Assembly (NCBI RefSeq): GCF_002234915.1
Contig: NZ_NEWD01000022.1
Coordinates: 1-58,193, forward strand
Direction of reading: 5' to 3'
DNA: 58,193 nt
DNA from: Bifidobacterium vansinderenii
GTDB lineage: Bacteria > Actinomycetota > Actinomycetes > Actinomycetales > Bifidobacteriaceae
Position numbers and translations under genes: made by a program. This document shows positions 1-58,193 of the stretch, one piece after another (the stretch's first letter is position 1; the number at the start of each line of letters is the position of its first letter). The notes under the pieces are model-generated. The model was given only the letters and a program-made list of their open reading frames with translations, ran no database searches and was not told where the DNA came from.

Positions 1-80
1 CACCGATCGTCGGTGTTGCGGTTTTCGATGTCGTTGATGCATGAATAGTGCGTGTTATGCACACCGTGCGGTGGATAGAT

Positions 81-244
81 TGTGGAAAACCTCAGTAAAA
101 TTGTGGATAACTTTTTAGACGTCGTCTAATCGTTGCAATCATGCCGATGTTAGGGATTCGGCAAACGATTGCTTGGTCGGCAAGAAAAGGCATCAACGAC
201 GAGTTTTCCACATTTTTGTCCACAGATATCCACATTCGTCCACA
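81..244. promoter_or_regulatory. DnaA-box cluster, origin-like spacer
   Basis: This gene-free spacer lies ahead of parA. TGTGGATAA at 102-110 is a perfect DnaA box on the minus strand, and TGTGGAAAA at 81-89 differs from it by one base. On the plus strand TTTTCCACA (204-212), TTGTCCACA (216-224), ATATCCACA (226-234) and TCGTCCACA (236-244) follow one another at 10-12-bp steps, close to one helical turn. This is what a DnaA-binding array looks like. In actinobacteria parA-parB lie near oriC, so an origin or auxiliary DnaA site is plausible. No gene is seen in 1-340. Confidence 0.7.
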
Positions 245-340
245 ACGATCGATTTGACTTGCGTTGTCGGTGTGTGATGACCACAATGGGAATCCGATTC
301 GGATACAATCGAAGAATATTTGAACGAAGAAAGGTGAACC

Positions 341-1345
341 ATGGCGAATGTTTCACGTGAAACAACACAGGCCGATGGTCAGGAGCAGGGGGAGCACATC
401 GAATCCACGACCGATGTGCTGAGCCGCATCTTCAACGATGGATCCTCCTCCTCAATGGGCTCCCAGCTGGTGGATCTCGCCCGTAGGCGCCAGCAGCTCA
501 GCGAAGCGCAGTATCCCAAGCCCTCCGAAACCCGTGTAATCGCCGTCGCCAACCAGAAGGGTGGCGTGGGCAAGACCACGACCGTGGTGAATCTGGCCGC
601 GGCGCTCGCCGACTCCGGTTCCCGCGTGCTGGTCGTCGATATGGATCCGCAGGGCAATGCCTCCACCGCGTTCGGTGCGGAACATTCCTCCGGCAGCCCG
701 TCGGTGTATGACGTGCTCGAAGGCCGTCTGGACATCAACGACGTGAAACAACCGTGCGAGGACTTCCCGACACTGGAGATCGTGCCGTCCACCATCGATT
801 TGTCCGGCGCCGAACTGGAGATCGCGAATCTGGAGAACCGCACGTTCCTGCTGCGTGACAGCATCGTCGAATATCTGAAGAACACCGGCGATCACTACGA
901 CTACGTCTTCATCGACTGCGCGCCGAGCCTCGGCCTGCTCGTGCTCAATGCACTGTGCGCGGCGCACGAGGTGCTGATCCCGATCCAGGCGGAATACTAC
1001 GCCCTGGAGGGTCTGGGACAGCTGCTCAAGACCATCGGTCTGGTGCAGGGCACGGTCAACAGGAATCTGATCATCTCCACCATGCTCATCACCATGTTCG
1101 ACCGTCGTACGATCCTGAGTCAGGATGTGTACGATGAGGTGAAGGAGCATTACCCCGACATCGTGCTCGACACCACGATTCCGCGTGCGGTGAAGATCGC
1201 GGAGGCGCCGAGCTTCAACAAGTCGGTTATTGCATACGACGCGAACGGTGCGGGTGCGGTGGCGTACCGTGAGGCGGCTCTGGAGATCGCCAAGCGTTCC
1301 GAAAGGGTTCTGAAGACTATCGCAGCACGAAGGAATGGTGACTGA
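341..1345 (+). CDS. parA: chromosome-partitioning ATPase ParA (Soj)
   Basis: This 334-residue protein is a Walker-type ATPase that segregates the chromosome origin together with ParB. The deviant Walker A box KGGVGKTT is at residues 73-80, followed by VVDMDPQGN and FIDCAPSLG, all typical of ParA/Soj. The first 60 residues are a poorly conserved extension. The start is supported by AGAAAGG about 7 bases upstream. A perfect parS site covers codons 3-8. parB follows with its start 2 bases after the parA stop, so the two form an operon. The identification is secure. Confidence 0.97.
   Translation: MANVSRETTQADGQEQGEHIESTTDVLSRIFNDGSSSSMGSQLVDLARRRQQLSEAQYPKPSETRVIAVANQKGGVGKTTTVVNLAAALADSGSRVLVVDMDPQGNASTAFGAEHSSGSPSVYDVLEGRLDINDVKQPCEDFPTLEIVPSTIDLSGAELEIANLENRTFLLRDSIVEYLKNTGDHYDYVFIDCAPSLGLLVLNALCAAHEVLIPIQAEYYALEGLGQLLKTIGLVQGTVNRNLIISTMLITMFDRRTILSQDVYDEVKEHYPDIVLDTTIPRAVKIAEAPSFNKSVIAYDANGAGAVAYREAALEIAKRSERVLKTIAARRNGD
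349..364. promoter_or_regulatory. perfect parS centromere site inside parA
   Basis: TGTTTCACGTGAAACA matches the conserved bacterial parS 16-mer at every position. It is read in frame as N-V-S-R-E-T, codons 3-8 of parA. ParB should nucleate here and spread over the parAB region. Confidence 0.97.
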
Positions 1346-1346
1346 C

Positions 1347-2741
1347 ATGGCAACGCGTTCACGTCGCTTGGGCAAGGGACTGGGAGCGTTGTTCCCGACC
1401 ATCCCCGACGAGTCCGAACTGCAGGGGGTGCCGAAGCCCGAACCGGCTCCGGTCGCTCCCACCCCGGTGGAGAAGAAGGCAGCCGCGCCGGCGAAGAAGT
1501 CGGAAGTCGCGGCAAAGCCCTCCGCCTCCAAGCCGAAGCCGTCGGCCGGTGCGTCCAAGGCCGAGGAATCCAGTGAGAGTGCCGCTCCTGCCCGCCCGGC
1601 GAAGCGTACGGGCAAGACCCGTCGTCCGAGCATGCCGTCGCTGGTGGATTCGGTGAACCCGAGCGATCATCCCAGCGATATGTTCTTCGGCGAGACCCCG
1701 GCCGCTCCGGCCGCGCAGGCCGCCGAGAAGAACGAGGAGCCGTCCGCTGCCGCGGAGTCGACTGCCGTTTCCGAGGCTCCTGCCGCCCCCGCTCCCGCCG
1801 AGGTGCCCGCATCTGCGGTGAAGCTTTCCGTGTCCGCGCCGGCATCGTCCTCTGATGCGGCCGACGGCGACATCAAGCCGGTCGAAGGCGGCTACCTCGC
1901 CGAGCTGCAGATCAAGGACATCATGCCCAACGAGCATCAGCCCAGGCTCATCTTCGATGAGGACGAGCTGATGGAGCTGTCGCGCTCGATCCAGGAGGTC
2001 GGCGTGCTGCAGCCCATCGTCGTGCGTAGGCGTGCGGCGAAGGCCATCACCGCGGAGAAGCCCGCCGCCTACGAGCTCATCATGGGTGAGCGCCGTATGC
2101 GCGCCAGCAAGCTCACCGGGCTCACCGAGATCCCTGCGATCGTCAAGACCACGTCCGACGACGACATGCTGCGTGACGCCCTGCTGGAGAACCTGCACCG
2201 CGTGGCGTTGAACCCGCTCGAGGAGGCGGCCGCCTACCAGCAGATGCTGGACGAGTTCGGCCTCACTCAGGAGCAGCTGTCGAAGTCGGTGTCGAAGTCC
2301 CGTCCGCAGATCGCCAACACGCTGCGTCTGCTGCAGCTGCCCGCCTCGGTGCAGAAGAAGCTGTCGGCAGGCGTGCTGTCGGCCGGTCACGCGCGTGCGC
2401 TGCTGAGCCTGCCCACGTCCGAGCAGATGGAGGCGCTGGCCGATCGCATCATCGCCGAGGGCCTGTCCGTGCGTTCGGTGGAGGAGATCGTGGCCACCGA
2501 GGCTGCCAAGGATCCGGGCAAGAAGAAGCGTAAGCCGCGCAAGAACGTGTGGTCCGACTCCGATATGGTGCACTCGCTGGAGAACCAGTTCGACACCAAG
2601 GTGGCGATCCGCGGCACCAAGAAGAAGGGTCGCATCGAGATTACGTTCGCGTCCGAGGAGGACTTCGACCGCATCGTGCAGCTGCTGTCCATCGCCCGTC
2701 GTGACGACGCCGGCGCCGCTGGCAACGACGGTTGGGTGTGA
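1347..2741 (+). CDS. parB: chromosome-partitioning protein ParB (Spo0J)
   Basis: ParB is the CTP-dependent clamp that loads at parS. The chosen start gives 464 residues beginning MATRSRRLGKG. AAGGA at 1330-1334 lies too close to the in-frame ATG at 1335, which would also overlap parA, so 1347 fits better. Residues 1 to about 185 are a long Ala/Pro/Lys-rich, probably disordered segment, longer than in most ParB proteins. The ParB fold begins near residue 190 (NEHQPR), with the CTP-binding GERRMRA box near 246 and ENLHR shortly after. A helix-turn-helix (EEQLSKSVSKS-like) and a short C-terminal dimerisation domain follow. A strong terminator lies just downstream. Confidence 0.96.
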   Translation: MATRSRRLGKGLGALFPTIPDESELQGVPKPEPAPVAPTPVEKKAAAPAKKSEVAAKPSASKPKPSAGASKAEESSESAAPARPAKRTGKTRRPSMPSLVDSVNPSDHPSDMFFGETPAAPAAQAAEKNEEPSAAAESTAVSEAPAAPAPAEVPASAVKLSVSAPASSSDAADGDIKPVEGGYLAELQIKDIMPNEHQPRLIFDEDELMELSRSIQEVGVLQPIVVRRRAAKAITAEKPAAYELIMGERRMRASKLTGLTEIPAIVKTTSDDDMLRDALLENLHRVALNPLEEAAAYQQMLDEFGLTQEQLSKSVSKSRPQIANTLRLLQLPASVQKKLSAGVLSAGHARALLSLPTSEQMEALADRIIAEGLSVRSVEEIVATEAAKDPGKKKRKPRKNVWSDSDMVHSLENQFDTKVAIRGTKKKGRIEITFASEEDFDRIVQLLSIARRDDAGAAGNDGWV

Positions 2742-2764
2742 GTTCGTCAGAAACACAGTCCCCA

Positions 2765-2780
2765 ACGTTTCACATGAAAC
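2765..2780. promoter_or_regulatory. parS-like site (14/16) after parB
   Basis: CGTTTCACATGAAACA differs from the parS 16-mer at positions 1 and 9. It lies between the parB stop and the parB terminator. Two changes may weaken ParB loading. Confidence 0.65.
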
Positions 2781-2781
2781 A

Positions 2782-2818
2782 TAACGGCTCTCTAGTTTCA
2801 CATAGAGAGCCGTTTTTC
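2782..2818 (+). terminator. Rho-independent terminator of parAB
   Basis: A 12-bp perfect stem (AACGGCTCTCTA at 2782-2793 with TAGAGAGCCGTT at 2802-2813) closes an 8-base loop and is followed by T residues. The loop, GTTTCACA, is itself half of a parS site. Confidence 0.9.
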
Positions 2819-2860
2819 GTTGGTGTGACCACACCAAGTGTGAAACTCGGTCATCTTTAT

Positions 2861-2876
2861 GGTTTCACGTGGAACC
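2861..2876. promoter_or_regulatory. degenerate parS-like palindrome (13/16)
   Basis: GGTTTCACGTGGAACC keeps the TTTCACGTG core of parS but differs at positions 1, 12 and 16. It sits between the convergent parB and threonine aldolase genes. Binding by ParB is uncertain. Confidence 0.45.
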
Positions 2877-2948
2877 ATAAAGACCGATGTTCCACACGGT
2901 CAGACAGAGTCGGGCAGAGCCGCCGATCGACTGCGACGACTGCAACGA

Positions 2949-3974
2949 CTACAGCAGCGCGATCAGTTCGTCGACGTGTTCGGGGGTGGTGGCCCAGCTG
3001 GTGCAGATGCGCATCACCGAGTGCTCGTCGTCGTACTTCTCCATGAAACCGAGCCGCACATGCGCGCTCAGTCGGTCGATGGTCGGCTGGTCAAGCACGA
3101 TGAAGATCTGGTTCGTGGGCGCCTCGAAGGCGAATCGATACCCCTTCTCACGCAGCGCCGTACGAATGCGGTCGGCCGCCTCGTTGGCGTTGCGGGCGAT
3201 GCGCGTGTACAGGTCGTCGGTGAACAGCGTGTCGAACTGCAGGCCGAGCAGCCAGCCCTTGGCCAGCAATGCGCCGTGCTGCTTGACGAGCGTAAGGAAA
3301 TGCCTGGGCGCGTTGCCGTGCGGGAACACCACGGCCTCGCCGAACAGCGCACCCACCTTGGTGCCGCCGATGTAGAACACGTCGGCGATGCGTGCCAGAT
3401 CCTTCAGCGTGACGTCGTTGCCGGTCGCGGTGAGCGCGTAGCCGAGTCGTGCGCCGTCCACAAACAGCGGGATGCCGTATTCATGGCAGACGTCGGCGAT
3501 GGTCTCCAGCTCGGCCTTGGTGTAGATCGTGCCGTACTCGGTGCACTGTGAAACGTAGACGCTGCCGGGGAACACCATATGCTCATAGTTGCCGTCGGCG
3601 TAGAACGTGGCGATGTAGTCACGCAGTTCAGTTGCGTCGATCTTGCCGTTGTGCTGGGGGAGCGTGAGCACCTTGTGCCCGGTGGCCTCGATCGCGCCGG
3701 CCTCATGCACGTTCACATGGCCCGATTCGGCGGCCACCACACCGGCGTACGGCGGGGTGATCGTGTCGATCACGGTCATGTTGGTCTGCGTGCCGCCCAC
3801 AAGGAACCAGATCTCGGCGTCCGGGCACCCACACGCCTCGCGGATGCGCGCCTTGGCGGACTCGCAGTAATGATCCATGCCGTAGCCGGTGATCTGCTCC
3901 ATGTTCGTTTCGGCGAGCCGGCGCAGAATCTCCGGATGCGCGCCCTCGCTGTAGTCGTTCTCAAAAGACAGCAT
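2949..3974 (-). CDS. ltaE: low-specificity L-threonine aldolase
   Basis: This 341-residue PLP enzyme of the beta-eliminating lyase family cleaves L-threonine or allo-threonine to glycine and acetaldehyde. The start MLSFENDYSEG has GGGGAAGAGAAG just upstream. An upstream in-frame extension exists but lacks a ribosome site. FVDGARLGYA (Asp173) and the PLP lysine in FYIGGTKVGAL (Lys206) are in place, and the length is normal. It converges on parAB. A parS-like site lies in its 5' region. Glycine supply is the likely role. Confidence 0.9.
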   Translation of the reverse strand: MLSFENDYSEGAHPEILRRLAETNMEQITGYGMDHYCESAKARIREACGCPDAEIWFLVGGTQTNMTVIDTITPPYAGVVAAESGHVNVHEAGAIEATGHKVLTLPQHNGKIDATELRDYIATFYADGNYEHMVFPGSVYVSQCTEYGTIYTKAELETIADVCHEYGIPLFVDGARLGYALTATGNDVTLKDLARIADVFYIGGTKVGALFGEAVVFPHGNAPRHFLTLVKQHGALLAKGWLLGLQFDTLFTDDLYTRIARNANEAADRIRTALREKGYRFAFEAPTNQIFIVLDQPTIDRLSAHVRLGFMEKYDDEHSVMRICTSWATTPEHVDELIALL

Positions 3975-4025
3975 GATGGTCTTCTCTTCCCCCTGTTGAT
4001 GAATGTGACTCTTATCTGAATCAGT

Positions 4026-4085
4026 GCGTGGAACAGCAGATATCGAATGTTTCATGCGAAACATCGAGTGAGCACTGTTCCACGC
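4026..4085. promoter_or_regulatory. inverted repeat enclosing a parS-like site
   Basis: Arms GCGTGGAACAG (4026-4036) and CTGTTCCACGC (4075-4085) pair perfectly over 11 bp. The 38-base loop contains TGTTTCATGCGAAACA (4048-4063), a parS match at 14 of 16 positions. It lies downstream of trxB and upstream of the aldolase, so it may also end trxB transcription. Confidence 0.6.
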
Positions 4086-4125
4086 GGGGATCCCGGTGAG
4101 AGCCTCACGGCAGACGCTGCCGCGC

Positions 4126-5076
4126 CTACTCCTGCTCCACCAGATACATCTGCGCGTCAAGCGCGGCGCGGCAGCCCATACCGGCCGCGGAAATGGCCTG
4201 ACGATACACGGAATCGGCGTTGTCGCCGGCCGCGAACACGCCCGGCACCGACGTGCGCGTGGAACCGCCGTCCACGATCACCGTGCCGTCGGCCGCCAAT
4301 TCGAGCGCACCGTCGAGGAACGCGGTCTGCGGCGTGTGGCCGATCGCCACGAACACGCCGTTCGCGTCAATGTCGCGCGTCTCGCCGGTCGTCACATTAC
4401 GCAGCGTCACGCTCGTCGCGCCGTTCGCATCATCGCCGTGAATCTCATCGACCACGGCGTTCATCACGAACTCGATCTTCGGATTCTGCTGCGCGCGTTC
4501 GATCATGATGCGCGACGCACGGAACTCGTCACGACGATGCACCAGCGTGACCGACGAACCGAAACGGGACAGGAAGTCGGCCTCCTCCATGGCGGAATCG
4601 CCGCCGCCGACCACCACGATCGGCTTGTCGCGGAAGAAGAAGCCGTCACACGTGGCGCAGTACGAGACGCCACGGCCGGAGAACTCCTTCTCGCCGGGCA
4701 CACCCAGCTTGCGCGGCTCCGAACCGGTGGCCACGATCACCGTGCGGGACTGGTATTCGTTGCCGCCGTCGGTGCGCACGGTCCTGACGGCACCGGGCGT
4801 CGCATCGGAGAAGTCCACCGACGTCACGTCGTCATACTCGATCATGGCGCCGAACTTCTCCGCCTGCTCGCGCATGCGGTCCATAAGATCCGGGCCGAGC
4901 ACGCCCTCGGGGAAACCGGGGAAGTTCTCCACCTCGGTGGTGTTGATCAGCTGCCCGCCGGGGTTGAGCACGCCGGCGATGACCAGCGGCTGATATCCGG
5001 CGCGGGCGAGATAGATGGCGGCCGTGTACCCCGCAGGGCCCGACCCGATGATGATTGCGTCGCGAATGTCACTCAT
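4126..5076 (-). CDS. trxB: thioredoxin-disulfide reductase
   Basis: This 316-residue cytoplasmic flavoprotein passes electrons from NADPH to thioredoxin. It starts at MSDIRDAIIIG. The FAD-binding GSGPAGYTAA is at residues 11-20, the redox pair CATC at 140-143, and an NADPH motif GGGDSAMEEA follows. The C-terminal FAD motif VFAAGD is present. Length and motifs are normal. No good ribosome-binding site is visible, so it may be leaderless. Unlike in many actinobacteria, no thioredoxin gene sits beside it. Its place between murJ and parB, with the aldolase inserted, agrees with origin-side gene order. Confidence 0.96.
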   Translation of the reverse strand: MSDIRDAIIIGSGPAGYTAAIYLARAGYQPLVIAGVLNPGGQLINTTEVENFPGFPEGVLGPDLMDRMREQAEKFGAMIEYDDVTSVDFSDATPGAVRTVRTDGGNEYQSRTVIVATGSEPRKLGVPGEKEFSGRGVSYCATCDGFFFRDKPIVVVGGGDSAMEEADFLSRFGSSVTLVHRRDEFRASRIMIERAQQNPKIEFVMNAVVDEIHGDDANGATSVTLRNVTTGETRDIDANGVFVAIGHTPQTAFLDGALELAADGTVIVDGGSTRTSVPGVFAAGDNADSVYRQAISAAGMGCRAALDAQMYLVEQE

Positions 5077-5211
5077 ACGCCCCACCCTACCGTGCGGGTG
5101 CCGATTCCATGTATCACCGTTAGCGGAATTCGTGATCACGGGTTATTCGTGTGTGACTCGTTGCGGGTTCGTCTGTACGCGTGACAAACCTGCAGCGGGG
5201 GAGTCGCCAGA

Positions 5212-5311
5212 CTGCGGGTCTGTCGCGCGACTGCAATAAACCCGCAGCGTAGGGTACGCGAGTATGTGATTACGTGGCGCCGGACGATTCGGGCTGCTGT
5301 ACGGTCGTACA
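5212..5311. promoter_or_regulatory. trxB/TetR spacer: hairpin and operator-like palindrome
   Basis: The 387-base divergent spacer (5077-5463) has no gene. It holds a nested hairpin (CTGCGGGT at 5212-5219, ACCCGCAG at 5240-5247, with the palindrome GTCGCGCGAC between). It also holds TGTACG-GT-CGTACA at 5298-5311, arms of 6 with a 2-base centre. The latter resembles a TetR-family operator and could serve autoregulation of the next gene; that role is inference. Confidence 0.4.
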
Positions 5312-5463
5312 ATATCCAGCAGAGAATATCCGACAGAGCAAGAAGGCGTCGTCGTGCCGTACGAATGCATCGTCGACGGATGCCGCATGAACGGGTGATG
5401 CACGCCGGCAGCGAGCGTCGCGCACCGACGGCGGTATGCACGACGCAACACGAAAGGCCGCAT

Positions 5464-6087
5464 ATGGAATCGCATATCAAGCCCATTCGGGAGATCCATC
5501 CGCGCGTTCGGCAGATCGAGGACGTGTCCGCCACGCTGTTCGGCGAATCCGGCTACTACGGCACCTCGCTGCGTGACATCGCCGAACGTGTGGGCATCTC
5601 CAAGGCCGGGCTGCTGCACTACGTGACCAGCAAGGACAACCTGCTGTGCATGGTGCTCAACGACTGCTACGACCAGCCCACCCGGGTCAACATGGCCGTG
5701 CGCGAGCTGCTGCAATACGACGGCCCGGTGCCGGCCGACAAACGACTGCGCATCCCCTCGTACTTCCGCGAGCTCGCCACCGTGAACGAGCAGCGGCCGC
5801 AGCTCGTGCGACTGTTCACCACCATGAACGCCGAGGCGCTCAACCCCGATCATCCCGCGTACGAGTATTTCCGTGAGCGCGACGCCGCACTGACCGAGGT
5901 GGCGTACGCCGACATCTGGTATGCGCCGGACGGCGTGGCGACGCCGGAGGTGATGATGACCGCGTACCGGGCGATGGACGGCATCCAGATCAGCTGGCTG
6001 CGCAATCCGGAGCACACGCTGCTCGAACGGTGGGATGCGGTGGAGCGCTCGCTGTTCCCCGCGTCGATCTGGGAAGGGTATATGTAA
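5464..6087 (+). CDS. TetR/AcrR family transcriptional regulator
   Basis: This 207-residue DNA-binding regulator starts at MESHIKPIRE, chosen because GAAAGG lies 6 bases upstream. The upstream in-frame extension has no comparable site. Residues about 12-60 form the TetR helix-turn-helix, with the recognition region TSLRDIAERVGISKAGLLHY and the following SKDNLL turn. The rest is the ligand-binding and dimerisation domain, which does not reveal the ligand. No adjacent target operon is evident: trxB lies divergently behind a 387-base spacer, and downstream is a non-coding repeat. Autoregulation through 5298-5311 is possible. Confidence 0.88.
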   Translation: MESHIKPIREIHPRVRQIEDVSATLFGESGYYGTSLRDIAERVGISKAGLLHYVTSKDNLLCMVLNDCYDQPTRVNMAVRELLQYDGPVPADKRLRIPSYFRELATVNEQRPQLVRLFTTMNAEALNPDHPAYEYFRERDAALTEVAYADIWYAPDGVATPEVMMTAYRAMDGIQISWLRNPEHTLLERWDAVERSLFPASIWEGYM

Positions 6088-6106
6088 CGCGGACGTGGGG
6101 CTAACA

Positions 6107-6680
6107 CGCTGCGGGGTGCCGTACGGTTGCGGTTACGTTCGGTTGCGACGATGCGACGGAACGTAACCGAAGACGGCACTACGAGTACGTTCCGTTACGT
6201 GTGATTGACAGAACGTACTCGGCGAGGGAGCTGCGGTTACGTTCCGTTACGGTTTATCTGCAGATCGTAACCGTAGCCGGGTTTGCGATTACGTTGTGTT
6301 TCGCATGACTGACGGATCGTACTCGAAGGACGTGGTTTGATTACGGTTCGTGACGAATCGCTGATGGATCGTAATCAAACCGGGGTGACTACGGCTTGCT
6401 GCCGAATGACGGCTGGCTGTAATCAGGATGATTTGCGATCCGTACTCATCGGACGCATGCGTGCGTCGGATACGCCTGCAACGAGTGGCTGCGGGGGCTG
6501 TCTGACGCATGTGTGCGTCGAATAAGCACGGAAGAACTTAGTACGGTGCTTGTTGGACGCATGCATGCGTCAGATACGTACGGGAAGGGTCGATACGGTG
6601 CTCATTGGACGCGTGCGTGCGTCGAATAAGCACGGAGGCACGGCATACGAGGTTCATCGGACGCACGCGTGCGGCGAATA
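6107..6680. repeat. degenerate 52-bp tandem repeat array
   Basis: The 792-base gap 6088-6879 has no gene. From about 6107 it repeats with a 52-bp period. GAACGTA/GATCGTA words start at 6159, 6211, 6263, 6315 and 6367, each exactly 52 apart. After one slightly shorter unit, GACGC words start at 6452, 6504, 6556, 6608 and 6660, again exactly 52 apart. The first half has TTACGTTCCGTTACG-type centres. The second half has the near-palindrome GACGCATGCGTGCGTC. About 11 units are recognisable. No protein or known repeat family is recognised. Confidence 0.88.
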
Positions 6681-6736
6681 AGCATTGGAAGTGTCAAAAG
6701 TGGGTTCACGGGGGCGGAACGGAGTCGGATATGAAC

Positions 6737-6770
6737 GAACCCGCCCGGGTATGTGGCCTCGGACGGGTTC
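6737..6770 (-). terminator. possible terminator hairpin after murJ
   Basis: GAACCCG (6737-6743) pairs with CGGGTTC (6764-6770), downstream of the murJ stop on the minus strand. No T-run follows, so the assignment is weak. Confidence 0.3.
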
Positions 6771-6879
6771 TGTAGATGCGCTGTATGGGGTTGGCTCACC
6801 CCTCCCCTCAGCTGAAGCACATCGACGTTGCCTTGTCGCGCGCCTGACGGGTTCTCTCTCCGAGGGGAGCGCGTAGGAC

Positions 6880-9800
6880 TCAGTAGACCTTGACGCCGTT
6901 AAAGTAGAGGCCGCCTTCGGGGGTGGTGTCTACCGGCACCCAGATGACGATGTCCTGCGTGTTCACGGTCTTGTTGAGCTTCACCTCGGTGGTGCCGCTC
7001 GCGTCGAACGAGAACTCGCCCACGAGCTCGCCGCCCGTCGGATCGCTGCTCGTGGCGCCCGCGTACACCTGCGCCTTGCCACCCGACTGCCTGATCGACA
7101 CGACCAGACGGGACACGTCCTGCGGCTGCGTGAGGCGAATGTGCCATCCACGGCCGTTGTACTGGCTCGTACGGTTCACGAACGTCTGCGACGACGTGGC
7201 GTACTCCGTGGTGTTCTGCGGTGCCTCGGTCTGCTTCGGATCGGGCACCTTCTTCGCGTTCTTGTCGGCGGTGATCACGGTGGGCGTGGCTTCGGCCGAC
7301 TTCTTCTCCGTGGACGCGGGGGACGAGGCCGACTCGGACGGGGAGGCGCTTTCGGAACCGGAAGCGCTCGCCGAATCGCTCGAACCGGCGGAAGCGGACG
7401 GCGAGGCCGACTGCGTGGCGCCGGGGAACGCCACATCGGACGAATTGAACGACGGCCACGCACTGGACTTCTGGCTCTCGCCCTTGGGGGAGAACAGGCC
7501 CAGAGCGGCGGCGGATCCCAGGAAGATCGCCAACAGCGCCACCACGGTGCCCACCACGATCGCGATGCGCTTGCGTCCCAGCTTGCGCTTGGTCTCCGGA
7601 GTGGCGTTGGTCTCGGCCGGCTCGGGGGTTTCCATGTACGACGGCGGATTCACCGGCACCTGCGGCTCGAAGCTCGCGGGCAGCGGCTCGATCACCATCG
7701 TGGTCTCCGGATCCTCCTCGGCACCGGCAGCAGCGCCGTTCTCGGAACGCTGCGCGGCGCTCTCGGCCGGAGTGAAGCTCGGCGGCGCCACCTGCCCGGT
7801 CACGCCACCCGGCAGCGGCACGTTCTCGGGATCACCCTCCCACGTGTCCTCGTCGCCGAAGTCGTGCGCACCGCGTGCGGCGCGAATCGACGCCACATCG
7901 AGACCCATCGTCGGGCGTCCGCTAAAGTCCTTGCCGCCCTGCGGCATCACGCCCAGCGGCACGCCGTCGTCCTCGAAGTCGCTCGGATCGACGTTGTCCA
8001 CCTCGCTCTTGGAGAACAGCTGGTTCGGGCGCCACGTCAGCTCACTCGGCTGCTGCGCGATCTGCGGCTCGCTCACCGCAAGGAACGACTGCGGAATCGG
8101 CACGATGCTCGTCTCGTTGGCCGGGCGGAACTCGGCCAGCTTCACCGACGGGCTGGAGGGATGCGACGGAATGACGATGTCGTCACGGGTCAGCTCGGTC
8201 ATCGGCTTCCACATGCCGAGCAGCGCCTCGAACTCGTCGAGTGTGCTGATCGGGATCGGCGCATCATGATCGCGGTCGTGAATGCCAAGGCCACGCGCGC
8301 ACAGGATCGCATACTCGTCGGGGGTACCCGCCGGCAGCCTGTCGAGCGCGTTCTCGTCGGCCGGATCGAACACACGACCGGTCAGCGCCTGATACAGCAC
8401 GGCGGCGATCTGACGGATCACCACGGATTCGGAATCGGGGTTCTCGCCGGCGTGACGCAGCAGCGGCGGCACGAGCGCGGCGGAGATCGGCGCATCGGCC
8501 AGCGTTACGCTCTGCGACGTCATGCGGATCGTGGCGGCGGAGATGGCACGATGGTTCAGCCCGGACTGGCGCAGCGACTTGGCGGCCTCCACGGTCTCGC
8601 CCATGATCGTGCGGATGGCCTCCGCGCTCAGCGCATGCGTCGAATCGTCGGCGTTGTGCGCAAGATAGCGTTCGAGCGAAATGCCGTGATCCAGATCGGT
8701 GACGATGATGCACGCGCCCTCGTCGGAACGAATCTGCTGAATGGGGGTGAAGTGCTTGTTGCGGCTCAGCGTGAGCGCGCTCGCCACATCGTTGGCCATG
8801 CCGGCGATGGTGGAGTCGGTGATCAGGAAGAGCTGGCAGTCCTTGGCCATCACGCTGTCGTTCGCCCGCCAGACCGAGATGCCGGGCTCCTCACGCAGGA
8901 TCTGCACCAGCGTATAGCGGTCGATGAGGGTATCTCCAAGTCCTGGCTTCATAGTGGTGTTGCTCTTCCCTGCGAATAAATCAAGCTGTTGATGGGCCTT
9001 AGTCATTCTATAAGTGGGACTGCCCGATGGGATGCGGTCCGCGACCGTCTGCGGTGAAGGTTTCGATGACGTCGAAAGGGTGGACGGGGGTGTCGCGGGC
9101 GGCGTTACGGCAGGCGCGGCAGTCGGTGTTGCGGACGATGCCCCGAGTTTTGTGGTTTCGTCGCGTCCGGTAGACGCCTGATCCGCGTTGCTATCGTTGG
9201 CATTGCCGGATTTGACCTGATCGTCGGGCGACGGGGCCACAAAACTCGCATCCTCGTCTCCGGAGTCCGGCTCGGTGGCTGTGTTCGCCGCGTTCGCGCC
9301 GGTGCTCGCGCCGCCGCGACGCAGGAATCGTGCCCTGACCGCGTTGACCAGCGACGTGAACTCGTCCACGCGCAGCACCATCAGCAGCAGCGCGTACACC
9401 ACGCCCGTCACGATCGTGCCCACAATGCAGATGATCAGCGAATCGATCCATCCCATATGACCGTCGAACGGGCCGACGTCGACGTGCAGCAGACGCATGA
9501 CCGGCTTGCACGCCAGCCAGCAGGCCACGCCCGCCACCACGCCCGCCACGATCGCCTTGGCATGCATGACGATGATGCGACGACCGTCGAGATTGCCGCC
9601 CATGCGCTTGCGCAGACGCAGGAAGATGAACGGAATCGTAAGAATGTACGCGAGACTCAGCGCAAGACCCACCAGCGTGGCCCACTGCTGCGGCGGCGCG
9701 ATCATGATCGCCGGCAGCAGCAGCGCCATCTGCACCGCGTTCTCCAGCAGGGCGAACAGGAACGGACTCTTGCCGTCCTCGTACGCGTAGAACGTACGCT

Positions 9801-10983
9801 GGATCAGCAGGAACGCGCTGATCGGCACCAGACCGATCGACAGCGTCACCAACGGTCCGGCGATCAGCAGCGCGTCATGCACGTTCACGGACGGCAGCAG
9901 CGCTCGCGTGATCGGCACGGGCATGGCGATGAGCGCGGCGGAGAAGAACACCATCGACAGACCGACCGTGCGCAGCGACGAGCTCAGATCCTCGCGCGCG
10001 GTGGCCACGTCGTGATCGCTGATCGCACGCGACAGCTTGGGGAACACGGCCGTGGTGATCGACACCGCGATCAGTGAATACGGCAGGATGTACAGCGAGT
10101 ACGCGTACTGGTACGAGCCGTTGCCGGCGATGTTGTACAGGTCATGGCCGGCGTGCGGGGCGCCCGTGTTGATCTGCGACGTGACCATGCCCACGATCAG
10201 GTTGAGCACGGTCATGGCGAGGCTCCACGCGGCCACCTTGCCCATCGAGCGCAGACCGATGCCGTGCAGGCCCCACTTGGGCCGGTAGTGCAGTCCCAGA
10301 CGCATGAGCGGCAGGAACAGGATCACCGCCTGGAAGGCCACGCCCAGCGTCCACGTTCCCGCGGTGAGCAGGATCTTGTCCTCGGTCCAGAAGTCCATCG
10401 GCGCGCGGTCGGCCTTGCCGAACAGCATGATGAACGCGGTGAAGCCGGCGCAGCTGATCACGTTCGCGCCCACCGAGCTCCACGCGTACATGCCGAACCG
10501 TCCCTTGGCGGCGAGGATCTGGCCGAGCACCAGATACAGGCCGTAGAAGAAGATCTGCGGCATGCACCACAGCGTGAACGCGTTGACGAGGGCGCGTTGT
10601 TCCGGCGCCCAGTTCGGGTTCACGTACAGGCGGGTGACCAGCGGCGTGCCCAGCATCATCACGGCGGTGACGGCGATGAGCAGCGCGATCGACACGGTGA
10701 TGAGCTTGTTGAGACGTTCGTTCGCGTCCTCGTGCTTGAGCGTGCGCACGATCTGCGGCACGAGCACGGCGTTGAAGATGCCGCCCGAGATCAGCGTGAA
10801 GATGACCTGCGGGATCATGGAACCGGTCTGGTAGGCGTTCGCGGCGATGCCGGTGGTGCCGATTGCGGCGGCCAGCAGGATCGAGCGAATCTGGCCGGTA
10901 ACGCGCGAGGCCGCCGTGCCGGCGGCCATGATCAACGAGTTGCGTCCTACGGAATTCGATTGTTCGGAGCTCTGGGAACTCAT
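6880..10983 (-). CDS. murJ: MurJ lipid II flippase fused to a pseudokinase
   Basis: This 1,367-residue protein starts at MSSQSSEQ, whose ATG overlaps the stop of the upstream DUF6049 gene as ATGA. Residues about 15-550 are a MurJ/MviN polytopic domain that flips lipid II across the membrane. A low-complexity linker follows. Residues about 677-960 are a protein-kinase fold without catalytic residues: HRD reads HRA and no DFG is seen. A membrane segment lies near 1136-1162. Residues about 1255-1367 are an extracellular beta-rich domain. Mycobacterial MviN has the same architecture, with the pseudokinase acting as a phosphorylation-controlled docking site for an FHA protein. The Ser/Thr kinase at 29755-32853 is a candidate regulator, by inference only. 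Confidence 0.93.
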   Translation of the reverse strand: MSSQSSEQSNSVGRNSLIMAAGTAASRVTGQIRSILLAAAIGTTGIAANAYQTGSMIPQVIFTLISGGIFNAVLVPQIVRTLKHEDANERLNKLITVSIALLIAVTAVMMLGTPLVTRLYVNPNWAPEQRALVNAFTLWCMPQIFFYGLYLVLGQILAAKGRFGMYAWSSVGANVISCAGFTAFIMLFGKADRAPMDFWTEDKILLTAGTWTLGVAFQAVILFLPLMRLGLHYRPKWGLHGIGLRSMGKVAAWSLAMTVLNLIVGMVTSQINTGAPHAGHDLYNIAGNGSYQYAYSLYILPYSLIAVSITTAVFPKLSRAISDHDVATAREDLSSSLRTVGLSMVFFSAALIAMPVPITRALLPSVNVHDALLIAGPLVTLSIGLVPISAFLLIQRTFYAYEDGKSPFLFALLENAVQMALLLPAIMIAPPQQWATLVGLALSLAYILTIPFIFLRLRKRMGGNLDGRRIIVMHAKAIVAGVVAGVACWLACKPVMRLLHVDVGPFDGHMGWIDSLIICIVGTIVTGVVYALLLMVLRVDEFTSLVNAVRARFLRRGGASTGANAANTATEPDSGDEDASFVAPSPDDQVKSGNANDSNADQASTGRDETTKLGASSATPTAAPAVTPPATPPSTLSTSSKPSPQTVADRIPSGSPTYRMTKAHQQLDLFAGKSNTTMKPGLGDTLIDRYTLVQILREEPGISVWRANDSVMAKDCQLFLITDSTIAGMANDVASALTLSRNKHFTPIQQIRSDEGACIIVTDLDHGISLERYLAHNADDSTHALSAEAIRTIMGETVEAAKSLRQSGLNHRAISAATIRMTSQSVTLADAPISAALVPPLLRHAGENPDSESVVIRQIAAVLYQALTGRVFDPADENALDRLPAGTPDEYAILCARGLGIHDRDHDAPIPISTLDEFEALLGMWKPMTELTRDDIVIPSHPSSPSVKLAEFRPANETSIVPIPQSFLAVSEPQIAQQPSELTWRPNQLFSKSEVDNVDPSDFEDDGVPLGVMPQGGKDFSGRPTMGLDVASIRAARGAHDFGDEDTWEGDPENVPLPGGVTGQVAPPSFTPAESAAQRSENGAAAGAEEDPETTMVIEPLPASFEPQVPVNPPSYMETPEPAETNATPETKRKLGRKRIAIVVGTVVALLAIFLGSAAALGLFSPKGESQKSSAWPSFNSSDVAFPGATQSASPSASAGSSDSASASGSESASPSESASSPASTEKKSAEATPTVITADKNAKKVPDPKQTEAPQNTTEYATSSQTFVNRTSQYNGRGWHIRLTQPQDVSRLVVSIRQSGGKAQVYAGATSSDPTGGELVGEFSFDASGTTEVKLNKTVNTQDIVIWVPVDTTPEGGLYFNGVKVY

Positions 10984-13295
10984 TCGTCGGGGTCCTTTAC
11001 ACGATGGAACTGTCGCCACAGGCCGAGCAGGCCCAGCAGCACGGCGAGCGCGAGGATCGCGTAGCCGCTCCAGTCATTGATCTGCAGAACGCTGGTGATT
11101 TTCGCCTCGGCGGTGTCGCTGATGGGCTGGCCGTTGGCGTCCTGCAGTTGGATGGTCACGGTGGCCGTGCCGGAGCTCAGCACGCGGATGGTGAGCGTGG
11201 ACTGCACTTCGGAGTTGGCGGGAATGGTGAGCTCCTCGCCGGAGGAGGAGACGATCTGTTCGGAGTCGGTGCCCGCCATGAGTCGGACGCGTACGGCGTA
11301 CGGGTGACTGTTGGCGATGGTGACGGGCATGCTCGCGCTCTGGCTGACGATGTTGATCGAGTCGGGCTTGGCCACGCTGACGCCGGAGAACAGTCCGTTG
11401 GCGATGCGTCCTGCGGCCTTGACGAGACGCTGGTCGTTGGTCTTGGAGCTGCTGAATGCCTTGAGTGCCAGGTCGGCGTAGGCGGAGCGCAGGGAGGTGA
11501 CCCAGCGGGCTGCGGAGTCGCTGAGCTTGGCGGTGCCGTCGGTGCCGTTGCCGGAGTCGCCGGTGCTGTCCTTGGCGAGCACGTTGTCGGCGAAGCGCGT
11601 GATCTCGGCGTAGGCGTCGCGCAGCGTGGAGACCTGGCCGCTCAGTCGTTCGGCGGTGGCGGCGGTCGCGTTGGCGTTGTCGGAGTCGGACGGGTTTGAG
11701 TCGGCGTCGGTGTTGGCGGCTTCGGCCATCGAGGGCACTTCCGACGCGCGCTCGGCCGCGTCGTCGCCGCTGATCGACGGCTGGGCCTGCATCAGATCGT
11801 CGAGGCTGGCGAGCTTGAGCCAGGAGCAGGATTCCAGCTGCGTCATGAGCGATTCCACCGTGGTGGCGCTGGCGTTCGTGCCGAACGAGACGAGTAGCGT
11901 GCGGTCCTCGTAGGGGCGCTCCATCTGGTAGAACGCGCTCTGCGCCACGAATCGGGCCATGCGGCCGGCCGTGGTGCCTTCGGCCTGCGCCTTGGCGTCG
12001 GTTGAGGTGGCGGAGTCCTGTGCGAGTGCGCTGAGGTCGCGCTGTGTGGTGAGCACGGTCATGTCGCCGGCGTTGGTGGGCACGACCATCTTCGACGTGT
12101 GTACGGCGGTGGGGGAGTCGGTGTCGTAGTCGGTTTCGGCCACGACGGCGGAGTATCCCTGCGATTTGGCGGCGGTGAGCGCCGTGGTCGTCCAGGATGC
12201 GGTGGACTGCCAGGCCACGGTGGCGGGCGTGGTCTTCTCGTCGCCGGTGACGCTGTGGTAGAGGTCGGTGGCGGTGGACGCCTTCCACAGGTCGTCGGTC
12301 AGTCCGGCGTCCTTCCACGGCAGGGAGTCGGCGGTCTGCGACTGGAATGCGAGGTCGAATCCGCGCGGCTGCATGAGTGCGGCGATCTGCGGGGTGCCGG
12401 AGAACGTGGTGAGATACGACGAATCGGCCACGGTCTGCACGGCGGTGTGGCGGCGCAGTGCAGAGGCGAGCGCCGATTGGTTGCGCCGCTGCTTGGCGGT
12501 GAGCGAGGTGACGGTGGCGGACTTCGCCGCGGCGTCGGCGGAGTCGTTGCCGTTGCCGGATGCGTCGGAACCGTTGCCGTCGGACGTGGCGCTGGCGCTC
12601 TGATCGTGGGTGAGCAGGTTCTGCACGTCGTTGGTGCTGACCTGCCAGTCGGAGCCCGCCAGCGGCAGCGCCATGGTCAGACCCAGCTGCGGTGTGGAGT
12701 CGACGTTGAGTCCGTCCTGCGTGCGCGTGACGAACGAGTGGATGTTGGCTGTTACGTTGTCGCCGTCGGAGTTCTGCGACGCGTATGTGATGTTGAGCGG
12801 CTTGGCGCCCCATGAGGTGAACTGGTCGAGCACGCTGTCGGAGCCGTTCGAGTCCGACGACGATGAGTCGGATGATGGCTTGGCGTGCGCGGTGAGCGTG
12901 ACGGTGCGGCTGCCGCCCGCCTCGATGGAGTCCACGGTGGCGGTGGCGAGCGTGGTGTTCAGTCGGCGCAGCCGGGCGTCGGACGTGGATCCGTCGGCCC
13001 ATGACTGCATCAGCGAACTGGAGTTGAACGAGTATTTCGGATTGGTCAGCACCTTCACTTCGCCGGACGCGAGCATGCTGTTGGTGCCGTTCGTGATCGT
13101 CACGACGGCGGTGTAGTCGTCGGTGCCGTTGATCGTGGCGCTGGTGCCCGATTCAAGGCTGACCGATACCTTGCCCGTCGCATCGTCGGCGGCGTATGTC
13201 GGCGTGACTCCGGCGAACACCATCGCCAGCGCGATCATCATGGCAAGGCAGACATCAACGAACACACGTAGGCGTCGTAACGCCCTGCCGGGCAT
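10980..13295 (-). CDS. DUF6049 family exported membrane protein
   Basis: This 771-residue protein starts at MPGRALRRLR, with GGAGG 5 bases upstream. A signal peptide (about residues 10-35, ending PTYAA) leads to a long extracellular region rich in Ser, Thr, Asp and Ala. One C-terminal membrane segment (SGYAILALAVLLGLLGLW) and a short charged tail follow. Genes of this family commonly precede murJ in actinobacteria. Here the stop overlaps the murJ start by 4 bases (ATGA), which implies translational coupling and a shared envelope role. No enzymatic motif is visible. Confidence 0.85.
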   Translation of the reverse strand: MPGRALRRLRVFVDVCLAMMIALAMVFAGVTPTYAADDATGKVSVSLESGTSATINGTDDYTAVVTITNGTNSMLASGEVKVLTNPKYSFNSSSLMQSWADGSTSDARLRRLNTTLATATVDSIEAGGSRTVTLTAHAKPSSDSSSSDSNGSDSVLDQFTSWGAKPLNITYASQNSDGDNVTANIHSFVTRTQDGLNVDSTPQLGLTMALPLAGSDWQVSTNDVQNLLTHDQSASATSDGNGSDASGNGNDSADAAAKSATVTSLTAKQRRNQSALASALRRHTAVQTVADSSYLTTFSGTPQIAALMQPRGFDLAFQSQTADSLPWKDAGLTDDLWKASTATDLYHSVTGDEKTTPATVAWQSTASWTTTALTAAKSQGYSAVVAETDYDTDSPTAVHTSKMVVPTNAGDMTVLTTQRDLSALAQDSATSTDAKAQAEGTTAGRMARFVAQSAFYQMERPYEDRTLLVSFGTNASATTVESLMTQLESCSWLKLASLDDLMQAQPSISGDDAAERASEVPSMAEAANTDADSNPSDSDNANATAATAERLSGQVSTLRDAYAEITRFADNVLAKDSTGDSGNGTDGTAKLSDSAARWVTSLRSAYADLALKAFSSSKTNDQRLVKAAGRIANGLFSGVSVAKPDSINIVSQSASMPVTIANSHPYAVRVRLMAGTDSEQIVSSSGEELTIPANSEVQSTLTIRVLSSGTATVTIQLQDANGQPISDTAEAKITSVLQINDWSGYAILALAVLLGLLGLWRQFHRVKDPDE

Positions 13296-13370
13296 AGTGC
13301 CTCCGCTGCGGCCGGTATGGCCTCCGGTATTCACAAGCAAAACGGCCCTTACTTCTAGTGACTTCCAGCG

Positions 13371-14132
13371 TTACTTCTTAGCGTTGCTCTTATGCTTTCG
13401 CGCGTACAGCCACGCAATCCTACGTTCGTTAGGATAGCTCAGGACGTCACTTAAGTCATCAAAACGTACCCAGATGGCGTCTTCCGCCTCGTGATCGGGA
13501 TCGCCCTCCACGGTGAGCTCGCCGCTGACGCGACGCAGCGCGTAATGATGGACGAGCTTGTGCACGCGCTGGGCGGTGCCGGTGAACCAGTAGTCGATCG
13601 TGGCGATGGAGGTGATCACCTCGCCGAGGATGCCGGTCTCCTCGTGCACCTCGCGCACGGCGGTCTGCTCGGGGGTCTCCCCCTTTTCGATGTGCCCCTT
13701 CGGCAGGCACCATTCCAAATGGCCGGAACGGGAATGACGGGCGATGATCGCCACGCGGTCCTTGTCGTCGAAGATCAGTCCGCCTGCGGAATACTCGCGC
13801 ACCACGGGCAGCTCGCGGGCGTCGAGCGACGCGAACGTGGTGGGCTGGGTCTGCTTCTTCGCCATGATCGCGGGCGTCGGACGCATCGGAATCGGACTGT
13901 CGGACACCTCACGCACGTCGATCTGCGCCTCGACGTATTCAACTTGTCCCTCAGGCAGTCGCAATGTGATACTTTGTCCATATTTCGGGGTCTGAGAGCT
14001 GTACAGAGGACGCGGTTCGCACTCGTCGAAGGCGTCGTCGAACAGGTCGGAAACCCCGTCATTTTGGGTATGATTGCCCGAAGAACTGGCGGCACGGGCC
14101 ATCATGCGCGCAACATCCCCGGGAGTAGTCAT
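13371..14132 (-). CDS. NUDIX hydrolase
   Basis: This 253-residue protein starts at MTTPGDVARM, with AAGG close to the ATG. A longer reading would run back into the divergent cca gene. Residues 1 to about 110 are a low-complexity, probably disordered segment. The C-terminal half is a NUDIX domain with the complete box GHIEKGE...REVHEETGI, whose glutamates bind the metal for hydrolysing nucleoside diphosphate-linked substrates. The substrate cannot be read from the sequence. Actinobacteria often keep a NUDIX gene next to cca and the murJ operon, as here. It may be co-transcribed with the DUF6049-murJ pair 75 bases downstream. Confidence 0.9.
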   Translation of the reverse strand: MTTPGDVARMMARAASSSGNHTQNDGVSDLFDDAFDECEPRPLYSSQTPKYGQSITLRLPEGQVEYVEAQIDVREVSDSPIPMRPTPAIMAKKQTQPTTFASLDARELPVVREYSAGGLIFDDKDRVAIIARHSRSGHLEWCLPKGHIEKGETPEQTAVREVHEETGILGEVITSIATIDYWFTGTAQRVHKLVHHYALRRVSGELTVEGDPDHEAEDAIWVRFDDLSDVLSYPNERRIAWLYARKHKSNAKK

Positions 14133-14208
14133 ACCTTCTACAATACGCAAAACAATGTGCAGGTGGGGTAACGGTAAGCTTGATTGCGCACAGCGAAAGG
14201 AGCACGGA

Positions 14209-15630
14209 GTGGGATTCGAGGTTTGGCCTGAGGCCATTGAACTGGGTGAGCTGTTCAAGGAACAGGGCTATGAACTGGCGCTTGTGGGCGGGCCCGTACG
14301 CGATCTGCTGCTGCACCGTCCCTCGCACGATCTTGACTTCTGCACCTCCGCGCGTCCCGAGGAATTCGAGCCCATCCTGCGCAAGTGGGGCAACGGGTTC
14401 TGGGACATGGGACGCAAGTTCGGCACGCTCGGCGCGATGAAGAAGCGCGCCGACGGCAGCGAGATCGGCGTGGAAGTGACCACCTACCGTTCCGACAAGT
14501 ACGATCCCGAATCACGCAAGCCGGAGGTCAACTACGGCGACAGTCTCGAAGGCGATCTGTCGCGCCGCGACTTCACCGTCAACGCGATGGCGCTGCGCGT
14601 GCCCGAATGCGAGTTCGTCGACCCGTTCGGCGGCGCCAACGACATCAACAAGAAGATTCTGCGCACGCCGGTCGATCCGCGACAGTCGTTCGACGACGAT
14701 CCGCTGCGCATGATGCGCGCCGTGCGATTCGTGGCGCAGCTCGGCTTCCGCATCGAACCGGAGACCGCCGAGGCGATCACCGCCATGGTGGACCGCATCG
14801 AGATCGTGTCGGCCGAACGCGTGCGCGACGAACTGACCAAGCTGCTCATGAGCGACGATCCGCACGCCGGCATCGAGGCGCTCGTGGAATCCGGTCTGGC
14901 CGACATCGTGCTGCCGGAGATCCCCGCGCTGCAGCTCGAACTCGACGAGCATCATCGCCACAAGGACGTGTTCCAGCACACGCTCATGGTGGTGGATCGC
15001 GCGATCGCACTCGAAACCGGCCCGGACGGCCCCGTGCCCGCGCCCGATCTGACGCTGCGCCTGGCCGCGCTTATGCATGACGTGGGCAAGCCGCGCACCC
15101 GCCGATTCGAGGCCGGCGGCAAGGTGAGCTTCCACCATCACGATCTGGTGGGTGCCAAGATGACGCGCAAGCGGCTCAAGGCGCTGCGCTTCGACCATCA
15201 CATCGTGGAGGACGTGGCCGATCTGGTGGCGCTGCACCTGCGCTTCCACGGCTACATCGACGAGCCGTGGACCGACGCCGCCGTGCGCCGCTACGTACGC
15301 GACGCCGGGCATCTGTACCACCGTCTCAACCGTCTTACCCGCGCCGACGCCACCACGCAGAACAAGCGCAAGGCGCGCATGTTCTCCGAGGCCATGGACG
15401 ACATGGAGGCGCGCGTGATCGAGCTGAAGAAGAAAGAGGACATCGACGCGATCCGCCCCGATCTGGACGGCGACGAGATCATGGAGATCCTCGGACTCAC
15501 GCCCGGCCGCGAGGTCGGCCGCGCGCGCAAGCACATGCTTGACTACCGACTCGACAACGGCCCCGTGGAGCATGACGTGGCCGTCGCCGAGCTCAAGCGC
15601 TGGTATGAGGAGGAGGGCGCCGAGGCCTAG
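14209..15630 (+). CDS. cca: CCA-adding tRNA nucleotidyltransferase
   Basis: This 473-residue enzyme adds or repairs the 3' CCA end of tRNAs. The start is a GTG (VGFEVWPEAI) with GAAAGGAGCA just upstream. A longer reading from 14074 overlaps the divergent NUDIX gene and lacks such a site. The class II nucleotidyltransferase signature GGPVRDLLL...HDLDF is at about residues 27-45, an RRDFTVNAMA motif follows, and an HD phosphohydrolase-type domain (LMHDVGKPRTRR) sits in the C-terminal half. The stop overlaps that of the convergent gene in CTAG, so no room for a terminator is left. Confidence 0.95.
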   Translation: MGFEVWPEAIELGELFKEQGYELALVGGPVRDLLLHRPSHDLDFCTSARPEEFEPILRKWGNGFWDMGRKFGTLGAMKKRADGSEIGVEVTTYRSDKYDPESRKPEVNYGDSLEGDLSRRDFTVNAMALRVPECEFVDPFGGANDINKKILRTPVDPRQSFDDDPLRMMRAVRFVAQLGFRIEPETAEAITAMVDRIEIVSAERVRDELTKLLMSDDPHAGIEALVESGLADIVLPEIPALQLELDEHHRHKDVFQHTLMVVDRAIALETGPDGPVPAPDLTLRLAALMHDVGKPRTRRFEAGGKVSFHHHDLVGAKMTRKRLKALRFDHHIVEDVADLVALHLRFHGYIDEPWTDAAVRRYVRDAGHLYHRLNRLTRADATTQNKRKARMFSEAMDDMEARVIELKKKEDIDAIRPDLDGDEIMEILGLTPGREVGRARKHMLDYRLDNGPVEHDVAVAELKRWYEEEGAEA

Positions 15631-16262
15631 TTCACGGCCTCGTGGTCCACGGCCTTGGGCAGGTCGCCCATCTGGTCGGCGGCCTTGCAGCCCTCGATCG
15701 CGGTCAGATCGGCATCGGTCTTGGTCGCGATCTTGTCCTCATCCACAAGGTCGGAGAACGTGGAGCCGATCACCACGTCGATGAGCTTGTCCTCGCGGTC
15801 GTCCATGCGCAGGATCGCGTCATTGAAATGACCGGCGAGTGTGTACGCCTCGTTGATGGTGTTCTTGCCGAAGCGAATCTCCGTGCGCTTGATCGTGGCG
15901 GTGCCGGGATAGTTGGACACGCCCTTGGACACGAAGCCGCGGTTGGTCAGCGACTCGCTCACCGCGTCGGCCAGACCGGCCTTGTCGGTGCCGTTGAGCA
16001 CACGCACGTTGATGGTGCTCGGGTTCAGGGCCTTGGCGGTGGCGCCGTCTGCCGCGGTGGGGCACGGGGCGGTCACACCGTAGTTGGGCTGCGCGGCGTT
16101 GGTGGTCGTGGCGGTCTTGCCGAGCACGCCGAAATAGAAGAGGAACGAGACGACCAGGGCGATCGCCAGAGCGCCGATGGCGACGGTGAACACGATCTTC
16201 TGGCGGTCGCGTACGAATTGCTGACGTGCCTTGCGTTCGTCGAAGGCTTCCGGAGTCGTCAT
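15627..16262 (-). CDS. LytR C-terminal-domain membrane protein
   Basis: This 211-residue protein starts at MTTPEAFDERK. A basic cytoplasmic N-terminus is followed by one membrane segment (about residues 20-45, VFTVAIGALAIALVVSFLFY) and an extracytoplasmic domain. INVRVLNGTDKAGLADAVSE and the rest resemble the LytR_C fold found at the end of LytR-CpsA-Psr proteins and as a stand-alone envelope domain in actinobacteria. No LCP catalytic domain is present, so it is not itself a wall-polymer ligase. It converges with cca, the two stops sharing CTAG. Confidence 0.8.
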   Translation of the reverse strand: MTTPEAFDERKARQQFVRDRQKIVFTVAIGALAIALVVSFLFYFGVLGKTATTTNAAQPNYGVTAPCPTAADGATAKALNPSTINVRVLNGTDKAGLADAVSESLTNRGFVSKGVSNYPGTATIKRTEIRFGKNTINEAYTLAGHFNDAILRMDDREDKLIDVVIGSTFSDLVDEDKIATKTDADLTAIEGCKAADQMGDLPKAVDHEAVN

Positions 16263-16489
16263 GACGGTCCTAGCTCCTTGTCTGTCTGTGATTGCATTAC
16301 ACATTAACCCGACTGCCTGACGGTCCTTTGGCGTTTGCCCGGATGTTTACATTTTTATGGGCCGATTGCCGGTCAGGGTGGCATGATGCCCCCTACCTGC
16401 GCCATAGTCGATTCAGACGTGCGCTATTCCGTTGCAAACGTGCGATTCTGGGAGTGCGCAGTGACCCTCCAGTAAGTACGCTGAAAATT

Positions 16490-17216
16490 ATGAATGTTTT
16501 GCGAATCGACGTATATGAGGAAGACCGTACGGATGCCGGGCATCTCGCCGATGCGTTCCGGCATGCGGCGCTTGGTCGGTCCGTGACTCTTTCGATTACC
16601 GTGCATACACGTGCGGGAGAACTCATGGAGTCGATCGAGGAACATGGTTCCGATCTGGTGATACTGAGCATTCGCAAGAACAGCAAGCAGCTGGATGGCT
16701 TGACCGTGGCGCAGCAGCTGCGGCGGTGGGACGTGAAACTGCCGCTCGCCTTCGTTTCCGACTGCAGCGACTATGCGATTCACGGATACAGCGTGCAGGC
16801 GCTGAATTTTCTGGTCAAACCAGTCAAGGTTGCCGATGCGGCGCAGCTGCTGGGCATGGTGCTTGACTCCGGGCGCCATCATTCGGCCGCGATCACGGTG
16901 GTTTCGGAACGCGTGACGCTACGTGTGCCCGTGGCCAGCATCCTCTACGCAGAGTCGAAACGCAATCGGATCGTCATTCATACCTCCAATCAGGATATTC
17001 CGACATATATGCCGCTCTCTCGGCTTGAAGCCTCAGGGGGGGGGATTGCTTCGATGTCATCGGAGCTACTTGGTTAATCCGATGCATGTCGCCGAAATCG
17101 TTGACTGCGTATTCCTGCTTGACGACGGCAGTACCGTGCCGATCCGCATCAATGGCAAATCCGAAGTCGTGGCTGAATATCAGCGGTATATGAAACAGAC
17201 CGTGAAATATCGATAA
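16490..17216 (+). pseudogene. LytTR response regulator, frameshifted at a G9 tract
   Basis: Two overlapping frames together encode a LytR/AgrA-type regulator. Frame one (from 16490, MNVLRIDVYEED) holds a receiver domain (about residues 1-125) and the start of a LytTR DNA-binding domain. It runs into nine Gs at 17036-17044 and stops at 17077. The rest of the LytTR domain (LLRCHRSYLVNP, VPIRINGKSEVV) continues in the other frame to 17216. Eight Gs would join them into about 241 residues. The receiver is also odd: the phosphoacceptor Asp is Ser60 (VILSIRKN). No histidine kinase is nearby. It may be a pseudogene, a sequencing error, or a phase-variable gene. Confidence 0.8.
17036..17044 (+). repeat. 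G9 homopolymer at the regulator frameshift
   Basis: Nine consecutive Gs interrupt the LytTR coding frame between its LEAS and LLRCHRS segments. A tract of eight Gs restores the frame. Such tracts slip during replication and transcription. Confidence 0.9.
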
Positions 17217-17245
17217 ACCGTGTGCGGCCGGCATCGCCTGATCGG

Positions 17246-17288
17246 GCGCACACATGCACGTGCATACACACGCGTACACGTACATATA
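17246..17288. other. 43-bp perfect purine-pyrimidine alternation (Z-DNA-prone)
   Basis: Every base from 17246 to 17288 alternates purine and pyrimidine, mixing GC, CA/TG and TA steps, and after one break the pattern resumes at 17290-17298. Such tracts favour left-handed Z-DNA under negative supercoiling. It lies in the spacer (17217-17408) between the regulator and the first membrane-protein gene. Confidence 0.85.
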
Positions 17289-17408
17289 GATGCGCGCAAC
17301 GTTGGAATAGGAAGGTGCATGCGGCGGCGTGTTCGGCTGGATGGAGCATAGACAGTTCCGGACAATGAAACCGTACCCGTACATGAGAGAGAAAGGTTCG
17401 GTATCGTC

Positions 17409-17840
17409 ATGGTCAAGCGTCGCTATAACAAGTTCGTCGCGTTTTGCTTCTTCTATAGCATGGTCGCGGCGGTTATGAGCATCGTATACATCTTCATCGG
17501 TGAGGAATCAAACCGAGCGGTCGTCGGTCTGCTGGGTTGCATCGGCTGCCTCGCCATAACGGTCCTTTGCTTCCTGTGGGTGAAAGTCCGTACGCCTGCG
17601 GATGAGCTCGGGCGTACGCTCTTCCGCTGCTGGATGCAGGGATTGCTCGTTACGGTGAAGATCTGCCTGTATGTGAGCATCATCGGAATCTTCCTGGGAG
17701 CTAGGGGCATCGGCACCGACAAGTACAGCGGTGAGGTCATCTACGACGAAAGCACCGGACAGGCGCGAGATGCAAAGACTGGTCGTGTCGTACACGGTGA
17801 CATCGTGGACCAGTACACCGGCAACACCCGCCACGTGTGA
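17409..17840 (+). CDS. small membrane protein, function unknown
   Basis: This 143-residue protein starts at MVKRRYNKF, with AGAAAGG upstream at a somewhat long spacing. Three hydrophobic segments (about residues 9-31, 38-57 and 77-98) are followed by a polar tail of about 45 residues (ARGIGTDKYSGEVIYDES...). The tail reads like short repeats with YSGEVIYDE and DIVDQYTGN. No family is recognised. It follows the LytTR regulator and precedes another small membrane protein in the same direction. Small membrane proteins often partner LytTR regulators, so a functional link is possible but unproven. Confidence 0.7.
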   Translation: MVKRRYNKFVAFCFFYSMVAAVMSIVYIFIGEESNRAVVGLLGCIGCLAITVLCFLWVKVRTPADELGRTLFRCWMQGLLVTVKICLYVSIIGIFLGARGIGTDKYSGEVIYDESTGQARDAKTGRVVHGDIVDQYTGNTRHV

Positions 17841-17908
17841 GTCGTTCCTACGCCGCGTAGCCGTTCTTATATGACAAACCGTTGCGGGGAGAAGAGTAGG
17901 GAGAAGAT

Positions 17909-18391
17909 ATGGCGCGATATGTATTCGTAAAGGAAGAAGAAGATGACGTCCTTGGCCTGGTGTTGGTTTGCGGGGGCGTGCTGGCACTGATCCTGGCCGC
18001 GGTGGTGTTCCTGTTCCAGAAACTGCTGTTGGGCTTGGTGGTGCTCGTCTGGATCGCCGTGCTGCTGCTTCCGGTCAATCTGCTGGCCAATCTGTTCATG
18101 AGACTTCTGGAGCCCAATGCGGGCATGAGCGGCGCCGGTAACTATCTGATATGGCTTATGTATCTGCTGATCGTGTCTCCGGCGCTGCTGATCATCATTC
18201 CGATTCTGGCGTGGGCGTTCACCTCGTTGTGGTGGGATTCGTGGGGACCGTTCTTTACCACGTTCACGGATCTGCCGGTGCGATTCCTAGGGTTGTTCAA
18301 CGACGACTGGGCGGAATGGTTCCGCGGATGCAACCAGTGGGTGTATCGGCAGAGCATCTATAGCTTCGAAGACGCCCTTAATAGTTTGTAG
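17909..18391 (+). CDS. small polytopic membrane protein, function unknown
   Basis: This 160-residue protein starts at MARYVFVKEEEDD, with GGGAGAAG 4 bases upstream. A short acidic N-terminus precedes hydrophobic segments at about residues 15-38, 40-66 and 78-108. The C-terminal 50 residues are rich in Trp and Phe (WWDSWGPFF, DDWAEWFRGCNQW). No family is recognised. It is 68 bases after the preceding membrane-protein gene and is followed by a strong terminator, so the two are probably co-transcribed. Confidence 0.7.
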   Translation: MARYVFVKEEEDDVLGLVLVCGGVLALILAAVVFLFQKLLLGLVVLVWIAVLLLPVNLLANLFMRLLEPNAGMSGAGNYLIWLMYLLIVSPALLIIIPILAWAFTSLWWDSWGPFFTTFTDLPVRFLGLFNDDWAEWFRGCNQWVYRQSIYSFEDALNSL

Positions 18392-18460
18392 GTTGGCGTG
18401 AGGCTGTAGCGAGTCTGTAGTGGTTTGTACGTAGCGTTTTTTGAGCGCTTCCTCACACGA

Positions 18461-18515
18461 CCGCACCTCGATTTAGGTCGGAGAAAGTCCGATGTAAATC
18501 AAGGTGCGGTTTTGT
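18461..18515 (+). terminator. Rho-independent terminator
   Basis: CCGCACCTCGATTTA (18461-18475) pairs at 14 of 15 positions with TAAATCAAGGTGCGG (18495-18509). A small inner hairpin TCGGA/TCCGA lies between, and TTTTGTT follows. It ends the two-gene membrane-protein unit. Confidence 0.88.
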
Positions 18516-18539
18516 TATGTGGGCTGGGTAAGGGTAGGC

Positions 18540-18577
18540 AAAAAAAGAAGTGGCTCCTCTCGGAGGAGAGGAGCCAC
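18540..18577 (-). terminator. Rho-independent terminator of the RCC1 gene
   Basis: GTGGCTCCTCTC (18550-18561) pairs perfectly with GAGAGGAGCCAC (18566-18577) across a 4-base loop. On the minus strand it is followed by a run of T (A7 at 18540-18546). It lies 16 bases after the stop of the surface-protein gene. Confidence 0.92.
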
Positions 18578-18592
18578 GGGGTTGGTTAGTGG

Positions 18593-21500
18593 TTAGTGGT
18601 TGGTGCGGCGTTGACGGAGGGTGACGACGCCGGCGATGGTCAGGCAGGTCAGGAGCGTGACGAGGGCGAGGATCGGGGTGCCGGTTCTGGCGAGTTTCCT
18701 AATCCTGTTCGCAGTCGCGTTCGTGTTGGCCTTGGACTTGGCGTTGTCCTGCTTCTGGCCGTTGGCGTTGGCGGAGTTGCCGTTGGTGCCGTTGGTGGTG
18801 CCGGTTCCGTTGTTGTTGGCGGTGTGGTCGCCATCGTTCTTGGAATCGTTGCCGCCGTTGTTGTCTCCGGGCTTATTGTCGCCGGGGTTGTCGGTGTTGC
18901 CGTTATCGTCCTTGCCGTTATCGCCGCCGTTGTCGCCGCTGCGGGCGATGACGGTCTCGTAGACGCCGTCGCCGTCCTTGTCGATCAGGGCTTGGATCTG
19001 GCTGCCGTCCTGCTTGATCTGCACGGCCTTGGCGTCGGTGTCGATGGTCAGCGCCTTCTTGTCGCTGATGTTGGACGCCTCAACCTTGACGTTGTGGAGA
19101 TTGTCGGCGGTGAGGATGTAGCCGATGTCCTTGGCGCGGGCGAGCTGGACGTTGCCGCCGTTGCTGCCGCTGGCCTGATAGGTGTACAGGCGGTCCTTGT
19201 CGGCGTTGTCGGTTGCCGCGAGCGTCCAATCGCCGTTGCTGGCGTTGATACGTGCGTTGGCATCCTTGGTGAAGGTGACGCTGCCGGCGTTGGTGACGTT
19301 GGCAGTCAGATACCGGTTGCCGTTGCTCAGGGAGTAGTTCACGGTCTCGGCCTTGGACGTCAGCGTGTAGTCCCCGCCATCGGACGGCAGAACGATGTTC
19401 TGGCCGCTCTGACCGTCACCATCCGGGTCGGGAACCAGACTGATGCCAGACGCCTTGCCCAGCGCCAGATCGCTGTAGGACCAGCTGCCCGCGGAACCGA
19501 CAGAGAGATTCAGACCGTGGGCCGTCTTATCGTCGGTATGTAGGACTATGCCGTTGCTATCCGTGATTCCACGGCCGGTTAGCGTGTCAAGTGATTGCGC
19601 CACGATTTTTGCGCCAAGTTCCTTTGAAGCTGCCGCCGTGCCAGGCTTGGATGTGTTCATGGTCGGGTAATCCCAGTATCCGGTCTCCGTATCGACATAG
19701 AGATACTGCGCGTCGTGGCACGTGAGGCTGGGGTGGAAACCTGTGGGGCAGTTGGGATCATAGACGCGGACCCTCTTGGTGTAAGTGCGGTTGTTGATGG
19801 TCCATTTGCCGTTAGTTTCAGCTCCAATACCCACGATTTCATGCGAGCTGCCCGTGTTCAAATCAGGTTCGTTGTTGTTGCCCATGTGGTAGTAGGCGAG
19901 AAGGATGCCGAAGGGTTCCCCTCCGGACTCAGCGGTTTCCGCCATGCTCCATAAGTTGGGCATCTGGTTAGGGGTTCCATAGTCCGTGTTCCAACCCGCG
20001 ACCACACTCGGCAGGTACTTGAGGAGATGGTAGTAGGAGATTTCGGGGAATGCGTTTGCCTCCTTGACGTCATGTGTGGCCTTGGCGTTGCCCTGCAGAT
20101 ACTGCACCTGCGTCTGGCCCGTGTAGATGAGCATGGAGAGCACGGACATGCCATAGCACAGTCCACCGCCGTTATTCTCCTTCTCGTACGCATCTCGTAG
20201 CACTTTGCCCGTGGCCGGGTTCTTTTGCTCGAGAGCGTCTAGGCGCTGCGACTGCTCCTTTTCTAATTTCATCTTCTTGTCGGGATTCGCGAACTGCCAT
20301 CCATCCCGCTCGACAAGGAAGCCGCCGCCGGCGACGGTGACCTCCAGCTTGGCGGAGATTTTGGTGCTGCCGTTGTCCTTGAGGGTGGCGGTGATCGTGG
20401 TTTTGCCGTTGGTCTTGGCTGTCACCTTGCCTTCGGCATCCACGGTTGCGATGTCGGTGTCCGAGGACTTCCATTCGAGTCGTTCGTTGTTCACCGGGGA
20501 GCCGGACATCGAAGCGGTCAGCGTCACGGACTGGTCCCTCTTCAATGACAGCTTGCCATCCTGAACGCCATCGCCGGTGATCTGAAGCTCGTTATAGACG
20601 GTGACTTCAATGCTGGCGGTTACTTTCGGGTTGGACACTGATGTGGCGGTGATCGTGGTCTTGCCGGGCTTGACGGCGGTGACCTTGCCGCCCTTGTTCG
20701 ATACGGTAGCGACGCTCTCATCGGAGGACGTCCAGCGTACCGACTTATCGGTGGCGTTGGTGGGGGAGACAGTGGCGGTCAGCTCGACCGATTTATCGAC
20801 GTCCAGACTCCGCTTGCCATCCTTCACTCCGTCGCCGGAAATCTTGATCGAGGAAACGGGAACGCCCGTGTCCGGCGCATCCACCGTCACGCCCTTGATC
20901 TGAATAGGCTTTTCGGACTGCCAATCGGTTTCTCCGAAATTACCCCAGGCCCAGAGGGAACCGTCGTTCTTGACCGCAATCGTGTAGGCCATACGATCGT
21001 AGGCAGCGGCATAATCTGAGCCGCCTACGTCAACGGTAGTCACATTATTGAAATTGCTGCCGTCCGCGTCTTTAGCAACGTGATGGGGGGTCGTACTCTT
21101 GGTGCAATCACCCCACTCATATACCGTACCGGTTGTTGTCGTCAATGCTACGCGGCGACCATCTGCGTTTATGGACCGTACCGGAATGGACTTATCTGCA
21201 GATTTAATGCTCATCCTAGTAGGAGTCTTGATCAGATCCAGCTCGTTCGTATCGAGAATATGATCGCTATTCTGTCCCCATTCCCAAAGATTATCGCTCT
21301 CATCCTGCGCGTAGAAAGCGCCGGTTCCTGCAGTGATGGACGTGATATTGGTCAGATTTCGCACTTGCTTGGGTTCGGCCACTACGGAGTTGGTTTCGTC
21401 ATCCGTGCCGAGCAGTCCACGATCGTCGCGCGGATACACGCCATCGGTGTTCTTCTCGAAACCGTTGAATCCCCAGGCCCAGACAGTGCCGTCGGACTTG

Positions 21501-23506
21501 ACGCCAAAAGTCTCGTTCCAGCCGACGTCAAAGGATGTGGTTGCGATGGACTTTACGTTATCGAGGTTCTGTACCTGCTGCGGTGAGGTCACCCAGTTGG
21601 AGGAGCCGTCCTTCTTGATTCCCAGCAGGTTCTGAATGGGATGTGAGTTCGTACTGGTGCCGTTGAGACCCCATGCCCAGACCGTGCCGTCGGACTTGAG
21701 TGCGAATACGGCATGCCCGTCAGCGCTGATGGACTTGACTTTGGTCAGTCCTTTCACCTGTTCCGGGGTCGACACCTGTGCCTGGGATGAACCAGTGCCG
21801 AGGATACCGACGGCTTTGTCTCCGGCATAGCGGTCGTCTCCGGTGTTGTTGCCCCATGCCCAGACCGTGCCGTCGGACTTCACCGCGAATGATTGGTCAT
21901 CATTGGCTGCAACCGAGATCACGTCGGACAGCCCGCGTACCGTGACCGGAGTCATTGGTGTCTGGGGGTCCGTGGTGGTGCCGTTGCCCAATTGGCCGCT
22001 GTTGTTCTTGCCCATGGCGACGACGCCGTTCTTCTGGACGGCGAGTATATGGTTACGACCGGTTGCGATATATGAGGAGGCCGTCTTCGCTGAATTGGTA
22101 TTGCCGCTGTTACCGGGCTTGTTGTCGGAGTCGTCGATATTCGGCGCTTCCACCGTTACGCCCTTGATCTTGGTGGGGGCGGTGGTGGTGAACTTTACCT
22201 TGTTGCCGAGTTCGCCATGCAGCCAGACTGAACCGTCGGCCTTCACCGCGAGGTAATAGTCGTTGCCGCTGACCGTGGCGGACACCACCTTGGTGAAGTC
22301 CTCGCCATCAGCATCCTTGTCGATCTTGGTCGTGGCGACCTTGGAATCCGAACCCTTGATGCGTTCGGACAGCGTGCCGTCATTGTGCACGATCACGGTG
22401 TGTCGGCCGTCCACGGCAAGAACCTTGGCATTGCTCAACGTCACCTTTGCCGGAGTGGACAGCATATCGGCATCGTTCTCGATGATGTGATCGTTGTTGC
22501 GGCCCCACGCATAGGTCGTGGTGCTCTTATTGGCCGCGTAGAACTGGCCGGAGCCGGCGGCGATGGAGGTGATGTTGCTCAGGGACTTCACCTGCTTGGC
22601 GTATTCGATGGGGCCGTCTTCGCTGCCGGTGCCCAACAGTCCCTGATCGTCATACGGATATACGCCGTTCCAGCCCTTGAAACGGCCGTTGAATCCCCAT
22701 GACCATACCGTGCCGTCGGACTTGAGGGCAAGAGTCTCGTTGACGCCAGCCTCACTGTCCACGGCCGTGGCGACCGCGGTGATGTCCGTGATCGGGGTGC
22801 CGTCGGTGAGATTCGTCACGACCTGCTGCGGGGTGGTAATCCAATTGGAGAACGTCGGTCCGTAGCCGTCGCGTTTGACGCTCAGCCAGCCGACCCATGA
22901 CGGTCCCTGGGCAACGCCATCCTGACCCCAAGCCCACAGCGTGCCGTCCTTCTTGACCGCGAACGCCGAGTTACCTGCGGCGCTGATGGACTGAATGTCG
23001 GAGAGTCCCTTGACCTGCTGCGGGGTGGTCACCGTGTCTTCGGAGGAACCGGTGCCGAGCGTGCCGGCAGTGTCGTGACCAACATACGGATCGGCTCCCT
23101 TGTTCTTGCCCCACGCCCAGACGGTGCCGTCCTTCTTGACCGCGAACGACTGATCCTGGTCGGCGGCCACGGCAACCACATCGGACAGGCCGGAGACCTT
23201 GGTCGCCTGATACATCGAATCATTGAGATTGCCGGTGCCCAGCTGTCCGCTGGAATTGTCGCCCAACGCGACGACCGTGCCGTCCTTCTGCACGGCAAGC
23301 ATATGCGTGGGGCCTGCGGCAACGCGGTTCGCCACGTTCTTGAAGGCCGAGTCAGAGCTGATCGTCTGTTCGGCCGATGCGGTGGTTGCTGTGGCGGCGG
23401 TGCCGGCTACGGCGAGTGCGGTGACCATGGCTCCGGTAATGGCCATGGCCCATGTTTTTCGTAATGACCGGCCGGCTGTCGTGAGTCGGTCTTGTAGTCC
23501 GCTCAT
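18593..23506 (-). CDS. giant RCC1-repeat surface protein with peptidase-like domain
   Basis: This 1,637-residue cell-wall protein starts at MSGLQDRLTT, which has GGAAGGA about 9 bases upstream. A signal peptide ends near TASAEQ. Two blocks of RCC1-type repeats (about residues 55-450 and 475-870; recurring KSDGTVWAWG) should form beta-propellers. Two Big2 immunoglobulin-like domains follow (about 880-1060). Residues about 1100-1280 resemble a papain-like cysteine peptidase, with Cys1117 (GGLCYGMS), His1222 (SSHEIVGIG) and Asp1250 (RVYDPN). A Gly/Asn/Asp-rich spacer leads to LARTG (1605-1609), a membrane segment and RQRR, a sortase signal. Adhesion or host-protein processing is a reasonable guess. 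Confidence 0.85.
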   Translation of the reverse strand: MSGLQDRLTTAGRSLRKTWAMAITGAMVTALAVAGTAATATTASAEQTISSDSAFKNVANRVAAGPTHMLAVQKDGTVVALGDNSSGQLGTGNLNDSMYQATKVSGLSDVVAVAADQDQSFAVKKDGTVWAWGKNKGADPYVGHDTAGTLGTGSSEDTVTTPQQVKGLSDIQSISAAGNSAFAVKKDGTLWAWGQDGVAQGPSWVGWLSVKRDGYGPTFSNWITTPQQVVTNLTDGTPITDITAVATAVDSEAGVNETLALKSDGTVWSWGFNGRFKGWNGVYPYDDQGLLGTGSEDGPIEYAKQVKSLSNITSIAAGSGQFYAANKSTTTYAWGRNNDHIIENDADMLSTPAKVTLSNAKVLAVDGRHTVIVHNDGTLSERIKGSDSKVATTKIDKDADGEDFTKVVSATVSGNDYYLAVKADGSVWLHGELGNKVKFTTTAPTKIKGVTVEAPNIDDSDNKPGNSGNTNSAKTASSYIATGRNHILAVQKNGVVAMGKNNSGQLGNGTTTDPQTPMTPVTVRGLSDVISVAANDDQSFAVKSDGTVWAWGNNTGDDRYAGDKAVGILGTGSSQAQVSTPEQVKGLTKVKSISADGHAVFALKSDGTVWAWGLNGTSTNSHPIQNLLGIKKDGSSNWVTSPQQVQNLDNVKSIATTSFDVGWNETFGVKSDGTVWAWGFNGFEKNTDGVYPRDDRGLLGTDDETNSVVAEPKQVRNLTNITSITAGTGAFYAQDESDNLWEWGQNSDHILDTNELDLIKTPTRMSIKSADKSIPVRSINADGRRVALTTTTGTVYEWGDCTKSTTPHHVAKDADGSNFNNVTTVDVGGSDYAAAYDRMAYTIAVKNDGSLWAWGNFGETDWQSEKPIQIKGVTVDAPDTGVPVSSIKISGDGVKDGKRSLDVDKSVELTATVSPTNATDKSVRWTSSDESVATVSNKGGKVTAVKPGKTTITATSVSNPKVTASIEVTVYNELQITGDGVQDGKLSLKRDQSVTLTASMSGSPVNNERLEWKSSDTDIATVDAEGKVTAKTNGKTTITATLKDNGSTKISAKLEVTVAGGGFLVERDGWQFANPDKKMKLEKEQSQRLDALEQKNPATGKVLRDAYEKENNGGGLCYGMSVLSMLIYTGQTQVQYLQGNAKATHDVKEANAFPEISYYHLLKYLPSVVAGWNTDYGTPNQMPNLWSMAETAESGGEPFGILLAYYHMGNNNEPDLNTGSSHEIVGIGAETNGKWTINNRTYTKRVRVYDPNCPTGFHPSLTCHDAQYLYVDTETGYWDYPTMNTSKPGTAAASKELGAKIVAQSLDTLTGRGITDSNGIVLHTDDKTAHGLNLSVGSAGSWSYSDLALGKASGISLVPDPDGDGQSGQNIVLPSDGGDYTLTSKAETVNYSLSNGNRYLTANVTNAGSVTFTKDANARINASNGDWTLAATDNADKDRLYTYQASGSNGGNVQLARAKDIGYILTADNLHNVKVEASNISDKKALTIDTDAKAVQIKQDGSQIQALIDKDGDGVYETVIARSGDNGGDNGKDDNGNTDNPGDNKPGDNNGGNDSKNDGDHTANNNGTGTTNGTNGNSANANGQKQDNAKSKANTNATANRIRKLARTGTPILALVTLLTCLTIAGVVTLRQRRTNH

Positions 23507-23696
23507 GGGTGAATCCTTCCGTGGGGGTTCGTCTTGCGGCTGCGTCATTGGCGGCGTTTCCGCAAGGTTTGATACTCTTCCACGATCAGGATTCCACTTT
23601 GGTGGCGCGCCGGTTTTGCCACACGCCGGTGGGACGTACGACGTTATGCAAACGTGTGGGAAGACACGGCGAACATGGCGGTTCTGCAACGATATC

Positions 23697-23728
23697 GGGT
23701 GTTCTCACTCGTTCGGAGGGGAACACCC
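23697..23728 (-). terminator. possible terminator after ispE
   Basis: GGGTGTTC (23697-23704) pairs with GAACACCC (23721-23728) downstream of ispE on the minus strand. There is no T-run. It may separate ispE from the surface-protein gene. Confidence 0.35.
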
Positions 23729-23764
23729 GGGGTGTATGGGAACAGGCGCGCAGTGAATCCGAAA

Positions 23765-24775
23765 CTAGGAGATGATGGGCGTTACCGGGGCGGTGGTCTC
23801 GAAGAGGCGGTCGACATGACGGCCGTTGATCCAGGCGCGGCAGACGGCGGCGGACACGGTCTCGTCGGGCACGCAGGCCACCACGGACGGGCCGGAGCCA
23901 GAGACAAACGCGGCGGTGGCGCCAGCCTCCAACGCGGCGCGGATGGCCTCGCCGGAACGCGGATGCAGAGTGACGGCGGCGTTCTGCAGATCGTTGGCCG
24001 TGAATCCCATGCCGCCGGCGCTCGCGGCGGAGTCCGTGCTCGTTCCCGCGCCGATCGCGTCGAACATGCGGTAGACGTCGGGCGTGCTCAGCTGCGTGTT
24101 GTATGCGCCCACGACCATGCATCCGAGCATGCCGGGCAGAATGTCGGGATGGCTGGCGTCCACGGTTTCGATGACCTCGCCGTAGCCGGTGCCGTGCGCG
24201 AGTCCGCCGGCAAGGCAGAACGGCATGTCCGCGCCGAGTTTCGCGGCGATCGGGCGCAGACGCTCGACCGGCCAGTTCAGACCCCACAGGCGGTTCAGCG
24301 CGAGCAGCGTGCCCGCAGCGTCGCTGGAGCCCCCGCCGAGACCGGCGCCCACGGGAATGCGCTTCTCCAGCGTGATACCCACGTCGGTGGACTGACCGGC
24401 GGCCTCGGCGAGCGCGAACAGAGCCATGACGGCGTGATTGCGACGCATGTCGGCATGATCGAGCGCCAGATCGCCCAGATGGCTGCCGGCGAGCTCAAGG
24501 CTGAACCCGGTGCCGGGCGCCTTGCGCGTGACGGTGACCGTGTCGTAGATGCCCACGCCGCAGTAGATGGTGTCGAGCCGGTGCCGGCCGCCCCATTCGG
24601 CGCGGGATTCGCCCACGCGCAGGGTGAGGTTGGTCTTGGCCGGGCATTCCACGCGCACGGAGTTCACCGGTTCCGCGGAACCGGATTCGGGCGACCGCGC
24701 GGGAACCACCGCCGGCGTGGGCGTGCCCGCCGATTCGGTGGAATCAACGCTGTTCATGATGCTGGGTGCGGTCAT
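23765..24775 (-). CDS. ispE: 4-diphosphocytidyl-2-C-methyl-D-erythritol kinase
   Basis: This 336-residue GHMP kinase phosphorylates 4-diphosphocytidyl-methylerythritol in the MEP route to isoprenoids. The ATP-binding glycine-rich motif PVGAGLGGGSSDAAG is central. The N-terminal substrate region (ECPAKTNLTLRVG) and the C-terminal SGSGPSVVA motif are present. The first 35 residues form a low-complexity extension. Its ATG overlaps the rsmA stop by one base (TGATG), so the pair is translationally coupled. The rsmA-ispE arrangement is common in actinobacteria. Confidence 0.95.
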   Translation of the reverse strand: MTAPSIMNSVDSTESAGTPTPAVVPARSPESGSAEPVNSVRVECPAKTNLTLRVGESRAEWGGRHRLDTIYCGVGIYDTVTVTRKAPGTGFSLELAGSHLGDLALDHADMRRNHAVMALFALAEAAGQSTDVGITLEKRIPVGAGLGGGSSDAAGTLLALNRLWGLNWPVERLRPIAAKLGADMPFCLAGGLAHGTGYGEVIETVDASHPDILPGMLGCMVVGAYNTQLSTPDVYRMFDAIGAGTSTDSAASAGGMGFTANDLQNAAVTLHPRSGEAIRAALEAGATAAFVSGSGPSVVACVPDETVSAAVCRAWINGRHVDRLFETTAPVTPIIS

Positions 24776-25734
24776 CAGGCCTCCTTGCCGTCCGTACCTT
24801 CTTCAACGCGGGCCGCGGCCTCGGCGAGCGCGGCGAACCGATCGATCGTCAGGGTCTCGCCGCGCAGCGTCGGATCGATGCCGGCCAGAGCGAACGCCTC
24901 CTTGGGCATGATCTTCTTCAATGCGGCGTTGAGCGTCTTGCGGCGCTGGGCGAATGCGGCATCGACCAGGGCGAACGTGCGCTTGCGTGCGGCCACGTCG
25001 GCGTCGGTGCGGTCGGTGTGCGTGCGCGTGAACTTGACGAGTGCGGAATCCACGTTCGGTGCGGGCCAGAACACGTTGCGGCCGATGATGCCGGCGCGTT
25101 CGGACGTGCCGAACCAGTGGAGCTTGGCGGTGGGGGTGCCGTAGATCTTGCTGCCGGGCTGCGCGGTAAGGCGGTCAGCCACTTCCTTTTGCACCATCAC
25201 CACGAAGCTGCTCAGGTTCGGGTAGCGTTCGAGCAGGGTGATGATGATCGGCGTGGCCACGTTGTACGGCAGGTTGGCCACGAGCGTGAACGATTCGGCG
25301 TCCGCGAGCTGCGGGGTGTCGTCGGGCGTGACCTTGAGCGCGTCCTTGTTGATCACGCTGAACCGCGCGGCGGCATCCGGCATGCGTTCGGCCACGGTGT
25401 TGGGGATGCGTTCGGCCAGCGGCGGGTCGATCTCCACGGCGGTCACGTGCGCGCCGGTCTCCAGCAGTGCGAGGGTGAGCGAGCCGAGGCCGGGACCCAC
25501 CTCCATCACCTGATCGCCTTCGCCGATCTCGGCGGTGCGGGCGATGCGGCGCACGGTGCCGGGGTCGATCACGAAGTTCTGGCCGAACTTCTTGGTGGGC
25601 GTGATGCCGGCCTCGGCGGCGATGCGGCGGATGTCGGCCGCGCCGAGCAGACCGCTGTCGTCGATGTCGGCCTGATGGGCGGCGGATTCGGTGGTGTGCG
25701 CGTTGCCGGGGTTGTCGGCCGTGGTGTTCGTCAT
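24775..25734 (-). CDS. rsmA: 16S rRNA adenine dimethyltransferase
   Basis: This 319-residue enzyme (KsgA) dimethylates two adjacent adenines near the 3' end of 16S rRNA during 30S assembly. The first 40 residues are a variable extension, and homology begins around KKFGQNFVIDPG. The SAM-binding GPGLGSLT and the catalytic motif NLPYNVATP are intact. The ribosome site (GAGAG) is weak. It overlaps ispE by one base. The Rpf-like gene lies upstream on the same strand, 62 bases away. In many actinobacteria rpfB, ksgA and ispE are neighbours, as here. Confidence 0.96.
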   Translation of the reverse strand: MTNTTADNPGNAHTTESAAHQADIDDSGLLGAADIRRIAAEAGITPTKKFGQNFVIDPGTVRRIARTAEIGEGDQVMEVGPGLGSLTLALLETGAHVTAVEIDPPLAERIPNTVAERMPDAAARFSVINKDALKVTPDDTPQLADAESFTLVANLPYNVATPIIITLLERYPNLSSFVVMVQKEVADRLTAQPGSKIYGTPTAKLHWFGTSERAGIIGRNVFWPAPNVDSALVKFTRTHTDRTDADVAARKRTFALVDAAFAQRRKTLNAALKKIMPKEAFALAGIDPTLRGETLTIDRFAALAEAAARVEEGTDGKEA

Positions 25735-25796
25735 ATCGCTCTCGTACTACGTGATGTCGGTGTGGTCAGGGTCGGTGTCGATCGGCTCTGTGCTCT

Positions 25797-27410
25797 TTAG
25801 TACCAGCCGGTCTTCTGCGAGTGTGCCCAGGCGGTGTCGGGGTTGCCGTAGCGGCCGGAGATGTAGCTCAGGCCCCAGTTGATCTGGATGGCGGCGTCGT
25901 CCTTCCAGTTGGCGCCGAACGTGGCCATCTTGCTGCCGGGCAGCGACTGCGGGATGCCGTACGCGCCGGAGGACTTGTTCTCCGCGCTCCAGCTCCAGCC
26001 GGACTCCTTGTTCCACAGCTTCACCAGAGAGTCGAAGTTGGTGCCGCCCCAGCCGTACTGCGCCACGGCGCCGCGGGCGTAGGTCTGCGCTGCGGACGGG
26101 GAGGCGTGCCACAGGCCGCTCGTGCTGCCGGAGCTGGAGGAGCTGCCGGAGTTCGAGCTCGAGTTGTTGCTGGAGCTGTTGCTGCTCGAGTTGGACGAGC
26201 CGGAGTTGGAGGAGCTCGAGTTGTTGCTGGAGCTGCCCGAATTGTTCGACGAATTGTTGTTCGTGTTCTGGGTCGGCTTCTGCGTGGGTGTGGGGGTCTC
26301 CGCCGGCTTGCTGGTCTCCGACTGGCTCGGGGAGCTCGACGGCTTGGACGACGCCGACTCGCTCGGCTTCGACGACGCCGACGAGGACGACGACGAGCTG
26401 GGCTTGCTGCTCGGCTTGGACGAGCTGGAATCGGACGAGTTCTTGTCGGAGCTGTCCGACTTGGAGTCGGTCTTGTCGGAATCCGACTTGTTGTCCGACT
26501 TGTTGGAGTCGTTGGAGTTCGAGTCGCTGCTCGAGTTGTCGCTCGGCGTCTCCTCGGTCTTCTCCGGGCCCACGGCCACCACCTGGTTGACGGCCTCCTT
26601 GGTGGTCGTCTCCTTGAGCAGCACCGCGGATTCGGCCTGACCGTCCACGAACGTGGTGTTGTAGGTCTGCGTCTTCTCGCCGTTCTGCCCCTGCTGACGC
26701 ACCACGGTCTCGCCGGGCTGCAGCGTATCGTCCACGATCGTCTGCGTGACGAACGGGATCTCCACGGTCTTGGTGGTCTCGCCGTGGGTGACGCGCTTGA
26801 CGCGGAGCACGGTCTGATCGCCGTTCTTCTCCACGCTCACGCGATCCTCCTTGCCGAGCACGATGCCCTTGGAATCGAGGATCGACGCGGCCGGCAGCTT
26901 GCCGTTCGGCGCCTCGCTGGACTGGCCGTCGGCCACCACGGTCACCGGACCGTTGGCGTTGATCACGAATCCGCCCGTCAGCTGGTTATACACGTTCTGA
27001 ATGTTCACCGTGACCTGGCTGGCCGCGTTCTCGTTGTCCTGGAAGAATCCGAGCAGCTGGTCGGCGCTCGTGGCGATCGTCCAGAACGGCACGTCCTTGC
27101 CCTCGATGGTGATGGTGGCCTGATACGCGCTCTGCACCTTCACCACCGCATGATTGGCCAACGCGTTGCCGCTCGACGACGTGACGATGTCGTGGGTCTT
27201 CACATCCACGCCCTGCTCCTGCAGCAGACGGTCGACGCTCATCGCATACGTCTGCACGGTCTCGGTCTTGCCGTTCACTTCAAGCGCGACGGTCTTGTGC
27301 GTGCCAACCAGGAAGCTTGCCATGCACGCCACGGTCACCGCTGCGGCACAAGCTGCCACACGAATACGGCGACGCGCCTGAAAACGTTGCGGAGTCCACC
27401 TACGTGCCAT
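25797..27410 (-). CDS. resuscitation-promoting-factor-like muralytic protein
   Basis: This 537-residue exported protein starts at MARRWTPQRF, with an excellent AGGAGG upstream. A signal anchor is at about residues 17-38. Two or three DUF348 (ubiquitin-like) repeats span about 40-200 and a G5 domain about 205-285. A Ser/Asn/Asp/Lys-rich spacer runs to about 430. The last 104 residues (WHASPSAAQTYARGAV...) are a lysozyme-like transglycosylase domain with likely catalytic Glu469 in LWNKESGW. The layout is that of actinobacterial RpfB, except that the catalytic domain is of the short bifidobacterial type. It probably cleaves peptidoglycan during growth. The next genes are rsmA and ispE. Confidence 0.88.
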   Translation of the reverse strand: MARRWTPQRFQARRRIRVAACAAAVTVACMASFLVGTHKTVALEVNGKTETVQTYAMSVDRLLQEQGVDVKTHDIVTSSSGNALANHAVVKVQSAYQATITIEGKDVPFWTIATSADQLLGFFQDNENAASQVTVNIQNVYNQLTGGFVINANGPVTVVADGQSSEAPNGKLPAASILDSKGIVLGKEDRVSVEKNGDQTVLRVKRVTHGETTKTVEIPFVTQTIVDDTLQPGETVVRQQGQNGEKTQTYNTTFVDGQAESAVLLKETTTKEAVNQVVAVGPEKTEETPSDNSSSDSNSNDSNKSDNKSDSDKTDSKSDSSDKNSSDSSSSKPSSKPSSSSSSSASSKPSESASSKPSSSPSQSETSKPAETPTPTQKPTQNTNNNSSNNSGSSSNNSSSSNSGSSNSSSNSSSNNSSSNSGSSSSSGSTSGLWHASPSAAQTYARGAVAQYGWGGTNFDSLVKLWNKESGWSWSAENKSSGAYGIPQSLPGSKMATFGANWKDDAAIQINWGLSYISGRYGNPDTAWAHSQKTGWY

Positions 27411-27538
27411 CAAATCCTCCTGAAGAACTATTGAAAACCAACCCTCATTGTATGGTGCCAACCTTGACAGCCCGTGTTTCGTAGCCCGCCAGCGCCGAAT
27501 CCGCACAATTTCAGAGTTGATTGTCGGTCTCTCAAGAC

Positions 27539-27608
27539 GGATCTGGGTATATCCGCATCATGAGGACCCCCGATTGGTGTGGTTCATGATGCGGGTATAC
27601 CCAGATCC
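27539..27608. repeat. 25-bp inverted repeat upstream of the Rpf-like gene
   Basis: The arms at 27539-27563 and 27584-27608 are complementary at 24 of 25 positions and enclose a 20-base loop. Each contains ATCTGGGTATA or its complement. The element lies about 130-200 bases ahead of the Rpf-like start. It may be an operator, an attenuator or a small mobile remnant. Confidence 0.8.
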
Positions 27609-27648
27609 GCCTATATGGGCCGGTTTGACCCAGAAATATTCGACCGGT

Positions 27649-27738
27649 TATACCCAGATATCAGTCCCGATAGACCCAAGACCTTGGTCTGGATATACCC
27701 GGATATCAGTTTTGATAGATCTAAAGCGACGGTTCGGT
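27649..27738. repeat. 45-bp direct repeat sharing the inverted-repeat motif
   Basis: Two consecutive copies begin at 27649 (TATACCCAGATATCAG) and 27694 (TATACCCGGATATCAG), 45 bases apart, and stay similar through GATAGA. The word TATACCCAGAT also ends the inverted repeat just upstream, making four related words in about 165 bases. Confidence 0.7.
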
Positions 27739-27745
27739 GGTTGGT

Positions 27746-27930
27746 TGATCACCTCATCCGTCAGCCTTCGGCTGCCACCTTCCCCTCAAGGGGAAGGCAG
27801 GTTTTCCTAATAATCCTCCCCCCCCCAGATACGAAAAAGGCCTTCCGAGGCAAGGGGAAGGCAGGTTTTTCTAATAATCCTTCCCCTCGAGGGGAAGGTG
27901 TCGGCGCCAGCCGACGGATGAGGTGGCCGA
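27746..27930. repeat. composite palindromic repeat, copy 1
   Basis: Two oppositely oriented units, about 27748-27801 and 27879-27928, each join a palindrome (TTCCCCTCAAGGGGAA or its CTCGAGG variant) to a hairpin and the words CACCTCATCCG or CGGATGAGGTG. A C9 run lies between them (27818-27826). The same composite occurs near 41.7 and 49.3 kb. It is an interspersed intergenic repeat rather than a gene. Confidence 0.85.
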
Positions 27931-27999
27931 CCGGGATGACAGAAATGACAGGATGGGGAACAGGGGAATAGAAAAGTCGACGAATGATAAAAGAAAAAG

Positions 28000-28041
28000 G
28001 AGAGGGGCCGGCTTAGAAGGGGGATGATTCCGGCCCCTCTC
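28000..28041 (-). terminator. Rho-independent terminator, minus strand
   Basis: GAGAGGGGCCGG (28000-28011) pairs perfectly with CCGGCCCCTCTC (28030-28041). On the minus strand CTTTTTCTTTT follows. A second hairpin (GGACGGAGC at 28045-28053 with GCTCCGTCC at 28066-28074) lies immediately before it. The nearest known minus-strand transcript is tRNA-Thr, over 400 bases upstream. Confidence 0.75.
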
Positions 28042-28074
28042 AACGGACGGAGCGGGTTGGGGGATGCTCCGTCC

Positions 28075-28451
28075 CATGTCTCAGAAGCTGTTTTTGATGG
28101 GGGAAGCTCCTGAGTTCTTACTCGCGGTAAGTCTTAAATCCCCGTTCGGTTACAGGCATCGTAAACCTTCAACGTGTAAACCATATCACTCTTTATATGG
28201 AAACACCTACGGCGTGTTCTCCTTGCGGACAGTAGGGGAGACAGGGGTTTCGGCGTCGGCTCGGCATGGGGTGGATGTTCGGGTTCACATGCGGCTCGTA
28301 CGTAGTTCGTACATGATGATTGCGGGATTATCGCGTGCGATTCCGACCATGCATGATCGCCGACGACCGCAAAGGAGTGTTAAAGATTATCGATGATCGA
28401 TGGAGAACGTCGGCCGGTGAACCGCCGGCGAACCGTTCATAACGGGGGTAT
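28075..28451. other. non-coding spacer downstream of tRNA-Thr
   Basis: I see no convincing gene in this stretch. Short open frames lack ribosome sites and family features. One small hairpin, GTACG-TAGTT-CGTAC, is at 28299-28313. Because a strong minus-strand terminator closes the region, an unrecognised small RNA or a long tRNA trailer is possible. Confidence 0.4.
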
Positions 28452-28528
28452 TGGAGCCTCCTGTCAGGTTCGAACTGACGACCTGCCGCTTACAAGGCGG
28501 CTGCTCTGGCCAACTGAGCTAAGGAGGC
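28452..28528 (-). tRNA. tRNA-Thr (UGU anticodon)
   Basis: The minus strand folds as a standard tRNA. The 7-bp acceptor stem is GCCTCCT with AGGAGGC, the D-arm is TAGCTCAGTTGG, the anticodon loop is CTTGTAA with anticodon TGT, and the T-arm holds GTTCGAAC. The discriminator is T and CCA is encoded (28452-28454). It decodes ACA and related threonine codons. Confidence 0.97.
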
Positions 28529-28605
28529 GTGTCTGCCACGCGACGCGTGGCAGACGAGGATTCAGTATAACGAATGAACTGGATTTAGCGATACGTCGCA
28601 GACGC

Positions 28606-29553
28606 TCACGGGTAGAGCGGGCCCTTGCTGTCGCCGATCTCCGGAACCGCGCCGGACTGCCCCACCTGAGCGGAGTCGAGACCGATCGCCTTGAGGAACG
28701 CGGTGCGCGTATCCACGCTGGAATCCAGTCCCTGACGGTTCCAGTACTTGCCGTTGAACGTGACCGTCGGCGTGGTCATCTGGCCCTTGAGCGAGCCTTC
28801 GGTGTTCCACAGTTCGCTGCGCAGCGGCGTGTACTCGGCCATCGCAGTGACCCAGCTCTTGTACTCGTAGTCCTTGTCGGTGGCCTTGGTCGCCACGTCC
28901 TCGCTCACGCCGGCCGCGATCATCTGCTTCTTGATGTCGTTGTCGCTCACCGACTGGTAGTCGGACTCGCTCGGCTGGAAGTCCTCCGCATACATCAGGC
29001 TGATGAACTTGAGGATGTGGTCGGTGTCGTTGTCGTTCTCCAGCAGCTCGATCGTGGCGTTCGCCGTGCGTGTGGAGTATTCGTCGGTGGAGTAGCGGTC
29101 CATGAATCCGTTGGGATGGATCTCCAGATTGATCTGGCCGGCATCCACCAGCTGGGTGAAGGTCTCGCCCATCGAACGCTCGAAGCTGCCGCAGCCCGGG
29201 CACATGTAGTCCATATATACGGCCACGGTGGGCACGCCGTCGACGGGCTTGTTCACGCCGTCCTTCGACAGGATGAAACCGCCCTTGTCGGTGGCGTCCG
29301 TCGGCTTGGGGGAGGCCTTCTCCACCTTGGCCCAAGCGGCGTTGACGTCGTCGGCGTTCGCCGTGGGGTTGTGCGACTTCCACACGTTGAATCCGATCAC
29401 GGCCACCAGGATCACCACGATGGCCACCACCACCGCGCCGATGATGGTCTGATTGCGGCGGTCGCGCGCCGCCTGTTCCTCACGTGCCTTGGCGGCTGCC
29501 GCTTCGGCGGCCTGACGCGCCTTGCGGTTGGTGGGTTTCGTCTTGTTGGCCAT
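28606..29553 (-). CDS. membrane-anchored DsbA-like thioredoxin-fold protein
   Basis: This 315-residue protein starts at MANKTKPTNRK. A long basic and helical N-terminus (residues 1-33) leads to one membrane segment (about 36-56). The extracytoplasmic domain has the redox motif CPGC at 118-121 in a thioredoxin fold (VPTVAVYMDYM before it, TTPTVTFNGKYW near the end for the cis-proline region). It belongs to the DsbA/thioredoxin_4 family of exported thiol oxidoreductases common in actinobacteria. It should form or rearrange disulfides in secreted proteins. No DsbB or VKOR partner is in the window. Confidence 0.88.
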   Translation of the reverse strand: MANKTKPTNRKARQAAEAAAAKAREEQAARDRRNQTIIGAVVVAIVVILVAVIGFNVWKSHNPTANADDVNAAWAKVEKASPKPTDATDKGGFILSKDGVNKPVDGVPTVAVYMDYMCPGCGSFERSMGETFTQLVDAGQINLEIHPNGFMDRYSTDEYSTRTANATIELLENDNDTDHILKFISLMYAEDFQPSESDYQSVSDNDIKKQMIAAGVSEDVATKATDKDYEYKSWVTAMAEYTPLRSELWNTEGSLKGQMTTPTVTFNGKYWNRQGLDSSVDTRTAFLKAIGLDSAQVGQSGAVPEIGDSKGPLYP

Positions 29554-29754
29554 GGATCGCCTCGTGCTCCCTTGGTTTTCAATGGTTCCGGCACGATGCT
29601 GCCGGCTCGTTGTAGCAGCCTCAATATAACAGCGGAGGGTAAATAAACGGTGATGATGCCCACGATCCACGGCTGCCGTATGGAGCGGGTATACGGTTCG
29701 CTAGGTTTGCTGTCAGGGCCGGAGGGGGACCGATCCGGCGCCGGCCCTGTGCCC

Positions 29755-32700
29755 TCAGCCCAGAATGATCGGCGCCCAGTCGATGCTGCCTCCGGCGAGC
29801 AGCATTGCCACGCCGGCGAGGATCAGCACCAGCCAGATCAACGTGAGTGTCCAGCCACGCCGATGCGCCGACTGTTCCAGTCGCTCCTGCTCTTCCGGCG
29901 GCAACGATCCCGGCCCGCTCGGCCCGGCCAGACTTGCGTCAATCGACGGCGATGGCGCCCCCAAATCGCCTCGCAGCGTACCGGCGCCGAGCCTTGCGAA
30001 CCGTGAATACGGTCCGAGTGTCGCCGTGAACCATCCGGCCGCCATGCACACCATCAGCGTGAAGCCCGACGACGACAGCGAGCTGCCGGCCAGCAGCGGG
30101 AACCGCAGTGGCTTGCCGAACAGCGTCAGTACGCCGGTGGCCGACGGCAGCATCAACGCCGTGGTGAGGAACGCGGTCAATGCGGCGAACAGGGCCAGCA
30201 TGAGCAGTACCGGCACCACGGTGAGCGCCAGCCCCTTGATCAGATGCCACGGCATGGATCCGATGATCAGCGCGCTGTCGGTTCCCTTGCGTAGGCCGCC
30301 ACGCTTGTCCTCGCGATCCAGCTGCGAATTGCGCGACAGGCCCATCACCGTGAACGCCCACAGCAGGAACGACGCCGACATGAGTCCGGCCGCCGGTGTG
30401 CTCGCGGCGAACAGGCACAGCGGCGCGGCCAGCAGGCACATGATCATGCGTCCGCGCGGAATGTACCAGTCACGCATGGCGTCGGCGTGATTCCTGCGCG
30501 GCTGTGGCGGATACGGCTGGTTCTGTTCGTACGGCTGCTGCTGCGGGTACGGCGGCGCGATGGGCTGACCGTACTGGTCGTACTGTGGCTGACCGTATTG
30601 CGGCTGGGCGTACTGAGCCTCATACGGATCAGTGCCGTATGCGGGCTGCTGTTGCGGGTATGCCGTGGCCTGCGGATACGTCCGAGTCTGCTGAATCGAC
30701 TCCGCCGGCTGTTGGTATCCCTGGCTCTGGATCGACCTCGCCTGACGCGGTTGCCCGTATACGAGCGTGGTGTCCATGTCTGGAACCCCGGTGATCGGCG
30801 GCTCTTCGGGAGGCTCTCCGATGGTCGGGGCCTGCACGAGCGTGGTGGTGCCGAGTGTCGGATCCGGTCCGATGATGCGCGTCTGATCAAGGTTCGGCTG
30901 CGTGCCGACGGGGCGAATGGCCGGTGCGGAGAGCGATCGTGTCTCGTCCGACTGGATTGGCGTCTGTACCGCCGTTTCGGCGACGTCGGCCGGCTTGGCC
31001 GGTTCAGTGCCGCCGGGCGTGACCGGCAATGAGTCGAACAGGTGATCCAGTTCGTCGCGTTCGTCGTTCGATTCGGCCGGTTCGTCGCCAAGCGTATGCA
31101 GATCGCGCAGCAGATTCGCCGACTTGGGCACGGCCGCCGATTCGCCGGTATCGTCCTTCAGCCAGTCAAGCTGATCGTATGAGTGCACGGGTGTGGGGTA
31201 GCTCGCCGGCATGGTCGTGGTGGCCGCCGTGGGCGGCACTTCTGCGGCATGTGTTGCGGCGGCTGCCGACGACGACACCGTTCGCGGGGTGGCCGGTGGT
31301 GCTTGCGGTGCAGGTGCGACCGGCGGTTTCGGCGCCGTGTGGAACGGGTCATCGGCATCCGCGGAGTCCGCTGACGTCGAGGAGGCGGACGCAGGCTGCG
31401 GCGATTCGAGCTCATCCGCGGCGGACTGCGGCAGCGGCGGATCGGCCGGCTGGAACGCCGGACTGTCGGACGGCGCGCGATCGACCGGCACCACGCGGGT
31501 CTGCCCGGCAAGCACGATGGACGGCTTGTCGGTGTTCCACTCGTCGTCGGTGCCGAAGCCGTCGTCAACGTCGTCGATGTTGTCGGCGTCGTCGGTGTTG
31601 CCCGGGTCGCCGAATCGCATTGGCGAGATCGACTCGGTTTCGCCGGCCTCCATCGACGTGTTGTTTGTGGACAGCGAGCCCACGCCGATCACCTGCGTCA
31701 GTGCGGCACGGCGTTCGTCGAGCTCCTTCCACAGCGAGCGCGGATTATCTGAAGAGCTTTTTCCAAAAGGGCGCACCACCCCGGTTTCGCCGCCCTCGTT
31801 CGTCTCGCGGTTTTCGGACGGTTCCTCGCCGGCGCTCCCGGTCTGCGGCGAGATCGACGGCGGCATGGCGGTCGGCATCGCACCGCTGAGCATCGGTTTG
31901 CCGGGCAGTGCGGTCGCCGGTTCGGTTGCGGTTGCGGTTGCGGCGGCGGAGCCTGCCGCATTGGACTCCAAGCCCGTCCACAGTTCCGGGACCATGGCCT
32001 CCTGCTCGATGGTCTGCAGCAGTTCCATCGGCGTGCAGCGGTCCTCGCGGCGAGGGCTCAGCGCGCTGCGGAATGCGGCCGTCGTACGCGGCGGCAGTCC
32101 GGCGAGGTTCGCATTGCCCGCGGCCGCGCGTTCCAACACCGCCATCATCGGCTTGGAACCGAACACGGGCTGGCCGGTGGCGGCGAACGCGAGCACCGCG
32201 GCCGTGCTCCACCAGTCGGTCGTCTCGTCGGATTCCGCGCCGTCGATGATCTCCGGGGCGATGAATCCCGGCGTACCCATCACCAGACCGGTGCGCGTCA
32301 CATGACTTTCGCCCTCGCCCATGGCGATGCCGAAGTCCACCAGCACCGGGCCGGTACGTGACACCATCACGTTTGTCGGCTTGATGTCGCGGTGGATGAT
32401 GCCCGCCCTGTGCACAGCGGTCACCGCGTCGATCAGCTTGCGTGTGAGTCGTTCCAGATCGCCGGCCACGTACTTGCCGTTCGCCAGCACGTCCTCACGC
32501 AGGTTCTTGCCCTCGATGAGTTCGGTGACGATGAACGCCAGCGAGTCGTCCAACTCCATATCGACGATCTGGCATACGCCGGGATGATTCACGCGGCGCA
32601 GCGCGGCGGCCTCTCGGCGCAGTCGTTCGCGCGCCATGCCCGCCGTGTCCTCGCCGCCCTGCTGAAAGCCTTCGGTGCTTTCGTCGCCGTCGTCGTTCAA

Positions 32701-32853
32701 CGAATCGCGCAGGATCTTCATGGCGTAGATGTTGCCGCCGTCGTCCTTGACCCGCCACACCGAACCCATGGCACCGCCCCCAAGACGCGAGATGAGGGTA
32801 TAGCCCCCCACAAGGTTCCCCGGTGCCAGATTCAGCGCAGTCAAATCACTCAT
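29755..32853 (-). CDS. Ser/Thr protein kinase with multi-pass C-terminus
   Basis: This 1,032-residue protein starts at MSDLTALNLA. Residues about 15-290 are a Hanks-type kinase domain with the glycine loop GGGAMGS (25-31), Lys46, HRDIKPTN (154-161, catalytic Asp156), DFG (173-175) and a TPGFIAPE activation segment. All catalytic residues are present. An acidic insert (about 50-75) lengthens the N-lobe. A low-complexity linker of about 500 residues follows, ending in a Tyr/Gln/Pro-rich stretch. The last 230 residues hold four or five membrane segments. There are no PASTA repeats, so it is not a PknB sensor. The MurJ pseudokinase is a conceivable substrate. Confidence 0.9.
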   Translation of the reverse strand: MSDLTALNLAPGNLVGGYTLISRLGGGAMGSVWRVKDDGGNIYAMKILRDSLNDDGDESTEGFQQGGEDTAGMARERLRREAAALRRVNHPGVCQIVDMELDDSLAFIVTELIEGKNLREDVLANGKYVAGDLERLTRKLIDAVTAVHRAGIIHRDIKPTNVMVSRTGPVLVDFGIAMGEGESHVTRTGLVMGTPGFIAPEIIDGAESDETTDWWSTAAVLAFAATGQPVFGSKPMMAVLERAAAGNANLAGLPPRTTAAFRSALSPRREDRCTPMELLQTIEQEAMVPELWTGLESNAAGSAAATATATEPATALPGKPMLSGAMPTAMPPSISPQTGSAGEEPSENRETNEGGETGVVRPFGKSSSDNPRSLWKELDERRAALTQVIGVGSLSTNNTSMEAGETESISPMRFGDPGNTDDADNIDDVDDGFGTDDEWNTDKPSIVLAGQTRVVPVDRAPSDSPAFQPADPPLPQSAADELESPQPASASSTSADSADADDPFHTAPKPPVAPAPQAPPATPRTVSSSAAAATHAAEVPPTAATTTMPASYPTPVHSYDQLDWLKDDTGESAAVPKSANLLRDLHTLGDEPAESNDERDELDHLFDSLPVTPGGTEPAKPADVAETAVQTPIQSDETRSLSAPAIRPVGTQPNLDQTRIIGPDPTLGTTTLVQAPTIGEPPEEPPITGVPDMDTTLVYGQPRQARSIQSQGYQQPAESIQQTRTYPQATAYPQQQPAYGTDPYEAQYAQPQYGQPQYDQYGQPIAPPYPQQQPYEQNQPYPPQPRRNHADAMRDWYIPRGRMIMCLLAAPLCLFAASTPAAGLMSASFLLWAFTVMGLSRNSQLDREDKRGGLRKGTDSALIIGSMPWHLIKGLALTVVPVLLMLALFAALTAFLTTALMLPSATGVLTLFGKPLRFPLLAGSSLSSSGFTLMVCMAAGWFTATLGPYSRFARLGAGTLRGDLGAPSPSIDASLAGPSGPGSLPPEEQERLEQSAHRRGWTLTLIWLVLILAGVAMLLAGGSIDWAPIILG

Positions 32854-33052
32854 GCGCCCCATTGTGACACCCGTGCCCTACGACCGGTTCGATGGGCGCG
32901 AAACGGTTACAGTTCATGCGCGGAAGCGGTTGCGCACGCGGCGTTGCCCGGGTGTCGTCCGCATGCCGTCCGTGTCGGAACCGGCCCTGTTCCTACCGAA
33001 TCCAGCGTTCGCCACTTACACTGATAACGAACCAGAACGTGTGGAGGATGTT

Positions 33053-34432
33053 ATGAGCCGGGATGGTATTGCGACTGCGACAAGTGGCGGCGAAGGAGAC
33101 GCGGGCGACGAGGGGGCGCGCAGGGTCAGGCGGCTGATGTCGGGCAAGCCGCGGGAACTGAAGCTGTCGATGCCGAAGCTGATGGTGCCGGAGCTCAGAA
33201 ACACGAAGATGGGGAAGGCAAAGGCCTCAAAGGGCCTGAATCTGCAGGAGCCGGCGCCGCTCGTGTCCGCAAGGCTGGGGGGGCGGCCGCTCGTGTCGGT
33301 GATCGTGCCCATATATAAGGTCGAGCGCTATCTCGACGAATGCGTGAGCGGCATCGTGAACCAGACGTATCGGAATCTGGAGATCATTCTCGTCGACGAC
33401 GGCTCGCCCGACGCGTGCCCGCGGATGTGCGACGAATGGGCGGCTCGTGACGGTCGCATCCGCGTAATCCACAAGCCCAACGGCGGTCTGTCCGACGCGC
33501 GTAACGCCGGACTGGCGCAGGCAACGGGCGACTGCATCTACTTCGTCGACTCCGACGACACCGTGGAGCCGAATCTGGTGGAGCGCGCGCTGGATACCAT
33601 GCGTGAGTACGAGGCCGATCTGGTCATGTTCAAGTTCGACACGATCTCCGAGAATGACAAGCCGCTGCTCTCCGATTACAAGCACAACGATTTCGACGAG
33701 ATCATGGTGCTTACGCCGCAGGAGGCGATCAAAGCGCAGGTGAAGGCGGAGATCGACGGGTATTTCTGGTCGTTCATGGCCACGGCGAACATCTACAAGG
33801 ACCATGATTTCTCGTTCCCCGTAGGGCGCAAGATTGAGGACCTGGCACGCATCTGCAATGTGATCGGCGAGGCCACGCTGATCGTGCGCATTCCGGAGGT
33901 GCTGTACCACTATCGTCTGCGCGGTGGGTCGATCATGGGCAGTTGGACGCCGCAGTTGTCGATCGACTGGTCCAAGGCGGCCGACGATCGTGAGGAGTAC
34001 ATCGTCTCTCGCTATCCGGAGCTGAAGACGTTCATGAAGCTGCAGCAGCTGACGTTCTTCGCGAATCTGGACTACGAGACGATCCGTCAGTCCCTGGGCG
34101 CGCGTCTGGGTGTGGATCCGGAGGAGGCCGACCGGCTTCGCCGGCGCATCGAGGGGCTGGAGCACGACGTTGCCGACGCGGGCGAGGAGGTGCCGGAGTC
34201 CACGCGCAAGCTGATCGACATGCTGCGCGCCGTGGTGAAGCCGGGTGCCGCCGCCGAGTTGGCCGACGACGTGGCGGATGGGTTCGCCGACAACTTCAAG
34301 GAGATGCGCGAGGAGTGGCGCAGGATCAGCGCCAGCTGGCGCGGTTCGATCCGCGAGGCTCGCGAGGCACATGAGGACGCCCGTGAGGAGGCGAGGATCG
34401 CCCGTCAAATCAAGGACACCGCAATCGAGTAG
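33053..34432 (+). CDS. family 2 glycosyltransferase
   Basis: This 459-residue protein starts at MSRDGIATA, with GGAGG upstream. The reading could extend to 32852 but would then overlap the divergent kinase. A basic N-terminal extension of about 75 residues precedes the GT-A domain. Motifs are VSVIVPIYKVERYLD, LVDDGSPD and FVDSDDTV, the last being the metal-binding DxD region. The C-terminal 150 residues are helical and charged (REAREAHEDAREEARI). It probably adds a sugar to a cell-surface polysaccharide or teichoic-type polymer. The acceptor cannot be told. It stands alone, divergent from the kinase. Confidence 0.85.
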   Translation: MSRDGIATATSGGEGDAGDEGARRVRRLMSGKPRELKLSMPKLMVPELRNTKMGKAKASKGLNLQEPAPLVSARLGGRPLVSVIVPIYKVERYLDECVSGIVNQTYRNLEIILVDDGSPDACPRMCDEWAARDGRIRVIHKPNGGLSDARNAGLAQATGDCIYFVDSDDTVEPNLVERALDTMREYEADLVMFKFDTISENDKPLLSDYKHNDFDEIMVLTPQEAIKAQVKAEIDGYFWSFMATANIYKDHDFSFPVGRKIEDLARICNVIGEATLIVRIPEVLYHYRLRGGSIMGSWTPQLSIDWSKAADDREEYIVSRYPELKTFMKLQQLTFFANLDYETIRQSLGARLGVDPEEADRLRRRIEGLEHDVADAGEEVPESTRKLIDMLRAVVKPGAAAELADDVADGFADNFKEMREEWRRISASWRGSIREAREAHEDAREEARIARQIKDTAIE

Positions 34433-34521
34433 TCGCTGGGTAGGGGAGTGCCGGAAACCTGCCGCGACACGCCGATGGAGGCGTTGCGCGGCATGGGATC
34501 CGGCAAATTTTGAAATTTTTT

Positions 34522-34647
34522 GTTAGATCGATCTAACCCAACTCGTGCAACGATTGACGAAGACAGGTGTGGTTACCGGTCGGTAATGTGCACGCTCTCA
34601 AAGGGTTTCCCGAGTTGATTGATTAACGGCATTAACGTATAGTTAAT
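34522..34647. promoter_or_regulatory. three operator-like palindromes upstream of VOC-fucP
   Basis: GTTAGATCGATCTAAC (34522-34537) is a perfect 16-bp palindrome with a central CG, as in LacI-family operators. TTACCG-GT-CGGTAA (34573-34586) and ATTAAC-GTATA-GTTAAT (34631-34647) are further inverted repeats. All lie within 170 bases of the next start. The binding proteins are unknown. Confidence 0.6.
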
Positions 34648-34688
34648 CCCGCAAACACAACATGCTTAATGGCAAAGGAGCTATGCAA

Positions 34689-35078
34689 ATGAGCATCCGC
34701 GACTACGTGACCGGCGTCGGACATGTCGGCATCCCCACCAACGATCTCGAAGGCACCATCGCCTACTATGAGAAGCTGGGTTTCGAATGCGAGGGCATCT
34801 ACCCGAACGGTGACGACCGCTGCACCTTCCTGCACCTGAATAACCTCACCCTCGAGGTGTGGACCATGGCCGAGCCGGCCGGTGTCACCGGTGCGATCAA
34901 CCACTTCGCCCTCGACGTCACCGACATCGACAAGGCGTTCGAACAGGCCGTGGAGCTGGGCCTCAACCTGGTCGAGGGTTCCGTTCAGCACATCGACACC
35001 TTCCACGAGAACGGCATCCGCTACTTCAACGTGCTCGGCCCCAACCACGAGACCATCGAGTACTGCCAGGTCCTGTAA
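34689..35078 (+). CDS. VOC (glyoxalase/dioxygenase fold) protein
   Basis: This 129-residue protein starts at MSIRDYVTGV. GGAG lies 8 bases upstream of this ATG but only 2 before the alternative at 34683. It has the paired beta-alpha-beta-beta-beta fold of the vicinal-oxygen-chelate family, with possible metal ligands in GHVGI, LTLEVW, NHFALD and ETIEY. The reaction is not shown by the sequence. It precedes a fucose-type permease in the same direction behind three operator-like palindromes, so a role in deoxy-sugar metabolism is a fair inference. Confidence 0.8.
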   Translation: MSIRDYVTGVGHVGIPTNDLEGTIAYYEKLGFECEGIYPNGDDRCTFLHLNNLTLEVWTMAEPAGVTGAINHFALDVTDIDKAFEQAVELGLNLVEGSVQHIDTFHENGIRYFNVLGPNHETIEYCQVL

Positions 35079-35491
35079 GGTCCGGCGCGGCACTCGCAAA
35101 TCCTCAACACTTCACCGTCGAGCGGAACCGATCACCAATCGACATCCATAACTCAATACGCATAACCGAATACATAACTGAATCCCCTTTTCCTTCGTTG
35201 GCCTTAGCTTCGGCGGGTTACGGCGAATCCAACGGGTCCGATCACTGCAACCGGCACGGCGGTACCGCGGATGCGACGCATGCATCCGCGTACGGCACGC
35301 CAAGGATGTCGTGACATGTCGTACGGAAGCGACGCGGACTCGTCGATTATCCATCCGTGTAACCGCCTGTGTTTGCAGGGGCCAAGACCAACGAAGCCGT
35401 GCCGGCGGCATGTCCCGCCGGCCGCCGGGCGATCTTTCCGCCCCCATGTATGTACGCAACGGTTGCACACGGTTTTCCAGAAGAAGGAATC
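35079..35491 (+). promoter_or_regulatory. VOC-fucP spacer with direct repeats and hairpins
   Basis: This 413-base spacer has no gene. It contains three consecutive CATAAC-type words (starting 35147, 35161, 35173). A 9-bp hairpin has CGCGGATGC at 35266-35274 with GCATCCGCG at 35282-35290. A second, CCGGCGG at 35402-35408 with CCGCCGG at 35415-35421, lies about 70 bases before the fucP start. They may tune fucP expression separately from the VOC gene. Confidence 0.45.
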
Positions 35492-36895
35492 ATGGCACAA
35501 GCAACCGAAACCAAGACCGGCGCCGAGGCCGGTCAGGTCGCCGAAAACGGCGGCAAGAAGACCCCGTGGATCGAGTTCTCCAACGGCTACCTCGATCGCA
35601 CCCCCGTACTGCAGTTCGCGATGACCTCCGTGCTGTTCGCCATCTGGGCCATCGCCTCCAGCCTCAACGACATCCTGATCACGCAGTTCAAGGCCGTGTT
35701 CTCGCTGAGCGATCTCGCCACCGCGTTCGTGCAGAGCGCGTTCTACGGCGGCTACTTCCTGATCGCCATCCCGGCCTCGCTGTTCATCAAGAAGACCAGC
35801 TACAAGCTGGGCATCATCGCCGGCCTGTCGTTCTTCGCCGTCGGCTGCTTCATCTTCTTCCCGGCGTCCCGACTGGTCACCTACGAGGTGTTCCTGTTCG
35901 CCATCTTCGTCGAGGCCATCGGTCTGAGCTTCCTTGAGACCTCCGCCGATACCTACGCCACCCTGATGGGCCCGAAGCGCCTCGGCACCGTGCGACTCAA
36001 CGTCGCCCAGACCATGAACGCCCTCGGTCTGATCACCGGCATCCTGCTCGGCAAGTACCTCGTGTTCCAGGACTCCAACCTGCACGCCGAGATGGCCAAG
36101 ATGACCCCCGAGGCCGCCAAGGCCTACGGCGCCGAGCAGCTCAGCCGTACGCTGGAGCCGTACAAGTACCTGCTCATCGTGCTCGCCGTGCTGATCATCC
36201 TGTTCGCCCTCACCAAGTTCCCGAAGTGCCGTCCTGCCACCAAGGAAGGCGGCGTCGCCAAGGCCACCCTCGGTGAGACCATGAACTACCTGTTCCACAA
36301 CGGCCGCTTCTGGAAGGGCATCGGTACCCAGTTCATCTACATCGGCGCCCAGACCGGCATCTGGTCCTTCACCATTCGTCTGGCGCTGAACCAGGGCGGC
36401 TCCTCCATGACCGACCGTGACGCCGCGAACTTCATGATCGTCAGCTACATCGTGTTCTTCGTCGGCCGTCTGCTCGCCAGCTACCTGCTGTCCAAGTTCC
36501 GTGAGACCCGCGTGCTCGCCGCCTTCATGATCGTCGGCGCGATCGTGCTGCTTGGCACCGCGTTCCTGCCCGGCATGACCGCCGTGTGGTTTGCCGTGGC
36601 CGTGAGCCTGTTCCTCGGACCGGGCTGGCCGACCATCTACTCCCGCACCCTGAAGACCGTCGAGGATCGTCGTCACACCGAGACCGCCGGCGCCATCATC
36701 GTGATGGCTCTGGTCGGCGGCGCCGTGCTCCCGACCTTCCAGGGCGCCCTGTCCGACGCCACCACCATGCAGTTCTCCTTCATCCTGCCGGCCATCGAGC
36801 TCGCCATCGTGGGCCTGTACTTCCTCAGCGAGTTCAAGCGCGACAAGTACACCCCGGCCCAGCTCAAGGAAATGGCCTCCGAGGAGGAAGCCTGA
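35492..36895 (+). CDS. fucP: L-fucose permease-type MFS sugar transporter
   Basis: This 467-residue protein starts at MAQATETKTG, with AAGAAGGA upstream. Twelve hydrophobic segments span about residues 40-450. The N-terminal region (WAIASSLNDILITQFKAVF, FYGGYFLIAIPAS) follows the pattern of the FucP family of proton symporters, which carry L-fucose and related sugars. Other MFS sugar carriers of this subfamily are possible. Codon use is strongly biased, suggesting high expression. No fucose catabolic enzymes are in the window apart from the VOC protein, so the rest of the pathway must lie elsewhere. Confidence 0.85.
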   Translation: MAQATETKTGAEAGQVAENGGKKTPWIEFSNGYLDRTPVLQFAMTSVLFAIWAIASSLNDILITQFKAVFSLSDLATAFVQSAFYGGYFLIAIPASLFIKKTSYKLGIIAGLSFFAVGCFIFFPASRLVTYEVFLFAIFVEAIGLSFLETSADTYATLMGPKRLGTVRLNVAQTMNALGLITGILLGKYLVFQDSNLHAEMAKMTPEAAKAYGAEQLSRTLEPYKYLLIVLAVLIILFALTKFPKCRPATKEGGVAKATLGETMNYLFHNGRFWKGIGTQFIYIGAQTGIWSFTIRLALNQGGSSMTDRDAANFMIVSYIVFFVGRLLASYLLSKFRETRVLAAFMIVGAIVLLGTAFLPGMTAVWFAVAVSLFLGPGWPTIYSRTLKTVEDRRHTETAGAIIVMALVGGAVLPTFQGALSDATTMQFSFILPAIELAIVGLYFLSEFKRDKYTPAQLKEMASEEEA

Positions 36896-36948
36896 GCGGT
36901 TCTCCGTTTCCCCTCACTGAGCGAAGCTGACTGAGGGGAGACCCCCTA

Positions 36949-37008
36949 AATACGACGATCGCCGCGAACCCCCGAATCATCTCGGGAGTCCGCGGCGATC
37001 GTCGTATT
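36949..37008. terminator. bidirectional hairpin between fucP and CMD gene
   Basis: AATACGACGATCGCCGCG (36949-36966) pairs perfectly over 18 bp with its complement at 36991-37008, and a smaller hairpin sits in the loop. It separates two convergent genes and so probably ends both transcripts, although the T-runs are poor. Confidence 0.75.
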
Positions 37009-37023
37009 CGGTTGTGGTGTCGG

Positions 37024-37788
37024 TCACGCGGCGCTCTGCGCGGCGTTGTCAACGCATCGCAGAGCGTTAAGCGAACGCGGGTATCCGATGTACGGCAGGC
37101 ACTGCGACACCACCGAAATCAGGAACGCACGGTCGTTGCCCAGCCGGATGTTCGCCGCCGCGTGCGCGGTCAGCTGCGGCTCGCATCCGCCCTGCGCCGC
37201 GATGAAGCAGAACGTGATCATCTCACGCTGCTTGAGATCCAATCCGGTGCGCGTGTAGTAGTCACCGAAGCAGTTGGCCGCCAGCCAGCGGTTGATGTGT
37301 CGCTTCTCCGCCGGGCCGGACTTATAGAAGTCCTTCATGCCGTCGCCGAAGATGTCGACCTGCGCCTGAGTGCCCTTTTCTCGGCGATCCTCCGCGGTGG
37401 TGGTGGACTGCGATTCCAGCGGCAGTTTCACGCCGCGCTCGCGCAGCACGTCGTTGAGTGCGGCGAGGAACGGGTAGACGCGGGCGATGCCCAGATACGC
37501 CACCGCCTGATACGTGATCTCCTTGGCCTCGACGGGCGTGACGCCGGCGGTGAGCGCGGCCGGCACGATGCCGCGGAACTCGGTGAGGCACTGCGCGCCG
37601 AGCAGGGTGGCGAGGATGGCCATGTAACGGGTGCGGTCGTCCAGATCATTGACGCCCGGCTCGTTCGGCACCTCGTCGAACGCGAAGTTCTCGATGATCT
37701 GCGCGAGATCCGGGTCGTCCTCGCGCAGCAGTTCGGTGTTGGGGAAGAAGTGGCGGTGGTATTCCTCCGCCGCGGGCGTGATGTCCAT
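37024..37788 (-). CDS. carboxymuconolactone-decarboxylase-family protein
   Basis: This 254-residue protein starts at MDITPAAEEY, with AAGGAGC upstream. Two CMD/AhpD-like helical domains are visible, around residues 45-115 and 150-245. They have cysteines in LLGAQCLTEF and FIAAQGGCEP rather than a clear AhpD CxxC pair, so peroxidase activity is uncertain. It follows a cupin gene on the same strand, 43 bases away. This CMD-cupin pairing is widespread and often linked to quinone or redox chemistry, but the substrate is unknown. Confidence 0.82.
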   Translation of the reverse strand: MDITPAAEEYHRHFFPNTELLREDDPDLAQIIENFAFDEVPNEPGVNDLDDRTRYMAILATLLGAQCLTEFRGIVPAALTAGVTPVEAKEITYQAVAYLGIARVYPFLAALNDVLRERGVKLPLESQSTTTAEDRREKGTQAQVDIFGDGMKDFYKSGPAEKRHINRWLAANCFGDYYTRTGLDLKQREMITFCFIAAQGGCEPQLTAHAAANIRLGNDRAFLISVVSQCLPYIGYPRSLNALRCVDNAAQSAA

Positions 37789-37831
37789 GATGCTCCTTGT
37801 AAGAGGGGAGTGGGGTATGCAGTAGGGGGGC

Positions 37832-38242
37832 TTAGGCGAGGGCGTTGTAGTCGTCGGCGTCCACGGGCTCGAGCCATTCGTTGGACGCGCCCTCGGCCGT
37901 GTTCATGATCGCGATGTGCGAGAACGCCGAGTCGGGCGCCGCGCCATGCCAGTGCTTGGTGCCGGGCGCCACGTACACCACGTCGCCGGGGTTGAGCTCC
38001 TGCGGCTCCTTGCCCCATTCCTGGTAGTATCCGCGACCGCCCACGGCAATCAGGATCTGGCAGACGCCGTGATGAATATGCCAGTTGTTGCGGCAGCCGG
38101 GCTCGAACGTCACATTGGCGACGCTCACCTCCTTGTCCGGGCCGCCGACCAGCGGCGCCAGGTAGCTCTGGCCGACGAAGTACTGCGCGTAGCCGGTGTT
38201 CGGCTCGCCGAGCGGGAAGACGCTGGGATTCTCGATTGCCAT
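37832..38242 (-). CDS. cupin-domain protein
   Basis: This 136-residue protein starts at MAIENPSVFP, with AGGAAAGGA upstream. A single beta-barrel cupin domain has the metal-ligand motif NNWHIHHGVCQILI (two His in WHIHH), a downstream Gln/Glu region, and a second motif PGDVVYVAPGTKHWHGA with another His. The ligand set suggests metal binding. It leads the two-gene unit with the CMD protein. The function is unknown; a small oxidoreductive or quinone-handling role is possible. Confidence 0.85.
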   Translation of the reverse strand: MAIENPSVFPLGEPNTGYAQYFVGQSYLAPLVGGPDKEVSVANVTFEPGCRNNWHIHHGVCQILIAVGGRGYYQEWGKEPQELNPGDVVYVAPGTKHWHGAAPDSAFSHIAIMNTAEGASNEWLEPVDADDYNALA

Positions 38243-38752
38243 GATCGGTCCTTTCCTCGATGGCTGACGAATGACTGACGATTCGGTGGCCGGCGATCGT
38301 ATGGCATGGCCGGCCGATCGACTTTCACACTAGGCCCGTTTCCATGTCATTACAATTGCGAATCAAGCATGCCCTCCCATACGTTTCACGCATGTCGTAT
38401 GCCCGTCGTTTGCATGGCATGTGATCTGCGACACGCGAAGCGTTTGTCGAATGCAAACGTTTGTGCAGCGTCGCAGTCGTCATGAGCGCGCTAACAACTA
38501 TCGGATATTGCGAAGATGGTACGTTGCCTAGCGTTTCGTGGTGTATATTGAATCTTGGCTCATCGGAGAGTGATTTCCGCAACCGCCAACAATGCAGTTT
38601 GAGGTGCAACCGACCGGCAAACCCAATGCAGGGATGCAGGGGCATGCAGGACACGTGAATCCAAAAACGGTGATAACTGAATACCCAATGAACAACCCCT
38701 TTTACAACGGATCGTGAGGCACGTACCTGCCTCTGAAAGGAAACTGATTACC
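38243..38752. promoter_or_regulatory. divergent spacer with LacI-like palindrome
   Basis: No gene is seen in this 510-base spacer between the cupin and the ABC ATPase. CAAACGTTTG at 38454-38463 is a perfect palindrome with central CG inside TGCAAACGTTTGTGCA, as expected of a LacI-type operator. ATAACTGAAT at 38673-38682 also occurs upstream of fucP (35174-35183). Confidence 0.45.
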
Positions 38753-39883
38753 ATGGCAGAAGTGGTATTTGACCATGTCACCCGTATCTACCCGGGCAAC
38801 GATAAGCCCTCGGTGGACAATCTGAACCTCAACATCAAGGACGGTGAGTTCCTTGTGCTCGTTGGCCCTTCCGGTTGCGGTAAGTCCACGACCCTGCGCA
38901 TGCTGGCCGGCCTCGAGGAGGTCAACAAGGGCCGCATCCTCATCGGTGATAAGGACGTCACCAACATGCAGCCGAAGGACCGTGACATCGCCATGGTCTT
39001 CCAGAACTACGCTCTGTACCCGCACATGACCGTCGCCGACAACATGGGCTTCGCCCTGAAGATCGCCGGCACCCCCAAGGACGAGATCCGCAAGCGCGTG
39101 GAAGAGGCCGCCAAGATCCTCGACCTCACCGAGTTCCTCGACCGCAAGCCGAAGGCGCTGTCCGGTGGTCAGCGTCAGCGTGTGGCCATGGGTCGTGCAA
39201 TCGTCCGTAAGCCGAAGGTCTTCCTCATGGATGAGCCGCTGTCGAACCTCGACGCCAAGCTCCGTGTGCAGACCCGTACGCAGATCGCCGCCCTGCAGCG
39301 CCAGCTCGGCGTCACCACCCTGTACGTGACCCACGATCAGACCGAGGCTCTGACGATGGGCGACCGCATCGCCGTCATCAAGCTCGGCATCCTGCAGCAG
39401 GTCGGCGCCCCGACCGAGCTGTACGATCGCCCGGCCAACGTGTTCGTCGCAGGCTTCATCGGCTCCCCGTCCATGAACATCAACACGCACCCGGTCGTCA
39501 ACGGCCACGCCCAGATCGGCGACGACACCGTTGAGCTGCCGGCTGACGTGGTCGCCAAGCTGACCCCGGAGGACAAGGGCCAGATCGTCGTCGGCTTCCG
39601 TCCGGAGGACGCCGACCTCGCTACCTCCGAGGACAAGAACGCATTCCAGCTGCACGTGGCCAACGTCGAGGACCTCGGTTCCGACGGCTACATCTACGGC
39701 ACCATCGTGACCGACGGCTCCGCCGCCGAGCAGGCCGGTTCCGTGATGGGCGACCAGAACAAGATGACCACCGTGCGCGTCAACCCGCGCAAGCTCCCGA
39801 AGGTGGGCTCCACCGTGCGCATCAAGATCGATCCGACCAAGATGCACCTGTTCGCCCCGAGCACGGAGCTGCGCCTCAACTAA
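38753..39883 (+). CDS. sugar ABC transporter ATPase (MsmK/UgpC family)
   Basis: This 376-residue ATPase starts at [10 protein letters not shown], with GAAAGGA upstream. Walker A (GPSGCGKST, near residue 38), the Q-loop ([10 protein letters not shown]), ABC signature (LSGGQRQR), Walker B ([12 protein letters not shown]) and switch His (VTHDQ) are intact. The C-terminal 130 residues are the TOBE-type regulatory domain. No permease or binding protein is adjacent. In bifidobacteria and streptococci a single such ATPase is known to energise many sugar ABC transporters, and this stand-alone, strongly codon-biased gene fits that role. A strong terminator follows. Confidence 0.92.
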
Positions 39884-39984
39884 TAAACAAACGTCGGCGA
39901 GAAGGTTTGTGGGATTCCATTCCCGCCGATAAAACGAGGTGAGTTCCCCTCTCTTCCTCTCTGTCTCATCTCGTTTTGCAGTGT

Positions 39985-40023
39985 AGCCCCGCAGCCAGTG
40001 CTGGTTGCGGGGCTTCCCTTTTT
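39985..40023 (+). terminator. Rho-independent terminator of the ABC ATPase
   Basis: AGCCCCGCAGCCAG (39985-39998) pairs over 14 bp, with one G-T pair, with CTGGTTGCGGGGCT (40001-40014), and CCCTTTTT follows. A weaker hairpin (AAAACGAGGTGAG with CTCATCTCGTTTT) lies just upstream around 39932-39978. Confidence 0.93.
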
Positions 40024-40045
40024 CTCATGGGGTTCGCGCGTAGGC

Positions 40046-40122
40046 GGTTCACAAATCGAAGATGCCGATGAGGAGCCCAATGATTCATTGGGACGAGCGA
40101 CGGTATCTTCGATTTGTGAACC
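40046..40122. repeat. nested 22-bp inverted repeat
   Basis: Arms at 40046-40067 and 40101-40122 are complementary at 21 of 22 positions. The interior has a second perfect palindrome, CCCAATGA (40076-40083) with TCATTGGG (40085-40092). It lies after the ATPase terminator and 100 bases before the next gene, and could be an operator or a structured RNA. Confidence 0.85.
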
Positions 40123-40221
40123 GGCTTCAGCCGAGACCCCTCATGCGCCCATTTCCCCTCCTACAAAAACTCCCAAAACCCCACAGAATTCGATCATGAA
40201 CCATCCCATGGGGAACGCCTC

Positions 40222-41670
40222 ATGTCGGGCGCCCCTCACAGTAAGTTGGTGACTATGGAAAACGTGGAATTTGACCCCAGACTCGTACAGGCGACTTCCG
40301 TGAAGTCCGCGGATGAAGGCGTCCCCGGACGGAAGGCCGCGCAGCCCAAGGCGCTGAAGATCACCGCCGCAAGCTCCAACCCGAAGATGTTCACCCTGCC
40401 GTGGCACAAGCCGCTCTCCCAGTGGCCCGACGACCTGCTCGCCAACCTGCCGCGAGGCATCTCCCGCCACGTGGTGCGCTTCGTGCGCGTGGGCAACGAC
40501 GTGTACGCCATGAAGGAGATCACACAGTCCGTGGCCCAGCGCGAGTACGAGCTGCTGCGCCAGCTCGAGAAGATCGACGTGCCGTCGGTCAAGCCGATCG
40601 CCGTGGTGACCGGTCGCCACGACCGCGACGGCAAGCCGCTCGAGGCCATGCTCGTGACCGAGCATCTCAAGTTCTCGCTGCCGTACCGTGCGCTGTTCGC
40701 CCGCAACCTGCGCGAGGACACCGCCGACCGTCTGATCGACGCGCTGGCCGTGCTGCTGGTGCGCCTGCACCTGATCGGCTTCTACTGGGGCGATGTGTCG
40801 CTGTCGAACGTGCTGTTCCTGCGCGACGCCGACTGCTTCGCCGCCGTGCTCGTGGACGCCGAGACCGGCGAGCTCTACCCGCAGCTGACCGAGGGACAGC
40901 GCGAGTACGACATCGACCTGGCCCGCACGAACATCATCGGCGAGCTCATGGATCTGAGCTCCGGCAAGCTGCTGCCCGACGACGTGGACGAGGTCGAGGT
41001 GGGCAACCGTCTGGTCGACCGCTACCATTCGCTGTGGAGCGCGCTCACCGACGTGGAGAGCTTCAGCCCCGACGAGATGTGGAAGATCGAGAAGCGCGTC
41101 AACAAGCTCAACGAGCTCGGCTTCGACGTGGACGAGCTGGAGATGAACACGTCCGAGGACGGCAATCGCGTGCGCGTGCGTCCGCGTGTGGTGGACGCCG
41201 GCTACGCGTCGCGCAAGCTGCTGCGCCTCACCGGCCTCGACGTGCAGGAGAACCAGGCGCGTCGACTGCTCAACGATCTGGACGCCTACCGTACGTCCAC
41301 GTGGCGGCAGGGCGAGGATCTGGAGATCGTGGCCACCGACTGGATGCGCGAGGTGTTCGAGCCGACCGTGCGCATGATCCCGGCCGAGTACCGTTCCCAG
41401 ATCGAGCCGGCGCAGTTCTTCCACGAAGTGCTCACGCACCGCTGGTATCTGGCGGAGAAGGTGGGCCACGACGTGCCGATGGCCGAGGCCGTGAACAGCT
41501 ACATCGACACCGTGCTACCGCAGTACAAGCTCGATGCCAAGGTGATGGACGCGATCAACGCGGACGCCGACGCCGGTGTGGTCGATGACGAGGCTTCGTA
41601 CGGCGACGACGGCTACGGCAGCGACTACAACCCGGACTACGATCCCGACGCCGCCGTCTGGGCCAGCTGA
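40222..41670 (+). CDS. DUF4032 kinase-like protein
   Basis: This 482-residue protein starts at MSGAPHSKL, or 11 codons later at MENVEFDP (40255). Neither has a strong ribosome site. The N-terminal half (about residues 55-250) resembles an LPS-kinase/ABC1-type phosphotransferase fold: VYAMKEI supplies a lysine, LHLIGFYWGDVSLSNVLF matches the catalytic loop, and AVLVDAETGELY the metal-binding region. The rest is the DUF4032 domain, common in actinobacteria. The C-terminus is acidic and Tyr-rich. Substrate and role are unknown. A composite repeat follows. Confidence 0.8.
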   Translation: MSGAPHSKLVTMENVEFDPRLVQATSVKSADEGVPGRKAAQPKALKITAASSNPKMFTLPWHKPLSQWPDDLLANLPRGISRHVVRFVRVGNDVYAMKEITQSVAQREYELLRQLEKIDVPSVKPIAVVTGRHDRDGKPLEAMLVTEHLKFSLPYRALFARNLREDTADRLIDALAVLLVRLHLIGFYWGDVSLSNVLFLRDADCFAAVLVDAETGELYPQLTEGQREYDIDLARTNIIGELMDLSSGKLLPDDVDEVEVGNRLVDRYHSLWSALTDVESFSPDEMWKIEKRVNKLNELGFDVDELEMNTSEDGNRVRVRPRVVDAGYASRKLLRLTGLDVQENQARRLLNDLDAYRTSTWRQGEDLEIVATDWMREVFEPTVRMIPAEYRSQIEPAQFFHEVLTHRWYLAEKVGHDVPMAEAVNSYIDTVLPQYKLDAKVMDAINADADAGVVDDEASYGDDGYGSDYNPDYDPDAAVWAS

Positions 41671-41693
41671 TCCCATCGCACTAGACGCGTTTG

Positions 41694-41866
41694 CTTCCCC
41701 TTGAGGGGAAGCTGTCGACGCAGTCGACTGATGAGGTGACGATGGCCGTAGGCCAAAAAAATTGGAGTCGGTCGTAGACCGACTCCTGGTTGTTGTGGCG
41801 TATGGCCACTGGCACCTCATCAGTCAGCCTGACGGCTGCCAGCTTCCCCTCAAGGGGAAGGCATGC
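41694..41866. repeat. composite palindromic repeat, copy 2
   Basis: Two inverted units, about 41694-41747 and 41801-41866, carry the palindromes TTCCCCTTGAGGGGAA and TTCCCCTCAAGGGGAA, each joined to a hairpin and GATGAGGTG or CACCTCATC. They flank the rlmB terminator hairpin. Related copies lie near 27.8 and 49.3 kb. Confidence 0.87.
41755..41786 (-). terminator. Rho-independent terminator of rlmB
   Basis: GGAGTCGGTC (41764-41773) pairs with GACCGACTCC (41777-41786). On the minus strand it is followed by AATTTTTTT. It lies within the composite repeat downstream of rlmB. Confidence 0.85.
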
Positions 41867-41869
41867 GAC

Positions 41870-42868
41870 CTACTTCTTCGCAGCGGCCTCGGCGGCTTCG
41901 CGGCGGGCGCGGGCCACGGCGTAGAGGCTGATGCCCGCGGCCACGGAGGCGTTGAGCGACTCTACCATGGAGCTGATCGGAATGCCGGCGATCGAATCGC
42001 AGGATTCGCGCACCAGACGGCTCAGACCCTTGCCTTCGGAGCCGAGTACCACCACGAGCGGATCGGTCTCGAAGTTGGTCTCGCCCACAAGCGCGTCGCC
42101 GCCGCCGTCAAGACCCACGACGTAGTAGCCGCGCTCCTTGAGACTTTCGATCGCCTTGGTCAGGTTCACCACGCGGGCCACCGGCAGATGCGCGGCCGCG
42201 CCGGCCGACACCTTCCACGCAGCGGCGGTCACGGAAGCGGAGCGTCGCTCCGGCAGGATCACGCCGTTCGCGCCGAACGCGGCGGCGGAACGGATCACGG
42301 CGCCCAGGTTCTGCGGATCGGTCACGCCGTCGAGCGCGATGAACAGCGGGCGGGCCTTGATCTGCGCCTCGGGGCCGGCGGCCTCCATGGCACGGGCCTT
42401 GCGGTCGGCGCGGTCCACGAGCTCCTGCAGCGAGGAATACTGGTACGGCTGCACCTTGAGCACCACGCCCTGATGGTTCGACGAGCGGGCGATGCGGTCC
42501 ATCTCCAGACGATCCGCCTCGAGCAGGTGCAGGCCCTGACGCGTGGCCAGCTGCACGATCTCGCGCGTGCGGTCGTCGTGCTCGATGCGCGCGGCCAGGT
42601 ACAGTTCCTTGGCGGGCACGCCTACGCGCAGCGCCTCCACGACCGCGTTGCGGCCGATCACCAGATCATCGGAATCCGACGTGAACTTGGCGACGCGGCG
42701 CTTGGCGGCCAGTCGCGGATCGGCCATCTGACGGCGCTCGGCCGCCTTCTTGGCACGATATGCCTTGTGATACACGCGGTCCTCGGCCTTGGGCGTAGGT
42801 CCGTGCCCGCGCAGCTTGTTACGATGCTTTCCACCCGACCCCTTGGTCGGTCCTTTCTTCATAGCCAT
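41870..42868 (-). CDS. rlmB: 23S rRNA 2'-O-methyltransferase (SpoU family)
   Basis: This protein methylates the ribose of a conserved guanosine in 23S rRNA. The start taken is MAMKKGPTKG; an ATG 3 codons earlier (42877) is possible and neither has a clear ribosome site. Length is 332 residues from 42868. The first 65 residues are a basic, probably rRNA-binding extension. Then come the substrate-binding domain (LVIGRNAVVEALR...) and the knotted SPOUT domain with LDGVTDPQNLGAVIRSA, VVVLGSEGKGLSRLV and IPISSMVESLNASVA. The SPOUT motifs are intact. It lies behind a strong hairpin that ends the SDR gene. Confidence 0.92.
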   Translation of the reverse strand: MAMKKGPTKGSGGKHRNKLRGHGPTPKAEDRVYHKAYRAKKAAERRQMADPRLAAKRRVAKFTSDSDDLVIGRNAVVEALRVGVPAKELYLAARIEHDDRTREIVQLATRQGLHLLEADRLEMDRIARSSNHQGVVLKVQPYQYSSLQELVDRADRKARAMEAAGPEAQIKARPLFIALDGVTDPQNLGAVIRSAAAFGANGVILPERRSASVTAAAWKVSAGAAAHLPVARVVNLTKAIESLKERGYYVVGLDGGGDALVGETNFETDPLVVVLGSEGKGLSRLVRESCDSIAGIPISSMVESLNASVAAGISLYAVARARREAAEAAAKK

Positions 42869-42886
42869 AGATTCCATTGTCCCACA

Positions 42887-42956
42887 AGGGGTTCCGCGGC
42901 ATGGAATGCGTGGAACGCACGCAGCGCGTCGAAGCGCCCGATGCCGCGGAACCCCT
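42887..42956 (-). terminator. long inverted repeat ending the SDR gene
   Basis: AGGGGTTCCGCGGCAT (42887-42902) pairs perfectly over 16 bp with ATGCCGCGGAACCCCT (42941-42956), with a smaller GC-rich hairpin in the loop. It starts 8 bases after the SDR stop. No T-run follows, so it could also shape the rlmB leader. Confidence 0.7.
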
Positions 42957-42963
42957 CATGCGA

Positions 42964-43809
42964 TCAGTACACGAGCAGACCGCCGTCGATGGGGGTGTCG
43001 GTTCCGGTCACGTACGACGACGCGTCGGACGCGAGGAACACCAGCAGCCCCTGCAGCTCGTCGTTGCGCGCGAACCGGCGTTCGGGCACCATCTGCAGCA
43101 TCGCATCATGCCCCTCCTCGGTCACCGAGTCGCCGAAGATGCCGGACCAGATGTAGCCGGGCGTGATCGCGTTCGACCGGATGCCGTACGGCGCGAGCGC
43201 GGCCGCCAGATACTGCGTGTACCGCGTCACGCCCGCCTTGGTCACGCTGTAGCTCATGTTCGGCGCGGGGGAGCCGCCCATGTTGAGCACCGTGTGGCCG
43301 GCCGTGGACGACGTGAAGATCAACGACCCGCCGTGGCCATGCTCGCGCATGATCTGATGGGCGATCTGACCGGTCATGAACGCGCCGGACAGGTTGATGT
43401 CCAACGTCTTTTGCCACTTGTCGAACGGGATGTCGATCGAGTCTCCCATCAGGCAGATCCCGGCGTTGAGGAACGCGATATCGACCGTGCCGAGCCGATC
43501 GACCAGCGCGGTCTTCAGCTCCGCCACGCTGTTCGGATCGGACACGTCGCAGCCGAGCGCGACCACGTTCACGCCGTACTTGCCGGACATCTCCGCGGCA
43601 AGCGATTCCAGCTGTTCGAGTTTGGCAGGCAGATCGACCAACGCCACGTCAGCGCCGGCCTCGGCCCACGCCGCCGCCGCGCTGCGTCCGATGCCGCCGG
43701 CCGCGCCGGTGACGAAGCCCTTCTTGCCGGCGAGGGAGAACTCCTTCATCACGGAATGGTCGGCGTCACGCCACTTGTCGAGCGGATACCGATCGTCGAA
43801 ATTTGCCAT
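42964..43809 (-). CDS. short-chain dehydrogenase/reductase
   Basis: This 281-residue enzyme starts at MANFDDRYPL, with AGAAAGGA upstream. The NAD(P)-binding TGAAGGIG (34-41), NAG (115-117), and catalytic Ser168, Tyr187 and Lys191 (YSVTK) of classical SDRs are present. The C-terminal VTGTDTPIDGG is typical. Substrate specificity is not readable; polyol or keto-sugar reductases are plausible. It follows oleate hydratase on the same strand, 41 bases away, so the two may be co-transcribed. It could act on hydroxy fatty acids, but this is only inference. Confidence 0.88.
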   Translation of the reverse strand: MANFDDRYPLDKWRDADHSVMKEFSLAGKKGFVTGAAGGIGRSAAAAWAEAGADVALVDLPAKLEQLESLAAEMSGKYGVNVVALGCDVSDPNSVAELKTALVDRLGTVDIAFLNAGICLMGDSIDIPFDKWQKTLDINLSGAFMTGQIAHQIMREHGHGGSLIFTSSTAGHTVLNMGGSPAPNMSYSVTKAGVTRYTQYLAAALAPYGIRSNAITPGYIWSGIFGDSVTEEGHDAMLQMVPERRFARNDELQGLLVFLASDASSYVTGTDTPIDGGLLVY

Positions 43810-43850
43810 GATATTTCCTTTCTGTCGTCGTTGACCTAAAGATTCCGCGC

Positions 43851-45728
43851 TCACACCACGCCGTACTCGTGCAGCAGCTTGGCGATGTCGGTGCCCTCGA
43901 GCTTCTTGAGTACCTTGCCGAGCACGGCCTTCTCCACGAAGTTGAGCTTCATCGTGGTGATCGGCTGGCCGTCGCGCAGCTTCACCGTGGAGTTGAGCAG
44001 ATTGCGCACGTCGTACACGCTGCCCCACACCTCGGGCACACCGCGATCCACGTCGAGCAGCGTGTACACGGCCTCCATGCCGGTGCGCATCGAATACTCG
44101 GTGGTGAAGATCGTGTCGCGCGGCGTCTCCGCGAACTGGCCGAGGAACGCGAAGTTCACGGCGCCGTCGGGCACCACATCCGGGCGGTCGCCGGCCGCAC
44201 GCGGCATGAAGAACGCGGTGATGTACGGCATCATCACCGGCACGGTGTTCGCATGGCTCTTCGCCAGCGCATCGATCCTCTCCGCGGGCACGCCCATATG
44301 GTAGAGCCACTCGGCGCAGATCTCCTCGCCCGTGCACTCGGTCATCGGCTTCTTGATGTAGTTGCCCGGCTTGTCGGGGAACAGACCGTACACCCACACG
44401 CACAGCTGGTCCTTGGGCTGGTTGCGGAACTGCTGCTGACGGTTCAGGGTCCAGCTCATCAGCCAGTTGGAGTCGGTCACGGTCACGATGCCGCCGGTCA
44501 CCACGCGCCCGCTGAACGGGTCGCGCTTGCAGATGCGCTTGATGTACGGCGGGATCTCGCCGTCGAGCGTGGTCACGGTGGCGCTCATCCACTTGGTTGC
44601 CTGCGGGTCGGAGCAGAACGTGTCAGGGTGTCCGAAGCTCGCATCCTGCGCGGCGATGCGCCGCCACATGTCCCAGCCGCCGCCGGGACGAATCTCCGGA
44701 TTCCACGCCGCGGGGGAGTGCTGGGAGCCCATGGTGGAGTTCTCCACGCAGCCGCCGTTGGTGATGAACACCAGATCGTTCTCGGTCAGATCGATCGAGC
44801 GCTCGCTGCCGTCCTCGTTGACGTCGATGCGCACGGCGATCTTCTTGGTGGGCGTGCTGTACGGATTGCGTGGGAACATGCCGGACGTGGCCTGAATCTT
44901 CTGGATCGTGTCCTGCCCCACGCCGGTGCGCTCGCGCTTCGGCCCGTCTCCGCCGCCGATCGCGAACTCCACGTTCTCCACTTTGGTGTTGTAGTGGAAC
45001 TGCACGCCGTGGCCTTCGAGGTACTTCACCATCGGCAGGATCATCGACTCGTACTGGTTGTAGCGCGTGAAGCGCAGCGCGGAGAAGTCGGGCAGGCCGC
45101 CGATGTGGTGGATGTAGCGCTTGATGTACAGCTTCATCTCCAGCGCGGAATGCCAGTTCTCGAACGCGAACATGGTGCGCCAGTACATCCAGAAGTTGGA
45201 GTTCAGCACCTCGTCGTCGAAGAAGTCGGTGATGGGCTTGTCGTACAGGTCCTCGTCGGGCGTGAAGAACAGCTTCATGATCTGCTGCGCGGCCTTGTCG
45301 GACAATCCGAACTTGCCCTGCGTGCCGGCGTCCTTGCCGAGTTCCTTGGTGGCGCGGCACAGCGAGTAGTTCGGGTCGTCCTTGTTGAGCCAGTAGTATT
45401 CGTCGAGCACGGAGACGCCTTCGGTCTCGATGCTTGGGATGGAACGGAACAGATCCCACATGACCTCGAAGTGGTTGTCCATTTCACGTCCGCCGCGCAT
45501 CACGTAGCCGAGTCCGGGGATCTCCAGACCGTCGCAGGCGCCGCCCGGCACGGGATCCTTCTCGAGGATGTGGATGTGCTCGCCGGGCATCTGCGCGTCG
45601 CGGACCAGATAGCAGGCGGCGCTCAGTGCGGCCAGTCCGGTGCCGATGATGTATGCGGACTTGCCGTCCACGCCTTCCGGCTTCTTCGGGCGGGCGAAGG
45701 CTTCGTAGTTTCCGCTTGAGTAATACAT
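43851..45728 (-). CDS. ohyA: oleate hydratase (MCRA family)
   Basis: This 625-residue FAD protein adds water to the cis-9 double bond of oleic or linoleic acid, giving 10-hydroxy fatty acids. It starts at MYYSSGNYEA, with AAGGAGGGG upstream. The FAD motif AYIIGTGLAALSAACYL (25-41), the MRGGREM segment with Glu82 corresponding to the catalytic glutamate of characterised oleate hydratases, and GGCVENSTMGS are clear. The length is normal for the myosin-cross-reactive-antigen family. In bifidobacteria this enzyme is linked to fatty-acid detoxification and stress tolerance. It leads a likely two-gene unit with the SDR. Confidence 0.95.
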   Translation of the reverse strand: MYYSSGNYEAFARPKKPEGVDGKSAYIIGTGLAALSAACYLVRDAQMPGEHIHILEKDPVPGGACDGLEIPGLGYVMRGGREMDNHFEVMWDLFRSIPSIETEGVSVLDEYYWLNKDDPNYSLCRATKELGKDAGTQGKFGLSDKAAQQIMKLFFTPDEDLYDKPITDFFDDEVLNSNFWMYWRTMFAFENWHSALEMKLYIKRYIHHIGGLPDFSALRFTRYNQYESMILPMVKYLEGHGVQFHYNTKVENVEFAIGGGDGPKRERTGVGQDTIQKIQATSGMFPRNPYSTPTKKIAVRIDVNEDGSERSIDLTENDLVFITNGGCVENSTMGSQHSPAAWNPEIRPGGGWDMWRRIAAQDASFGHPDTFCSDPQATKWMSATVTTLDGEIPPYIKRICKRDPFSGRVVTGGIVTVTDSNWLMSWTLNRQQQFRNQPKDQLCVWVYGLFPDKPGNYIKKPMTECTGEEICAEWLYHMGVPAERIDALAKSHANTVPVMMPYITAFFMPRAAGDRPDVVPDGAVNFAFLGQFAETPRDTIFTTEYSMRTGMEAVYTLLDVDRGVPEVWGSVYDVRNLLNSTVKLRDGQPITTMKLNFVEKAVLGKVLKKLEGTDIAKLLHEYGVV

Positions 45729-45917
45729 GTTCCCCTCCTTGGGTCGGGCCGCGACGATGCGGCTTATTCCATGCTACGGCGGGTGGCGCGGCATTGCCGG
45801 GATCGACGCTGCGGATCGACGGGCCGATGAGCGGGGTCGGCGGCGATCCGCAGCCCTTGGAGTTGGCCGGCGTCAGCGCCATTGTTGACGCCGTGATTGC
45901 TAGTATCGCGCTAAATC

Positions 45918-46196
45918 AACACGTGTTCAATAAACAGTTCCCGGCGGGTTGTCGGCGCGCTCATGTTACGTTCCATGTGATTTTGGGTGATGCAGTGCGA
46001 CAAATTGTAGGGTTTTGTTGGTGGATTGTACGGACGACCATCGGTACAATGACTGGAAACGAGTCGTTGTCCGACGACTCGACATATCCGCACAGTTCCG
46101 CGGAGGTTTCGACTGGAAACCTTGGAATGTCAAGGATTCGGGGTCTCGATCCCGAAGGGGGACTGACTACTCTGCGGCGGAACCACGAGGTGCGTT
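45918..46196 (+). promoter_or_regulatory. structured leader upstream of the P-type ATPase
   Basis: The 468-base spacer 45729-46196 has no gene. It contains the palindrome AACACGTGTT (45918-45927) and ATTGTAC-12-GTACAAT (46025-46050). A hairpin CGAGTCGT/ACGACTCG (46060-46081) follows, and the word GACTGGAAAC occurs twice, 60 bases apart (46051 and 46111). Further small hairpins precede the start codon. No known riboswitch is recognised. Confidence 0.45.
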
Positions 46197-49100
46197 ATGA
46201 AGGATCCCGCCCCAAACCGGACCGATCGTCCGGATCAGCCCATCGCGACGACGTCGCCGACGCTCGACGACCCATCACTGCTCGACGCCGCGACAGTGGC
46301 CGAAGCGCTCAATACCGACGTCGATCACGGCCTGACCGCAGCCGAGGCCGCACGCCGACTGCAGGAATTCGGTCCGAACGAGCTCGCCGGTGCCTCGCCC
46401 ACACCGAAGTGGAAGAAGTTCCTCGCCCAGTTCAAGGACCCGCTCGTTTATCTGCTGCTCGCCGCTACGGTGATCTCGCTGATCGCATGGTTCATCGAAC
46501 GTTCCGCCAACCCGGCCGAGGCCGAGGCTCTGCCGTTCGACTGCATCGTGATCGTGCTGATCCTGGTGCTCAACGCCGTGCTCGGCTACGCGCAGGAGGC
46601 CAAGGCCGAACAGGCCGTCGCCGCATTGAGCCGCATGGCCGCCGCCCACGCCACCGTGCTGCGTGATGGACAGCCCGTATCCGTTCCGACCTCGGAGGTG
46701 GTGCCCGGCGACATCGTGCTGCTCGCCGAAGGCGACACCGTGGCCGCCGACGGACGTCTCACCGCCACGGCCGCGCTGCACGTGGCCGAAGCGTCGCTGA
46801 CCGGCGAATCCGTGCCCGTCACCAAGAACCCAGCCACGCTTGCCGGAGCCAAGGCGCTCGGCGACCGTGCCAATATGGCATTCAACGGCACGTCCGTCAC
46901 GCAGGGCACCGGCCGGCTCATCGTTACCGCCACCGGCATGCGCACCCAGGTGGGCAAGATCGCGCGCATGCTGTCCGACCAAAAAGAAGACCCCACGCCA
47001 CTGCAGAAGGAGATCACGTTCGTCTCCAAGGTGCTCGGCCTGGCCGTCTGCGTGATCGCCGCGCTCGTGCTCGTACTGCTGGCCGTGGTGTACGGCTTCA
47101 ACTCCACGCAGGACGTGATCGACTCCCTGCTGCTCGCCGTTTCGCTCGCCGTGGCCGCCGTGCCGGAGGGCCTGGCCGCCATCCTCACCGTGGTGCTTGC
47201 ACTCGGCGTGCAGCGCATGGCCAGGCACCATGCCATCGTCAAGAAGCTCTCGTCGGTGGAAACGCTCGGATCCGCGTCCGTGATCTGCTCCGACAAGACC
47301 GGCACGCTCACCCGCAACGAAATGACCGTGCAGCGGGTGATCACCCCGTCCGGCGAGATCGCGCTCACCGGCACCGGATACTCCACCGACGGCAGCGCGA
47401 CCGACCTTGACGGCAGGCCGCTCCCCGACGACGACCCGCGACTGCGCGAGGCGCAGCGTGTGCTGTCAGTCGGCGCGATTGCCAACGACGGCAAGCTCAA
47501 CGACGACGGCACGATCGTGGGCGACCCGACCGAGGTCTCACTGATCGTGGGCGCCCGCAAGATCGGCGTAACCGATGCCGAGCGGTTCACGCGCGTGGCG
47601 GAGATTCCGTTCACGTCCGACCGCAAGCGCATGACCGTGATTGGGCAAGCCGCCACCGACTCTGCTCACGATGATCCTGCCGAGGCACCCGCCCTCACCG
47701 CCTACGCCAAGGGTGCGCCCGACGTGCTGCTCGGCTACTGCACGCGCATCGAGGAGAACGGCGCCATCCGCGCCCTCACCGACGCTGACCGCGCACGCAT
47801 CCTCGCCGACGTGGAACGCCTCTCCCGCAACGCCTACCGCACGCTCGGCCAGGCGTACCGTCCGCTGAACGCCGCGCGCATCGACGACATCGACGGACTG
47901 GAACGCAACGACGACGGCACGCTTGCCAGGGACGTGGCCGATCAGCCCGACGTGATCGAACGCGACATGATCTGGACAGGCATGGTCGGCATCATCGACC
48001 CGCCGCGCACCGAAGTGCGCGACGCCGTGGCCGAGGCGCATGGCGCCGGTATCCGTACCGTCATGATCACCGGCGATCATCCGCTCACCGCGGCGCGCAT
48101 CGCCACCGATCTGGGCATCATCGCGCAGAGCGACGAGAGTCCCGACGGCACCGACTCTGCCGGTCACACATATCCGCAGGCGCTCACCGGCGACCAGCTC
48201 GACCAGCTGACCGACACCGAATTCGCCGACGCCGTACGCAACGTGTCCGTCTACGCGCGCGTGGCCCCCGAACACAAGATGCGCATCGTCGACGCCCTGC
48301 AGGCGCAGGGCGAGATCGTGGCCATGACCGGCGACGGCGTGAACGACGCCCCCGCCGTCAAATCCGCCGACATCGGCGTGGCCATGGGCATCACCGGTAC
48401 CGAAGTCACGAAGGAATCCGCCAAGATGATCCTGACGGACGACAACTTCGGCACCATCGTGGCCGCCGTGCGTGAGGGCCGGTCCATCTTCGACAACATC
48501 CGTAAGTTCCTGCGCTACCTGCTCAGCTCCAACATGGGCGAGGTGCTCACCGTGTTCGGCGGCGTGCTGCTCGCCGGATTCCTTGGCATCAGCGAGCCCG
48601 GCGCCAACAGCGTGACCGTGCCGCTGCTCGCCACGCAGCTGCTGTGGATCAACCTGCTCACCGACGCTGCGCCCGCCATGGCCATGGGCGTCGACCCGTC
48701 CACCGACAACGTGATGAACCGCAAGCCACGCAAGCTCACCGACCGTGTGATCGACGCGCGCATGTGGACCGACGTGATCGTCGTGGGGCTGCTCATGGCC
48801 GCAGTCACGCTGATCGGCATGGACCTGTATCTGCCCGGCGGTCTGCTGACCGACGACTCCGCGATGAACGTGACGCACGACGAGCAGATCGTCATGGCCC
48901 GCACCATGGGCTTCACCATCCTCGTGTTCGCGCAGCTGTTCAACGCGCTCGCCGCCCGCAGCGCCGACCAGACCGCGTTCCGTGGCATGTTCGCCAACAA
49001 GTGGCTGTGGGGCGCAATCGCGCTGTCGATCGCGCTGCAGCTGCTGGTGATCTACGTGCCGTTCCTGAACGTGGCGTTCGGCACCACGCCGCTCGACCCT

Positions 49101-49199
49101 CACCAGTGGGCCGAATGCCTGGGCCTCGCCGCGTTCGTGCTCGTGGGCAGCGAACTCTACAAGCTCGTGCTGCGCACGGTGGATAAGGCACGGAAGTAG
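46197..49199 (+). CDS. Ca2+-type P-type cation ATPase
   Basis: This 1,000-residue P2-type pump starts at MKDPAPNRTD. The N-terminal cation-ATPase domain contains LNTDVDHGLTAAEAARRL. The actuator motif is TGESVPV, the M4 ion-binding motif is PEGLAAIL (from residue 323), and the phosphorylation motif is DKTGTLT (Asp366). The hinge TGDGVNDAPAVK follows. M6 reads INLLTDAAPAMAMG, whose Asn and Asp match Ca2+-binding residues of SERCA-like pumps. Ten membrane segments are expected. Ca2+ export is likely, other cations possible. A structured leader precedes it, and there is no obvious operon partner. Confidence 0.92.
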   Translation: MKDPAPNRTDRPDQPIATTSPTLDDPSLLDAATVAEALNTDVDHGLTAAEAARRLQEFGPNELAGASPTPKWKKFLAQFKDPLVYLLLAATVISLIAWFIERSANPAEAEALPFDCIVIVLILVLNAVLGYAQEAKAEQAVAALSRMAAAHATVLRDGQPVSVPTSEVVPGDIVLLAEGDTVAADGRLTATAALHVAEASLTGESVPVTKNPATLAGAKALGDRANMAFNGTSVTQGTGRLIVTATGMRTQVGKIARMLSDQKEDPTPLQKEITFVSKVLGLAVCVIAALVLVLLAVVYGFNSTQDVIDSLLLAVSLAVAAVPEGLAAILTVVLALGVQRMARHHAIVKKLSSVETLGSASVICSDKTGTLTRNEMTVQRVITPSGEIALTGTGYSTDGSATDLDGRPLPDDDPRLREAQRVLSVGAIANDGKLNDDGTIVGDPTEVSLIVGARKIGVTDAERFTRVAEIPFTSDRKRMTVIGQAATDSAHDDPAEAPALTAYAKGAPDVLLGYCTRIEENGAIRALTDADRARILADVERLSRNAYRTLGQAYRPLNAARIDDIDGLERNDDGTLARDVADQPDVIERDMIWTGMVGIIDPPRTEVRDAVAEAHGAGIRTVMITGDHPLTAARIATDLGIIAQSDESPDGTDSAGHTYPQALTGDQLDQLTDTEFADAVRNVSVYARVAPEHKMRIVDALQAQGEIVAMTGDGVNDAPAVKSADIGVAMGITGTEVTKESAKMILTDDNFGTIVAAVREGRSIFDNIRKFLRYLLSSNMGEVLTVFGGVLLAGFLGISEPGANSVTVPLLATQLLWINLLTDAAPAMAMGVDPSTDNVMNRKPRKLTDRVIDARMWTDVIVVGLLMAAVTLIGMDLYLPGGLLTDDSAMNVTHDEQIVMARTMGFTILVFAQLFNALAARSADQTAFRGMFANKWLWGAIALSIALQLLVIYVPFLNVAFGTTPLDPHQWAECLGLAAFVLVGSELYKLVLRTVDKARK

Positions 49200-49288
49200 G
49201 CGGGTGACGTGCCGTTCGGCGGCGTGCTGTCACGGTGTATATGGAATCGACCTTCGGTCGATACGCTGCCGTGGCGGCCTTCGGCCGA

Positions 49289-49423
49289 GATCGCCTCATC
49301 AGTCGGCTACGCCGACAGCTTCCCCTCAAGGGGAAGCCGGCATGCAGCGGTTTTTCTACTCCGACGTAGTCGGCCTTCCCCTTGAGGGGAAGGTGTCGAG
49401 CGAAGCGAGACGGATGAGGTGAC
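49289..49423. repeat. composite palindromic repeat, copy 3
   Basis: The 426-base gap 49200-49625 holds two inverted units, about 49289-49338 and 49371-49423. They carry TTCCCCTCAAGGGGAA and TTCCCCTTGAGGGGAA with hairpins and GCCTCATC or GGATGAGGTGACC, as at 27.8 and 41.7 kb. The remainder is the lacI-type promoter region. Confidence 0.87.
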
Positions 49424-49625
49424 CACGGTTGCAGCCTCCTATGGCGGCATCGCCCCAGGCCCGCGCCATCTTTCGGCAACGGAGGTTGAACGTTCACATT
49501 GTGTGGAATAATAATGGCTTAGACAGGCGCGTTACGGTGACGTGAAATGCGCTTACAAGACCAATACGGTTCGACAAAACGTGAACGCCACCCTGAATGG
49601 CTGGCGGCGAAAAAGGGGTGTGGGA

Positions 49626-50720
49626 ATGGTCAGTATCCGTGATGTGGCACGCAAGGCGGGAGTTTCGCACCAGACGGTGTCCAACGCCATCAACTCGCCG
49701 GGCATCGTATCGCAGGCCACGCGAGAGAAGATCGAACAGGCCATCAAGGAACTCGGGTACAAACCCAACGCATCCGCCCGCCGTCTGCGCTCCGGCCGGT
49801 CCGACGTGGTGGCCGTGGGCATCTCCGCTGGCGAGAACCGCGCTCCGTCGCCCATCTTCGACGAGTTCCTGCACCTGCTTGCCGCCGAGGCGAACAACGA
49901 CGGCAAGCAGATCATGCTCTACCCGCGCATCGACGAACCCAGCGAGATCAAGCACATCCAAAGCCTGATGGAACAGTCCGACGTCGACGCGATCGTGCTC
50001 AACGAGCTCGAAGTGAACGACGGCCGTCCGCGCTGGCTCATCGAACACCATCAGCCGTTCGTGCTGTTCGGCCGCCCGTGGAACCTGAGTGAGGAGGACG
50101 CTGCGCGCATCCCGTGGGTGGACGTGGACGGTTACAGCGCGATCAAGGAAATGGTCGGCCGTCTGGTCGCCGCCGGTCGCAAGCGCATCGGATACATCGG
50201 CTGGAACACCGGCACCGGCACCGCGATCAACCGCTATCAGGGCTGGCATGACGGCCTTGCGGAGGCCGGTCTCATCGTCGACGGCATGTACGACGGCCAG
50301 CCGATCGACACGTGGGCGATCGGTACGATCGAGGCCATGCGCGCCGGGGAGTCCGCGGCCGCCGAACTCTATCAGCGGCATCCGGGACTCGACGCCATCG
50401 TCTGCCCGTCCGACAACCTCGCCGTGGGCGCGCTCTCCAGCATCAGCCACATCGTGAAGCACGCGGTGATCGACGGCGATCCGAACGTGAACATGCTGTC
50501 ACGCCCGGTATGGGTGACCGGATTCGACGATTCCGCGCTCGCGCACGCGTTCTCGTTCCCGTCGATCCGCCAGCCGCTCAACGTGGTGGCGAAGGAACTG
50601 CTGCGCATGACGCGCGACATGCTCGCCGGCGTGCCGATCACCGACGAGCCGCGCTGGCATGAACTGCTTCAGCCGGAACTGGTCTGGAGACAGTCGCCCT
50701 ACGCCGACGTGGAACGGTAG
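49626..50720 (+). CDS. LacI family transcriptional regulator
   Basis: This 364-residue repressor starts at MVSIRDVARKAG, the classical LacI helix-turn-helix start, with AAAAGGGG upstream. The longer reading from 49542 is not used. Residues 1-60 are the DNA-binding domain (VSHQTVSNAINSPGIVSQAT, GYKPNASARRLRSG). The rest is a periplasmic-binding-protein-like sugar sensor with VGISAGENRAPSP and TGFDDSALAHA. It is likely to bind a sugar effector, unknown from sequence. No sugar genes are next to it, so its targets may be distant, possibly the palindromes at 34522 or 38454. Confidence 0.92.
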   Translation: MVSIRDVARKAGVSHQTVSNAINSPGIVSQATREKIEQAIKELGYKPNASARRLRSGRSDVVAVGISAGENRAPSPIFDEFLHLLAAEANNDGKQIMLYPRIDEPSEIKHIQSLMEQSDVDAIVLNELEVNDGRPRWLIEHHQPFVLFGRPWNLSEEDAARIPWVDVDGYSAIKEMVGRLVAAGRKRIGYIGWNTGTGTAINRYQGWHDGLAEAGLIVDGMYDGQPIDTWAIGTIEAMRAGESAAAELYQRHPGLDAIVCPSDNLAVGALSSISHIVKHAVIDGDPNVNMLSRPVWVTGFDDSALAHAFSFPSIRQPLNVVAKELLRMTRDMLAGVPITDEPRWHELLQPELVWRQSPYADVER

Positions 50721-50732
50721 AGGCTGTCAGCG

Positions 50733-50757
50733 TGCTCCCTCCGTGGGAGGGAGCACA
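50733..50757. terminator. bidirectional terminator between lacI-type and dcd
   Basis: GTGCTCCCTCC (50733-50743) pairs perfectly over 11 bp with GGAGGGAGCAC (50747-50757) around a 3-base loop. It lies between two convergent genes. T-runs are poor. Confidence 0.75.
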
Positions 50758-50763
50758 CTAGAC

Positions 50764-51372
50764 CTACGCCTCGCTCGCGTCGATGCCCTCGTCGTCGTTG
50801 ACGTCGGCGCAGTAGAAGTTCACGTAGGAACGGCTCGGGGTCGGGCCGCGCTGTCCCTGATAGTGCGAGCCGAGCTTGCCGGAGCCGTACGGGTTGTCGG
50901 CGGGGGAGCTCAGCGAGAAGAAGCACATCTGGCCGATCTTCATGCCCGGCCACAGCTTCACCGGCAGCGTGCTCACGTTCGACAGCTCCAGCGTGATGTG
51001 ACCCTCGAAGCCGGGGTCGATGAAGCCCGCGGTCGAATGCGTGAGAATGCCCAGACGGCCCAGCGAGCTCTTGCCCTCCAGGCGCGCGGCGATCGACGAA
51101 TCCAGCTTCACGTACTCCCACGTGGAGCCGAGGATGAACTCTCCCGGGTGCAGGATCCACGGTTCACCGGGGGCCACCTCGAACTGCTCGGTCAGGTCTC
51201 CCTGATTCTCGGCCGGATCCACATACGTGTACTTGTGGCTGTTGAACACGCGGAAGAAGCGGTCCAGTCGCACGTCCACCGAGGCCGGCTGCACCATCTC
51301 CGGGGTCCAGGGGGTGAGCGAGATGTTTCCGCTCGCCTGCGCGGCCAGAATGTCGTGATCGCTGAGCAGCAT
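50764..51372 (-). CDS. dcd: dCTP deaminase
   Basis: This 202-residue enzyme converts dCTP to dUTP (some actinobacterial members also to dUMP), feeding thymidylate synthesis. It starts at [12 protein letters not shown], with AAGGAGA upstream. The trimeric dUTPase-like fold motifs are [10 protein letters not shown] (Arg/Ser phosphate contacts), [18 protein letters not shown] and KIGQMCFF. The catalytic glutamate lies in the FIDPGFEG segment. The length is normal. It faces the lacI-type gene across a hairpin. Confidence 0.95.
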
Positions 51373-51487
51373 GTGGTGTTCTCCTTCGCGTGGTTTGCGC
51401 TGATGTGCGTCGGTCGTCGCGCGCCGGCGCGGCATTATACGTCTAACCCGTTCAGTCTAGCCGTCGGCATGGCCCTTCCGACCGTCG

Positions 51488-51952
51488 TCAGCGCTTCATC
51501 TGCCACATGGCGCCTAGCACGTTCTGGGTGTCGCCGAGATTCACGTTCTTCTGTTGCGCGGCCACTGCCAGGCATTCGATCGCGGCGAGCACATCGCACG
51601 GCAGACGCTTGCCCTCCGCCACACGTGCCGGACGACCGGGAGATGTGATGATCAGGCCGTTGGATTCCAGCTCCTCGTAGGCATGCTGCACCGTGCCGAG
51701 CGAGACGCCGAACTGCTTGGCCAGACCGCGCATCGGCGGCATGCTGGCACCGGCCTCGAGCAGGCCCACGCGGATCAGTCCGTCGAGCTGCGAACGGATC
51801 TGCTCGAACGCGGGCGTGGCGCTGTTCAGGTCGATGGTGATGAGAAAATCGTCGTCGCCATGATCGGCGTCGTGCGTGCCGGTCTCGGACGAGGCGAACA
51901 GATCCGTGATGTCGTCGTTGATGACGGACGTGTCCAGAATTCCGCTGCCCAT
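51488..51952 (-). CDS. short GntR (YtrA-type) regulator
   Basis: This 154-residue protein starts at MGSGILDTSV, with AAAGGTGG upstream. A longer reading adds 10 codons without a better ribosome site. After an acidic N-terminus of about 30 residues comes a GntR winged helix (about residues 35-105; TPAFEQIRSQLDGLIRVGLL, GVSLGTVQHAYEELESNGLI). The C-terminal part is only about 45 residues, too short for an FadR or UTRA sensor domain, as in the YtrA subfamily. YtrA members usually control an adjacent ABC transporter, but none is present. Targets are unknown. Confidence 0.87.
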   Translation of the reverse strand: MGSGILDTSVINDDITDLFASSETGTHDADHGDDDFLITIDLNSATPAFEQIRSQLDGLIRVGLLEAGASMPPMRGLAKQFGVSLGTVQHAYEELESNGLIITSPGRPARVAEGKRLPCDVLAAIECLAVAAQQKNVNLGDTQNVLGAMWQMKR

Positions 51953-52179
51953 GGCAATCCACCTTTCCCATCGTTTTCTCAAACTGTACTACTCGGTTAG
52001 TACGCCGCCGATATTTGAGTTCGCCGATATTGCAACGATTCTCGTCCGTGGTTCTCTGCCGGCTGAGGATGTCGCCGGCCCGGCGAGACAATAGAGGCGT
52101 CAAGGCTTTGCCGCCGTTTGCGACGGCGGTTACGAACATGTCTGCAACGACGAATCGTTGCGAACCATCAGGAGGAAAC

Positions 52180-52731
52180 ATGGCCAAGATTCTGTTCATC
52201 GTGGGTTCCCTGCACAAGGACGGCTTCAACAAGCAGCTGGCTGACGAGGCCAAGGCTCTGATCGGCGATCGCGCCGAGGTGGAGTTCCTTGACTACACCA
52301 ACGTGCCGTTCTTCAGCCAGGACATCGAGTACCCGGCTCCCGAGGCCGTGTCCGCCGTGCGCCGCGAGTTCGTGCTCGCCGATGGCGTGTGGATCTTCTC
52401 CCCGGAGTACAACTACAGCTACCCGGGCGTGCTGAAGAACCTGCTCGACTGGCTGTCTCGCCCGCTGGAGCCGTTCCCGGCCGAGTCCTCCTCCGTGCTG
52501 CCCGGCAAGAAGGTGGCCCTGAGCTCCGTGGCCGGTCAGTCCGCCGGCGCCGGCACCCGCGCCAAGCTCACCGAGGTGCTGGGCTTCGGCAAGGTCGACC
52601 TGCTTGGCGATCAGCTGGGCGTGACCCTGGCTCCCGAGGCCTGGGGCACCGGCAAGCTCGGCCTGAGCGAGGATGACCGCAAGGCCCTGTCCGCTCAGGT
52701 GGATGCCTTCCTCAAGTTCATCGCCGAGTGA
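52180..52731 (+). CDS. NAD(P)H-dependent FMN reductase
   Basis: This 183-residue flavodoxin-fold enzyme starts at MAKILFIVGS, with AGGAGGA upstream. The phosphate-binding GSLHKDGFNKQLA (residues 9-21) and SPEYNYSYPGVLKNLLDW (FMN isoalloxazine contact, PEYN) are classic for the NADPH-dependent FMN/azo/quinone reductase family. It probably reduces quinones, flavins or chromate-like substrates. The GntR gene diverges from it across a 227-base spacer and may regulate it. Confidence 0.92.
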   Translation: MAKILFIVGSLHKDGFNKQLADEAKALIGDRAEVEFLDYTNVPFFSQDIEYPAPEAVSAVRREFVLADGVWIFSPEYNYSYPGVLKNLLDWLSRPLEPFPAESSSVLPGKKVALSSVAGQSAGAGTRAKLTEVLGFGKVDLLGDQLGVTLAPEAWGTGKLGLSEDDRKALSAQVDAFLKFIAE

Positions 52732-52848
52732 GGCATGCGGCGGTGCGGCTGATGGACGGTTTCCCATCCGAGTAGCCGCCCACTGCTATCGTCGTTGACG
52801 GCGGTGGTGCCGGATGGTGCACGGGTCCGACGTCTGCCGCAGATCGTC

Positions 52849-52880
52849 CAGGGGGCGCGTTCTACGGAGCGCGCCCCCTG
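52849..52880 (+). terminator. terminator hairpin after the FMN reductase
   Basis: CAGGGGGCGCG (52849-52859) pairs perfectly over 11 bp with CGCGCCCCCTG (52870-52880) around a 10-base loop. The stem is very strong but has no T-run. Confidence 0.7.
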
Positions 52881-52911
52881 TCGTATGTGGGTCCCATATG
52901 CCGTGCGGTAC

Positions 52912-52980
52912 CGCGTAGTTACGCAGGCATTACGCGTAGTCACGCAGTCATACGGTGCCAAAACCCTGCGTAACTGCGCG
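52912..52980. repeat. three 15-bp repeats upstream of a surface-protein gene
   Basis: The 410-base spacer 52732-53141 has no gene. CGCGTAGTTACGCAG (52912-52926) and CGCGTAGTCACGCAG (52933-52947) are direct repeats 21 bases apart. CTGCGTAACTGCGCG (52966-52980) is an inverted copy with one mismatch. They resemble a multi-site operator for the next gene, about 160-230 bases away. Confidence 0.75.
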
Positions 52981-53141
52981 GCGCAGTCTTCTTCCGCTAT
53001 AGGGGGTGTCGTAAAAGCGGTATACAGTGAGGGGGTATTGGCGTTCCTGGATGTTATGTGATGTTGTGTGTTTCTGGGGCGCCGATCGAGTAAATCTCGT
53101 CAGAGAAGACCCTAATAGGAAGTATCCAGGAAGAAGACATC

Positions 53142-55769
53142 ATGAGTTCTCTCACGCAATCGGTGAGGCCACTCGTGCGTCTGCGCAACATCGCAGTCGC
53201 CGTGGTCGCCACTTGTGCGATGATCATGCCGCTGGGCGCCACTGCATCGGCCGCCGGCACGCCGGGCATCACGGTCGGTCAGCAGTCCGGCTACACCGCC
53301 ACCAAGATCTCCCATCCGAACGCCGCGCTTGGCGAGGACGACGGCATCGTCAACGTTGACGCGAACGGCAATCCGACTATGTCCGGCACCACGGGCGACC
53401 GCGGCCAGAGCTATTCATGGGCGTCCGTTGGCTACGGCGACTGGATGTACATTGGCACCTGCTATTCGCCGATGAACAGCATGGTCAGGCTGGTGTCCGC
53501 TACGACCGGCGTGAAGTACAGCACGCTCAAGGCCGGCGTCGACGCGATGTTCAACGGCGAACTGTATTTCGACGACGGTGTCATGCGTCCGGTGCTGCTG
53601 AAGGTCAACACCCGGACCGGCGAGGTGAAGCTGGTGAGCACGGCCAAGGCCGGCTCCGGCTACCGTGCCGCCGTCGAATTCCACGACAAGCTGTATTTCG
53701 CGGCCGGCACCGTCCCCACCCCGCAGCTGGTGGAGATCGACCCCGCCACCGACAAGACCCGCGTGGTGTACACGGGCAAGGCCGCCGAGGGCAAGGGTGT
53801 GTCCACACTCATCCGCGGTCTCGCCGTCACCAACGATCAGCTGGTCGCCAGCATGATCGGCAAGTACGGTGAGGAGGGCAAGACAGGCGCCTACATCGTC
53901 TCGTCCTCGAACCCCACCGCCGGTCAGGATTCGTTCAACATCATCGGCACGCAGGATGATTTCCTCGGCTACCCGGCGTTCCACACCACCGACAACATCG
54001 CGGGCGGTGCGATCTGGGACATCGTTCCATTCAACGGCCATCTGTACATCACCGTGGTGACGGGCACGAGCAAGATGAAACGTTCGTTCGCCCTGTTCCG
54101 AGGCGATCAGAACAGCGACGGCACGTGGTCGTACAAGCTGCTCGTCGGCGACAAGTCCAAGGGCGCGAAGTACGACTTCGGCTTCGGTGCCGATCGTTCC
54201 GGCGCGGCCAACATGGTGGTGTACAAGAACCATCTGTACATCGGCGGCTACAACGATCCGATGATCTCGATCCCCGACGTGCTGAAGTACAAGTTCGACG
54301 GTCTGTATAAGGATCTGCACGGTGCCGTGAACCTGTGGCGCATGGACGCCGACGAGAACTTCCAGATGGTCGCCGGCGAGGCGAACGACGCCTTCCCCGA
54401 AGGCCCGATCGGCACGATCGACGGCAAGACCATGCGCGCCGGACTCGGATCCGACGACGAGGCCAGCCGATTCCTGAACCAGTACGTGTGGCGCATGCAG
54501 TCGTACGACGGCAAGATGTACGCCGGCACGTACGACATCAGCGACATGACGTACCCCATCACGCAGTTCGTCAACGGCGATATCCTGCACCGCACGCCGG
54601 AGCAGTGGAAGAAGCAGATCGGATACATCGAGGAGTTCCTCAAGACGCTTGAGGACAGCCAGACCAACGCTGCCGCTGCCGACGGGGCCAATGCCACCGA
54701 TGTGCAGTCCGACGATCAGAAGGCAGTCGCCAAGACCCTCGAGTCCGGCAATGCCGACGCAGTGCAGTCCGACGTCAAGCAGATGCAGGACCTGCTCGGC
54801 AGCATGCAGGACGATCTGGAATCCAAGCAGACCGACGTAAGCTCCTCCGCGGCCACGCCGATGGCCGCCGATGCCAGGCAGTACACGCTGCAGGACCGTG
54901 AGCAGTTCCAGACGTGGCTCCAGCAGCTGTACGACCTGTACCAGAAGAACAAGCAGTACCTGCCGGACGACCTGGTCAAGGAACTCGACCAGTGGCTCAC
55001 CCAGGCCAACGTGGACAACTTCGGCTACTTCGTGGGTGTGCTCAAGTATCTGAGCGCCGCCACCACCGACAAGCGCGGCTTCGATCTGGTGGTCACCGGC
55101 GATGGTACGAACTTCAGCACCATCACCCGCAACGGTTTCGGCGACAACAACAACCACGGTCTGCGTGTGTTCGCCATCACCGACACCGGTCTCAACGTGG
55201 GCACCGCGAATCCGTTCCATGGCACGCAGGTGTGGAAGCTCTACGACGGTCGTGGCGACGCGGTCAACGCCTCGCTGAAGCAGAACTCGTTCGAATACGA
55301 CAAGTACGACGCTTCCGCGCATGGTGTGAATGCCAACGGCCTGTCTGCGGGCATCGACTTCAACGGCAACACCGTGCAGTCCGTGCAGTACGACTACAGG
55401 ACGCTTACCGAGGGCACCGACTACACGGTCACCGATGCGGGCGTGACGTTGAACAGCAGTCTGCTCAACGGCAAGGAGACCGGCAGCACGGGCAACGTGG
55501 TGGTGTTCTTCAACCGTGGCGCACGCGCGCGCCTGTCCGTGGCGATCAAGGACAGCACGCCGGGTGCGCAGCCGTCGCAGCCGGGGGCGAACGATGCCGA
55601 TAAGAAGGCCGACGTCGACGGTGCCAAGAAGACTGTGACGAACGCGAACGGCAAGACCCAGGGCGAGCTGTCTCGCACTGGTACGGCCGTGGCGGTCATC
55701 GCCGTGGTCGTGGTCGTGCTGGCCGTGGCCGGCGTGGCCGTGCTTGTGGTTCGTCGCAAAAGGAGCTGA
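53142..55769 (+). CDS. LSRTG-anchored surface protein with X2-like module
   Basis: This 875-residue cell-wall protein starts at MSSLTQSVRP, with AGGAAGAAG upstream. A signal peptide ends near ATASAAG. Residues about 60-470 look like a beta-propeller (repeated DGKMYAGTYD/HLYIGGYN-type strands). A helical Gln/Asp/Lys-rich region (about 485-620) follows, then a beta domain. Residues about 711-800 match the X2 carbohydrate-binding-associated fold (YRTLTEGTDYTVTDAGVTL, GSTGNVVVFFNRGARARL). The end is LSRTG (843-847), a membrane segment and RRKRS, a sortase signal. No catalytic residues are identifiable. Glycan or host adhesion is likely. Confidence 0.88.
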   Translation: MSSLTQSVRPLVRLRNIAVAVVATCAMIMPLGATASAAGTPGITVGQQSGYTATKISHPNAALGEDDGIVNVDANGNPTMSGTTGDRGQSYSWASVGYGDWMYIGTCYSPMNSMVRLVSATTGVKYSTLKAGVDAMFNGELYFDDGVMRPVLLKVNTRTGEVKLVSTAKAGSGYRAAVEFHDKLYFAAGTVPTPQLVEIDPATDKTRVVYTGKAAEGKGVSTLIRGLAVTNDQLVASMIGKYGEEGKTGAYIVSSSNPTAGQDSFNIIGTQDDFLGYPAFHTTDNIAGGAIWDIVPFNGHLYITVVTGTSKMKRSFALFRGDQNSDGTWSYKLLVGDKSKGAKYDFGFGADRSGAANMVVYKNHLYIGGYNDPMISIPDVLKYKFDGLYKDLHGAVNLWRMDADENFQMVAGEANDAFPEGPIGTIDGKTMRAGLGSDDEASRFLNQYVWRMQSYDGKMYAGTYDISDMTYPITQFVNGDILHRTPEQWKKQIGYIEEFLKTLEDSQTNAAAADGANATDVQSDDQKAVAKTLESGNADAVQSDVKQMQDLLGSMQDDLESKQTDVSSSAATPMAADARQYTLQDREQFQTWLQQLYDLYQKNKQYLPDDLVKELDQWLTQANVDNFGYFVGVLKYLSAATTDKRGFDLVVTGDGTNFSTITRNGFGDNNNHGLRVFAITDTGLNVGTANPFHGTQVWKLYDGRGDAVNASLKQNSFEYDKYDASAHGVNANGLSAGIDFNGNTVQSVQYDYRTLTEGTDYTVTDAGVTLNSSLLNGKETGSTGNVVVFFNRGARARLSVAIKDSTPGAQPSQPGANDADKKADVDGAKKTVTNANGKTQGELSRTGTAVAVIAVVVVVLAVAGVAVLVVRRKRS

Positions 55770-55787
55770 CCGCTCACTGGTCTGAAT

Positions 55788-55819
55788 GGGCGTTCCCTGC
55801 CGATGTGTGGGGAACGCCC
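55788..55819 (+). terminator. terminator hairpin after the X2 surface protein
   Basis: GGGCGTTCCC (55788-55797) pairs perfectly over 10 bp with GGGAACGCCC (55810-55819), followed by TGTTAT. It lies between two convergent genes. Confidence 0.8.
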
Positions 55820-55833
55820 TGTTATATGCGCGG

Positions 55834-56805
55834 CTACTGCTGTAGCTGGGGGATGTAGTCGGCGTAGCCTTCCTCCGCCATACGGGACAGCGGAACGAAG
55901 CGCAGCGCGGCGGAGTTCATGCAGTAGCGGTGGCCGCCGAGCTCGGCCGGGCCGTCGTCGAACACGTGGCCGAGGTGGATCTGCGTCTCGGCCGTGCGGA
56001 TCTCGATGCGCGGACGGCCGGGCACGCGATCGTCGTCATGTTCGGTGACCAGATCGGCGCTGATCGGCTTGGAGAACGCCGGCCAGCCGCAGCCGGAATC
56101 GAACTTGTCGGTGGACAGGAACAGCGGTTGTCCGCTGACGATGTCCACGTAGATGCCGGGCTCGAACGTCTCGTCGTACTCGTTGACGAACGGACGCTCG
56201 GTGGCCGCGTGCTGCGTGACGGCGAACTGCTCGAGCGTCAGATCCCAGATGCGGTCCACGTACTTCTGACGGTTGCGCACGTTGTGGATCTTGGCGATGT
56301 CGATGTGGCAGTAGCCGCCCGGATTCTTCTCCAGATAGTCCTGATGATGCTCCTCGGCGGGGTAGAAGTTGCGCAGCGGTTCGATGAGCACGGCCGGGCG
56401 GCGCGGCTCGCGGTCGATCAGCTGCTCGATCGCGGCGATGAACACGGCCTTCTGAACGTCGTCCGTGAAGAACATGCCGGTGCGGTACTGGCGGCCGGAG
56501 TCCTCGCCCTGACGGTCCACGGAGAACGGGTCGATCACCTCGAGGAACAGCAGGCTCAGCGTGCGCAACGTCACGCGGGACGGGTCGAATTCCACGTGCA
56601 CGGTCTCGGCGGCGTCGGTCGTGCCCGAGCATACCTGCTCGTAGGTGGGGTTCGGGGTGTTCGACTGTGAGTATCCGACCGTCGTGGCGGTCACGCCGTC
56701 CACGTTGCGGAAGTATTCCTGCAGACCCCAGAAGCACCCGCCGGCGAAGTACGCGGTCTGGGTGTCCGGTGCGGTTGTTGTGTTCTCGGTGTTCTCATCA
56801 CTCAT
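55834..56805 (-). CDS. msrAB: bifunctional methionine sulfoxide reductase MsrAB
   Basis: This 323-residue fusion repairs both S and R forms of methionine sulfoxide. The MsrA half (about residues 15-170) has the active-site GCFWG with Cys24. The MsrB half (about 180-323) has SGCGWPAF and the catalytic HRYCMNSAAL (Cys295). The zinc-binding CxxC pairs of some MsrB enzymes are missing, as in zinc-free types. The start MSDENTENTT has no strong ribosome site. The electron donor would be thioredoxin; trxB is at 4126-5076. Confidence 0.94.
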   Translation of the reverse strand: MSDENTENTTTAPDTQTAYFAGGCFWGLQEYFRNVDGVTATTVGYSQSNTPNPTYEQVCSGTTDAAETVHVEFDPSRVTLRTLSLLFLEVIDPFSVDRQGEDSGRQYRTGMFFTDDVQKAVFIAAIEQLIDREPRRPAVLIEPLRNFYPAEEHHQDYLEKNPGGYCHIDIAKIHNVRNRQKYVDRIWDLTLEQFAVTQHAATERPFVNEYDETFEPGIYVDIVSGQPLFLSTDKFDSGCGWPAFSKPISADLVTEHDDDRVPGRPRIEIRTAETQIHLGHVFDDGPAELGGHRYCMNSAALRFVPLSRMAEEGYADYIPQLQQ

Positions 56806-56872
56806 GCTTGCCAGTGTAGGCGAGCGTATGGCGCGCAGGCGTCTTGGCGCTAACGACGATGGCGGGGTTATA

Positions 56873-57003
56873 GGCCAGAATGTGTGTCTGTTTTGGCTTG
56901 TCAGGCCTTGGGATGATTGGTGTTTCTCTTGTTTGAGTTGTGTGGGCGGGGAACTTGAGGTCGGCCGGAATGTGTGTCTGGAATAGGTCGTAAGGCCTTG
57001 TGG
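56873..57003. repeat. 90-bp-spaced direct repeat upstream of transposase
   Basis: GGCCAGAATGTGTGTCTG at 56873 and GGCCGGAATGTGTGTCTG at 56963 each continue to a second shared word, AGGCCTTG, making about 41-base copies exactly 90 apart. They lie just upstream of the transposase and may be an insertion-sequence end, duplicated or nested. Confidence 0.7.
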
Positions 57004-57048
57004 AACAAGGGTTGAGCGGCTTTTGAGTTGGCGTGGCAGATTGGGTGG

Positions 57049-58035
57049 ATGAACACACCCAGTTGCGCCGTGTGCGGCGAGTCGATGAAGCGGAATGGAA
57101 GGACGAGCGCGGGACGGATCAGGTGGCGGTGCCGGAACGCGGAATGCGGCAGTTCACACACTCAGTCACGTGACAACGGTGCCCGTGATCTGCGGTCCGG
57201 TTTGGATTGGCTGTTCTCGAAACAGTCGCAGGCCGAGCACCGTCTGCCGGCCCGTACGCTTCGTCGCAGGTGCGGGCTCATGTGGAGCCTGTGGCCCCCG
57301 GTGCCGCTGGTGGACGAGGTCCACCGCGTGGTGCATGTGGACGGCATCCACCTGCACCGGGATGCGGTGGTGCTGATCGCCGTGGCCGACGGGTATGTGA
57401 TCGGCTGGCATATCGCCAGGAGCGAGCGGGCGGCCTCATGGCAGTGCCTGATGGGCAGGATCGCGCCGCCGGACGTGCTCGTATGCGACGGGGGAGGCGG
57501 CATCCTCAAGGCCGCGAAGACGATATGGCCCGACACGAGGATCCAGCGCTGCCTGTTCCACGTGCAGGCCAACATCATGGAACTGACCGGCATGAGGCCC
57601 CGTCTGGAGGCGGGCAGACGACTGCGCGCGATCGCCGTGGCGTTGGCGCGCGTCAGGGACAAGGACTCCGCCGCCGCATGGCTCGTCTCCTACAACCAAT
57701 GGGAGCGGGACTTCGCCGCCTTCCTCGACGAGAAGAGCCGGCACGCGGACGGCAGCGTGAACGACATGCACCAGCGGCTCGTCAAGGCGCGTCGCATGAT
57801 CCGCCGTCGCATCCGCGAGGGCCGGCTGTTCACGTTCCTCGACGAGGGGCTCACGGCCGACGGCCCGGTGCCGTCCACGAACAATCTCATCGAATCATGG
57901 AACGCGCGTCTGCGCGACATGCTGCGCCATCACCGGGGATTGAGGGCTATAGGAACAAGAGTGTTGCTTATGTTCCGGGTTTGGCCTTACGGCAGTAGGC
58001 GTGTCGGGGTGTTATTTTTCCGCGTGAAAAAATAG
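57049..58035 (+). mobile_element. IS1249-like transposase, C-terminus lost
   Basis: This 328-residue reading starts at MNTPSCAVCGESMKRNGR. An N-terminal zinc ribbon (CAVC ... CRNAEC) precedes a DDE domain with Asp in VHVDGIHL, Asp in LVCDGGGG and Glu in NLIESWNARL. This matches the IS1249 branch of the IS256 family. After LRDMLRHHRGL, family resemblance stops and 30 unrelated residues run to the stop. IS1249 enzymes are normally some 50 residues longer. A second related transposase begins 27 bases after the stop, so an insertion or deletion joined two elements. It is probably inactive. Confidence 0.85.
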
Positions 58036-58061
58036 GGGCGTTCCTCTGGTGGGCTGGATGC

Positions 58062-58193
58062 ATGAGGACGAAATCCAGCAAGGCGAAGAAATGCCCCGTG
58101 TGCGGGTCGGCGATGAAGCGGAACGGCAGGACGAGGGCGGGAACCCAGCGGTGGATGTGCGTCGCGTGTTCGCTGACCGGGGTCATGCGTCAG
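58062..58193 (+). mobile_element. second IS1249-like transposase, 5' end only
   Basis: The frame MRTKSSKAKKCPVCGSAMKR continues open for 44 codons to the window edge. CPVC ... CVAC forms the same zinc ribbon, and KRNGRTRAGTQRW closely matches KRNGRTSAGRIRW of the preceding element. The two are relatives, not identical copies. An imperfect hairpin (TATTTTTC with GAAAAAATA, 58013-58034) lies just upstream and may be near the left end of this element. Confidence 0.8.

Follow-up and report, generated by a model that had tools for sequence, protein, structure and literature searches.

The LytTR-type regulator gene encoded in the window, the 58,193-nucleotide stretch of Bifidobacterium vansinderenii DNA analyzed here (contig C15 of a 3.11-Mb draft genome in 68 contigs), is split by a run of nine guanines inside its DNA-binding domain. 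The second half of the domain is well conserved past the run, long G tracts form a distinct class in this genome, the lengths of other such tracts differ from those in a sister genome, and the gene lies on a genomic island together with two membrane proteins and a surface protein. The interpretation that we favor, with moderate confidence, is a slipped-strand ON/OFF switch of a phosphorylation-independent regulator that is OFF as sequenced.

A LytTR domain divided at a G9 tract

The regulator in its frame as sequenced (16490..17077, forward strand; 195 aa) runs from an ATG at 16490 through a receiver-like domain and the first part of a LytTR domain into the G9 tract (17036-17044, forward strand), the point where the frame changes, and is closed by a stop 33 bases past the tract, ending at 17077. 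The remainder of the LytTR domain runs on in a shifted frame (17043..17216, forward strand) with no stop before its natural end. In a search of the locus, both parts exceeded the Pfam cut-off for LytTR (PF04397; 22.6 bits), the part before the tract covering model positions 4-41 (23.8 bits) and the part past it (17043-17213) positions 48-85 (24.1 bits), and the gene is assigned to the LytTR family. In a whole-genome search, the second part scored 22.2 bits alone and 22.7 bits with its frame neighbors, and these two parts were the only LytTR matches at E ≤ 0.001. A preliminary description of this DNA had held that the DNA-binding domain is cut exactly at nine Gs within 17032-17216 and that eight Gs would restore it; Pfam's recognition of both halves around the tract agrees with the first point, and the frame arithmetic for G8 is correct. 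Two features of G-tract phase-variable genes are therefore present, namely a homopolymer inside the coding sequence that sets the frame and two parts that on either side of the break can still be recognized as a single domain. Elsewhere in the gene (16490-17216) there is no G/C run of at least 4 and no A/T run of at least 5.

Regulator matches at E ≤ 1e-6 were found in 103 of 189 family genomes, one per species, the best reaching 34% in the family (genome G081) and 26% in the genus (G003). The homologue survey comprised 90 loci among the matches listed (30 came with the searches and 60 were fetched from the upper part of the list, where about 10 rows were skipped by eye). The closest homologue among them, L044 of G081, has an open reading frame at this place and a GHKL histidine kinase beside it. 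Against L044, the LytTR part past the tract is the best conserved segment of the regulator (27/53 identical residues, compared with 21/47 in the part before the tract and 39/128 in the receiver), in keeping with the earlier claim that the sequence beyond the break is still well conserved LytTR. The two other frames of the post-tract DNA gave local alignments of 5/17 and 4/18 only, and the tract itself aligns to a linker before RCHRSYLVN, a stretch common to the two proteins. That the second part is the best conserved implies that it was constrained until recently, or still is at times.

This conservation bears on a rival explanation, a recent pseudogene, in which a single slippage event disabled the regulator of a recently acquired island, the tract would mark only the site of the damage, and the gene is now decaying. 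A decaying gene is not where one would look for a best-conserved segment downstream of the break with no stop before its natural end, nor for a break located at the gene's only long homopolymer when such tracts are in excess across the genome. Decay would nevertheless fit the restriction of the gene to a single genome, with no close copy in genome_contigs (where its own or a very near genome was possibly left out) or in viral_contigs, and it would fit the changes in the receiver described below; overall, we regard a pseudogene as unlikely. Comparison with columns conserved across the 90 loci favored neither reading. The window regulator keeps 20/39 conserved columns in the receiver, 8/10 in the first LytTR part and 7/16 in the second, compared with 24/39, 3/10 and 6/16 for L044, 26/39, 6/10 and 9/16 for L067, and 29/39, 8/10 and 16/16 for L061. 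At 9 of its 16 conserved columns the second part differs from most of the family, and L044 does so at 10 of 16, a point counted against the switch reading.

The tract has no counterpart among the homologues. In all 90 loci among the matches listed, the reading frame continues for at least 52 residues past the position equivalent to the tract, with no G/C run of at least 7 and no break there. The position of the tract is thus peculiar to this gene among the loci examined, and the switch itself is not conserved, a second point counted against it. Long C runs near the 3′ end of the open reading frame were seen in 2/90 loci (C10 in L044 and C9 in L186); that of L044 (L044:1286-1295) lies past the LytTR domain, near the end of a convergent kinase gene. 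Upstream of LytTR regulator homologues, a C10 lies about 71 nt away in L144 and a C7 about 128 nt away in L184, distances that are approximate because the homologue gene starts are.

Long G tracts in this genome and in its relatives

Across the whole genome there are 5 G/C runs of exactly 7, 5 of 8 and 27 of at least 9 (14 of 9, 8 of 10, 3 of 11, 1 of 12 and 1 of 14). A 300-kb background contained 1186, 290, 14 and 0 runs of lengths 4, 5, 6 and 7, respectively; this background was picked with the tract positions already known, contains none of the tracts and is not an independent count. A fourth-order model of it expects about 84 runs of at least 7 and about 2.6 of at least 9 per genome, and a fifth-order extrapolation about 7 and 0.02. 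The gap in run lengths, together with the excess over expectation, sets the long G tracts apart as a class. G9 is present in all nine genus genomes searched, this one included. One of them, G006, had 241 overlapping G9 matches, compared with 13-60 in the other eight, indicating very long G runs there, perhaps an assembly artifact.

The distribution of run lengths also bears on the possibility of an assembly or sequencing error, in which the true tract length would join the two halves and the gene would be intact. The assembly is a draft in 68 contigs, and caution over G-tract lengths in databases is urged in the part of Penno et al. (2022) consulted (PMC9187656). Small errors in short runs, however, would not alone yield five G7 and five G8 runs but 27 of G9 or longer, and even a true error would leave a long slippery tract inside the domain. 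An error of this kind seems to us rather improbable.

Protein classes such as SpaA pilins, O-mannosyltransferases, family-2 glycosyltransferases, methyltransferases and Big_2 proteins are often phase-variable. Gene assignment, which covers part of the tracts, placed SpaA pilin, protein O-mannosyltransferase, family-2 glycosyltransferase, EcoRI-type methyltransferase (G8), DUF6020 and Big_2 proteins in or beside them, along with transposase-like HTH proteins, and U32 peptidase and PNTB genes with the tract outside the open reading frame. Finding a long G tract does not by itself prove that a switch has been selected, as several of these tracts fall outside open reading frames or within genes that are transposase- or phage-like. 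Individual arrangements vary. Two loci (L080:1998-3409 and L092:1998-3913) each hold three successive G tracts of 9-11, the first in or just behind a Big_2 open reading frame; the long open reading frames around these tracts are in different frames, and the tracts might therefore act together. A C10 and a G10 on opposite strands (L094:2000-2428) lie just behind an open reading frame matching phage prohead protease and capsid families. The G8 at L075:2000-2007 lies at least 64 bp before the EcoRI-type adenine methyltransferase open reading frame, a possible DNA methylation switch. Within the window, nested inverted repeats at 27743-27932 surround an intergenic C9 (27818-27826) in a MITE-like arrangement, and similar sequence aligns to the sister genome in both orientations.

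Tract lengths were compared with the sister genome G001. The 32 tracts of at least 8 were matched on both flanks among G001 loci with G9 or longer and one further locus (L109), a comparison that misses shorter G001 tracts. Four of the 32 could be matched in this way, and three of the four differ by an indel (11 here vs. 10 in G001, 12 vs. 10, and 14 vs. 9). The fourth, which precedes the signal peptide in a SpaA pilin gene (L084:1996-2004 here, L196:1501-1510 in G001), reads 9 vs. 10 through a substitution at its edge, with equal span. The preliminary description had seen in the regulator tract the signature of slipped-strand phase variation or transcriptional slippage. A slippage-prone tract, conserved sequence past the break, a genome-wide class of such tracts and length differences at three of four matched tracts all fit that signature, which does not distinguish replication slippage from transcriptional slippage. 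No second allele of the regulator tract itself was seen in the genomes compared, one per species, and this was counted against the switch reading.

RNA polymerase could plausibly slip on a run of nine Gs, and transcriptional slippage or ribosomal frameshifting would let a single DNA allele yield both a short and a full-length protein, the short product retaining the receiver domain. No counterpart exists at this place in the 90 homologue loci among the matches listed, and the length differences from the sister species at other tracts are changes in DNA; we hold an explanation at the level of transcription or translation to be improbable.

In Bifidobacterium, replication slippage at G tracts has been described at sortase-dependent pilus loci (Penno et al., 2022; PMC9187656). 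In the part of that study consulted, a B. breve pilus locus annotated as G10 was G9 in about 6.5% of the population, one annotated as G11 was G12 in 59%, tracts of 8-13 were present at pilus loci of five species, and other intragenic and promoter tracts were mentioned, without names, for UCC2003. As at two of the B. breve loci, the tract examined here splits an open reading frame into two frames, and the SpaA pilin of this genome resembles the published B. breve pilus switch in having its tract ahead of the signal peptide (PMC9187656). The cases differ in that slippage was measured at the pilus loci, where the first pilin gene is switched, whereas here the tract is known from sequence alone and lies in the DNA-binding domain of a regulator (PMC9187656). 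By analogy with the longer B. breve tracts, the G9 tract may slip less often than the G10 and G11 loci. A switch in a regulator would place bifidobacterial G-tract slippage, already published for pili, in a new location.

AgrA is a LytTR-type response regulator. In Staphylococcus aureus, phase variation of agrA via homonucleotide repeats is noted in the part of a review consulted (PMC7911514), and agrA is, by analogy, a precedent for switching a response regulator through homopolymer length. According to the same source, the agrA system includes the sensor kinase AgrC and its tracts are probably A/T, as suggested by the survey in that review, whereas the tract here is of G and the island is free of kinases and its regulator of a phosphoacceptor (PMC7911514). 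No report of a phase-variable LytTR regulator in Bifidobacterium was found in the open-licence literature, judged by titles and abstract openings.

An island with a degenerate receiver and no histidine kinase

Beyond the earlier description, the regulator was found to share a genomic island (16354..23714, ends approximate) with both membrane proteins and the surface protein; the island was delimited by blastn, gap size and GC content. The 7.36-kb island had no blastn match in any of seven same-genus relatives (G001, G002, G003, G004, G005, G007 and G008; G006 was left out), while both flanks matched, weakly in G003. The flanking genes are 7464 bp apart here; among 14 further loci, the 10 that could be scored have 54-180 bp between these genes. 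Six of the ten overlap with the blastn relatives, and the two counts are not separate. GC content is 58.1% in the island vs. 64.6 and 64.3% in the flanks. At third positions, the flanking genes have a GC of 0.86-0.90, the island genes other than the regulator 0.74-0.76, and the two regulator parts 0.67 and 0.57. A neighboring LytR_C protein shares 99% identity with its counterpart in Bifidobacterium callimiconis strain 2028B and 90% with the one in B. tissieri. No repeats of at least 8 were found at the island ends in the stretches compared, and nothing reached the Rfam gathering score in 16300-23800.

The receiver domain is recognized by Pfam (Response_reg, 33.2 bits; cut-off 30.2) and is degenerate at sites that the homologues keep. 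The phosphoacceptor Asp60, present in all 90 loci among the matches listed, is Ser here, and Asp11 and Thr90, each kept by 89/90, are Glu and Ser. The protein thus lacks the phosphoacceptor Asp of AgrA/LytR-type response regulators and is probably no ordinary response regulator. No histidine kinase match was found by Pfam among the island proteins at E ≤ 0.1, and with the phosphoacceptor missing as well, the ordinary two-component route is unlikely. These losses are the receiver changes that would fit a pseudogene; they may mean decay, and were counted against the switch reading.

Two small membrane proteins are encoded downstream, the first (17409..17840, forward strand; 143 aa) with three hydrophobic segments by hydropathy and the second (17909..18391, forward strand; 160 aa) with at least two. 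Neither has a Pfam match above cut-off, and weak matches to the first occurred in 2 other genomes among the 189. On the reverse strand follows an LPXTG-type surface protein (18593..23689; up to 1698 aa) with RCC1 and Big_2 repeats (Pfam WD40_RLD, RCC1_2, RCC1 and Big_2), whose C-terminal anchor and signal-like stretch were seen by eye in the translation and whose true start is probably further in than annotated. A 230-aa part of it (19640-20329) without Pfam match has weak matches in two others; two distant relatives share its Cys58 and several further residues, and by eye the part looks like a cysteine peptidase. Its fold model, from three sequences, had a mean pLDDT of 39.8, too poor to search.

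The arrangement recalls the LytTR Regulatory Systems (LRS), in which a LytTR regulator acts through direct repeats, spaced 11-13 bp apart, to activate the operon that encodes it, and is inhibited by a membrane protein (Zou et al., 2018; PMC6193735, in the part consulted). As in LRS, a LytTR regulator lies upstream of small proteins, taken as membrane proteins from hydropathy only, without a kinase or other enzymatic domain, and a direct repeat, a candidate LytTR operator, lies upstream of the regulator (16409..16444, forward strand). Its two copies, of 15 nt each and 80% alike, begin 21 bp from each other, in keeping with a 9 + 12 bp geometry. Unlike the LRS regulators described in the consulted part of that paper, which have no receiver, the regulator here has a degenerate one; the membrane gene starts 192 bp past the regulator, with no sigma-70-type promoter found; and no match to DUF3021 or DUF2154 was found in the membrane proteins (PMC6193735). 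The sigma-70 scan covered 16300-18600. A LytTR half-site pattern matched nowhere in the four intergenic stretches and once in the island as a whole, at 19952. Because a receiver is present and 57 of 1530 background blocks, each of 196 bp, contain comparable repeats, the LRS identity was set aside.

How a switch would act and what it would mean

From these features we infer switching at this locus, DNA binding by the regulator, its targets and a role for the membrane proteins. Slipped-strand mispairing during replication would alter the length of the G9 tract; one phase of three would give a complete LytTR DNA-binding domain (ON), and the two others a protein cut short inside it (OFF), the assembled sequence presumably representing an OFF cell. 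In the ON state, the regulator would bind direct repeats, for which the pair in front of its gene is one possibility, and would set the expression of its island, plausibly of the membrane proteins and the LPXTG-type surface protein. Given a receiver without its phosphoacceptor Asp and an island without a histidine kinase, its activity would probably be set by the neighboring membrane proteins or by the switch alone. The preliminary description had suggested that the adjacent membrane and surface proteins could be the regulator's output; they do share with it one island absent from all seven relatives, and their control by the regulator would be a further step.

A broader and more speculative proposal, to which we give a low probability, is that the island as a whole is a horizontally acquired, self-contained switchable surface module of four genes, in which the phase-variable, phosphorylation-independent LytTR regulator, held by the membrane proteins, would switch the LPXTG-type surface protein. 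More generally, the gap in run lengths, with few G7 and G8 but many runs of G9 or longer, offers an easy means of finding candidate switches in the genome of a bifidobacterium. In the portion of Penno et al. consulted, bifidobacterial slippage was measured at pilus genes, and the candidate described here sits in a regulator (PMC9187656). A switch so placed would flip a gene set at once, and the resulting heterogeneity among colonies would be testable with one amplicon. If the proposed surface module is real, one slippery tract would flip a set of genes in a commensal.
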